Below the pieces are notes generated by a model that saw nothing but the letters and a program-made list of their open reading frames with translations, searched no databases and was not told the origin of the DNA. DNA of 38,620 nucleotides from an uncultured Eubacteriales bacterium (GTDB lineage: Bacteria; Bacillota_I; Bacilli_A; RF39; UBA660): contig ONSL01000005.1 of NCBI GenBank assembly GCA_900320505.1, positions 1 through 38,620 of the forward strand, given 5' to 3'. A program made the position numbers and the translations under genes. The stretch's first letter is position 1; the number at the start of each line of letters is the position of its first letter. This document shows, piece by piece, positions 1 to 38,620 of the stretch.

Positions 1-52
1 ATGTATCCTTATCAGGATACATTCTAAATCTATATGCTTTATAAATTTTCAT
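1..52 (-). mobile_element. tnpB: IS200/IS605-family TnpB (OrfB), N-terminal fragment cut by the window edge
   Basis: An ATG at 52-50 on the minus strand opens a frame that stays open to the left edge and reads MKIYKAYRFRMYPDKDT. This is the typical start of TnpB/OrfB proteins of IS605-type elements (pattern K-Y-R-[FI]-R-[LIM]-Y-P). A purine-rich GGGTGGTGG lies just upstream. A TATAAT box at 86-91 (minus) could drive it. Only 17 codons are visible, so whether the gene is intact, and where the element's other end lies, cannot be judged. The 9-bp inverted repeat at 1-22 lies inside the coding sequence. TnpB proteins are RNA-guided nucleases that usually work with an omega RNA encoded at the 3' end, which here is outside the window. 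Confidence 0.8.
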
Positions 53-173
53 ATCAACCACCACCCTCTAAATTATGTATTAATTATTATACTAAAAAAG
101 GTTCATAAGCAAAAGGCTTTTTTAACATTTTGTTTAATTTATTTTTTTACAAAGTATGAATTTCCTATTATAT

Positions 174-197
174 AAAAAATTACATATTTCTATGTAA
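174..197 (-). terminator. Intrinsic terminator after the Bax-inhibitor-1 gene
   Basis: A 7-bp stem (arms 180-186 and 191-197, loop of 4) is followed on the minus strand by six T residues at 179-174. It lies five bases beyond the stop codon of the BI-1 family gene. Confidence 0.75.
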
Positions 198-201
198 TCT
201 T

Positions 202-846
202 TTAATTATTATTATTTCTTGCAAATAATTCTAATAAATTAATAAATAAATTAATAAAATCAAGATAAAGTTCAAATGCTCCATAAATAGGTGCAGCCTC
301 TTCATTTACCATAGATAATATACTAAGTCTTTTGACATCATAAACAGTATAACCTAAAAATATCATAATACTAACTATTGAAATAAAGATAGCAAGCAAG
401 CCTGATCCTAAAAATATATTTATTAAAGATACAATTATAATTGCAATTAAACCTACAAATAATATAGTTCCAATACTCGTTACATCTTTTTTTGTTGTAA
501 TACCAATAAATGCTAAAATACCAAATATACAAGCAGCAAGTAAGAAGACAATAATAATACTAGAAATACTAAATAAAGCAAATAAAGAAGCAAAAGTAAG
601 ACCAGTTAAAAAAGCATATAGTGTGTAACAGATAACCGCTTCCATCTTGCTCATCTTAGCAAGTCTAAATGAAAAGAAAAGTGCTAAAACAAATTGTAAA
701 ATCCAAATTAATATATAACTCTTACCAACTACAACATTATAAAGCATTGTACTATTTAAACTAACCCCAAACCCAGTAATAAATGTAATTAAAAGTCCAA
801 TTGCTAAATACATAAATGTCTTTGAATAAAGCTCATACTTATCCAT
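202..846 (-). CDS. Bax inhibitor-1 / YccA family membrane protein
   Basis: 214-residue polytopic membrane protein with about seven hydrophobic segments, the usual size and topology of the BI-1/YetJ (TMBIM) family. Members such as Bacillus YetJ are pH-sensitive calcium leak channels in the cytoplasmic membrane. The family hallmarks are at the C-terminal end: YDVKRL, then GAFELYLDFINLFINLLEL, which holds the acidic residue that pairs with the other conserved Asp. The start ATG is preceded by AGGAGGAATAAT. A TATAAT box at 872-877 and a weak TAGAAA -35 17 bp upstream give it a plausible promoter in the gap after pcrA. A terminator follows, so it is probably monocistronic. Family assignment is secure; the transported ion is inferred from relatives. 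Confidence 0.88.
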   Translation of the reverse strand: MDKYELYSKTFMYLAIGLLITFITGFGVSLNSTMLYNVVVGKSYILIWILQFVLALFFSFRLAKMSKMEAVICYTLYAFLTGLTFASLFALFSISSIIIVFLLAACIFGILAFIGITTKKDVTSIGTILFVGLIAIIIVSLINIFLGSGLLAIFISIVSIMIFLGYTVYDVKRLSILSMVNEEAAPIYGAFELYLDFINLFINLLELFARNNNN

Positions 847-900
847 ATTATTCCTCCTTTTTATACACAGTATTATATAATAATTAAAATAAAATTTCTA

Positions 901-2997
901 CTAATTTTCAACTTTAGATAACTTTTTGTGGTTCTTCATAAGTTTCTTAATACCATAAGGATGTTTAAAAGCAACTGTAACAAGAGTATTTGAAACTTCA
1001 ACCACTCTTCCAGCACCAAAAGTCTCATGATAAACTAAATCTCCAACTTTGTAATCAACGTCTTCTGTTCTATAAACATCACTTGCAGAAATCTTCTTTT
1101 CAGGAATCTTCATATCTTTAACATTAGTTTCAATTAAATCGCTATTAATTTCATTTATAAATCTACTAGGAGGATTAGAACTTTCATTTCCAAAAAGCAT
1201 TCTCTGTCTTGCATTAACTAGATAAAGATCCTTTTTCGCTCTAGTTATTGCAACATAACATAATCTTCTTTCCTCTTCAAGTTCAGAAGAAGACATCAAA
1301 CTATTCATATGAGGGAATATTCCTTCTTCAAGTCCAACGATAAATACATAAGAAAATTCAAGTCCTTTGACAGAATGAACAGTCATTAAACTAACTCTGT
1401 TATCATCATCACTATATTCTTCTTTATCACTTACAAGACTAATTTCAAATAAGAAATCATCAAGTGAAATAAGACCTTCTCTATCCTCAAAACTTTTAGT
1501 AATAGATTTAAATTCTTCTAGGTTCTCAAGTCTTATTTCAGAATCAAGTGACTTTTCACTTTCAAGTTCTGCCTTTATTCCAGTACTTTCTAAAATCTTA
1601 TCGATAAGTTCTGTTAAAGTAACATTTTCAGATACCTTTCTTAAATCTTCAATAGTCTGTTTAAATAAAAGTTCTTTGCCACTATCAATAGCATCATATA
1701 AAGAGATATTATTTCTTTCTGCCTTCTCCTCTAGATTTTCAATAGTCTTTAATCCAATACCTCTTTTAGGAGTATTAATAACTCTTAAAAGACTAACGTC
1801 ATCATCTGTATTATGAATAAGACGTAAATATGCAATTAAATCTTTGATTTCCTTTCTATTATAGAAATAAAAACTACCAACTACTCTATAAGGAATATTT
1901 TCTCTAAGCATCTCCTCTTCTAGTACTCTTGATTGAGCATTAGTTCTGTAAAGAATAGCAATATCTTTATAAGAAGCTCCATGCGCTGCAAATTCTTTTA
2001 TCTTACGAGAAACGTAATTAGCTTCATCCTTCTCATTAAAAGCTCTATAATATTTTATCTTTTCTCCCTTACCATTATTAGTCCAAAGCTTCTTATCTTT
2101 CTTTTCTTTATTATTCTTAATAACGTCATTTGCAGCATCAAGTATAGTTGAAGTAGAACGATAATTTTGTTCCAATAAAACAACTTTAGCATTTGGATAA
2201 TCCTTTTCAAAATTTAAAATATTTTTATAATTAGCACCTCTAAAAGAATAAATAGACTGAAAATCATCACCGACAACCATAATATTTTTATATTTATCTG
2301 CTAAAAGATGAGTAAGCTTATACTGTGCATCATTTGTATCCTGATACTCATCTATTAAAATATATTTATAACGTTCTTGATAGTTCTCAAGAATATCTTT
2401 ATGTTCCCTAAAAAGTTTTATAGGAAGAATTAAAAGATCGTCAAAATCAACACTATTATTCTTAAAAAGTTTATTTTGGTATTCTGTATAAACCTCTAAT
2501 GTAACCTTTTCAAAATCACCAGCAACATATCTTTCAAATTCCTGTGGAGTAACAAGAGCATTTTTAGCACTTGATATTTTATTTCTAATCGCTCTAGGAT
2601 TAAACTTTTTAGGATCATATCCTTTATCCTTAAGAATCTTTTTAACAACAGTTAAAGAATCATCTGAATCCATAATATCAAAATTTGACTTATATCCTAA
2701 AGCTGCAGAATTTTCTCTAATAATTTTTAGACCAAAACTATGAAAAGTAGATATCTGTATATTTTTTGCAGTAACACCAACCATATCATAAACTCTTGTT
2801 TCCATCTCTTTAGCAGCCTTATTAGTAAATGTAATTGCAAGAATATTGTAAGGACTAACATCTAAATTATTAATAAGATATGCAATCTTTGTTGTAAGAA
2901 CTTTGGTTTTACCAGAACCAGCTCCTGCTAAAACAAGTTCAGGTCCATTATTATATAAAACCGCTTCTTTTTGTTTATCATTTAATTCATCTAACAT
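901..2997 (-). CDS. pcrA: ATP-dependent DNA helicase PcrA/UvrD
   Basis: 698-residue superfamily 1A 3'-5' helicase used in DNA repair and to displace RecA or stalled RNA polymerase. All SF1 motifs are visible: the Q-motif region NDKQKEAV (6-13), Walker A AGAGSGKT (24-31), DEYQDTN (motif II), the LEQNYRST motif, and VAITRAKKDLYL (motif VI). The C-terminus carries YKVGDLVYHETFGAGRVVEV, the Tudor-like domain with which PcrA contacts RNA polymerase; this favours PcrA over Rep or RecB-type helicases. Length is close to the family norm (about 720-740). The start ATG follows GAGGTAG. A TATAAT at 3018-3023 is a likely -10. No partner ligase or gatB gene lies beside it, unlike in Bacillus. Confidence 0.95.
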   Translation of the reverse strand: MLDELNDKQKEAVLYNNGPELVLAGAGSGKTKVLTTKIAYLINNLDVSPYNILAITFTNKAAKEMETRVYDMVGVTAKNIQISTFHSFGLKIIRENSAALGYKSNFDIMDSDDSLTVVKKILKDKGYDPKKFNPRAIRNKISSAKNALVTPQEFERYVAGDFEKVTLEVYTEYQNKLFKNNSVDFDDLLILPIKLFREHKDILENYQERYKYILIDEYQDTNDAQYKLTHLLADKYKNIMVVGDDFQSIYSFRGANYKNILNFEKDYPNAKVVLLEQNYRSTSTILDAANDVIKNNKEKKDKKLWTNNGKGEKIKYYRAFNEKDEANYVSRKIKEFAAHGASYKDIAILYRTNAQSRVLEEEMLRENIPYRVVGSFYFYNRKEIKDLIAYLRLIHNTDDDVSLLRVINTPKRGIGLKTIENLEEKAERNNISLYDAIDSGKELLFKQTIEDLRKVSENVTLTELIDKILESTGIKAELESEKSLDSEIRLENLEEFKSITKSFEDREGLISLDDFLFEISLVSDKEEYSDDDNRVSLMTVHSVKGLEFSYVFIVGLEEGIFPHMNSLMSSSELEEERRLCYVAITRAKKDLYLVNARQRMLFGNESSNPPSRFINEINSDLIETNVKDMKIPEKKISASDVYRTEDVDYKVGDLVYHETFGAGRVVEVSNTLVTVAFKHPYGIKKLMKNHKKLSKVEN

Positions 2998-3053
2998 CTT
3001 AACTACCTCACCGTTTTATTATACAAAATAAAAGAAAAAAAAGAAACATATTT

Positions 3054-4205
3054 CTAATACATTTCTCTATATAAATTTATAATATCGTTAACTGATGCTT
3101 TTCTAACATTTCCAGGTGTACAAATATCATTATATGCTTTATTAGCAAGCATTTGAATATCTTCTTCCTTTACACCAACTTCTTTTAAATTCTTTGGAAT
3201 AGAAAGTTCTGAATCAAGTTTAAAAATAGCATTGCATACAGCATCAACTGCTTCACTATCAGTAATATCTTTCATATCAAGTCCCATTGCTCTTCCCATA
3301 TTTCTAAAAAGATTTGGACAAACCTTCCCATTATACCTCATAACATAAGGTAAAATAATTGCATTAGCAAGACCATGTGGAACATCATATACTGCACCAA
3401 GTGCATGTGCCATAGAATGGACTATTCCAAGACCAGAATTTGAAAAACCACATCCTGCAATATACTGACCAAGAGCAACATTATCTATTGCGTCTTTATC
3501 TTTATAATTAACCGCTTTATTTAAATTTTTATAAATAAGAGCCATTGCATTTAAATGATACATATCAGTAACTAAGAATGAATTTTTGTTTAAATATCCT
3601 TCCATTGCATGAGTAAGAGCATCCATTCCAGTTGATGCTGCAAAACTCTTAGGCATGCATTCCATAATATCACCATCAATTATAGAAACAATTGGAACTG
3701 AATGAGTATCAATACATACCATCTTCTTAACCCTATTAGGATCAGTAATTACATAATTCATTGTAACTTCAGCAGCAGTACCAGAAGTAGTTGGTATAGC
3801 AATGATAGGAACACCCATATTTTTTGTTTTAACAAGTCCATCAAGTGATACAACATCGATATGCTCAGGATTAGCACTAATAATACTAATTGCTTTAGAA
3901 GTATCGATAACAGATCCACCTCCAACCGCAACAATAACATCAGACATAGAAGAATCAAAAGCAACAACACCATCTTTTACATTTTGTACAGTAGGATTTG
4001 GCCTAACATCATCATAAATCTCATAAGGAAAATTATAATGATTTAAAATTTTAGTAATAGACGTAAGAATTCCACTTTTAGAAACACCATCATCTGTAAC
4101 AATAAAAACTTTGCTAAACTGCCTATCTTTAAGTTCAGTAATTAAATTGCCTCTAGATTCTCTACCAAAATACACAGTACCATTTAAAACAACTCTATTA
4201 ACCAT
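3054..4205 (-). CDS. fucO: Iron-containing alcohol dehydrogenase, lactaldehyde reductase (FucO) type
   Basis: 383 residues, group III iron-dependent alcohol dehydrogenase. FucO reduces lactaldehyde to 1,2-propanediol with NADH. The protein can be followed against E. coli FucO along its whole length. GGGS (95-98) is the NAD-binding turn. IPTTSGTAAEVTMNYVITD and TGMDALTHAMEGY carry Asp195 and His199. GIVHSMAHALGAVYDVPHG carries His263 and His277. These correspond to the four iron ligands of FucO. The end CTPGNVRKASVNDIINLYREMY is also FucO-like. No other fucose or rhamnose genes are nearby, so the physiological aldehyde is uncertain; a general role in redox balancing is possible. TATAAT at 4231-4236 with TAGAAA 17 bp upstream is a candidate promoter. 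Confidence 0.85.
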   Translation of the reverse strand: MVNRVVLNGTVYFGRESRGNLITELKDRQFSKVFIVTDDGVSKSGILTSITKILNHYNFPYEIYDDVRPNPTVQNVKDGVVAFDSSMSDVIVAVGGGSVIDTSKAISIISANPEHIDVVSLDGLVKTKNMGVPIIAIPTTSGTAAEVTMNYVITDPNRVKKMVCIDTHSVPIVSIIDGDIMECMPKSFAASTGMDALTHAMEGYLNKNSFLVTDMYHLNAMALIYKNLNKAVNYKDKDAIDNVALGQYIAGCGFSNSGLGIVHSMAHALGAVYDVPHGLANAIILPYVMRYNGKVCPNLFRNMGRAMGLDMKDITDSEAVDAVCNAIFKLDSELSIPKNLKEVGVKEEDIQMLANKAYNDICTPGNVRKASVNDIINLYREMY

Positions 4206-4268
4206 ATTACCATCCCTTTATTCTAGGAAAATTATATCAAAAATAAAAAGATATTTCTACCTTTTTAT

Positions 4269-5060
4269 TTAAAACTCTTCCTTTAGATTACTAATAACAT
4301 TTTGTGAAAGTCCAGTTATATCTTCAATAATTTTAGATGCAATCCCTCTTTTTAGCATCTTTTCAGCAATTATGTAAACTTCATTATAAATTCTATCATT
4401 ATATATCATATCTAAAAACTTATAATTAGTCATTCTATACTGAAACCTAGAATCATGATTCATAAGCATAAGTAAATTTTTATACTTAAAAATAAGATAG
4501 TCATCATATTCTAAAAGATAATTAAGCCTTTCTTCATCAGCACCAAGCATTGCAAGATGTCTATACTTAAAAAGTATACTAGTTTCTTCATAAAGCTTTG
4601 AAAGATTATTCATATAAACAGAATAAATAGTTGGAGAAAAACAAGGACTAATACTATTATTAATTTTAAATGTAGATTCACCTATAATACTATTATCTTC
4701 TAGATCATTATTTAAGTCAAAATTAATTTGAATAATATTTGAATTATTAATAGTATTTAACTTATTATATCCAATATAAGTTTTAGAAAGACAAAAGAAA
4801 TTTTTCTTTAAATAAGAAACATCAGATGAATCATCTATATTAAAATCAATTATAAGATTCTTCTTATTTGTATTATCTCTAGCATATACAAGTTTCTTTC
4901 TAATACCATCAGATTTAAATAAAAAATCATTTTCTTTAACATCATTAACAACAATATCATTACCCATTATTTCAGAAAGAATTGCTGATAAAATATCACT
5001 ATTAGTATCATCAAGTAAAATTTCATTTAATACATCTTCATTATCTAAATTATGAAACAT
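4269..5060 (-). CDS. Degenerate Rpn / PD-(D/E)XK nuclease-family protein
   Basis: About 263 residues. The start is taken as the ATG at 5060, seven bases after AGGAGGTGG; the in-frame GTG further upstream is part of that ribosome-binding site. The N-terminus (HNLDNEDVLNEILLD, then LSEIMG) and the C-terminus (AEKMLKRGIASKIIEDITGL, a LysR-like tail) match the layout of Rpn/transposase-like PD-(D/E)XK proteins. The catalytic core seems decayed: where relatives have D...NIEMQ this protein reads NLIIDFNID, so Glu is replaced by Asp and Gln by Asn. Active Rpn proteins are recombination-promoting nucleases. This copy may be inactive or repurposed. It lies directly after ssb with a 30-base gap, suggesting cotranscription. 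Confidence 0.5.
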   Translation of the reverse strand: MFHNLDNEDVLNEILLDDTNSDILSAILSEIMGNDIVVNDVKENDFLFKSDGIRKKLVYARDNTNKKNLIIDFNIDDSSDVSYLKKNFFCLSKTYIGYNKLNTINNSNIIQINFDLNNDLEDNSIIGESTFKINNSISPCFSPTIYSVYMNNLSKLYEETSILFKYRHLAMLGADEERLNYLLEYDDYLIFKYKNLLMLMNHDSRFQYRMTNYKFLDMIYNDRIYNEVYIIAEKMLKRGIASKIIEDITGLSQNVISNLKEEF

Positions 5061-5090
5061 TTTAACCACCTCCTTTAAAAATTTAGATAT

Positions 5091-5426
5091 TTAATTAGCC
5101 TCTTTCTCATGGCCAGATAAGAAAGTAACTTTTTCTGCAATTACTTGAAGAACTTTACGTTTCTTATCATCTTGTAAATTAACATCTTTTGTTTGAAGTC
5201 TTCCCTTAATTCCAACGATATCGCCTTTTTTGCAATAATTAGATGTATTAATTGCAACCAAATTCCATAATGTACAATCTATAAAATCAGTTTCTATAAC
5301 ACCATCTTTATTCTTAAAAGGTCTTGGAATAGCAAGAGTACAAGTTGCAATATCTTTACCAGATTCACTCTTATTAACTTCGATATCTCTTACAAGTCTA
5401 CCAACAAGAATAACTTGATTTAGCAT
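5091..5426 (-). CDS. ssb: Single-stranded DNA-binding protein, short form without acidic tail
   Basis: 111 residues with a complete OB-fold SSB domain (MLNQVILVGRLVRDIEV at the start, then TDFIDCTLWN and GRLQTKD). It stops at SGHEKEAN, so the Gly/Gln-rich linker and the acidic DDDIPF-type tip that recruits repair partners are missing. That resembles Bacillus SsbB (113 residues, competence) rather than the essential SsbA. It binds ssDNA during replication, repair or DNA uptake. A second, full-length SSB may exist elsewhere on the chromosome. The start ATG follows GGAGGG. A strong promoter and a phased repeat array lie upstream. Confidence 0.9.
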   Translation of the reverse strand: MLNQVILVGRLVRDIEVNKSESGKDIATCTLAIPRPFKNKDGVIETDFIDCTLWNLVAINTSNYCKKGDIVGIKGRLQTKDVNLQDDKKRKVLQVIAEKVTFLSGHEKEAN

Positions 5427-5449
5427 AGTATCCCTCCTTTCGGGGATGT

Positions 5450-5478
5450 ACTTTACTATAAAAGATAATTGCAGTCAA
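5450..5478 (-). promoter_or_regulatory. Promoter of ssb
   Basis: On the minus strand TTGACT (5478-5473) and TAAAGT (5455-5450) are separated by exactly 17 bp, 24 bp upstream of the ssb ATG. The phased AAAATTGCA array begins 10 bp upstream of the -35 box. Confidence 0.7.
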
Positions 5479-5488
5479 AAAGGCAAAA

Positions 5489-5581
5489 TGCAATTTTCCC
5501 GTGCAGAAATGCAATTTTCTCTAGCAGTTTTGCAATTTTCACACAAAAAAAAGCACTTTTCACAGTACTTTTTGCAATTTT
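5489..5581. repeat. Five 21-bp-phased copies of TGCAATTTT upstream of ssb
   Basis: Exact copies of TGCAATTTT (AAAATTGCA on the ssb strand) start at 5489, 5510, 5531 and 5573. A degenerate copy, AGCACTTTT, sits at 5552. The register is an unbroken 21 bp, two helical turns, so all sites lie on the same face of the DNA. The rest of each unit is less conserved, though units 1 and 2 share a CAG at the same place. The array fills the gap between the sufB stop (5589) and the ssb promoter. It looks like a multi-site operator or a phased A/T-tract bend, not coding DNA. Confidence 0.8.
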
Positions 5582-5588
5582 AATAGTT

Positions 5589-6902
5589 TTATAAATTTCT
5601 TTTAATTAATTGATTTAATTCAACTGCATATTCCATAGGAAGTTCCTTTCTAAATTCATCTAGAAAGCCTAAAACAATAAGCTCTGTTGCTTTTTCTTCA
5701 GTTATTCCACGTGATTCCATATAGAAAAGTGCTTCATCACTAATTTTTGATACAGTAGCTTCATGCTCAAGATTACTAGAAGTGTTATTTGAAATATTAA
5801 CAGGTATAGTATCGCTTTTGGAAATATTATCAAGAATTAAAGTATCACATTTAACCATAGCATCAGAGTTTTCTGCATCCTTATCTATAAATACTTTACC
5901 TCTATAACTTGCATTTCCACCACCTCTTGAAATACTCTTAGAAATTATCTTACTAGAAGTATTTTTTCCAAGATGGAACATTCTTGCACCACTATCCTGC
6001 TCTTGATCATGAGATGCAACAGAAATAGTAATACATGTGCCTTTACTATTATCACCTTTTAAAATACAGCAAGGATACTTCATAGTAACTTTAGAGCCAA
6101 TATTTCCATCAATCCACTCCATAGTGCCATATGAAGAAACATACGCTCTTTTAGTAACTAAATTATAAACATTAGTTGCCCAGTTCTGTATAGTTGAGTA
6201 TCTGCATTTTGCATGTTTTCCAACATAGATCTCAACAACAGCAGCATGAAGCGATGAATCACTATAAGTAGGTGCAGTACATCCCTCTATATAATGAAGA
6301 TCAGAATAATCATCAACGATAATTAAAGTTCTTTCAAACTGTCCCATATTACGACTATTTATTCTAAAATAGCTTTCAAGTGGTCTTTCAAGTTTAGTAT
6401 GAGGAGGAACATAAATAAAACTTCCTCCAGAAAATACCGCTCCATTAAGTGCAGCAAACTTATTTTCATTATTAGAAACAATCTTACCAAAATATTTCTT
6501 AACAAGATCCGGATAATCTCTCATAGCATTTTCAATAGATGTAAAAATAACATGCTTATCTTCTATTTCCTTAAGCATATTGTGATATATTACTTCACTT
6601 TCATATTGAACACCCATACCACCCATATGCTTTTCGCTTTCAAGGACACCAACAGAATCAAGTTCATTTACAATTGGTTTTAAAACATTATTCCAATCAC
6701 TTTCTATCTTCTTATCGATATTATCATTCTTATAATATATTATTTTAGAAAAATCTAAATCAATTTTAGGTCCAAATGAAGGCATAGGAAGATTTTCAAA
6801 ATTCTTGAAACTATCAAGTCTATAATTTTTGAAAAAATCATCTTCTTTTTTTACTTTAGAAATCTTTAAAATATTTTCTTTGCTTAACCCAACAACTTCC
6901 AT
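5589..6902 (-). CDS. sufB: Fe-S cluster scaffold subunit SufB
   Basis: 437 residues, slightly shorter than the usual 465. SufB is the scaffold subunit of the SufBCD complex on which [4Fe-4S] clusters are built. The conserved middle is easy to see: FSGGSFIYVPPHTKLERPLE, YIEGCTAP, LHAAVVEIYVG, and W-x-NVYNLVTKRA. The C-terminus, EHEATVSKISDEALFYMESRGI and the following helix, is the SufC-binding end typical of SufB. The cysteine in EGCTAP matches a residue needed for cluster assembly. It is the last gene of sufC-D-S-U-B; its ATG shares a base with the sufU stop region (6902), consistent with translational coupling. Confidence 0.95.
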   Translation of the reverse strand: MEVVGLSKENILKISKVKKEDDFFKNYRLDSFKNFENLPMPSFGPKIDLDFSKIIYYKNDNIDKKIESDWNNVLKPIVNELDSVGVLESEKHMGGMGVQYESEVIYHNMLKEIEDKHVIFTSIENAMRDYPDLVKKYFGKIVSNNENKFAALNGAVFSGGSFIYVPPHTKLERPLESYFRINSRNMGQFERTLIIVDDYSDLHYIEGCTAPTYSDSSLHAAVVEIYVGKHAKCRYSTIQNWATNVYNLVTKRAYVSSYGTMEWIDGNIGSKVTMKYPCCILKGDNSKGTCITISVASHDQEQDSGARMFHLGKNTSSKIISKSISRGGGNASYRGKVFIDKDAENSDAMVKCDTLILDNISKSDTIPVNISNNTSSNLEHEATVSKISDEALFYMESRGITEEKATELIVLGFLDEFRKELPMEYAVELNQLIKRNL

Positions 6903-7342
6903 TATGCTTCATCCAATCTATTTAACATTTTACATATTGCATTATAAGGAAGAAGAGCACAAGTTATTCTATTAGGTTGTTTACTTATATCTTTATAAAC
7001 ATAAAGTTCTCCAAGAAGATCTTTATCATATTCTTTTTCATCAATCATATTCTTATAATTTTGAAGAATCTTCCTAGCATCATTTACACTCTTACCAATA
7101 AGAGATCTTATAATAATAGAAGTTGCAGATGTAGATATTGCACATGCTTCTCCATCAAATCTAATATCAACAATCTTGTCGTTTTCAACCTTCAATTGTA
7201 TATCAATATTATCTATACAAGATTCATTATTAGTATTTTCCTTTATATAAGATGCATCATCTTTTAATCCTCTATGCATAGGATTTTGATAATTATCTAG
7301 TATAATTTCTCTTTGCATTTCTTTATCATCTAATACGTCCAT
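6902..7342 (-). CDS. sufU: Fe-S assembly sulfur-transfer protein SufU
   Basis: 146 residues, the usual size. SufU is a zinc protein that takes the persulfide sulfur from SufS and passes it on to SufBCD in Gram-positive bacteria. Three cysteine positions of the zinc site are visible: NNESCID near residue 42, DGEACAIS in the middle, and ITCALLP near the C-terminus. The Asp two residues after the first Cys is also present. The N-terminus (YQNPMHRGLKDD) matches the family pattern NPRNRG. It lies between sufS and sufB in the operon, 9 bases after sufS, with a GGAGGATAAA ribosome-binding site. Confidence 0.93.
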   Translation of the reverse strand: MDVLDDKEMQREIILDNYQNPMHRGLKDDASYIKENTNNESCIDNIDIQLKVENDKIVDIRFDGEACAISTSATSIIIRSLIGKSVNDARKILQNYKNMIDEKEYDKDLLGELYVYKDISKQPNRITCALLPYNAICKMLNRLDEA

Positions 7343-7351
7343 TTTATCCTC

Positions 7352-8545
7352 CTACAAAATAACTTTAAATATATCCTTACTATTTTTTAAAGCTTCAATA
7401 AGCTTATCACAATCTTCCTTATTATTATACATATGCATACTTACTCTAACAGTATTCTTTATTTTTATTTCATCCTTAAGCATTTTAGTACAATGATTAC
7501 CAGCTCTAACACAAATATTAAAATGACTTAAATAAATTGCAGCATCTTGACTGAATACACCTGATACATTAAAAACAAGTGTACCACTATTTAAATCTTC
7601 ATTATACAAAATAATATTATCTAAACCTTTAATATTATCAACTAAATACTTCTTTAACTCCATTTCATGTTTATGTATATTATTAACACCAATCCTCATT
7701 AAATATTTGCAAGCTTCTCCCAACCCGATAGCTTCCGCAATTGGAGGAGTTCCAGCCTCTAATCTAGTTGGAATACTCTTTAAATCATATGAACCATCCT
7801 CTTCAAAGAACTGATTCATACCACCACCATACATGATAGGTTTTAAATCGTTTAAAAGATCATACTTACCATATAAAACACCAATACCAGTAGGTCCAAG
7901 CATCTTATGACCAGAAAATGCTAGAAAATCAGCATCTAAATCTTGTACATCAACAGGAATATGTGAAACAGCTTGACTTGCATCAACAATAACATAAATA
8001 CCTTTAGAATGACATATTTCGCATATCTTCTTAACATCACGTACATCACCAATTACATTAGTAATATAAGAAAGAGCAACTACTTTAGTTTTTGGAGTTA
8101 TGTTATTAACAATACTGTCACAAGAAAGTTCGTAATTCTTATCAAGTGAAGCAAACTTAACCTTTATTCCAATTTCTTTTTGAAGTACCAAATATGGAAG
8201 AACAAGTGATGCATGCTCACCCTTATTAAGAAGTACCTCATCCCCTTCCTTTAATTTATTTTTAACAAAACCAAAAGCTATCATATTAAGAGCCATAGTA
8301 CTTCCACTAGTAAATACTATCTCCTTTTCTGATTTAGCATTTAAAAAATCCTTAACAATTACTCTAGCACCATCATATTCTTTATTTGTTCTATTAGCAA
8401 AAGAATAATCACCTCTATGTATATTAGAAGAATACTTGCTATAATACTCATTCATTTTATCAATAACACATTCAGGTTTCAAAGAAGTTGCAGCATTATC
8501 AAAATAAACAACATCCTTAAGTGCAGGAAAATCATCTCTATTCAA
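7352..8545 (-). CDS. sufS: Cysteine desulfurase SufS
   Basis: About 398 residues, a PLP-dependent group II cysteine desulfurase that releases sulfur from cysteine as an enzyme persulfide. Family features: YFDNAATSLKP at the start, FTSGSTMALNM, DASQAVSHIPVDV, the PLP-lysine motif FSGHKMLGPTGIGVLYGK, and the active-site cysteine in VRAGNHCTKM. A GTG at 8554 is also possible, but it lies inside the AAGGTGA that looks like the ribosome-binding site, so the TTG at 8545 (six bases after AGGTG) is preferred. The gene overlaps the end of sufD, suggesting coupled translation. Confidence 0.93.
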   Translation of the reverse strand: MNRDDFPALKDVVYFDNAATSLKPECVIDKMNEYYSKYSSNIHRGDYSFANRTNKEYDGARVIVKDFLNAKSEKEIVFTSGSTMALNMIAFGFVKNKLKEGDEVLLNKGEHASLVLPYLVLQKEIGIKVKFASLDKNYELSCDSIVNNITPKTKVVALSYITNVIGDVRDVKKICEICHSKGIYVIVDASQAVSHIPVDVQDLDADFLAFSGHKMLGPTGIGVLYGKYDLLNDLKPIMYGGGMNQFFEEDGSYDLKSIPTRLEAGTPPIAEAIGLGEACKYLMRIGVNNIHKHEMELKKYLVDNIKGLDNIILYNEDLNSGTLVFNVSGVFSQDAAIYLSHFNICVRAGNHCTKMLKDEIKIKNTVRVSMHMYNNKEDCDKLIEALKNSKDIFKVIL

Positions 8546-9155
8546 ATAAATCACCTTCTACTTCATTAATCTTTTTAACATACTCATCCTTATTTTCAAA
8601 AGAACTAGGTATAAGAAAACTCTTTATTAAAAGCTTATATGCTTCTTTTTCATCTAATCCCCTAGACTCTAAATAAAATAAATCATCATTTCTAAACCTT
8701 CCGATATATGCAGAATGACTAGAATTAGAATCATAACAATCTATATAAAGTCTAGGACATATAGTACTTTTACCATCTCTAATATTTATAATTTCATTAT
8801 CTTGATTACAATTTGCATTAACACTTTTTTTAGGAATATAACCATTAATACTAAAATCTAATTTATTGTTATCAAGATTAACACCATGATTATATACATG
8901 ACTTATAGTATCTTCTGCATTATGATATACATTAACCTCTAATTTATTATCATCAATATTTATACTGCTAAAATAAAAATTAACTGAAGACGATTTACAA
9001 TCTAAATAAATATTTATATTAGTACTCTTATTAATAGTTAAAAAATAAATGTTACATAAACAAGGACTAGTTATATGAATATTCCTACTACCATCTATAT
9101 ATAAATTACTATCACAATCTACAATAATTTCCTTATACTTACTTATATTATTCAT
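8538..9155 (-). CDS. sufD: Minimal SufD-like Fe-S scaffold subunit
   Basis: 205 residues, about half of a normal SufD (around 430). The position between sufC and sufS and the C-terminal half identify it. HSAYIGRFRNDDLFYLESRG followed by LDEKEAYKLLIKSF matches the SufD/SufB C-terminal signature, including the conserved His of SSHSAYIG, equivalent to the His of the SufB-SufD interface. The N-terminal half is a short series of beta-strand-like repeats rich in N, D and S, replacing the large beta-helix of classic SufD. It probably heterodimerises with SufB and binds SufC through the C-terminal helices. Whether it is truncated or simply fast-evolving cannot be decided from one sequence, but the frame is intact. 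Confidence 0.8.
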   Translation of the reverse strand: MNNISKYKEIIVDCDSNLYIDGSRNIHITSPCLCNIYFLTINKSTNINIYLDCKSSSVNFYFSSINIDDNKLEVNVYHNAEDTISHVYNHGVNLDNNKLDFSINGYIPKKSVNANCNQDNEIINIRDGKSTICPRLYIDCYDSNSSHSAYIGRFRNDDLFYLESRGLDEKEAYKLLIKSFLIPSSFENKDEYVKKINEVEGDLFE

Positions 9156-9158
9156 AAA

Positions 9159-9902
9159 TTACTTATCAGTCCATTCCTTATAACCATTTTTTTCAATATA
9201 AGATGATAAAGAAGCATCTCCAGTTTTAACAATCTTACCATCTTTTATAATATGAACATAATCTGGTTTTATATAAGAAAGTATTCTAGGATAATGAGTA
9301 ATAATTAAAATAGATGTTTTAGGATTATCTTTTAAATAAGAATTAATATTAGTAGCACATACTCTTAAACTATCAATATCAAGTCCACTATCAAGTTCAT
9401 CAAGAATTATAAATTTAGGCTTTAACATTTTTAACTGTAAAACTTCATTCTTCTTCTTTTCTCCTCCAGAAAATTCTTCATTAATTGATCTATGTATCAT
9501 ATCTTCTTTTAAATCAAGATCTTTTGTATTCTTTTCAATATCTTTAACAAAATTATATAAGCTAACCTTTTCTCCAGTAGTCTCATTAGATGCTTCCTTT
9601 AAAAATTCACTATTAGTAACACCCTTAATAACAGTTGGATCTTGCATAGAAAGGAAAATACCAAGTCTAGCTCTTTCATAAGTTTTTAAATCATTTAAAC
9701 ATGTATTATTAAAAACAATATCTCCTTTAGTAACAACATAATTATAATGTCCCATAATAGCTTTGCTTAAAGTACTTTTACCAGCACCATTAGGTCCCAT
9801 AATAGCATGAACCTCTCCATCCTTTATAGTTAAATTAAGTCCGTTTAAGATCATCTTCTCTCCATCTTTAGACTTAACATATAAATTCCTAATCTCAAGC
9901 AT
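9159..9902 (-). CDS. sufC: SUF system ATPase SufC
   Basis: 247 residues, the ABC-type ATPase of the SufBCD scaffold. Walker A GPNGAGKST is at 36-44. The Q-loop is SMQDP, the signature is FSGGEKKKNEVLQ, Walker B is FIILDELDSGLDIDS, and the H-loop is ITHYPRIL. The KKNEVLQ run after the signature and the DSGLD after Walker B are specific to SufC among ABC ATPases. It is the first gene of the operon; the next gene follows after three bases. The ATG is preceded by AGGAGGCG. No clear iron-responsive operator was recognised upstream. Confidence 0.95.
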   Translation of the reverse strand: MLEIRNLYVKSKDGEKMILNGLNLTIKDGEVHAIMGPNGAGKSTLSKAIMGHYNYVVTKGDIVFNNTCLNDLKTYERARLGIFLSMQDPTVIKGVTNSEFLKEASNETTGEKVSLYNFVKDIEKNTKDLDLKEDMIHRSINEEFSGGEKKKNEVLQLKMLKPKFIILDELDSGLDIDSLRVCATNINSYLKDNPKTSILIITHYPRILSYIKPDYVHIIKDGKIVKTGDASLSSYIEKNGYKEWTDK

Positions 9903-9960
9903 ATAATCGCCTCCTAAAAAGTACCTTTATTTTAACACTAATTACATAATAAAAAAAGAC

Positions 9961-11490
9961 TTATGCAGCCTTTTTAACTAAAGTTTTCTCATCATATGAA
10001 TCTAAAACTTCTCCAATTGATGATATAACAGCATTAATTTTATTTCTACCATCTCTAGCTTCTTTCTTAAGTTTCTTATTTTCATCCATGTATCTGCTAT
10101 TTTCTTCTTCTAGAGAACTAATAGTATCCTTTAATGATCTATTTTCATCAATATATCTACGATTATCATTTATTAAATCATTAATCTTCTTATCTTTAGA
10201 ATCAATTTCTCTTTCTTTCTCATCAAGTTTATCATTTAATCTATCAATCTGATCATTTAAAACATTAATCATATCAGTTGAATTCTTATCTTTCTCAATA
10301 AGTCTATTAATCATAACAGAAAGTCTATCAAGAGGAGCAACAGAATCATCAGATGTATCAATTTTTTCCTTCTTTGCTTCTTCCTTAATCTCTTTCTTTT
10401 CTTCCTTCTTTTCACTTTTTACTGCATCACTATTAGCAATATCGAAGAAATTATCAAATGTTGCAGAAGCAAGCTCTAAACTCTCATCCTTCATTTCAGG
10501 AACTTTTACTTTTTTTTCATTCTTCTTAGGTGCATATTTTTCAAATAATTCCTTATCTTTATACTTCTTTTCTATTTTCTTAGGAGCATATTTATCGTAT
10601 AAATCTTTTTCTTCTTTATTAGAAATCTTTTTAGGAGCAAACTTCTTGAATAAATTTTTTTCTTCAGTCTCTCCTTCTCCTTGACCTTCTTCATCATCTT
10701 TCTTCTTAGGAGCAAATTTCTTATAAAGATTTTCATTTTCTTTTTTATCTTCTTCTATCTTCTTAGGTGCAAACTTTTCATATAAGTTCTCATCAACCTT
10801 AATCTCTTCTGGTTTAATACTAACCTCGCTTATAATAGGTGATAAACCCTCAGTAATTGTTGGAGTACCAATTGTCTCAACTCTAGTATTATCAACAACT
10901 ATATTGCTGTGACTATATAGATTAATACCATCATATGCAATAAATGAAGCATTATCAGCAACTACAACACTCTTATACTTATCTCCATCTTTTACGACAT
11001 GATATGCAATAGCTTCATTATAAGCATCATCAAAGATAAACTTAAGATTATCAGAATTAGGATTGTTCTTTGTCATAACTTCATTCATCTGTTCCTTAAT
11101 AGATTTAGAAGTATTAGCAATCTCTTGTACCTTTAAAGAATCCTTTCTATCCTTTTGATTATTTTCAACACTAATCATTGTACTAACACTCTTAGTACAT
11201 AAGAAAAGTCCATCATCAAAATAATCTATTTTAGAATACTTTGGACCTATTACGACATCACCATTCTTAGATATAACCTCTAAATTTGGAGTATCTCCAC
11301 TTCTTAAAGTTCTATGAAGAGCTACTAAAACATTGTCACTAACAACATAAAACTCTCCATCCTTTATTTCCTTTTCAACATATAAGTCCTTAGTAATCTT
11401 ATTATTATCAGCCTTAATAATCTTTAATTCAACTGCAGCATACTTATCCTGCTCAACTCTAGCTTTAATAATATTTAAAGCATAATTCAT
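9961..11490 (-). CDS. Unknown protein with five APKK repeats and a C-terminal coiled coil
   Basis: 509 residues, no recognised family. Residues 1-225 look like a mixed alpha/beta globular domain (KNGDVVIGPKYSKIDYFDDG is like a KWG/beta-hairpin repeat). Residues 236-323 hold five near-identical motifs of the form L[YF]xK[FY]APKK, at 236, 255, 280, 297 and 315, separated by charged linkers. Residues 395-495 are a long heptad-like, highly charged coiled coil. No signal peptide or membrane segment is seen, so it should be cytosolic. The repeats look like short linear binding motifs with equal spacing; the partner is unknown. The ATG follows GAGGTGG. It is divergent from the gene at 11619. Confidence 0.85.
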   Translation of the reverse strand: MNYALNIIKARVEQDKYAAVELKIIKADNNKITKDLYVEKEIKDGEFYVVSDNVLVALHRTLRSGDTPNLEVISKNGDVVIGPKYSKIDYFDDGLFLCTKSVSTMISVENNQKDRKDSLKVQEIANTSKSIKEQMNEVMTKNNPNSDNLKFIFDDAYNEAIAYHVVKDGDKYKSVVVADNASFIAYDGINLYSHSNIVVDNTRVETIGTPTITEGLSPIISEVSIKPEEIKVDENLYEKFAPKKIEEDKKENENLYKKFAPKKKDDEEGQGEGETEEKNLFKKFAPKKISNKEEKDLYDKYAPKKIEKKYKDKELFEKYAPKKNEKKVKVPEMKDESLELASATFDNFFDIANSDAVKSEKKEEKKEIKEEAKKEKIDTSDDSVAPLDRLSVMINRLIEKDKNSTDMINVLNDQIDRLNDKLDEKEREIDSKDKKINDLINDNRRYIDENRSLKDTISSLEEENSRYMDENKKLKKEARDGRNKINAVISSIGEVLDSYDEKTLVKKAA

Positions 11491-11618
11491 AGATAGCCAC
11501 CTCTTTATTCTTTTATTCTATAATAGATATTAACATATTTTTAAAAGCAAGTAAATAATATTTAATAAAAAAATATAAACTTTTCCTATAAATATGATAA
11601 AATTAACTTGGTGATTAG

Positions 11619-12308
11619 ATGAAAAATAGATTGACACTTTATATGGGTATGCTCTATTTATTTGTTATATTATCATTTGGACTTATAATAATAAATGAAA
11701 AGAAACCATTGCAAATAGAAAAAAGATTAAATAGTTATGTAAAAGAAAATTATAAAGAAGAATTTAATACATCAAAGATAAAGAAAAAAGATAAATCTTA
11801 TTACATAAAACTTTCTAATAAAAAAAATAAGCACTTATATTTTTATGTATATTATAAAGATAAAAAAATCATATCAACATATGATAATGATTATAAAGAA
11901 GGTAAAACATTAAATAATTATATGTCAAAATATCAAAGTAAAAAATTAAGAAATAAAAACTATAAAATAAAATATGAAACAAAACTAAATAATTATACAA
12001 AAAGTGTAAAAGAAAAAATAATTAATGGTAATTATGATGTCCCAGTATATACGATATATGTAGAAGAAACATATACAGATTTATGTACAAAATTAAATGA
12101 AATTAATACATATATAAACACCATAAAATTAGCACCAAAAGACTATAACATCACACTTGAAAATAAAGAAAACATAAAAGAAAGTATAAATATAAAAATA
12201 AGTAGTGATATAATGAATAGTAGTTTAGATAAGGTTGTACTATCAATTAATAATAATGATAAATTAACTTTAAATAAACTAAATGTAAAAGTAAAATATT
12301 TAAATTAA
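11619..12308 (+). CDS. Unknown membrane-anchored extracytoplasmic protein
   Basis: 229 residues. One hydrophobic segment (about residues 7-26) serves as an N-terminal anchor. The rest is Lys/Asn/Tyr-rich and predicted to lie outside the membrane. No family is recognised. The C-terminal 90 residues (VPVYTIYVEETYTDLCTKLN and following) contain alternating strands. Start ATG with a modest GGTGATTAG ribosome-binding site. It precedes the HIT gene by 12 bases, so the two are likely cotranscribed. The very high AAA/AAT content is in line with the rest of the window. Confidence 0.8.
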   Translation: MKNRLTLYMGMLYLFVILSFGLIIINEKKPLQIEKRLNSYVKENYKEEFNTSKIKKKDKSYYIKLSNKKNKHLYFYVYYKDKKIISTYDNDYKEGKTLNNYMSKYQSKKLRNKNYKIKYETKLNNYTKSVKEKIINGNYDVPVYTIYVEETYTDLCTKLNEINTYINTIKLAPKDYNITLENKENIKESINIKISSDIMNSSLDKVVLSINNNDKLTLNKLNVKVKYLN

Positions 12309-12320
12309 AGGAGAAGTAAA

Positions 12321-12716
12321 ATGGAAGATTGTATATTTTGTAAAATAATTAAAGGAGATATTCCTTCAAAAACAATATATGAAGATGATAAAGTAAAATG
12401 CAATATGGATATTAATCCAGTTGCAAATGGACACATATTAGTAGTTCCCAAAAAACATACTAAAGATATTTATTCAGTTGATAATGAAACACTTATTTAT
12501 ATGATGGATATAATAAGAAACAAAATAACACCAATTTTAAAAGAAAAGTTAAAAATAGATGGATTAACAATTATTCAAAATAATGGTTATGGTCAAGAAG
12601 TAAAACATCTTCATATACATTTAATACCAAGATACAAAGATGATGGATTTAAATCTGAATATATAAAAGAAAACATAAAGGATACTGATGAAATATATAA
12701 GGAGCTTAATAATTAA
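12321..12716 (+). CDS. HIT-family nucleotide hydrolase (HinT-like)
   Basis: 131 residues. Histidine-triad proteins hydrolyse nucleoside phosphoramidates and similar adenylylated compounds. The triad HLHIHLIP (His96, His98, His100) is intact. The N-terminus CIFCKIIKGDIPS has the Cys4/Cys7 pair that, with His46, forms the structural zinc site in many bacterial HIT proteins. The conserved NGHILVVPKKH stretch is also present. An AAAGGAGAAG site precedes the ATG. The stop codon lies inside the downstream terminator. The physiological substrate cannot be read from the sequence. Confidence 0.93.
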   Translation: MEDCIFCKIIKGDIPSKTIYEDDKVKCNMDINPVANGHILVVPKKHTKDIYSVDNETLIYMMDIIRNKITPILKEKLKIDGLTIIQNNGYGQEVKHLHIHLIPRYKDDGFKSEYIKENIKDTDEIYKELNN

Positions 12717-12727
12717 GCTCCTTTTTA
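12700..12727 (+). terminator. Terminator overlapping the end of the HIT gene
   Basis: GGAGCTTAAT (12701-12710) pairs with ATTAAGCTCC (12712-12721) and is followed by TTTTTATT. The arms contain the last codons of the HIT gene. The A-rich left side is weaker as a terminator for the opposite strand. Confidence 0.75.
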
Positions 12728-12847
12728 TTAATAAATTATATTGGTATTATTGACTCTTTGCGAACCCATAGTAATTATTGCAAGTAATATGTATAAGACA
12801 ACAACGATTACAAGTCCACCTTTACCTTTATTTTCTGAACAAGCCAT
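12728..12847 (-). CDS. Tiny membrane peptide, YjcZ-like (sporulation type)
   Basis: 39 residues, starting MACSENKGKGGLVIVVVLY and ending in NTNIIY. One transmembrane helix follows a short Gly-rich, polar N-terminus. This resembles the tiny sporulation membrane proteins of the YjcZ/SscA type, whose consensus is a Gly/Tyr-rich head and an (F/L)-(A/V)-L-I-V-V-L-F-I-L-L core. The ribosome-binding site GAGGAGGG is strong and correctly spaced, which argues that the frame is real. It lies 15 bases after the similar peptide at 12863, and both sit behind a sigma-K-like promoter. Family assignment is by pattern only. Confidence 0.6.
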   Translation of the reverse strand: MACSENKGKGGLVIVVVLYILLAIITMGSQRVNNTNIIY

Positions 12848-12862
12848 ATTATCCCTCCTCTA

Positions 12863-12943
12863 TTAAATATAAGCTCCTAGAATTATAACAAGTAGAATAA
12901 AAAGAACTAAAACAATAGCAGAACCTGATACGTAATTACCCAT
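12863..12943 (-). CDS. Tiny membrane peptide, YjcZ-like (sporulation type)
   Basis: 26 residues: a MGNYVSGSAIVLVLFILLVI core followed by ILGAYI. The order (Gly/Tyr head, then a VLFILLVII helix and a small-residue end) is the typical look of the Bacillus tiny transmembrane sporulation family (YjcZ). It has a near-perfect ribosome-binding site AAAAAGGAGGTAG. Its neighbour at 12728 has the same layout, so the pair likely arose by duplication. The exact role of these peptides in spores is unknown even in Bacillus. Confidence 0.65.
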   Translation of the reverse strand: MGNYVSGSAIVLVLFILLVIILGAYI

Positions 12944-12972
12944 ATTTTCTACCTCCTTTTTGGTATTCACAT

Positions 12973-12999
12973 TATTTTATGGTTAAAATTAAAAAATGT
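12973..12999 (-). promoter_or_regulatory. Sigma-K/E-like promoter for the YjcZ-like pair
   Basis: On the minus strand CATAAAATA (12981-12973) matches the sporulation -10 pattern CATAnnnTA. An AC (12999-12998) lies 16 bp upstream, as in sigma-K promoters. The box lies inside an inverted repeat with TCACAT/ATGTGA ends (12967-13001). The assignment relies on the downstream genes being sporulation-type. Confidence 0.4.
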
Positions 13000-13018
13000 G
13001 ATGCTTTTTAATAAAATA

Positions 13019-13047
13019 TTTACAAAATAACGTATTTTTAGTATTAT
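13019..13047 (+). promoter_or_regulatory. Promoter of the PrsA-type foldase gene
   Basis: TTTACA (13019-13024) and TATTAT (13042-13047) with a 17-bp spacer, 23 bp before the ATG; looks like a housekeeping sigma-A promoter. Confidence 0.6.
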
Positions 13048-13070
13048 ATTAAATGGGTGGAGGATGAAAA

Positions 13071-14108
13071 ATGAAGAAAGAAAATAAAAACCAAAAATAT
13101 TATATAATTATAGGAGTACTGTGTGTATGTCTTGTAATAAGCGTTATACTTAACTTTACACATACTGCTAAATTAAAAAATGGAAAAGAAGTTGCAGTAA
13201 AGGTTGGAAGCGATAAAATAACTGCTGATGACTTATATAAAGATTTAAAAGATAAATATTCTATGAATGTATTAATAGACAAAATAGATCATTTACTTTT
13301 AGATATCAAGTATAAGACAGATGATGCAGAAAAAAATTATGTAGATGCACAAGTAAATAGTCTAAAATCAAACTATAACTCTGATGAAGATTTCTTAAAT
13401 GCATTAAATTCATACTATGGAGTATCTTCTATTGATGAATTCAAAAGTATGTTAAGCCTAAACTACAAAAGACAGCAAGCTGTTAAAGACTATGTTGCAG
13501 ATAATGTTGTAACAGATACAGAAATTAAAAACTACTATGATACAAGAGTTATTGGTGATGTTAAAGCAAAACATATACTTATAAGATCAAATGCAAAAGA
13601 TAGTGATTCAGACAGTGAAAAAGAAAAGAAAGAGGAAGAAGCTAAGAAGAAAGCAGAAGATATAATCACTAAACTTGATAATGGAGAAGATTTTTCTAAA
13701 CTAGCTAAAAAATATTCAGACGATGAAGGAACAGCATCAAATGGTGGTGAACTTGGATACTTCAATACTGATGATAATTATGAAGAAGCATTTGTCCTAG
13801 CAGCAGCAGCACTTGAAAATGGTAAATATACAAAAGAACCTGTAAAAACAGAATATGGATATGAAATTATATTAAAAGAAGCAGAGAAAGCTAAGCCTAA
13901 ACTAAGCAAAGAAAAAAGTACTATAAAAGAAACATTAGCACAAGAAAAATTACAAAATGATAATACATTATATTACACAGCATTAGAAGGATATAGAAAG
14001 AAAAATAAAGTTACATTTAAAGATAGTTCATTATCATCTGCATATAGATCATATCTAAAGAGAGTTGAAGAATCATCATCAAATAGTAGTTCAAATTCTG
14101 AAAAATAA
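13071..14108 (+). CDS. prsA: PrsA-type peptidyl-prolyl isomerase / foldase, membrane-anchored
   Basis: 345 residues. An N-terminal hydrophobic segment (about 10-28) exports and anchors the protein. A clear lipobox is missing, so it is probably a transmembrane anchor rather than a lipoprotein as in Bacillus PrsA. Residues 40-160 form the SurA/PrsA-like chaperone domain. A parvulin domain follows (VKAKHILIRS, then AKKYSDDEGTASNGGELGYF, and KTEYGYEIILKEA), with a Lys/Glu-rich insertion in the first helix. The C-terminal helices complete the chaperone domain and end in a Ser-rich tail. It helps fold secreted proteins at the outer face of the membrane. GGGTGGAGG precedes the ATG and a terminator follows, so it is monocistronic. 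Confidence 0.9.
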   Translation: MKKENKNQKYYIIIGVLCVCLVISVILNFTHTAKLKNGKEVAVKVGSDKITADDLYKDLKDKYSMNVLIDKIDHLLLDIKYKTDDAEKNYVDAQVNSLKSNYNSDEDFLNALNSYYGVSSIDEFKSMLSLNYKRQQAVKDYVADNVVTDTEIKNYYDTRVIGDVKAKHILIRSNAKDSDSDSEKEKKEEEAKKKAEDIITKLDNGEDFSKLAKKYSDDEGTASNGGELGYFNTDDNYEEAFVLAAAALENGKYTKEPVKTEYGYEIILKEAEKAKPKLSKEKSTIKETLAQEKLQNDNTLYYTALEGYRKKNKVTFKDSSLSSAYRSYLKRVEESSSNSSSNSEK

Positions 14109-14109
14109 A

Positions 14110-14136
14110 AATATTGGTTTTACCAATATTTTTTTA
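14110..14136 (+). terminator. Terminator of prsA
   Basis: AATATTGGT (14110-14118), loop TTT, ACCAATATT (14122-14130), then a T run. Lies two bases after the stop codon. Confidence 0.85.
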
Positions 14137-14141
14137 TAGAT

Positions 14142-14175
14142 AAAAAGACATTTCCTAATATGGAAATGTTTTTAA
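14142..14175 (-). terminator. Terminator for the gene ending at 14172 (possibly bidirectional)
   Basis: ACATTTCC (14148-14155) pairs with GGAAATGT (14162-14169). The minus strand then reads CTTTTT; the plus strand reads TTTTAATT, so it can act as a back-up in both directions. Confidence 0.65.
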
Positions 14176-14795
14176 TTACATAAATAACCTTGTTTTTCAG
14201 ATAAAGATTTAATAGTATTTTGATCATAAGTATTATCATATTGATAAGTATTAATCCAACCATTTAAGGTATTATTATAATAAGTCTTATCAAATGTATT
14301 ATAATCATCTATTATTTCATTAACAACAACACTCTTATTGCTACTATATATATTATAAGTTATCATATTATTACTAACATAAGTAGTATCTAAAAATGCC
14401 TTTATATTAGAAAGATTAGTTAAATCATTACCAGTAATATTAGAAAGTCTTACGTTTTTACTAGTTCTCAATAATTTATTATTTTTAAAAACATATGTTA
14501 TTTTTGAATATACTTTAACATTACTTTCATTTAAATTAATATTTGATATACAAGTAAGTCTATTCTTATTAACATTCTTCATTGCAACAGACGATGCATT
14601 AGTCTCTGCAGATGCTAGATTTTTAAACCCAGGAAGTGCAAGTCCAGTTGCAATTAAGAAAGCACCTACTATAACAAACTTTCTAGGAAGACATTTTACT
14701 TTGAATTGATTTTCTTCTTTTTCAGCTTCTCTTATTTCATTTATATTTATAACATGAGTTTTTATTAACTCTTCATCACGTATCTTCTTACTCAT
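14172..14795 (-). CDS. Unknown single-pass membrane protein with extracellular domain
   Basis: 207 residues, no recognised family. Residues 1-37 are charged and cytoplasmic. One hydrophobic stretch (about 40-58) ends in ASAETNASS, which resembles a signal-peptidase site, so the protein may be released or stay anchored. The outer part contains KVYSKITYVFKNNKLLRTSK, a strand-turn-strand pattern seen in several small Bacillota lipoproteins of unknown function, and ends in a Cys (YLCN) that could pair with the Cys near residue 80. ATG start; the next gene upstream (15719) is 73 bases away on the same strand. Confidence 0.75.
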   Translation of the reverse strand: MSKKIRDEELIKTHVININEIREAEKEENQFKVKCLPRKFVIVGAFLIATGLALPGFKNLASAETNASSVAMKNVNKNRLTCISNINLNESNVKVYSKITYVFKNNKLLRTSKNVRLSNITGNDLTNLSNIKAFLDTTYVSNNMITYNIYSSNKSVVVNEIIDDYNTFDKTYYNNTLNGWINTYQYDNTYDQNTIKSLSEKQGYLCN

Positions 14796-14867
14796 TTTAC
14801 TATCCCCATACCTTATATATTCATTATAAATAATAAGCTAAAAAAAAACAACAATTTTTGTCGTTTT

Positions 14868-15719
14868 TTAATTAATTTTCTCTACTTTATCAAAATAGAA
14901 ACTATTTCCATTCTTTTTAAATACAAACTTATACTTATCAAAACTTTGATAATTATCTTTATTAACACTATAATCAGTTGTTGTAGTTGTTAAAAGTTTT
15001 GCCTCATCAAGATCAGAATATACTTTATCATTAATACCAGATCCATCAAACTCTATAATTCCCATAGCAACATAAAGACTAGCAGTATCATTATCTTCTT
15101 TAGCATCATAATCATAAAAAATTACTCTGCTCATAGAAGTTCCACCACATCCTGCTGTTACACTATAATATTTACCTGTCATACCATCATATAAATATGA
15201 AGGACATTTGCTGTCAAAACTCTTAAAAGATTTAATATTTTCTCCAAATAAACTTTTATAAATCCTATTAACATTTCTGGAATCAGTCTCTAATGCATTT
15301 TCTCCATTCCTTACCAAACTATCTACTTGACTACTAGGGGTTAAATATTGTGTCCAGTTAGAATTTTCAAGTGCTACTTCAAGCTTATTATCATCAGTTA
15401 AACCATTCTTTACATAATTTTTGTTAAAGTTATATGTACTCATACTGCCAGTATTAAAATCAAGTCCAAATATAAAATACATCATATCTTCAAGTTCTAA
15501 TTTTGTATCACTAGATGTAGTTGTATCATTGCTTTTATTAACATCTTCATTAACATTTTTAGAAACGCCACCATTTTTATCAACCTTATCTAATGAAATA
15601 TTTGTTTTCTTATTACCAGCATAACCCATCAATATATATGCACTAAGAAAAACTACAACAAGTGCAAGAATAACTATTATAACTATACTTATAGCACTTT
15701 TTTTACTTTTACTCTCCAT
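14868..15719 (-). CDS. Unknown membrane-anchored extracytoplasmic protein
   Basis: About 283 residues. The ATG at 15719 is chosen because GGAGG lies eight bases upstream; a GTG at 15734 would overlap that site. After a basic N-terminus there is a single hydrophobic segment (AISIVIIVILALVVVFLSAY). A Thr/Ser/Asp-rich spacer follows and then a globular region with three cysteines (SKCPSYLYDGMTGKYYSVT, TAGCGG). No family is recognised. The gap to the neighbour at 14795 and the shared layout (one anchor, outside domain) suggest a related cell-surface function. No terminator was seen between them. Confidence 0.75.
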   Translation of the reverse strand: MESKSKKSAISIVIIVILALVVVFLSAYILMGYAGNKKTNISLDKVDKNGGVSKNVNEDVNKSNDTTTSSDTKLELEDMMYFIFGLDFNTGSMSTYNFNKNYVKNGLTDDNKLEVALENSNWTQYLTPSSQVDSLVRNGENALETDSRNVNRIYKSLFGENIKSFKSFDSKCPSYLYDGMTGKYYSVTAGCGGTSMSRVIFYDYDAKEDNDTASLYVAMGIIEFDGSGINDKVYSDLDEAKLLTTTTTDYSVNKDNYQSFDKYKFVFKKNGNSFYFDKVEKIN

Positions 15720-15802
15720 ATCTCTATCCTCCACTATTATTATAAAATAATAAAATAAAAAAAGAAAGTAAAACTATACATTTTAGTCTTACTTTACATT
15801 AA

Positions 15803-16027
15803 TTATTTTATAGATGTTACCTCGTATCCTGCTTCTGCAACTTTACTTTTTATATCATCATTATTTATTTTCTTATCAGAAACTATCTTTGCAGTTTTAT
15901 CTTTTAAACTAACACTACACTTTTTTACACCATCAATTGACTCAATTGCATTTTTTACGTGTTTTGCACAATTATCACACATCATTCCTTCTATTTTAAT
16001 TTCTCTCTTTATACCTTTATTAAACAT
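15803..16027 (-). CDS. copZ: Copper chaperone CopZ (heavy-metal-associated domain)
   Basis: 74 residues forming one HMA domain with the fold order beta-alpha-beta-beta-alpha-beta. The metal site MMCDNC (Cys17, Cys20) is intact, and the C-terminus ends EAGYEV, as in CopZ. It carries Cu(I) to CopA or its regulator. It follows copA after four bases and is surely cotranscribed. It is slightly longer at the N-terminus than Bacillus CopZ (69 residues). Confidence 0.9.
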   Translation of the reverse strand: MFNKGIKREIKIEGMMCDNCAKHVKNAIESIDGVKKCSVSLKDKTAKIVSDKKINNDDIKSKVAEAGYEVTSIK

Positions 16028-16031
16028 ATTA

Positions 16032-18128
16032 TTACTCCTTCCTTAATCTCAAAGTATTAAGTATAACTGATAATGAAGACAAAACCATCATCAAACTACT
16101 TAATTCAGGACTTAAATTTATTTTTGTAAGTCCACAGGCTACTGGTATCATTAAAATGTTATATAAAAATGCCCATATCAAATTTTCTTTTATAATTTTA
16201 TTTGTCTTCTTGCTAATTTTTATAAGTTTTAGTATTCCATTCAAATTATCATCTAAAAGTATTACATTAGCTGAATTAGTTGCAATAGTGTTTGACCCTT
16301 TAAGACTTACTCCAATATCAGCTTCTGTAAGACTTGGAGCATCATTTATTCCATCGCCTACCATCATAACTTTTTTGTTTTTCTTCTCTTCTTTTATATA
16401 ATTTATTTTATCTTTAGGCATAACTTCTGCAAGCATATAATTAGCATCAAGTAAATCTTTAACCTTTTCGCCTGTTTCTTTATTATCTCCTGTTAATATA
16501 ACAGTTTTAATATTTTTGCTATTAAGCATTTTAATTACTTTTCTGCTTTCATCTCTTACTTCATCTTCTATATAAATAGATGCAATTATTTTACCATTTG
16601 AAACTAAATAAAATGATGCATCAGGATCTTTTTCTTCATCTGTATAATACTTGATAAACCTTTTATTACCAACATAATATTTATATTTTCCAATAACATA
16701 TCCTTCAATTCCATTATTATATGTTTTATAATCTTTTACCTTTAAATACTTATATTTATCAAAGCATCTTGCAATAGGATGACTTGATAGATGTTCAAGT
16801 GATGATATTATTTCAAGAATATTTTCTCTGCTTATATTTGAATAATTTTTTATCTCTGATATTTCCATTTTACCTTTTGTTAGAGTTCCAGTCTTATCAA
16901 AAATAGCCTCATCAATATTACTTGCAATCTCAAGTGGTGTATTATCTCTTAAAAGTATATTATTTTTAAGAGAAAGCTTATTAGAAGTCATTAATGCAAG
17001 AGGTGCAGCAAGACCAAGTGCACATGGACATGCAACAACAAGAACTGAGACAAAATGATTAAGTGCTAGATTAATATCATGTGTAAATACTAAATACAAA
17101 ATAAGTGTTGCAATAGAAATAACAAGAACCGCTTTTGTAAAAATACTACTATATTTATTTGATACTTCTTCTATTTTTGTCTTATTATTAGAACTATCCA
17201 TAATCATATGAATTATCTCTGATATAGTACTTTTAGGTCCAATATTTTCTGCTCTATATTCAATATAATCGTCCAAATTTATTGTACTTGCAAGTACTTT
17301 AGATCCTTTCTTTATCTTTACTGGTCTAGACTCTCCAGTAACAAAGCTAGAATCTATATGACTCTCACCTTTAGTTATTACACCATCAACTGCAATACGC
17401 TCTCCTCTTTCAGCACACAATATATCTCCTTTTTTTATCTCATCAATTGTTATCTCTTTTATCTTACCATTTTTAATTAAATGAGCTTTAGATGGAGTCA
17501 TAACAACCATTTCTTTTATAGCATCACGAGTCTTACTTCTTCCAATATTTTCTATATATTCACCTAATTTTACAAAGTATATTATTGTACAAATTGATTC
17601 AAAATAAACATTACCCTTTAATATCATATTTATAAAGGAATAAATAAAATTTGCTATAACACCAATTGCAACCAAAGAATCCATATTAGGATCTTTTATT
17701 ATTAAGCTTTTAATTCCAACTCTCAATATATCATATCCATAAATAATATATATAACCGAAAATATAAAAGTAATTATAGAAATAGCCATCATATTATGAA
17801 TACCTGGAAGACTAGTCATTGACGTCATTGATATATAAAGAACTACTGCTAGAAGTATTCCAAAAATCTTAATTAATTTTTTATCTTTTTTATCTTCTTC
17901 TAAATCTTTATTTGGATTAAAAACTCCTCCATATTTATATCCTGCTTCTTCTATAAATCTTGCAATATCTTCTCTTTTTAAAGTATCATCATAAGTAACT
18001 GAAAGAGTATTTAAAATTAAATTTACAGATGCATCCTTAACACCCTTTTGTTTTCTTACGTATTTTTCAACCGTATTTGAACATGCTGCACAAGTCATTC
18101 CATCAACTGTTAAAACATCTCTTTTCAA
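16032..18128 (-). CDS. copA: Copper-exporting P1B-type ATPase CopA
   Basis: 698 residues. One N-terminal HMA domain with GMTCAACS (Cys13, Cys16), where many CopA proteins have two. Eight membrane segments follow. The P1B signature ACPCALGLAAPLALM, the phosphorylation site DKTGTLTKG, the SSHPIA motif of the ATP-binding domain (with the His typical of the family), and MVGDGINDAPSL are all present. The CPC motif marks Cu(I) export. The start is TTG at 18128, placed by GGTGG five bases upstream. It heads a copA-copZ operon whose promoter overlaps the end of the upstream esterase gene and holds an ArsR-like palindrome. Confidence 0.93.
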   Translation of the reverse strand: MKRDVLTVDGMTCAACSNTVEKYVRKQKGVKDASVNLILNTLSVTYDDTLKREDIARFIEEAGYKYGGVFNPNKDLEEDKKDKKLIKIFGILLAVVLYISMTSMTSLPGIHNMMAISIITFIFSVIYIIYGYDILRVGIKSLIIKDPNMDSLVAIGVIANFIYSFINMILKGNVYFESICTIIYFVKLGEYIENIGRSKTRDAIKEMVVMTPSKAHLIKNGKIKEITIDEIKKGDILCAERGERIAVDGVITKGESHIDSSFVTGESRPVKIKKGSKVLASTINLDDYIEYRAENIGPKSTISEIIHMIMDSSNNKTKIEEVSNKYSSIFTKAVLVISIATLILYLVFTHDINLALNHFVSVLVVACPCALGLAAPLALMTSNKLSLKNNILLRDNTPLEIASNIDEAIFDKTGTLTKGKMEISEIKNYSNISRENILEIISSLEHLSSHPIARCFDKYKYLKVKDYKTYNNGIEGYVIGKYKYYVGNKRFIKYYTDEEKDPDASFYLVSNGKIIASIYIEDEVRDESRKVIKMLNSKNIKTVILTGDNKETGEKVKDLLDANYMLAEVMPKDKINYIKEEKKNKKVMMVGDGINDAPSLTEADIGVSLKGSNTIATNSANVILLDDNLNGILKLIKISKKTNKIIKENLIWAFLYNILMIPVACGLTKINLSPELSSLMMVLSSLSVILNTLRLRKE

Positions 18129-18151
18129 ATTACCACCTTCTTCTCTTATTT

Positions 18152-18181
18152 ATTATAGTTGAATATTTATTCAACTGTCAA
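18152..18181 (-). promoter_or_regulatory. copA promoter with ArsR/SmtB-type operator in the spacer
   Basis: On the minus strand TTGACA (18181-18176) and TATAAT (18157-18152) are perfect consensus boxes, 18 bp apart. The spacer is an 8-bp-arm palindrome, AGTTGAAT-AAAT-ATTCAACT (18157-18176). Its core TTGAATAAATATTCAA closely resembles sites of ArsR/SmtB repressors such as CadC and CzrA. A repressor there would block RNA polymerase. It does not look like a CopY (TACAnnTGTA) or CsoR (G/C-rich) operator. The -35 box is inside the last codons of the esterase gene. Confidence 0.75.
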
Positions 18182-18808
18182 GTAATCAATAGCTTTAGAA
18201 ATTCTAATTATTTCATCTTTAAAATGACCACCATTATTAAATTCAAAATATACATTATCCTCTAAATATTTAACTATTTCTAAAGTATTATCTTTAACAG
18301 TTTTAAGAGTCTTATTTTTAGTATCACTTTCTTTATCTCCAAGCGATATATAAAATCTTTTATTATTAAATTTATACTTTTTAAAATATTCTTTAAAGCC
18401 TTTATACCAAAGAGAACCCGAAACTGATGCAAAATAGTTAAACATAGTATTTTTAGTTGATACATAAAGAGAAAAAAGTCCTGCCAGGCTATAACCTATT
18501 AAACTATAATTTATTACATTTACACTATTTTCTTTTAAATATTTGTTAACTTTAGGCATTATTTCACCTATTAAAATATTTAAATAATTATCTGCATTAC
18601 CAGAAAACTCATTATATTTCCATGGTGTCATATCACTATTCCAGTTTATACCACTTACTTCTACCAGTACCAAGCTTTTATCACTTACAAGATTTTTTAT
18701 TTTTTCTATTTCTCTTTCATAACTATTTAATACAAAAAGTGGCATATTATCTTTCTTATTAACTATAGAAATATTTATATCATAATCTTTTACTCTAAAC
18801 TCATACAT
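18167..18808 (-). CDS. Alpha/beta-hydrolase, putative esterase (enterochelin-esterase-like)
   Basis: 213 residues. The nucleophile elbow is GYSLAGLFSLY, followed by SVSGSLWYKGF, a strand YISLGDKESDT that holds the acidic residue, and GGHF with the catalytic His. That order, and SGSLWY after the elbow, are typical of the putative-esterase family (IroE/Fes, S-formylglutathione hydrolase relatives). The substrate is unknown. No signal peptide, so cytosolic. It follows the OGG1-like gene after four bases, in a tag-ogg-esterase operon. Its last codons double as the copA -35 box. Confidence 0.75.
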   Translation of the reverse strand: MYEFRVKDYDINISIVNKKDNMPLFVLNSYEREIEKIKNLVSDKSLVLVEVSGINWNSDMTPWKYNEFSGNADNYLNILIGEIMPKVNKYLKENSVNVINYSLIGYSLAGLFSLYVSTKNTMFNYFASVSGSLWYKGFKEYFKKYKFNNKRFYISLGDKESDTKNKTLKTVKDNTLEIVKYLEDNVYFEFNNGGHFKDEIIRISKAIDYLTVE

Positions 18809-18812
18809 ATTA

Positions 18813-19628
18813 TCACTTATTCCTACTATAATTAAATATATATTGTATTACAAGTCCAGAATATGCTCCATATTTTTCTTTTGCAAAGAAAGATATCTTT
18901 TTTATATCATCAAGATTATAATTTTCGCTAAAATATTTTTTAACCCAAGTATCAATTGGAAATACATCAAATCTTTGATATGCAAAAAGTAAAATACAAG
19001 ATGCAACCTTAAGACCAATTCCTTTAATATTCATTAAATATTTTAATGCATCATCTGTTGCCATATCATCTATCTTATCTAACTTTATATTACTATTTAT
19101 AAAATTATATAAATATTTATCTCTAAATCCAGTTTTACATTCATGAAAATCTGAAATACTTAATTTTTTTAATTCATTAATATTCGGAAAAAGATAGTAA
19201 ACATTATTCATAAACTCTACTCTTTTTCCATATTTTTCAGATAATAAATTTAAACTATTTCTTATTTGAGGCACTCCATTATTCTGTGAAATTATATAAC
19301 TTATACATGTTTCTAATTTAGGTGTATGCATTATTTTAAAGCCATTGCATTTATCTATTACATCTTTTAATGAACTATCATTTTCAAGTATCTTGTCATT
19401 TATTTTATCATAATTTCTATCCAAATCAAGATATGATTTGATAACATCTTCTAAATCTTCTTCACTACTTGATAACACAATTAAATTATTATTATTCATT
19501 TTTAAATTAACAACTCTATCAGACATTATTACAGTAAAAGAATTATCATCTTCTTTTTTAAATCTAAATATCTGACCACATGTAATTGTATTTTCTAAAT
19601 CTAAATTAACGTCTTTAATAACTAACAT
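18813..19628 (-). CDS. ogg: 8-oxoguanine DNA glycosylase, OGG1-like
   Basis: 271 residues. It removes 8-oxoguanine opposite C and nicks the abasic site. CGQIFRF near the start is the N-terminal OGG signature. The helix-hairpin-helix-GPD motif is KGIGLKVASCILLFAY-x-RFDVFPIDTW: the Lys of GLKVASC is the catalytic lysine and the Asp of FPIDTW the conserved acidic residue. MHTPKLETCISYIISQNN is the helix before it. Length matches bacterial OGG1 proteins (about 270-290). The ATG overlaps the tag stop codon by seven bases. Clostridia often have OGG1-type enzymes where Bacillus has MutM. Confidence 0.88.
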   Translation of the reverse strand: MLVIKDVNLDLENTITCGQIFRFKKEDDNSFTVIMSDRVVNLKMNNNNLIVLSSSEEDLEDVIKSYLDLDRNYDKINDKILENDSSLKDVIDKCNGFKIMHTPKLETCISYIISQNNGVPQIRNSLNLLSEKYGKRVEFMNNVYYLFPNINELKKLSISDFHECKTGFRDKYLYNFINSNIKLDKIDDMATDDALKYLMNIKGIGLKVASCILLFAYQRFDVFPIDTWVKKYFSENYNLDDIKKISFFAKEKYGAYSGLVIQYIFNYSRNK

Positions 19629-20173
19629 ACAAGCTCCTTATATACTTTACAATCTTTAGAATGTGAATTGATAACACCAATTGCTTGTAAGTAAGAAAAA
19701 ATTATCGTGCTACCTACAAACTTAAAACCCCTTTTTATTAAATCATTAGATATTCTATCAGAAAGTTTATTTTTCGTAATATTAATATCAACATATACTT
19801 GCTTATTATCTGTAAAACTCCATATATATTTATCAAAACTTCCAAACTCTTTTTCTATATTTTTAAATAGTTTAGAATTATTTATAGATGCATTTATCTT
19901 AAGTTTATTTCTAATTATTCCTTTATCATTTAAAAGTCTGTTAATGTCTTCATCTGAATAATTAGCAACTTTATCAATATAAAAATTATCATATGCTTTT
20001 TCAAAATTTTTTCTTTTATAAAGAATAGTTCTCCATGAAAGCCCTGCCTGAAAAGATTCGAGTATAAACATCTCATATAGATAATGTTCATCATGATGCA
20101 CTCTTCCCCATTCCTTATCATGATATTTCATATACAAAGTATCACTATCTTTTATATAATCAGTACACTTCAT
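19622..20173 (-). CDS. tag: 3-methyladenine DNA glycosylase I
   Basis: 183 residues. It excises 3-methyladenine from alkylated DNA. The zinc site is visible: Cys3, His18 of YHDKEWG, and His and Cys of NSHSKDC at the C-terminus, matching Cys4, His17, His175 and Cys179 of E. coli Tag. ESFQAGLSWRTILYKR and FKFVGSTIIFSYLQAIG are family signatures. First gene of a tag-ogg-esterase operon; TATAAT lies upstream around 20200 on the minus strand. The operon therefore pairs alkylation and oxidative base repair. Confidence 0.93.
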   Translation of the reverse strand: MKCTDYIKDSDTLYMKYHDKEWGRVHHDEHYLYEMFILESFQAGLSWRTILYKRKNFEKAYDNFYIDKVANYSDEDINRLLNDKGIIRNKLKINASINNSKLFKNIEKEFGSFDKYIWSFTDNKQVYVDINITKNKLSDRISNDLIKRGFKFVGSTIIFSYLQAIGVINSHSKDCKVYKELVC

Positions 20174-20229
20174 AAAATCACATCCGTACTTATTATATCA
20201 TTTAAGCATAGAATATTACAGGTGAATAT

Positions 20230-20442
20230 ATGAAATTAAATAAACATCCATTCTACTGTAAATGTACATCTTGTGTAAATAAAAGAAGGAATAATAAACT
20301 TTATATGTTTAGTATTATGTCCTTCTTTATAATCATATTATGGCAAGTTTTAATTCTTTGTTTTATAACAACAAGACTTAATGCAATACTACTGTTTTTT
20401 CTCTTCATCATCATTATTTTTCTCGTATACCTTATTATTTGA
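20230..20442 (+). CDS. Small unknown membrane protein with a CxC-x2-C head
   Basis: 70 residues: a cytoplasmic head FYCKCTSCVNKRRNNK with three cysteines, which could bind a metal, then two hydrophobic helices. No family is recognised. AGGTGAATAT gives it a good ribosome-binding site, and it is divergent from tag. Its last 54 bases overlap, in antisense, the end of the YsxE-like gene at 20389, so the two transcripts would collide. The overlap and small size lower confidence, though the ATG-RBS pair is convincing. Confidence 0.55.
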   Translation: MKLNKHPFYCKCTSCVNKRRNNKLYMFSIMSFFIIILWQVLILCFITTRLNAILLFFLFIIIIFLVYLII

Positions 20443-21282
20443 TACTATAAATACTCTAGTTCTATCTATATAATTCATAAGTTTATGTACATTTAATGTA
20501 TTTGTATAACTATCACTTTTAAAACTAATCTTATACAGAATACTTATCATTAAAAAGAAATATAATTCCTCTAATTTATTTAAATGATAATTAGATTTAT
20601 AAACCTTATATAAATTTTGAAAATCATAAGAATCATAATATTCTTTATAAAGATCTATTAAATCATAAATTGGAGACTTAAAAGTACTATGATCAAAGTT
20701 AGTAAATTTATCATTTATAAAATTATCTGCTCTTACCTTTCCAAGTATTAATGACTCCTTATATTTATTATTTTTTAAAGCCTCATCATAAAATAATTTA
20801 ACTAAATATTTTGAAAAATCTAAATTATAATATATCTTGCTAACATTTCTTAAATATGTATATACATAAGGTTTGTAAAATATAGACTCATTTAATGTAT
20901 CTTCTAAATTATTATAATATTCTTCTAGATAATTTATCTTTTCATTACATTTTTCTACTATTTCTTTTACCCTATCTAGATTTAATTCTTTAAATTCTGA
21001 TGTCTTACTATGAAGCACAGAAAGTACTTCAACTAAATTAATCATCTTACTATCAGAATCAGGAGAATAATCTTCTAAATAATTGAAGAGATAATTTAGG
21101 TTATCTTTTTTTATTGGTTTAATAAAATTATCAAATGATATACCATCTAAATACTTGTATATCTTATCTTTATGAGAATTTTTCTTTAAAACATAAATTT
21201 TATCACTATATATAATTAAAGCCTTATTAATATATTTATATTTATAAGGCTTTATATTTAAATCATTTAAAAAATTATTCAT
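20389..21282 (-). CDS. YsxE-like protein of the CotS kinase-fold family (spore coat-associated)
   Basis: About 297 residues. The start is taken as the ATG at 21282, which overlaps the end of the SpoVID-like gene (TAATGAATAA), suggesting coupling. ALIIYSDKIYVLKKN at the start, LHSKTSE in the middle, and YTYLRNVSKIYYNLDFSK followed by a helical C-terminus fit YsxE. YsxE is a member of the aminoglycoside-phosphotransferase-like CotS family and is encoded directly after spoVID in Bacillus. The catalytic residues of true kinases are not evident. The match is by pattern and gene order, not by alignment. Confidence 0.55.
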   Translation of the reverse strand: MNNFLNDLNIKPYKYKYINKALIIYSDKIYVLKKNSHKDKIYKYLDGISFDNFIKPIKKDNLNYLFNYLEDYSPDSDSKMINLVEVLSVLHSKTSEFKELNLDRVKEIVEKCNEKINYLEEYYNNLEDTLNESIFYKPYVYTYLRNVSKIYYNLDFSKYLVKLFYDEALKNNKYKESLILGKVRADNFINDKFTNFDHSTFKSPIYDLIDLYKEYYDSYDFQNLYKVYKSNYHLNKLEELYFFLMISILYKISFKSDSYTNTLNVHKLMNYIDRTRVFIVSNNKVYEKNNDDEEKKQ

Positions 21283-21931
21283 TAGAAGGAACAATAACTT
21301 TAGAATTAATAGTGATATTTGATAAATCATTATATAGTGATAAAGCTTCCTTACTAGACTTATACTTTGAGATAACTTTTTCTATAGTATCCCCTTCTCT
21401 CATTATATAAACATGATATGTTGTAAATCCATTATCCTCTAAATTAGAAAATAGACTTTCACTTACACTGTCTTTATCATCTTCTTTAACTTTATCATTA
21501 TTTTCTTCTTTCTCATTTTTAGTATCATCATCTTCTTTTTCTATAGTTCTTTCTTTAACAGGTATTTCCTTTAATTCATCTGGAACTATATCATCATCGC
21601 ATTCTCTTATCATTTTTTCACCACTTATATTCATAGATATATGACATCTTAAAATACTATTATCAATTATCTCATATGTAAAATTAGTAATATTATACTT
21701 AATAGTATCACTATCTAAATCATCAATAATATTGATAGAACATGGAACACTAAAAGAAAAATCTTCAAGTATTGTACTAGCATCTAATATTTTATACTTA
21801 CCACTTACATATAAATTGCCTTCTATTGCATCACTATTTACTTCTAAATCATCTTCAAGTGAAATTGTTTCAATACTTGCTACTCTAGTATTAAAATTTA
21901 AATCTTTATCAAATGATATATCTTTATTCAT
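21275..21931 (-). CDS. SpoVID-like spore coat morphogenetic protein with LysM domain
   Basis: About 218 residues. Start ATG at 21931, seven bases after GGAG; upstream alternative starts lack a site. Residues 1-115 resemble the N-terminal beta domain (SPOCS/DUF3794-like) of SpoVID and SipL: a series of strands around SGKYKILDASTILEDFSFSV. An acidic linker (Glu/Asp/Lys-rich) follows, and then a LysM domain (YHVYIMREGDTIEKVISKYK, ending INSKVIVPSNE). SpoVID/SipL proteins link the coat to the forespore surface. A CATATAAT (21960-21953) resembles a sigma-E -10. The following YsxE-like gene supports the call. Confidence 0.65.
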   Translation of the reverse strand: MNKDISFDKDLNFNTRVASIETISLEDDLEVNSDAIEGNLYVSGKYKILDASTILEDFSFSVPCSINIIDDLDSDTIKYNITNFTYEIIDNSILRCHISMNISGEKMIRECDDDIVPDELKEIPVKERTIEKEDDDTKNEKEENNDKVKEDDKDSVSESLFSNLEDNGFTTYHVYIMREGDTIEKVISKYKSSKEALSLYNDLSNITINSKVIVPSNE

Positions 21932-22046
21932 ATAATCACTCCATTTCAATTAATTATATGATTAAAAAATAAATAAAATAATATTTTTTACTAAAAAGTG
22001 CAAAAATTTTAAATTTTTCTCGAATAATATAAAAGAGGATGATTAT

Positions 22047-22188
22047 ATGAAAGAAAAGAAATTTTTAACAGCAAGGAATATGCTAAAAGATAAGCTTAAC
22101 TTAAACCTTATATCAAAATACACTTTATTAAATCTGAAATAGAAAAACTAAAGGAGGCATAAACTTCTTTAGTCTTTATTATTAAAAA
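22047..22188 (+). pseudogene. Possible remnant of a small helix-turn-helix protein, frameshifted
   Basis: ATG at 22047, with GAGGATG upstream, opens a 31-codon frame (MKEKKFLTARNMLKDKLNLN and on) that ends at 22142. In the next frame the sequence continues as FIKSEIEKLKEA to a TAA near 22188. Joined, these read like a short MerR/excisionase-type HTH protein (FLTAR...LNLN...KSEIEKL). No parent is available for comparison. It may equally be a real short peptide. Confidence 0.25.
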
Positions 22189-22207
22189 AGAAGACTATTA
22201 AGCCTCC
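22151..22207. terminator. Imperfect long inverted repeat after the CotF-like gene
   Basis: AGGAGGC near 22152 pairs with GCCTCCT at 22201-22207, and AGTCTT pairs with AAGACT inside. The right arm includes the stop of the CotF-like gene (minus strand). It probably ends transcription from both sides; there is no single clean T run. Confidence 0.4.
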
Positions 22208-22464
22208 TCTAAAATATTATTATATTTATTATTTAATTCATCACATAATGCATTGAGTTCCTTATCACTAGCACATTTTAAATTATAATATCCCTTATCA
22301 TTCATTTTATTAAAAATTTTTCTCTGCATAGTTGCAACTGAATCTAAATCTTTTTTTAATTCTTTATAAAGCTTATCATTAGAAGCTTCAGTAAGAGCTA
22401 CTACATAATTCTTTTCAATAGCTTTTAAATCACTTAAAGCAATATAATAAACATCTTCTTCCAT
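22198..22464 (-). CDS. CotF-family spore coat protein (small)
   Basis: 88 residues, all helical. LSDLKAIEKNYVVALTEASN, a KELKKDLDSVATMQRKIF helix and then NKMNDKGYYN match the Coat_F pattern, a two-helix unit with hydrophobic heptads ending in (M/F)N-x2-x-KG(Y/W)Y. CotF-type proteins belong to the spore coat in Bacillus and Clostridium. The ATG overlaps the stop of the 57-residue gene upstream (TAATG), so the two are translationally coupled. The C-terminal 25 residues form a third helix. The match is by pattern. Confidence 0.65.
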   Translation of the reverse strand: MEEDVYYIALSDLKAIEKNYVVALTEASNDKLYKELKKDLDSVATMQRKIFNKMNDKGYYNLKCASDKELNALCDELNNKYNNILEEA

Positions 22465-22637
22465 TATTTAGCACCTCCTACTATATTTAGGATATGCTTC
22501 ATATTGTCATCATACATCTCTAAAACAGAATCTAAAAGATCAAAATCTTCATTAATCATATATAGATTATTATAAGCAATAAAATTCCAATTGAATATAT
22601 CCTTTAGATAATCTAAATCTTTATTTGTAAATTTCAT
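22464..22637 (-). CDS. Short helical protein paired with the CotF-like gene
   Basis: 57 residues starting MKFTNKDLDYLKDIFNWNF and ending NIVGGAK. GAGGAGGGATGATAA gives an excellent ribosome-binding site. The layout (Trp/Phe-rich first helix, acidic second helix with DDNMKHIL) resembles the small partner genes that often precede CotF-like genes in spore formers. The stop and the next start overlap as TAATG. Function unknown; a spore-coat role is inferred from the neighbour. Confidence 0.6.
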   Translation of the reverse strand: MKFTNKDLDYLKDIFNWNFIAYNNLYMINEDFDLLDSVLEMYDDNMKHILNIVGGAK

Positions 22638-22689
22638 TTATCATCCCTCCTCTATTATTATGAGGAGATAACTATTTATTATACTATAT

Positions 22690-23565
22690 TTAATTATTTT
22701 TTTCTTTTATAACATCATCATCTTCTATATGACCGATTAAAAGTGAAGAGTTATCATCATGCATTTTGTTGTTGCTCATAATACTATCTTCATCATAATT
22801 AGCATAACAATACTTACAAAAATGCTTGCAAACATTATATGCACCAATATCAACCATTTCTGCACAACTACATCCCCTAGCCTTCCACGCTTTAAACTTT
22901 TTACCAGTTAAAATATAGGCATAACTTCTAGATAAGCACTCACCTTCATCAAAACCATATCTAACTAGATTTTCCTTTTCAAAACATGTTTGAACTTTTA
23001 AATTATATGAATGTGCAATAGATGAAAAATTTTCACCAATTACCTTATAATCATTTTCTCTAAAAGCCTTTATCTTTAAAGTACTAATATTTTTTAAAAC
23101 ATTTTTATACATATCAATAAAAGAAACAATAATAGTATTAGTATAAGGACTAACCAAAGAACATAATTTTTTAAAAGCTTTAATATGATAATCTAAATTA
23201 TATTTATCACTAATAAAAATAGGATCATACCTTATAAAGACATTATCTTTACCTATAATTTCACTTATTTCTTTTACACTTTCAATAATATCACTTTTAG
23301 AGCCAACACACTCTATATCATTTTTATAAGGAGTTATTGTTATATGAAAAATAATAGGTTTATCAATATCTTTTAAATATTTAATGATAAGTCTAGGTCT
23401 CTTAGAACAAAAAACTATTAAATCAACATTCTTAAAATAAATTCTACTAACAAGTTTAGGATTAAAAGGATTTCTAGTATCAACATAACCTTCTCTATAT
23501 CTATTCATAAACCAATCACTAAAAAAAGCTGGAATATCACATCTACCACTAACATTTAATATCAT
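22690..23565 (-). CDS. DUF1848 family protein (SPL-like Fe-S fold)
   Basis: 291 residues. The N-terminus SGRCDIPAFFSDWFMNR, then RNPFNPKLVSRI and VDLIVFCSKRP, match the DUF1848 family, which has a TIM-barrel-like fold related to spore photoproduct lyase. The C-terminus has a dense cysteine cluster (GCSCAEMVDIGAYNVCKHFC, then KYCYAN) that could hold an iron-sulfur cluster. There is no classic radical-SAM CxxxCxxC near the N-terminus. The activity is unknown. The start ATG overlaps the ATATG signal at 23565. It is divergent from the DarT-like gene. Confidence 0.8.
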   Translation of the reverse strand: MILNVSGRCDIPAFFSDWFMNRYREGYVDTRNPFNPKLVSRIYFKNVDLIVFCSKRPRLIIKYLKDIDKPIIFHITITPYKNDIECVGSKSDIIESVKEISEIIGKDNVFIRYDPIFISDKYNLDYHIKAFKKLCSLVSPYTNTIIVSFIDMYKNVLKNISTLKIKAFRENDYKVIGENFSSIAHSYNLKVQTCFEKENLVRYGFDEGECLSRSYAYILTGKKFKAWKARGCSCAEMVDIGAYNVCKHFCKYCYANYDEDSIMSNNKMHDDNSSLLIGHIEDDDVIKEKNN

Positions 23566-23591
23566 ATAACCACCAAAAATAGTATAACATA

Positions 23592-23620
23592 TTTACTTTT
23601 TTTTAAAAATATGATATAAT
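23592..23620 (+). promoter_or_regulatory. Promoter of the DarT-like operon
   Basis: TTTACT (23592-23597) and TATAAT (23615-23620) with a 17-bp spacer. GAAGGGGG lies between it and the ATG at 23650. Confidence 0.6.
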
Positions 23621-23649
23621 CAGATAACAATTTGAAGGGGGAATATAAA

Positions 23650-24480
23650 ATGGGAGAAATATTTTATACAGGAAAAGGAGAAAAAGCCATTCTTAAACAA
23701 ATGGCTAAGGATAAAAAAACAGGCAAATTAACAATAATATTTTTAGTTAATGGAAAAGAAAAGGTCTACAAAAATGTTGACCCAAGTGAATTAAAAATGC
23801 TTTTAGATAGACAAGAAGAATTTAAAAAAATTGCAAAAATAAAAGGCATAAAAAAAGTTTTAGAGGATAGAAAAAAATTTATAAATGAAAATGGAATAAC
23901 AAGACTATACCATTATACAGATATAAATAACATAGAGAGTATATTAAAACATGGAATACTATCTAGAAATGAATTAACTGGAAAAAACATAGAATTTACT
24001 GAAAATAAAACAAAACATAATTTAAATGGTAATGATATTAGTATGAGTATATCTCATATAAATTATGATGAATTAAACAGATTAACAAATCATAGTAGAG
24101 AGACAAATATGATAGTATTAGTTACAAATACAAGGCCTCTAATGATGCTTGATACTGAATTTGCTCGTTCTACAACATCACTAAGCAGAACAGATAAGAC
24201 AAAAGATATAAAAGTACTATTTGATGGTAAAAGAGAATATAGAGGATATCAAAATAAATTACAACAATTACCAAACTATTATCCAACAAATCCAAATTCA
24301 GAAGCATTAGTTAAAAATATGATTAGTGCAGAAGATATAATGGATATAATATCCTTAAAAGACTTAAACAATATAGATAAGAAAAAACTAAATGATTTAG
24401 CATTTGATTATGGAATGGGATATTATACAGTTAATGAATATGAAGCAAGATGTGATGAAATAGGAATGAAATGGAGATAA
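23650..24480 (+). CDS. DarT-like ADP-ribosyltransferase candidate with an extra N-terminal domain
   Basis: About 276 residues. The ATG at 23650 follows GGGGG by nine bases. Residues 1-75 form a beta/alpha N-terminal part rich in Lys (LTIIFLVNGKEKVYKNVD). The rest looks like the DarT/DUF4433 fold: RLYHYTDINNIESILKHGIL near residue 85 (NAD-binding His/Thr and the 'N..SILkhGiLsR' helix) and, near 215, NSEALVKNMISAEDIMDI, matching the '(S/R)E-x-LV...I..e-I' motif holding the catalytic Glu. DarT modifies thymidine in single-stranded DNA and is toxic. The assignment is by motif only; related folds such as KptA (RNA 2'-phosphotransferase) use a similar YHxT start. The next gene overlaps by 10 bases. 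Confidence 0.55.
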   Translation: MGEIFYTGKGEKAILKQMAKDKKTGKLTIIFLVNGKEKVYKNVDPSELKMLLDRQEEFKKIAKIKGIKKVLEDRKKFINENGITRLYHYTDINNIESILKHGILSRNELTGKNIEFTENKTKHNLNGNDISMSISHINYDELNRLTNHSRETNMIVLVTNTRPLMMLDTEFARSTTSLSRTDKTKDIKVLFDGKREYRGYQNKLQQLPNYYPTNPNSEALVKNMISAEDIMDIISLKDLNNIDKKKLNDLAFDYGMGYYTVNEYEARCDEIGMKWR

Positions 24481-25034
24481 AGCTATATATTACAAGCAAA
24501 TATATAGATGAACTTAAAGAAGAAAATCTAAACATAAAACTTACACATAATCAAATTATAGACTATAATAGCTTAACATCTGCAATAAAAGAAAATGGAC
24601 ATGAAAATTATGAACATCTAGAAATATCACCAAACTCAAATAACAAATTTGGAAGAATGATAAGTGAAAAAAATCTAAAGATAAAACTTCAAAGTGGAAA
24701 AGAAATGTCAGTAAATGAAATCTATAATCATTCTCAAAAAATAATCAAAGATAATGAAAAATATCTAAAATTTGGAGATAGAATGATGAAGGACAAAACA
24801 TTTTATGACTATCTATATATGCTTGCTCTATATACACACAAAGAATACTGGAGTATTTTAGAAAACTATAAATACTTTACAAATTTGTATGGAAAAAATG
24901 AAGCAATGCCTGTAGCATTATTTGCAGGACTTCTAAACAATACTGATTACCTAGATATAATGCAAAATTCAAAAGAATATGAAGAATATCATAATAATAT
25001 TAAAATAAACAAATTTAATATTGCATATTATTGA
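24471..25034 (+). CDS. Unknown partner gene overlapping the DarT-like gene
   Basis: 187 residues, helical, no recognised family; in particular no macrodomain (the DarG antitoxin fold) and no HTH. The ATG lies inside the last codons of the upstream gene (10-base overlap), so the two are translationally coupled, as in toxin-antitoxin pairs. Hydrophobic helices appear at about 110-125 (YDYLYMLALYTHKEYWSIL) and 140-160 (MPVALFAGLLNN). A short gap separates it from tRNA-His. It may be an antitoxin or an effector partner; it could also be part of the same enzyme. Confidence 0.6.
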   Translation: MEIKLYITSKYIDELKEENLNIKLTHNQIIDYNSLTSAIKENGHENYEHLEISPNSNNKFGRMISEKNLKIKLQSGKEMSVNEIYNHSQKIIKDNEKYLKFGDRMMKDKTFYDYLYMLALYTHKEYWSILENYKYFTNLYGKNEAMPVALFAGLLNNTDYLDIMQNSKEYEEYHNNIKINKFNIAYY

Positions 25035-25065
25035 TTTTACTGGTAAAATTAATAATGTGTTCTAT

Positions 25066-25142
25066 GGCGGAATTGGTGAAGTGGTTAACACGCCGGTTTG
25101 TGGCACCGGTACGCAAGAGTTCGATCCTCTTATTCCGCCCCA
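25066..25142 (+). tRNA. tRNA-His (anticodon GTG)
   Basis: The sequence folds into a standard cloverleaf. The acceptor stem is GGCGGAAT/ATTCCGCC including the extra G at -1 that is unique to tRNA-His. The anticodon stem CCGGT/ACCGG (25093-25097, 25105-25109) closes a 7-base loop with GTG at 25100-25102. GTTCGAT marks the T loop. CCA (25140-25142) is encoded. TTGATT (25031-25036) and TAATGT (25053-25058) 16 bp apart are a possible promoter, and a terminator follows. Confidence 0.97.
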
Positions 25143-25152
25143 TTAGGAATTT

Positions 25153-25178
25153 AACGTTGATTATTCAACGTTTTTTTA
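25153..25178 (+). terminator. Terminator of tRNA-His
   Basis: AACGTTGA (25153-25160), loop TTAT, TCAACGTT (25165-25172) and a T run. Perfect 8-bp stem, 10 bases after the tRNA end. Confidence 0.9.
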
Positions 25179-25184
25179 TTGCAT

Positions 25185-25207
25185 AAAAAAAGATAGTTTA
25201 AACTACC
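25185..25207 (-). terminator. Terminator of the glycan operon
   Basis: Palindrome GGTAGTTTAAACTATC on the minus strand (25207-25192), followed by seven T residues (25191-25185). It includes the stop codon of the NAGPA-type gene. Confidence 0.7.
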
Positions 25208-26264
25208 TTCTTACCATCCAGAATGTTGGAAGATCACGAAGTCCATTCTTACCAGCAGCAACTGGATGATTTATTATTTTGTTATTAATAACAAGTTCAG
25301 TAGAAGATCCACCATCCATATTAGCAGCATTATATGCTCCATAATTTTCAAGAATCTCACACAAATCAACCATATCAGCACCAATAGATGATGCTATTCT
25401 TCCATTTATAATTAAGAAAAGTACAATTCCATCTTTTCTTTGAGCAATAGCAGTTCTAGGAGCAATACCCCAACCACCATTACCTTTAACAAAGCTTGAC
25501 TTACCGTTTACAATAAGGAAAGGACCAAAGTCGACTGCATCTCTAACTCCTCTTTTTAAAGCTTCTTCTGCAGTCCACTTTCCAAGAACAAGTTTATTGT
25601 CATTAGTAAATCCAACAACTCCACCACCTACATTAGCCTTTTGATAATTGCTTACAAGTTTACCTTTTGAAATAACAACTCCATGAGGAAGTGCACCATT
25701 AGAGTTCCAATCAGGATCGTAAAAACCACCACCATTTATTGCAACAAGTGCATTTTCTCTTTTTGCAACAGTAGTAATTGCTTCTCCCCTAACTCTTAAA
25801 TAATTAGTAGTAGCAACATAAACCTTACTTGGATCATAAATTGCAACAAGATATCCTTGATACTTAGAACCTTTTATAGGTATAACCTTATAATCTTTAC
25901 CTTCACTATCTTTTAAAATATCTTCCTCATATTTATTTTTATAAAATCTAGCATTACCAGAATACTTTTTAACTTTAATAAGATCAGTATCAGTACTTCC
26001 ACTAGGTTCAACTATACCATTACTTTCAAGGACTTTCATAATCTCTTTCTCACTATAAAACATTTTAGCAAGCCATTGATGAGACATAGTAGTCATTGCA
26101 CTAGTTATCCAAAAATTTCTAAATCCATCATAAGGACCATATAAAAGAAATGCAAAAGATGCAAAAAGTGCAACTATGATACTGGAAAGTGTAATGATTA
26201 GCTTTTTATTCTTGTTTTTCTTTTTACTATTTTTTCTTTTCTTTGGTTTAAACTTAAAAAACAT
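25203..26264 (-). CDS. Phosphodiester glycosidase family (NAGPA domain) exoprotein
   Basis: 353 residues. A very basic N-terminus (Lys/Asn-rich, residues 1-25) and a hydrophobic anchor (LIITLSSIIVALFASFAFLL) export it. The outside domain is the NAGPA family (phosphodiester glycosidase / N-acetylglucosamine-1-phosphodiester alpha-N-acetylglucosaminidase). Features: VAINGGGFYDPDWNSNGALP, GVVISKGKLV, FGPFLIVNGK, IAPRTAIAQRKDG, and NMDGGSSTELVINNKI near the C-terminus. Bacterial members act on surface polysaccharides. It is the last gene of the glycan operon, two bases after the next gene's stop. Typical of enzymes that trim cell-wall teichoic-type or capsular polymers. Confidence 0.85.
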   Translation of the reverse strand: MFFKFKPKKRKNSKKKNKNKKLIITLSSIIVALFASFAFLLYGPYDGFRNFWITSAMTTMSHQWLAKMFYSEKEIMKVLESNGIVEPSGSTDTDLIKVKKYSGNARFYKNKYEEDILKDSEGKDYKVIPIKGSKYQGYLVAIYDPSKVYVATTNYLRVRGEAITTVAKRENALVAINGGGFYDPDWNSNGALPHGVVISKGKLVSNYQKANVGGGVVGFTNDNKLVLGKWTAEEALKRGVRDAVDFGPFLIVNGKSSFVKGNGGWGIAPRTAIAQRKDGIVLFLIINGRIASSIGADMVDLCEILENYGAYNAANMDGGSSTELVINNKIINHPVAAGKNGLRDLPTFWMVRR

Positions 26265-26266
26265 AA

Positions 26267-26821
26267 TTACTCCTTTCCATCTTCTTTACCATCTTCATCA
26301 AAATCAATATATTTATATTTAGCTTTATAATAAGAAAGCTTATCACCTTTTACATTTTCATCATTTAAATATTTATTATATTCCTTCACAAGAACATTAA
26401 ATCTTTTAACATCTAAAACATAATAATTAACCATAAGCTCATAATTTCTAGTAAAAAGTTGACATTTAGAATTAACATCCTTATCAGTATAATAAATACC
26501 TCTGCAATACTTAGTAAGATTCTTGCTATCCTTAATCATAGTACTTACATTATCACCATACAAATCAAAAAAATCAAAATAAGATTTATAATTCTTTTTA
26601 AATTTTTCAGCATAACCTGATCCAAAAATATCATCATATATATGATCTCTCTTAGTTTCAAAATCCTCTAAATCTTTAATAAAAACCGTATAATCACTAT
26701 TTATAACTTTCATCGCAGCCTTAGAATTGCTTTTATCTTTTGCAAAACTAATAATGAAAAAAAGAATAAAAAGGCAAATTAAAGAAATAACACATATTAT
26801 TATAATTTTTTTCTTCTTCAT
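26267..26821 (-). CDS. Unknown membrane-anchored protein in the glycan operon
   Basis: 184 residues: a single N-terminal transmembrane segment (KIIIICVISLICLFILFFII) and a helical outside domain with three cysteines, ending in an acidic tail (DEDGKEDGKE). No family recognised. Located between the PssE-like gene and the NAGPA gene, two bases from the latter, so likely part of the same surface-polymer pathway. The D/E-rich tail ends next to the stop, so it is not a spillover of a longer gene. Confidence 0.7.
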   Translation of the reverse strand: MKKKKIIIICVISLICLFILFFIISFAKDKSNSKAAMKVINSDYTVFIKDLEDFETKRDHIYDDIFGSGYAEKFKKNYKSYFDFFDLYGDNVSTMIKDSKNLTKYCRGIYYTDKDVNSKCQLFTRNYELMVNYYVLDVKRFNVLVKEYNKYLNDENVKGDKLSYYKAKYKYIDFDEDGKEDGKE

Positions 26822-26874
26822 ACATCTGTACTCCTACTTTACTAATTATAACAGATTTTGACAAAATTAAAAGT

Positions 26875-27432
26875 CTAAAATATAATTAGTAAAATAATAA
26901 AAATTAAAATACATAAATAAATGTACCAAAATCTATTAATAAAACTTTTATTATTAGTCTTTTCTATATAATCATCTATTATCTTAACAAATTTTTTATT
27001 ATTACTTGTATACTTTTTAGGTTTAAACTTCTTAGCATCTTTAATAAGAGAAGAAAGTTTATCACCATCCCTATATGCAATAATAAATCCTTCTCTTTCA
27101 AATTCATCAACTATTTGAATCTGATGATCATTAGTATGCTCCTTATATTTAGAAAGACGAGGAGCAGCTATTACAGGCTTATTATACTTTAAAGCACCAA
27201 GTATACTGCCAACCCCTCCATGAGTAATAATAATATTAGCTTTTTTCATAAGAGAATCAAGCTTTTCTGGACTAACAAAATCAAAAGTTTCCATATATTT
27301 AGATTTAAATTTGGTATGTCCAGTTTGTGCAATAACCTTCTCTTTTATAGTGCCATTCTTTATTTCATTTTCAACATCTTTTAAAAGTCTCTTAAAACTT
27401 TTATCCTGAGTTCCAAGTGTAACAAGTATCAT
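26875..27432 (-). CDS. PssE/Alg13-like glycosyltransferase subunit
   Basis: 185 residues. MILVTLGTQDKSFKRLL is the classic start of PssE/Alg13/EpsF-type proteins (UDP-sugar-binding half of a two-subunit glycosyltransferase). IITHGGVGSILGALKYNKPV and the region after it form the UDP-binding Rossmann half with the conserved GG. A C-terminal hydrophobic helix (YIYLCILIFIILLIIF) anchors it to the membrane. The start is the ATG sharing a base with the PssD stop (TAATG), giving translational coupling. With the next gene it forms the active enzyme. Confidence 0.85.
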   Translation of the reverse strand: MILVTLGTQDKSFKRLLKDVENEIKNGTIKEKVIAQTGHTKFKSKYMETFDFVSPEKLDSLMKKANIIITHGGVGSILGALKYNKPVIAAPRLSKYKEHTNDHQIQIVDEFEREGFIIAYRDGDKLSSLIKDAKKFKPKKYTSNNKKFVKIIDDYIEKTNNKSFINRFWYIYLCILIFIILLIIF

Positions 27433-27899
27433 TAGAAAATCCACCCCCCATATTTAGCATTGGGATAAAGATCAAGCATTGATTTCCATTGTACAATAAA
27501 AAAATCTGCAAACTTATAAACAAGTCTTCCAGTAATAGTTTTTGTATGAATATTTGCAAAAGTTTCAACATAGATAACTTTGCTTCCAAATATCTTACCA
27601 ATAAGTGCCATAACACCACCAACATGAGCTCCAGTAGTAACTATATAATCAGGTCTTCTCTTTAGATAAATAAAAAGACATATAAAACAGTTAGCAAGAA
27701 GTATAAATGGATAAGTAGCCATATGATCCTTTGTACCATATAAAAGATAATAAACATTATCATATTTATTTTTTAACTCTTTATTATTCTTACCTGTTTC
27801 AGTAACTAAAGTATAATCATATTTCTTAAACAAACTCTTAAGTTGTAAAAGTTCATTTAAATGACCACCTGTTGATGAAACAAACATTACCCTCTGCAT
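27432..27899 (-). CDS. PssD/Alg14-like glycosyltransferase subunit
   Basis: 155 residues. MFVSSTGGHLNELLQLK at the N-terminus, IVTTGAHVGG (nucleotide-binding turn) and KVIYVETFANIHTKTITGRL are the Alg14/PssD family signatures. A hydrophobic segment near residues 63-80 is the membrane-attachment helix. It recruits the PssE-like catalytic partner to the membrane and binds the lipid-linked acceptor. It ends in YGGWIF with the stop overlapping the pssE start. The N-terminal ATG follows the GT4 gene after four bases. Confidence 0.85.
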   Translation of the reverse strand: MQRVMFVSSTGGHLNELLQLKSLFKKYDYTLVTETGKNNKELKNKYDNVYYLLYGTKDHMATYPFILLANCFICLFIYLKRRPDYIVTTGAHVGGVMALIGKIFGSKVIYVETFANIHTKTITGRLVYKFADFFIVQWKSMLDLYPNAKYGGWIF

Positions 27900-27903
27900 A
27901 AAA

Positions 27904-29043
27904 TCACTTCTTCTCTATCAATTTAAACCACTTCTTACTGATATTCTCACTTGAATATTTAAATACAGTCTTCCTTCCTTCAATACCGATATTCTTACGA
28001 GTGTCATAACTTTCTATTAAATCTTCAACTTTCTTTATATAAGCACCAAAATTTCTATTCTTTATTAAATAACCATTTCTTCCACTAGTAATAATTTCAT
28101 TAGCACCTTCAGCAGATGAAAATGCAATACAAGGAAGTCCTTCACTCATCGCTTCCAAAAGAACAATACCAAAACTTTCAGTATAACTTGTCATTAAATA
28201 AATTGAAGAATCCTTTAAATGTTCGTAAATGTAATCTTTATCTTGGAAACCATGTAAAGTAACAAAATCCTCTAATTTATCTTTCTTAATTAATTTTTCT
28301 ATTTTCTCTCTTTCATCACCATCACCTATAATATCTAGTGTCCAATCTGGATAATCATGATGAATAATATTAAATATCTTAATCAAGTCAAGATATCCTT
28401 TCTCATGAGAAAGTCTGCCAACAGAAATCATCTTATGAGATTTTAAATCAGAAATATCTTCTTTTGATGGAATATATTCAATTATATTAGGTATAAAAAC
28501 TGTTTTACAATTAGTATTTCGAAGCATGCCATTATAAAAAGCATTCAAACTATTTGAAACAAGAACAAGATAATCAAGCTTGCTACAAGATCTAACAACA
28601 TTTTCAGCATATCTCATATTATCATGATAATGATTATGTTCCCATCCAATCTTTAAACATCCTTTTCTGCCATAAGTACCAAGTAAATCATCAAATAAAT
28701 CCCTAGTTGAAATTATAACATCACTATCACTATTGGTAATATAATTTATCATACTCGCTTTTCTTTTACCTAATATTTTAGCACCTCTAACTCCTTCTTT
28801 AAAAGCAGTTATATATTTATGATGACGAAGAGCACTATTAAATTCCTCCCTATTTGGTTTTTCAGTAAGTAGATACTTAATATTAACTCTTGGATCAATA
28901 TAAAATGCAGGCTTATCTGAAAGTTTATAAGTACATACAATTTCAACCTCATATCTATCCGCTAAAATATTTGATAAAGATGCAACACATTTTTCAATAC
29001 CACCATAATTTAAATGCAAAGAAAGTATACTAATTTTTTTCAT
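27904..29043 (-). CDS. GT4-family glycosyltransferase
   Basis: 379 residues, GT-B fold. The C-terminal donor-binding half shows SVGRLSHEKGYLDLIKIF, IIGDGDEREKIEKL, and the ESFGIVLLEAMSEGLPCIAF motif of GT4 enzymes, including the catalytic E(x7)E. The N-terminus YGGIEKCVASLSNILAD is the acceptor-binding half. It probably adds a sugar to the lipid-linked repeat unit. First gene of an operon (GT4, pssD, pssE, unknown, NAGPA). Confidence 0.9.
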   Translation of the reverse strand: MKKISILSLHLNYGGIEKCVASLSNILADRYEVEIVCTYKLSDKPAFYIDPRVNIKYLLTEKPNREEFNSALRHHKYITAFKEGVRGAKILGKRKASMINYITNSDSDVIISTRDLFDDLLGTYGRKGCLKIGWEHNHYHDNMRYAENVVRSCSKLDYLVLVSNSLNAFYNGMLRNTNCKTVFIPNIIEYIPSKEDISDLKSHKMISVGRLSHEKGYLDLIKIFNIIHHDYPDWTLDIIGDGDEREKIEKLIKKDKLEDFVTLHGFQDKDYIYEHLKDSSIYLMTSYTESFGIVLLEAMSEGLPCIAFSSAEGANEIITSGRNGYLIKNRNFGAYIKKVEDLIESYDTRKNIGIEGRKTVFKYSSENISKKWFKLIEKK

Positions 29044-29122
29044 ATAGACATCACCTAATTTTATTATATAACATAATATAAGTCTATATTAATCTTTTTA
29101 TAAAAATTTTACATAATTTTAC

Positions 29123-29956
29123 TTAAAATAAGTTAACAATAAAGCCTGTAATTGCACCAAGCAAATAATTTAAAAGCAAAATACTATAATTTTCTTTCTT
29201 GTCTTTATTAGTTCTAAATAAAACTAAAAGACTAACACCACTTGCAGATAAAGTTCCACCAAGAAGTGAGCCAAAACTTATCGCACCTTTTAAATAAAGT
29301 TCTGTAAGCATAACACTAGCAGCACAATTTGGAATAAGACCAAAAAGTGCAGCAAGAAGTGGTGCAAAAGGATTATTCTTAAGAAATATTTTAGAAATAT
29401 TATCTTCTCCAACAAAATAAATTAATAAATTCAAAATGAGAACAACTATAAATACATAGAAAACAGTCTTAAGAGTATGAACTAAAGCTGAATAAAGTAT
29501 TCCCCTTTCACAGTGACAATGATCATGACTACATATATCAAAATCTTCATCTTCATGTTTAATATTTTTCTTGTAAAATAAATCAATTAAATATCCATAA
29601 CAAATACCAATAATAACTTTAGATAAAACAAGTTTTAGCATAACACTAGGACTTGCTTTAGAAGATAATAAAACTGGAAGCATTTCATCACTAGTAGAAA
29701 GATAAACTGCAATTAAAGTACCAAGTGTAATAACCCTTGTAACATAAAGATTAGTTGCAAGAACAGAAAAACCACACTGTGGAATCGCTCCAAGTATACC
29801 ACCAAAAAGTGGACCAAGCTTCTTGCTTCTTCCCATAACCTTTTCAGCACCCTTCAAAGATTTATGTTCTAAAGCTTCAATTATCAAAAATGAAATAAAA
29901 AGAAAAGGTATTAATTTTAAAGAATCAATGACTGCATCCAAAAGTGCATTAGCCAT
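29123..29956 (-). CDS. Two-half metal/arsenic permease, ArsP_2-type (putative heavy-metal exporter)
   Basis: About 277 residues, ten or so membrane segments. Start at the ATG 29956, six bases after GAGGTG. The two halves repeat each other: ILGAIPQCGFSVLATNLYV in the first and LFGLIPNCAASVMLTELYL in the second, each with a Pro/Cys motif at the same place. Between them a cytoplasmic His/Cys-rich loop (DICSHDHCHCE) could bind metal. This layout is known from the family of putative manganese or arsenic exporters. Substrate unknown. Divergent from the coat genes; TTGACT and TATAAA 16 bp apart on the minus strand at 29972-29999 could drive it. Confidence 0.75.
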   Translation of the reverse strand: MANALLDAVIDSLKLIPFLFISFLIIEALEHKSLKGAEKVMGRSKKLGPLFGGILGAIPQCGFSVLATNLYVTRVITLGTLIAVYLSTSDEMLPVLLSSKASPSVMLKLVLSKVIIGICYGYLIDLFYKKNIKHEDEDFDICSHDHCHCERGILYSALVHTLKTVFYVFIVVLILNLLIYFVGEDNISKIFLKNNPFAPLLAALFGLIPNCAASVMLTELYLKGAISFGSLLGGTLSASGVSLLVLFRTNKDKKENYSILLLNYLLGAITGFIVNLF

Positions 29957-29992
29957 AAGAATCACCTCGGTATTTATTTTATAATATTTGCA

Positions 29993-30018
29993 ACAGTCAA
30001 GTCAATAAGCATAAATTA
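29993..30018 (+). promoter_or_regulatory. Sporulation-type promoter candidate before the coat genes
   Basis: CATAAATTA at 30010-30018 fits the CATAnnnTA -10 of sigma-K/E promoters; an AC at 29993-29994 lies 15 bp upstream. It precedes the small gene at 30034. Confidence 0.3.
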
Positions 30019-30033
30019 TTACAGGTGATAAAA

Positions 30034-30240
30034 ATGGACTTTATATTTAACTTACCACCAAAAGAATATAGTCTTTCAGCATTCATAATTGCAGATATAT
30101 TAACAGAAGGAATGACAGTTAATGAACAAAATACATTAGCAAACTACTTTCAACTTCTAGGGCAAGTAATAATCACAAATGCTGGTCAAATGGAAGTACA
30201 AAATGGAACACATAATAATGATATTAGTATAAAAGGATAA
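30034..30240 (+). CDS. Small conserved hypothetical protein next to coat genes
   Basis: 68 residues starting MDFIFNLPPKEYSLSAFII. The ATG follows AGGTGATAAAA. The pattern F-N-LPP-x-E-(F/Y) at the start, then (E/D)EQN-x-L-(A/G)N-(F/Y)-x-L-L-GQV-(I/L) is like a short protein seen in several spore formers. The function is unknown. It sits immediately upstream of the two CotY/Z-type genes, so a spore or coat role is plausible. Confidence 0.7.
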   Translation: MDFIFNLPPKEYSLSAFIIADILTEGMTVNEQNTLANYFQLLGQVIITNAGQMEVQNGTHNNDISIKG

Positions 30241-30294
30241 AAATATGCACGCATTTTATTTTTTAGAATAAATTATTATGAGGATGGTGGAAAT

Positions 30295-30678
30295 ATGGAA
30301 AATGAAGAAACATGCTGCATAGGGAGAATGCTAAAAGTAATTGAAGTACTTCAAAACAATGCAAATTGTACACAAAACTGTGAAGAAGGATGTTCTAAAC
30401 CATTTTTAGGACCTACAATTGTTCAAAACGTATATAACACAAGACCAGTAAACCTATATACAAAAAATGGAAATCTTTTAACAGTAAATTATGGAGAAAA
30501 TAACACATCAAGTGTATTTAGAGTTGAATGTGTAAACGGATGTTGTGCAAGATTAAGAATATTAGGTACAAGTACAACTAAAGATACATCATACACGAAT
30601 ACAAATGAATTCATAACAGTAAATCTTAAAAACATATCATGTATGTCATGTTTAAATGACATAGAATTAAATATATGA
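30295..30678 (+). CDS. cotZ: CotY/CotZ-family spore coat protein
   Basis: 127 residues with many cysteines. ETCCIGRMLKVIEVLQ at the start, NCEEGCSKPFLGP, then NTRPVNLY, SSVFRVECVNGCCARLRIL and VNLKNISCMSCLND at the end follow the CotY/CotZ order of Bacillus and Clostridium. These proteins self-assemble through disulfides in the outer coat and spore crust. GAGGATGGTGG precedes the ATG. The second copy (30692) follows after 13 bases; the pair was probably produced by duplication. Confidence 0.85.
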   Translation: MENEETCCIGRMLKVIEVLQNNANCTQNCEEGCSKPFLGPTIVQNVYNTRPVNLYTKNGNLLTVNYGENNTSSVFRVECVNGCCARLRILGTSTTKDTSYTNTNEFITVNLKNISCMSCLNDIELNI

Positions 30679-30691
30679 AAGGAGAATAAAT

Positions 30692-31066
30692 ATGTGTGAT
30701 GAAAATAATAAATGCTGTTTATATAATACATTAAATAATATATTAACTTTGCAAAATTCAAATAATGATAGTTGTGCTGTTGGATGTGATAAACCATTTC
30801 TAGGTCCTACTCTAACAAGTTCAGGATATAATACTAGACCACTTAGTTTTTATAACGGTATTACAGGAGAAAAATGGAACATATATTATGATGGAACAAA
30901 TACAAGCAGTGTATTTAGAATTGAAAGTTTAGACTCATGTTGTGCAACATGTAGACTGCTAATAGATAATGATGGAACATACACAAATTCAGGAAGATTC
31001 TTTACAATAGACTTAAACAGTATTTCATGTATCAAATGTCATCAAGATACATTTGTTGAACTATAA
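30692..31066 (+). CDS. cotZ: CotY/CotZ-family spore coat protein, second copy
   Basis: 124 residues, paralogue of the gene at 30295. NKCCLYNTLNNILTLQ, then CAVGCDKPFLGPTL, NTRPLSFYN, SSVFRIESLDSCCATCRLL and FTIDLNSISCIKC occur in the same order. It is a little shorter in the middle and has GEKWNIYYDG where the other has NLLTVNYGEN. GAAAGGAGAATAAAT gives a strong ribosome-binding site. A terminator follows, so the two copies share one transcript. Confidence 0.85.
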   Translation: MCDENNKCCLYNTLNNILTLQNSNNDSCAVGCDKPFLGPTLTSSGYNTRPLSFYNGITGEKWNIYYDGTNTSSVFRIESLDSCCATCRLLIDNDGTYTNSGRFFTIDLNSISCIKCHQDTFVEL

Positions 31067-31090
31067 AAGGCAATAAGCCTTTTCTTTTTT
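31065..31090 (+). terminator. Terminator of the coat operon
   Basis: AAAAGGC (31065-31071), loop AATAA, GCCTTTT (31077-31083) then CTTTTTT. Begins within the stop codon of the second coat gene. Confidence 0.8.
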
Positions 31091-31093
31091 AAT

Positions 31094-31115
31094 AAAAAAA
31101 GAGCTAAACTCTTTT
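31094..31115 (-). terminator. Terminator of the 97-residue unknown gene
   Basis: AAAAGAG (31097-31103), loop CTAAA, CTCTTTT (31109-31115) with seven T residues on the minus strand. The stem includes the stop codon. Confidence 0.65.
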
Positions 31116-31397
31116 AATGCTTACAATATCATTCTTGTTAATAACATTACCATTAGAAAGATAAATATGATTAGAATCATAATAAAGAATATAACTATTA
31201 AAACTATTATTTAAAGTTTCAATAAAAACATTTTTATTAAATATATAACCACTATCATTAGAAAGATTATTTAAAAATAAATTTACATCAAATTTATCTT
31301 TTTTTATCTCCGTTTTTGTATTACAATAATAAATAGTATTATTATGAGTCTCATAATGTTCATTAGGATTCTTATATATACTTGGTAACTTTTTCAT
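31104..31397 (-). CDS. Small unknown protein, possible Sm-like beta fold
   Basis: 97 residues. A polar, Asn/Tyr-rich first half and a second half (YIFNKNVFIETLNNSFNSYI, then LYYDSNHIYLSNGNVINKND) that looks like a small five-strand barrel of the type seen in DUF2642-like spore proteins. A role in the coat is only suggested by its place beside the coat genes. The ATG follows AGAGGTGC. Confidence 0.55.
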   Translation of the reverse strand: MKKLPSIYKNPNEHYETHNNTIYYCNTKTEIKKDKFDVNLFLNNLSNDSGYIFNKNVFIETLNNSFNSYILYYDSNHIYLSNGNVINKNDIVSIKRV

Positions 31398-31478
31398 ATA
31401 TGCACCTCTAATTTATAATATGTTTTTTATAAATAATAATTTACATTTTTGTTATAATAAATATAGAAAGGAAATAAT

Positions 31479-32618
31479 ATGTATAGTAAATTAGGAAAAA
31501 ACTCAAAAATACTTTTAATAATAGTAACAATATTTGCATTTATAAGTCTATTAACAATAAATAGTGCAATGACATACATACCAGCATCTAATGGAAATCT
31601 AGTACTAAAACAAGCATTATGGTATTTAATAGGAATAGCATTAGTACTTGTAATTATGCATTTTAAAAATGAATATCTATATAGAAATGCATTTGTACTG
31701 TATATAATATTTTGCATACTACTTTTTCTACTATTAATATTTGGAGAACCAGTACATGGTTCAAAATGTTGGTTTAAAATTCCATACATCGGAAGCTTTC
31801 AACCATCAGAATTTATGAAAATAATTTTAATGCTTGTATTATCAGTAATGATAAATAACTATAAAGCCCAATATAATGATCCAAAGATAAAAGAAGAAGC
31901 AATATTTATATTAAAAACATTTATAATATTTTTAATACCATCAGTACTTACATTTTTAGAACCAGATACAGGATCAGTTATAATGTACTTTATAATATAT
32001 ATAAGTATGATGTTTGCAGGAGGAATAAGATTAAGATGGTTTGTGATTCTAGTTGCAATAATAGGAATAATAATAACCGCTGTGCTTTTAATATATGGCC
32101 TAAACAGCAACTTATTTGTAAAAATATTTGGAACAAATCTATTTTATAGAATAGACAGAGTAATGTCATGGAAAGACGGAGAAGGAATGCAAGTTACAAA
32201 TGCATTAGCATCAATAGGATCAGCAGGAGTATTTGGACACGGATATAATAATACACCACTCTACTTTCCAGAATCAGCAACAGACTTTATATTTGCAGTA
32301 TATGCAAGTAACTTTGGACTTGTTGGAGGAATATTCCTAATAGGATTAATACTTGCATTTGATATAAAACTAATAAGATTAATAGATAAAAAAATAATAA
32401 TGCCAGATAAATATGTATTAATTGGAATAATAAGCTGCTTAGTATTTCAGCAAGTAGAAAACATAGGAATGACTCTAGGACTTCTTCCAGTAACAGGTAT
32501 AACACTACCATTCATAAGTTATGGTGGATCATCACTTCTATCATATATGTTAATGCTTGGAATAATAATGAACATATCTGAAGAAAGCAGTAGTCATAAA
32601 TATAGATATAAATTCTAA
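31479..32618 (+). CDS. rodA: SEDS-family peptidoglycan polymerase, RodA/FtsW/SpoVE type
   Basis: 379 residues, ten membrane segments. FQPSEFMKIILMLVLS and LEPDTGSVIMYFIIY in the middle; SWKDGEGMQVTNALASIGSAG and GHGYNNTPLYFPESATDFIF in the large outer loop; GLLPVTGITLPFISYGGSS at the end. The Asp in PDTGS is the catalytic Asp of the glycosyltransferase. SEDS proteins polymerise lipid II together with a class B PBP. RodA (elongation) is favoured over FtsW by the missing cytoplasmic tail; SpoVE is also possible. AAAGGAAATAAT precedes the ATG. The lexA-like gene follows after 10 bases. Confidence 0.85.
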   Translation: MYSKLGKNSKILLIIVTIFAFISLLTINSAMTYIPASNGNLVLKQALWYLIGIALVLVIMHFKNEYLYRNAFVLYIIFCILLFLLLIFGEPVHGSKCWFKIPYIGSFQPSEFMKIILMLVLSVMINNYKAQYNDPKIKEEAIFILKTFIIFLIPSVLTFLEPDTGSVIMYFIIYISMMFAGGIRLRWFVILVAIIGIIITAVLLIYGLNSNLFVKIFGTNLFYRIDRVMSWKDGEGMQVTNALASIGSAGVFGHGYNNTPLYFPESATDFIFAVYASNFGLVGGIFLIGLILAFDIKLIRLIDKKIIMPDKYVLIGIISCLVFQQVENIGMTLGLLPVTGITLPFISYGGSSLLSYMLMLGIIMNISEESSSHKYRYKF

Positions 32619-32628
32619 AGAGGTAAAA

Positions 32629-33105
32629 ATGGAAAAATTAACAAAAAGAGAAGAAGAAATATTAAATACAATAAAAAAAGAATTAGCAAAAAATAAGTAT
32701 CCCCCATCAATTAGAGAAATAGGAAAAGAAGTAGGATTAAAAAGTTCAGAAACAATATATTTTCATATAAATAAATTAATTGAAAAAGGATATCTAAAAA
32801 AAGAAAAAGATAAAAAAAGAAGTCTAAAGCTTCTAGTTGATAATGAATATGAAGAAAAAAATAATGAAATAAAGATACTTAACAATAACAATTCTATTAA
32901 CATAGAAAATATATACATAATAAAAGCAGACATAGACATAAAAAATATAAAGAAAGACGATATACTAATAGTAAAAAAAGAAGACAATATAAAAGAAAAT
33001 GATATAGTAATTGTTAAAGAAAAAGAAAAATACATACTAAAAGAATATAATAATAAATTAAATAATATTATTGGTAAAGTAAAAGGAATCTATAAAGAAT
33101 TATAA
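32629..33105 (+). CDS. lexA: LexA-like repressor lacking the autocleavage serine
   Basis: 158 residues, about 45 shorter than normal LexA. The N-terminal winged helix is intact (KLTKREEEILNTIKKELA, PPSIREIGKEVGLKSSETIY, LIEKGYLKKEKDKKRSL). The C-terminal half has the peptidase fold but is degenerate: where relatives have GDSM, with the catalytic Ser, this reads ADID (100-103); Lys138 of YILKEY keeps the position of the catalytic Lys. No Ala-Gly cleavage site is visible in the short linker. Thus it probably binds DNA and dimerises but cannot cleave itself. It follows rodA in one operon. Confidence 0.75.
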   Translation: MEKLTKREEEILNTIKKELAKNKYPPSIREIGKEVGLKSSETIYFHINKLIEKGYLKKEKDKKRSLKLLVDNEYEEKNNEIKILNNNNSINIENIYIIKADIDIKNIKKDDILIVKKEDNIKENDIVIVKEKEKYILKEYNNKLNNIIGKVKGIYKEL

Positions 33106-33115
33106 ATTCCTTTTT
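33081..33115 (+). terminator. Terminator of rodA-lexA, overlapping the gene end
   Basis: AAAAGGAAT (33081-33089) pairs with ATTCC plus T residues (33106-33115). It includes the lexA stop and the convergent tcdA end. Confidence 0.6.
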
Positions 33116-33789
33116 ATTAGCTGTTTAAAAACATAACTAGAAATTAAAAGTCCTGCAGAAGCTGGAACAAATGAATTAGATGGAATACTTCCATGTACCT
33201 TTAAAGGCTTCTCATGACTACACATAACAATAAGTTTTTTATTTATATGTTCATCTTTTAAAAATTTTCTTAACCTTCTAGCAATAGGATCATAAGACGT
33301 TTTTTTAATATCTGTAATTGATAGCAAAGAAGGATTAAATCTAGCTCCTGCACCCATACTAGAAATGATTGGAATATCGTTTAAAAGAGCATATCTAATG
33401 ACAAGTTCCTTAGTCTTTAAAGTATCACAACAGTCAATAAAATAATCAACATTGCCCCTAAAAAGACTTAAATAATTACCTTCATTAATAAAATCTTTAG
33501 AAGTTTCTACATTTATATTAGGATTAATATCTAAAAGTCTCTTCTTAAAAACATCAACCTTATATTCTCCTATACTACTATCAGTTGCAATTATTTGCCT
33601 ATTTATATTAGTAATATCAATAGTATCAGAATCAACTATTAGAAAATTACCAATACCACATCTAGCAAGAGACTCAACAACATATCCTCCTACTCCACCA
33701 ACACCTAAAATAACAACTCTTTTAGACTTTAATTTTTCTAAATTATCATCACCAACTAAAAGAGATAATCTTTCAAATCTATTATCCAT
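33100..33789 (-). CDS. tcdA: tRNA threonylcarbamoyladenosine dehydratase, TcdA/CsdL type
   Basis: About 229 residues. The start ATG at 33789 (MDNRFERLSLLVGDDNLEKL) fits the family start; the longer frame upstream would overlap the previous gene. E1-like fold: GVGGVGGYVVESLARCGIG (ATP loop), DSDTIDITNINRQI (with the conserved Arg), DCCDTLKTKELVIRYALLN, and IISSMGAGARFNPS. TcdA closes t6A37 of tRNA to a cyclic form with ATP. The ATG lies one base after the stop of the upstream gene, implying coupling. Confidence 0.88.
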   Translation of the reverse strand: MDNRFERLSLLVGDDNLEKLKSKRVVILGVGGVGGYVVESLARCGIGNFLIVDSDTIDITNINRQIIATDSSIGEYKVDVFKKRLLDINPNINVETSKDFINEGNYLSLFRGNVDYFIDCCDTLKTKELVIRYALLNDIPIISSMGAGARFNPSLLSITDIKKTSYDPIARRLRKFLKDEHINKKLIVMCSHEKPLKVHGSIPSNSFVPASAGLLISSYVFKQLIKRNL

Positions 33790-33790
33790 A

Positions 33791-34618
33791 TTATGCAGCC
33801 TTTTGAATATCTTCATTAGATTTTTTAAGCTTAACAATAACATCTTTATCATCTCTATTAACACTTCTTTTATCATTATGAATCCAGTTTAAACTATCAT
33901 TGTAAACTATATTATAAAGACGTGAAATTAATGAATAACATTCTTTATTATTAAGAGCCATTGTATAGTAATTTCTAAACATTTTAGAATCTTTAGTATT
34001 AAGCTTATTAATTGACATAGCAACACTCTGAAAATCTTCTAGTTTAATTGAAGATTTAGGTATAACCTCTAAATCAAATAAACTTAAGAAATTAAGAGTT
34101 TCAAGTAAATCCTCTAAATCATTTTCATAGATAGCATTTTGATAGTTGCTAGGTTTTTCATTTTTAGCAATTGAATCTAAAGTATTAAGTCTTTCTGGAG
34201 TGATATGTGAAGTAATGCCAAGTTTTGCAAAATCAACATAATGTCCCTTAAAACTACCAGGTACACTATTTCTTAAATCATTAACAGCCTCACCATATAA
34301 ATTATCAAGACCCTTATTAACTTTTATTTTAGGATACTCAACAGTATAAGTATCAAAGAAATTATCACTATTTTCTCTGCTAGTTACATAAAATCTTCTC
34401 TTATATAAAATATCACTATTTCTTATAAAATCAGTTATTGAGGATGATAATGAATCTTTAGTATTATATGAAGATGAATTAAAATCTTTATTAAAAGAAT
34501 AAATATTATTAGGTCCAAATTCTGACTTAAACTTATAATCATTACACTTTTTAGCAGTTTTTAATCTAACTTCTACATTAAATATTCTATTTCTATTGAT
34601 AATAGGTAATATTAACAT
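33791..34618 (-). CDS. Unknown protein upstream of tcdA
   Basis: About 275 residues, no recognised family. The start is the ATG at 34618, nine bases after AGGGAG; TTG 34636 and ATG 34627 overlap or touch that site. No signal peptide or membrane segment: cytosolic. The N-terminal half is Asn/Ser/Tyr-rich; residues 130-230 look helical (SITPERLNTLDSIAKN-like and LEDLLETLNFLSLFDLEVI). Its stop overlaps the tcdA start, so the two form an operon. A consensus promoter lies just upstream, between it and the RNA gene terminator. Confidence 0.75.
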   Translation of the reverse strand: MLILPIINRNRIFNVEVRLKTAKKCNDYKFKSEFGPNNIYSFNKDFNSSSYNTKDSLSSSITDFIRNSDILYKRRFYVTSRENSDNFFDTYTVEYPKIKVNKGLDNLYGEAVNDLRNSVPGSFKGHYVDFAKLGITSHITPERLNTLDSIAKNEKPSNYQNAIYENDLEDLLETLNFLSLFDLEVIPKSSIKLEDFQSVAMSINKLNTKDSKMFRNYYTMALNNKECYSLISRLYNIVYNDSLNWIHNDKRSVNRDDKDVIVKLKKSNEDIQKAA

Positions 34619-34648
34619 ACTGATCATCTCCCTCAAGATTGCCTTTCT

Positions 34649-34677
34649 ATTATACCATTATAATAAAATAAATGCAA
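34649..34677 (-). promoter_or_regulatory. Promoter of the unknown gene and tcdA
   Basis: TTGCAT (34677-34672) and TATAAT (34654-34649) on the minus strand, 17 bp apart. It sits directly after the terminator of the RNA gene, which therefore is a separate transcript. Confidence 0.75.
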
Positions 34678-34706
34678 AAAAAAATGCCAAAGAACCGTTC
34701 TTGGCA
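34676..34706 (-). terminator. Terminator of the structured RNA gene
   Basis: TGCCAAGAAC/GGTTCTTTGGCA hairpin (34706-34685) with nine T residues (34684-34676) on the minus strand. Very strong intrinsic terminator. Confidence 0.9.
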
Positions 34707-34899
34707 AAAACGATAAAAACCTGTATGTACAGGTGGGCATCTCTATCTATCCATTAGGAGTCCTAGAAAAAAGTGTCTAGGCATTCAACACAAGATAACT
34801 GTATTCGAAATTCCCGTATCGCGCTAACTGTGGTTTAATATTTACTGCTAGTATCGCATTCTTTAGCAAAAAATTGTATTATCTACGTAGCCTTACTAA
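34685..34899 (-). ncRNA. Structured RNA of about 215 nt, unassigned (not tmRNA, SRP, or RNase P)
   Basis: A 330-base gap between tsf and the unknown gene is not coding. On the minus strand TATAAT (34910-34905) would give a start near 34898, and a strong terminator follows. Stems can be drawn: CGATA (34821-34817) with TATCG (34715-34711) closes a three-way junction; its arms are GGGAATTTC (34815-34807) with GAGATGCCC (34743-34735), one mismatch, and ACCTGT (34734-34729) with ACAGGT (34724-34719). The first arm continues inward through TTATCT/GGATAG to CCTAGA/TCTAGG. GCGATAC occurs twice. tmRNA, SRP RNA and RNase P motifs are absent. 6S RNA (single rod) fits poorly; the raiA motif RNA, of similar size and lineage, is possible but unverified. 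Confidence 0.6.
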
Positions 34900-34904
34900 C
34901 TACA

Positions 34905-34910
34905 ATTATA
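34905..34910 (-). promoter_or_regulatory. -10 box of the structured RNA gene
   Basis: Consensus TATAAT on the minus strand, 195 bp upstream of the hairpin terminator. The -35 is weak: a CTTTTA lies 17 bp upstream; TTGCAC is also present but 22 bp away. Confidence 0.5.
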
Positions 34911-34969
34911 ATGTACCACATAGACTATAAAAGTGCAAGTATAATTACAATAAAAAAAAGAGCTTTACA

Positions 34970-35854
34970 CTAGCCCTTAATTTGATTCATAACTTCTTCT
35001 ACAAAGTTTTCTTCTTTTTTCTCTATTCCCTCGCCTCTTACAAAACGAACCATAGAAATTATTTTACAGTTATTTTTCTTTGCATACTCTTCAACTGACA
35101 TACTAGAATCTTTAATAAATTCCTGTTTAGCAAGACAAACTTCTTTATAGAATTTATTAAGTCTTCCAATAGACATCTTTTCGATAATATCATCTGATTT
35201 AGAAGCATTCTTTGGATCATTTTTAATTTGTTCTTTAATAACTTCTTTTTCATGATTTACCTTGTCTTCTGGTACATCTTCTGGATATACACATATTGGA
35301 CTCATTGCAGCAGCTTGCATTGCAACATCTTTTGCAACTTCAGCATTATCACCTTCAAGTAAAGCGATAGATGCAATAGAACCACCCATATGAATATATG
35401 TTCCAAATATTTCTCCCTCTTTTTTAGTTAATTTTTCAATTCTGCGAAGAGAAATATTTTCACCTATCTTTGCAACTAATTGAGTTAATTTATCCTTAAC
35501 TGTTTCTGATCCATCTTTAACAGCTAAAACATCATCAACAGTTTTAACATCATTATTTAAAATAATATCTAATAGATAATTAGCAAAATCTGTAAACTCT
35601 TTATTAGAAGCTACAAAATCTGTTTCTGAATTAAGTTCAAGAATAGCAGCATTATTGCCTTCTGCTTTAGCAAAACAAACGCCTTCAGCAGCAATACGTC
35701 CAGCTTTCTTTTCAGCTTTGCTTATACCTTTTTCACGAAGCCAATCGATAGCTTTATCGATATCACCAGAAGTTGCATCAAGTGCCTTCTTGCAATCAAG
35801 CATTCCAGCTCCTGTTCTTTCTCTTAAATCTTTAATATCACTTGCTTTATACAT
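34970..35854 (-). CDS. tsf: Elongation factor Ts
   Basis: 294 residues, the usual size. EF-Ts exchanges GDP for GTP on EF-Tu. MYKASDIKDLRERTGAGMLDCKKAL is the family N-terminus (UBA domain), LNSETDFVASNKEF holds the TDFV motif that inserts into EF-Tu, and HMGGSIASIALLEGDN is in the core. AAGGAGGAATATT precedes the ATG. Second gene of rpsB-tsf, 11 bases after rpsB, as in most bacteria. No terminator was found within the gap before the RNA gene, so read-through into it is possible. Confidence 0.96.
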   Translation of the reverse strand: MYKASDIKDLRERTGAGMLDCKKALDATSGDIDKAIDWLREKGISKAEKKAGRIAAEGVCFAKAEGNNAAILELNSETDFVASNKEFTDFANYLLDIILNNDVKTVDDVLAVKDGSETVKDKLTQLVAKIGENISLRRIEKLTKKEGEIFGTYIHMGGSIASIALLEGDNAEVAKDVAMQAAAMSPICVYPEDVPEDKVNHEKEVIKEQIKNDPKNASKSDDIIEKMSIGRLNKFYKEVCLAKQEFIKDSSMSVEEYAKKNNCKIISMVRFVRGEGIEKKEENFVEEVMNQIKG

Positions 35855-35865
35855 AATATTCCTCC

Positions 35866-36861
35866 TTACTTTAATGCGTCAACAAGTTCAGCTTTTTTCA
35901 TTGAAGAATAACCTTTAACACCCTTTTCTTTTGCAAGTTCTTTAAGTTCAGAAAGTGGTTTTGAAGATAAATCATCAGATGTATTTTCACTATCATTACT
36001 TTCTACTTTTTCATCTTTCTTTACATCTTTTCTTACTTCACGATTATCTTCTCTAGGTCTTCTATCATCACGTCTAGAACCAAATTTACCTTTTCTGAAG
36101 TTTTCATCTTTTTTATCAAAGTCTTTCATAGACTTTTTAGGTGAAGTAGTGTCTTCAGTAACATAATCAACTATTTCCTTACCATTAACTTCACAAATTG
36201 CATTAGTAAGAACACCAAGTACAATCTTAACTGCACGAACAGCATCATCATTACCAGGAATTACATAGTCAACAACATCTGGATCACAGTTAGTGTCAAC
36301 TAAACCAAATACTGGTATTCCAAGAATGTGAGCTTCTTTAATAGCATTTTCTTCTTTATGAGGATCAACTATAACTAAAGCATCTGGAAGTTTAGTCATA
36401 TTTCTAATACCTCTTAAATTCTTATTTAATTTTTCATATTCTTTTCTAATCTTAATAACTTCTTTTTTAGGAAGTAAATCAAAAGTTCCGTCTTCTTCTT
36501 CTTTTTCAATATCTTCCATTCTCTTAATTCTAGAACGAATAGTCTTGAAGTTTGTAAGAGTACCACCAAGCCATCTTTCATTTACAAAATACATATCAGA
36601 TCTAGTAGCACACTCTTCAGCAGCTTCTTGAGCTTGCTTTTTAGTACCTACAAAAAGTACCTTTCCACCATCTTCAGCTATCTTTTTCATAGCTTCATAA
36701 GCATCCTCTAAACACTTAACAGTTTTAGTAAGATCAATTATATAAATGTCATCACGACTAGTGTAGATATATCTACCCATTTTAGGATTCCATCTACGTT
36801 TTTGATGTCCAAAATGAACACCTGCTTCTAATAAATTATTCATTGATACAATATTACTCAT
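35866..36861 (-). CDS. rpsB: 30S ribosomal protein S2 with a C-terminal Rho-N/SAP-like domain
   Basis: 331 residues, about 80 longer than usual. Residues 1-245 are normal uS2 ([76 protein letters not shown]). Residues 250-298 are a charged linker (Lys/Asp/Arg-rich, [16 protein letters not shown]). Residues 299-331 ([20 protein letters not shown], then KAELVDALK) match the SAP/Rho N-terminal-domain helix-extended loop-helix, a nucleic-acid-binding fold. rplT here carries the same domain. A stem ACTAATA/TATTAGT in the upstream gap could be a leader structure. Confidence 0.95.
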
Positions 36862-36945
36862 ATTTAATTCTCCTTTTCGTTATATCTTCTACTAATATTC
36901 GTATTTACCACCATAAGGCACTAGATAAATATATTATTAGTATGC

Positions 36946-37563
36946 TTATTTTTCTAAAGCCTTTACTAAATCAGCTTTCTTCATGCTAGTATATCCAGAA
37001 ATACCCTTCTTTTTAGCTTCTTCTTTTAATTCAGCAACTGTAAGTGAAGAATAGTCTTTTACTGCTTTCTTTGAAGGTTTAACATCTTTCTTTTCTTCTT
37101 TCTTAACATCTTGCTTCTTATCTTCTTTTTTATCTTCTACTTTCTTTGAAGTCTTACCACTAATTGTAACTTCTGTTGCATCTTTTACAGCAGCAACTTT
37201 AATCTTACCAGCTTTTCCATCTTTAGCAACTTTAACAAGTTCACTAAATGCTTTAGGATTATTAATAGCTATTTCTGAAAGCATCTTACGATTAACTTCA
37301 ACACCAGCTTTATTTAATCCTTCAATAAATCTTGAATAACTAATACCATTTTCTCTACATGCAGCGTTAATTCTTGTTATCCATAACTTTCTAAAATCAT
37401 TCTTCTTCTTTTTTCTGTCTCCAAAAGCATAACGACCAGAATGCATTAATTGTTCGCTTGCACTCTTATATAATCTATGCTTACTACCAAAATAACCTTT
37501 GGCTTGTTTTAAAACTTTTTTATGACGAGCTTTTGTAACAGCTCCATTTTTAACTCTTGCCAT
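36946..37563 (-). CDS. rplT: 50S ribosomal protein L20 with a C-terminal Rho-N/SAP-like domain
   Basis: 205 residues, against a usual 118. Residues 1-118 are standard bL20 ([57 protein letters not shown]). A Lys/Asp/Glu-rich spacer follows and residues 171-205 form a SAP/Rho-N-like domain ([32 protein letters not shown]), nearly the same as the end of S2 in this window. L20 is an early assembly protein and translational regulator of its own operon (infC-rpmI-rplT). The order and spacing are those of the classic operon. Confidence 0.95.
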
Positions 37564-37593
37564 ATTATCAATCTCCTTCTAAATAAATATTAA

Positions 37594-37782
37594 TTAAATA
37601 ATATTCTTTAATCTATTGTGATCTGCTTTTGAAAGTGCAAATCCCTTTCTCTTGCCTCTATTAAAGGCTGCGTTTTTAGAACCAGTCTTATGTCTAGCTC
37701 CGGGTGCATATAACTTAACAGTTCCACCTTTTCTAACTTTTAGTACTTTAGCAGTACCCTTATGTGTCTTAATCTTTGGCAT
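37594..37782 (-). CDS. rpmI: 50S ribosomal protein L35
   Basis: 62 residues, standard length. MPKIKTHKGTAKVLKVRKGG, HKTGSKNAAFNRGKRKGFAL and the basic C-terminus are the L35 pattern. It follows infC after 14 bases, with AGGAGGAATT before the ATG. Confidence 0.96.
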   Translation of the reverse strand: MPKIKTHKGTAKVLKVRKGGTVKLYAPGARHKTGSKNAAFNRGKRKGFALSKADHNRLKNII

Positions 37783-37796
37783 TTTAATTCCTCCTA

Positions 37797-38327
37797 TTAC
37801 TTATTTTTCTTTGGAACTAGGAGCATACTCATCTGTCTGCCCTCTAGCTTTGGTGCATCCTGAATATCAGTATATTCCTCTAATCTTTTAGCAAATTTTA
37901 AAAGTACTTCTTGTCCAATTTCAGTATGAGCCATCTGTCTACCTTTAAATCTGATAGAAAGTTTAATTCTATCGCCTTTCATTGCATATTTTGTTGCATT
38001 TTTAAGTTTAGTTTCAAAATCTCCAACATCAATTGTAGGCGATAAACGGAATTCTTTAAGTTCAGAATGATTAGCTTTCTGCTTCTTTAAAGCTTCTTTA
38101 GCTTTTTTCTTCTTCTCATAACGGAACTTATTATAATCCATTACCTTTGCAACTGGTGGGTTAGCAGTTGGACTAATCAAAACTAAATCAAGTGATGCAT
38201 AACTTGCAAGTGTTAAAGCATCTGAAAGACTTTTAACACCAACTTGTTCTCCATGTGGACCAATAACAAGTACTTCTCGAGCCTTAATCTCATTATTTAT
38301 CAAAAGCTCATCTTTACCTTTTGCGAT
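37797..38327 (-). CDS. infC: Translation initiation factor IF-3, probable AUC start
   Basis: About 176 residues. LLINNEIKAREVLVIGPHGE is the family N-terminus, DYNKFRYEKKKKAKEALKKQ the linker, and KLSIRFKGRQMAHTEIGQEV the C-terminal domain. An in-frame ATG at 38342 is part of ATGGAGGTG, that is, the ribosome-binding site GGAGGTG overlaps it, so it is unlikely to be the start. The next codon at the right distance (eight bases after GGAGG) is ATC at 38327. A non-AUG start (AUU, AUA, AUC) is typical of infC, because IF-3 rejects such codons and so represses itself. Confidence 0.9.
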   Translation of the reverse strand: MAKGKDELLINNEIKAREVLVIGPHGEQVGVKSLSDALTLASYASLDLVLISPTANPPVAKVMDYNKFRYEKKKKAKEALKKQKANHSELKEFRLSPTIDVGDFETKLKNATKYAMKGDRIKLSIRFKGRQMAHTEIGQEVLLKFAKRLEEYTDIQDAPKLEGRQMSMLLVPKKNK

Positions 38328-38347
38328 ATCAAACACCTCCATACAAT

Positions 38348-38465
38348 AAGAAAAGTGGATAAAACTTATCCACCTTAAAAACCAAAATAAATATAAATGG
38401 CCTTTAACCTACTCGCTAAATACGCAAATCAGGTGGATATAAAATCTCTTTCCTTTTCTTAAGTC
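38348..38465 (-). promoter_or_regulatory. infC leader with terminator and antiterminator pairing (L20-leader type)
   Basis: On the minus strand a terminator hairpin GTGGATAA/TTATCCAC (38373-38355) is followed by TTTTCTT. Upstream, TATCCACCT (38439-38431) is perfectly complementary to AGGTGGATA (38375-38367), which forms the left arm of that hairpin. The two pairings exclude each other, as in the L20-controlled leaders of infC-rpmI-rplT in Bacillota. Ribosomal protein L20 is the expected ligand. Confidence 0.75.
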
Positions 38466-38471
38466 TCTTAT

Positions 38472-38500
38472 ATTTTATGAAATTTTTACCATTTTGTCAA
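38472..38500 (-). promoter_or_regulatory. Promoter of the infC-rpmI-rplT operon
   Basis: TTGACA (38500-38495) and TAAAAT (38477-38472) on the minus strand with a 17-bp spacer, giving a start near 38465 and a leader of about 140 nt. Confidence 0.8.
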
Positions 38501-38544
38501 CAGTTTTCTCTTATTTTAAGCCATTTTTATGATTAATTTATGAT

Positions 38545-38581
38545 AATGTCTTAAGTGTTAACTTTTGAAAATGTCTCAAGT
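38545..38581. repeat. Direct repeat AATGTCT(T/C)AAGT at the right-edge promoter
   Basis: AATGTCTTAAGT at 38545-38556 and AATGTCTCAAGT at 38570-38581, 25 bp apart. The second overlaps the -35 region of the plus-strand promoter. They look like operator half-sites. Confidence 0.5.
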
Positions 38582-38592
38582 TAATATATAAT
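38565..38592 (+). promoter_or_regulatory. Promoter of the gene that runs off the right edge
   Basis: TTGAAA (38565-38570) and TATAAT (38587-38592) with a 16-bp spacer. A GAGGTGG ribosome-binding site and an ATG at 38613 follow. Confidence 0.65.
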
Positions 38593-38612
38593 ACTCCACT
38601 GAGGTGGAAAAA

Positions 38613-38620
38613 ATGAAAGA
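38613..38620 (+). CDS. Start of a gene cut by the window edge
   Basis: ATG AAA GA after GAGGTGGAAAAA. Only two full codons are visible; the promoter and ribosome-binding site make it a likely gene. Product unknown. Confidence 0.5.

Follow-up and report, generated by a model that had tools for sequence, protein, structure and literature searches.

Here we describe a two-gene operon from an uncultured gut bacterium, probably of rumen origin, which by its sequences and predicted structures clearly descends from a known toxin-antitoxin system, DarT1-NADAR (DarTG1), and in which both partners have departed from the canonical active site of their family. In E. coli C7 and Geobacter lovleyi, DarT1 and NADAR respectively tag and untag guanine in DNA (PMC11543638; structures 8baq and 8bat). 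The pairing itself is therefore already known, and the novelty lies in the paired loss of canonical residues. As the signature residues fail the functional test of both families, the pair is best named DarT1-NADAR-like. The window, by which we mean the whole stretch of 38,620 nucleotides that was analysed, is one contig of a 1.2-Mb genome that is 81.6% complete, and a rumen origin is suggested by the ruminant-gut assemblies, labelled Bacilli or Clostridiales, that are included among its named relatives in the genome_contigs set.

The two genes and the elements that surround them are arranged as follows:

23592..23620, + strand: promoter-like site TTTACT-17-TATAAT with an extended -10, in an intergenic stretch conserved in the sister genome G001
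23635..23642, + strand: putative ribosome-binding site AAGGGGGA of the toxin gene, from sequence
23650..24480, + strand: DarT1-like ADP-ribosyltransferase gene (toxin), 276 aa from ATG
23650..23874, + strand: N-terminal extension of the toxin (residues 1-75), modelled as a four-strand small barrel plus helix
24462..24465, + strand: putative ribosome-binding site AGGA of the NADAR-like gene, lying within the toxin gene
24471..25034, + strand: NADAR-like gene (antitoxin partner), 187 aa
25067..25142, + strand: tRNA-His(gtg), a neighbour that is probably not a functional part, in a neighbourhood that is not conserved
25153..25179, + strand: terminator-like hairpin and T run 3' of the tRNA, the sole terminator-like site found on this strand

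The open reading frames overlap by exactly 10 bases, as an earlier note on this DNA had it, and the toxin gene has an alternative TTG start at 23632 that would give 282 aa. The toxin gene is followed directly by the NADAR gene, which is the order of DarTG1 operons and of the relatives; together with the overlap this supports a toxin-antitoxin-like operon, and co-expression of the two genes can be inferred from the layout. As to the shared promoter that was also proposed, a promoter-like site does lie upstream, within an intergenic stretch of which 62 of about 90 aligned columns are conserved with G001, where it is flanked by the same DUF1848 gene and by G001's own DarT1 gene; however, the overall number of promoter-like matches does not exceed that in shuffled sequence (14 observed against 15.6, sd 4.6). 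The gap between the NADAR stop codon and tRNA-His is 32 bases rather than the 31 given previously. Within 25035-25179 no terminator-like site was found between the two; since the only such site on the + strand comes after tRNA-His, the pair and the tRNA may share one transcript.

The first protein matched the Pfam DarT profile (PF14487) with E=7.4e-6 (26.3 bits, cut-off 22.5) over residues 87-118 only, and the sole convincing match in a sequence search of the PDB was E. coli C7 DarT1 (8baq, E=3.3e-5). The same structure was the best PDB match of its AlphaFold model (pLDDT 82.8) in Foldseek, with E=6.4e-14, and a Foldseek search of viral structures gave distant matches only. The AlphaFold input alignments contained the DarT and NADAR families, so that the fold result supports the sequence result and is not fully independent of it. 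By descent and predicted fold the toxin is a DarT1, which bears out the DarT-type ADP-ribosyltransferase assignment that had been made by eye from the motifs YHYTDINNIESILKHGIL and SEALV...AEDI; both motifs are present, and the non-canonical active sites of the two partners had gone unremarked in that visual reading. An added N-terminal domain of about 75 residues, for which a Foldseek search with the predicted model returned only weak SH3/Tudor-like matches, is likewise present. It is nothing special, since the DarT1s of the genus and family, which in alignments are about 262-264 aa long, usually carry a similar extension; many plasmid DarT1s are longer than this.

The second protein, to which no recognised family had been assigned, in fact matches Pfam PF22397 (NADAR-DarT1, 'DarT1-associated NADAR antitoxin') with E=3.3e-13 (50 bits, cut-off 27); searches of NCBIfam, PADLOC and PHROGs gave no match. 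Its AlphaFold model (pLDDT 91.9) has an extended YbiA-like fold, with Geobacter NADAR (8bat) as the best PDB match (E=1.6e-8, TM 0.80). NADAR alone was matched, by Pfam and by fold, in agreement with the earlier statement that the protein has no macrodomain. The inference drawn from that statement, of a non-DarG partner and hence a new pair, does not hold, the partner belonging to the known DarG1 class of NADAR antitoxins found with DarT1 (PMC11543638). A new toxin-antitoxin class is ruled out by the Pfam and fold matches of both proteins.

Residues R52, D54, M71, N104 and E152 of E. coli C7 DarT1 are essential (Schuller et al., PMC11543638). For residue numbering we used the pair at locus L087 as reference, as its residues agree with all key residue numbers checked from that study. 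The positions of the toxin that matter here are:

23911..23913, + strand: H88, the NAD+-binding His (H17 of E. coli C7 DarT1), kept
24013..24021, + strand: K122 and N124, replacing R52 and D54
24070..24072, + strand: E141, replacing M71
24172..24174, + strand: T175, replacing the guanine-holding N104
24301..24303, + strand: E218, the ADP-ribosyltransferase catalytic Glu (E152), kept

The changes are unevenly distributed. On the NAD+ side, besides the kept H88 and E218, T90, S97, R106, N119 and S133 are identical to T19, S26, R35, N48 and S63, and Y89 is a conservative change at F18, so that seven of nine contacts are identical and the other two conservative (F18Y, R52K). None of the seven acceptor-side residues (D54, M71, F72, K74, Y75, N104, Q150) is kept, N216 standing in place of Q150 near E218. 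This contrast is partly weak, because F72, K74 and Y75 vary in relatives too, and should be read as support rather than proof. The losses at conserved columns lie in the NAD+ loop, the base loop and the ARTT loop, in addition to F18Y, with the fold residues retained. The toxin thus keeps H17 and E152 (as H88 and E218) and has K122, N124, E141 and T175 where guanine ADP-ribosylation requires R52, D54, M71 and N104.

Among 38 other toxins, D54 and N104 are each kept in 35 and R52 in 34, and three of the exceptions (L065, L069 and L093) resemble a group of shorter DarTs with motifs of their own. That group, of about 170-190 aa and partnered by NADARs that keep E88, K95 and D171, comprises L061, L065, L066, L067, L068 and L069 from plasmids and L093 from a viral contig; its loops differ (GGNEWSxDAD...KGMGNYVHLCF), and its sequences suggest a second subtype of NADAR-partnered toxin.

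In the NADAR of E. coli C7, E88, K95 and D171 are important, K115 is important in vivo, and the substitutions E88Q and D171N inactivate the protein (PMC11543638). All three catalytic positions are replaced in the window antitoxin:

24714..24716, + strand: N82, replacing the catalytic E88
24735..24737, + strand: Q89, replacing the catalytic K95 in the ungapped alignment (some multiple alignments slide K90 here)
24882..24884, + strand: N138, replacing the catalytic D171

The identification of D171 with the Asp of FYDWLY was ruled out, the E. coli C7-type reference placing D171 at FTDIEF, where the window has Asn. In addition, most of the DIEFNPxKSINCQA loop is missing or changed, and the K115 segment is missing, as it is in four relatives from the genus and family. 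Of 54 other NADARs, 53 have E88, 53 have K95 and all have D171. The sole exception is a NADAR-DarT1 protein in genome G574 (locus L052, 1447-2136, E=3.9e-22), which has lost E88 and K95 and kept D171, and next to whose gene no DarT was recognised.

In trees of both proteins the window groups with G001 and G006. Support for this group is 98/99 in the antitoxin tree, where the exact sister relation is weaker (93/45), and 98/91 in the toxin tree, where window and G001 pair at 100/99. Because G001 and G006 keep the residues and the window nests with them, the trees and alignments show the loss of the toxin's guanine residues and of all three NADAR catalytic residues to be derived on the window lineage rather than ancestral. 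The terminal branch of the window is long, at 1.94 in the antitoxin tree (G001: 0.18) and 1.32 in the toxin tree (against 0.50), which leaves its exact placement uncertain; the locus shared with G001 supports the placement. For the comparison with G001, replacement by a foreign copy is unlikely, since both genomes have this promoter region and a DUF1848 gene next to it. As an observation on the pairs as a whole, the toxin is less conserved than the antitoxin throughout the window pair and those at L003, L004, L007 and L008, and between G001 and G006 it is 30% identical against 61% for the antitoxin, a pattern resembling that of an arms race which acts on the toxin.

A codon model of five taxa rejected omega=1 on the window lineage for both genes (2dlnL 13.4 and 24.9), and a branch test for raised omega on that lineage was not significant. 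These selection tests are rough, because synonymous sites are near saturation, dS being so even in flanking genes, and they average the whole window branch, so that a late, brief switch to drift would go unseen. In neutral simulations at 0.05 substitutions per site both reading frames survive with a probability below 3%, and about one of eight key residues is changed on average; where all eight change, no pair of reading frames survives. Simple pseudogene decay is ruled out by the intact reading frames, the simulation and the omega=1 test. With both genes staying intact, the altered pair may now act differently.

The pair has a patchy distribution, as had been expected of it: it occurs in three of eight genomes of the genus, the NADAR profile matched in five of 386 sampled family genomes, and the two genes are found together in the relatives examined. 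The outcomes that would have counted against the earlier note, namely a predicted structure lacking the ART fold, a first gene conserved without the second and a locus present in every relative, were thus not observed. In G001 it sits divergently beside the same DUF1848 gene as in the window and in G006 near a homologue of the window's 22198-22464 gene, which encodes a Coat_F protein, and these are its more constant neighbours. The position of tRNA-His is not conserved, this gene lying on another contig behind unrelated genes in G001, whereas in G006 about 1.1 kb separates it from the pair and it is encoded on the opposite strand. The suggestion that the pair occupies a tRNA-flanking hotspot is consequently not supported: it lies 5' of the tRNA, no integrase-like gene around tRNA-His was recognised in the window's list of open reading frames, and a search of the window for a second copy of the tRNA 3' end found the single copy only. 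A tRNA-His island is ruled out on the same absence of an att repeat and a recognised integrase, and on the non-conserved neighbourhood.

Canonical relatives of the pair are numerous both on plasmids and among IMG/VR viral contigs, which agrees with the mobile and anti-phage character reported for DarTG systems (LeRoux et al. 2022, as cited in PMC13036486). On a plasmid of Deinococcus sp. NW-56 (L070, 152-3675) an IS3-family transposase gene splits the DarT1 and NADAR genes, upstream of a BREX pglZ; nothing in this DarT1 aligns with Q150/E152, and the protein may be truncated. On a plasmid of Rhodococcus sp. WAY2 (L072, 1256-3164) a DarT family gene lies between UvrD helicase and ADP-ribosylglycohydrolase genes, and this DarT may have an eraser of a further kind. 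No second copy of the altered variant was found in viral contigs, phages or order-wide genomes, and genome_contigs held only canonical relatives. The window thus holds the single instance found, and a partial literature search found no paper on such a naturally altered pair.

We tentatively favour, at somewhat less than even chance, a chromosomal operon of toxin-antitoxin or anti-phage type derived from DarT1-NADAR, in which the acceptor has changed and the antitoxin acts by binding. According to this model the toxin would still bind NAD+ and transfer ADP-ribose, as suggested by the remaining His/Ser/Glu core and most of the NAD+ contacts. The acceptor would differ from the amino group of guanine in single-stranded DNA, an NAD+ side kept and an acceptor side lost being the pattern expected of a changed acceptor. 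The antitoxin would lack the known guanine-ADP-ribose hydrolysis and hold the toxin by direct binding, which is the natural alternative given that the published hydrolysis is implausible for it. There is a precedent in DarTG2, whose DarG binds its toxin (PMC11543638); for NADARs direct toxin binding has been proposed and not shown (PMC11125620). Loss of the antitoxin during phage infection would then free the toxin, as proposed for other DarTG systems. The stricter version, in which a DarT1 with a switched acceptor and a NADAR turned inactive binder had both sites rebuilt together under selection, is somewhat less likely again.

A close rival, nearly as likely as the remodelled pair, is that neither enzyme has any catalytic activity left and that the pair has ceased to be a toxin-antitoxin system, having either taken on a non-enzymatic job (for example nucleotide or mutual binding) or entered early loss. 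Both partners carry replacements at residues that are essential in their E. coli C7 counterparts, and four of the five toxin changes fall at residues whose single Ala mutants abolish the toxicity of E. coli C7 DarT1, which means that the toxin may just be inactive; the absence of the K115 segment and of most of the active-site loop of NADAR points the same way, and the antitoxin is the fastest-changing (1.94 against 0.18), as expected once a toxin is harmless. However, reading frames, overlap, ribosome-binding sites and promoter region are all intact, omega=1 is rejected on the window lineage, and the toxin retains the catalytic Glu together with NAD+-site residues that would serve no purpose in a dead enzyme.

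It is unlikely that the pair is an ordinary DarT1-NADAR that ADP-ribosylates guanine in single-stranded DNA and reverses this through shifted or substitute residues such as K122, E83 and K90. Descent, fold and operon would all accord with this, R52K is conservative and is matched by a Lys in Lactococcus L054, and E83 and K90 adjoin lost antitoxin positions. Nevertheless, N104, D54 and M71, each essential in E. coli C7, are all replaced, and E88Q and D171N, changes of the same kind as those in the window, inactivate E. coli C7 NADAR (PMC11543638); moreover, the conserved residues flanking E88 and K95 align ungapped, so shifted residues would face elsewhere on the helix. The original proposal, in which an unrelated second gene would make this a new toxin-antitoxin or defence pair, mobile beside tRNA-His, drew on its closeness to the tRNA and its patchy presence and is now highly improbable, the family and fold matches identifying the partner as a NADAR-DarT1 protein, no integrase, duplicated tRNA end or conserved tRNA neighbourhood accompanying it, and G001 sharing its promoter region and neighbouring gene.

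It has been asked whether NADAR antitoxins act solely by ADP-ribose removal or by toxin binding too (PMC11125620). A natural NADAR without catalytic residues, still paired to a DarT1-type toxin, offers a direct test of removal against binding. An active toxin would have a new target, the guanine-selecting residues being gone; if both proteins are dead, the locus would illustrate the domestication of such pairs. The profile names 'DarT' and 'NADAR antitoxin' assign a chemistry that neither protein should be assumed to have.

Of the known systems, YarT-YbiA (PMC11125620), whose target is not settled, also combines an ADP-ribosyltransferase toxin with an antitoxin of the NADAR superfamily, although YarT has no relationship to DarT, and a catalytic Glu is the hallmark of the YbiA subfamily. 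DarT2-DarG (DarTG2) shares the DarT-type toxin, and its antitoxin can act both by removal and by binding; in contrast, the window partner is no macrodomain protein and the window toxin is closer to DarT1 than to DarT2. The DarTG1 systems of E. coli C7 and Geobacter lovleyi are likewise two-gene operons with the toxin first, and share the DarT ADP-ribosyltransferase fold with the NAD+-site His and catalytic Glu and a NADAR-fold partner of the DarT1-associated family. They differ in that the window toxin lacks R52, D54, M71, N104 and Q150 and carries an N-terminal barrel-helix extension, and its partner lacks E88, K95, D171 and the K115 segment. Closest are the pairs of the genus and family (G001 L003, G006 L004, G354 L007 and G188 L008), at 26-33% identity for the toxin and 30-45% for the antitoxin, which have the same architecture, N-terminal extension and shortened NADAR loop without K115, G001 alone also sharing the locus and promoter region. 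Unlike the window pair with its altered sites, all four keep R52, D54, N104 and E152 in the toxin and E88, K95 and D171 in the antitoxin.
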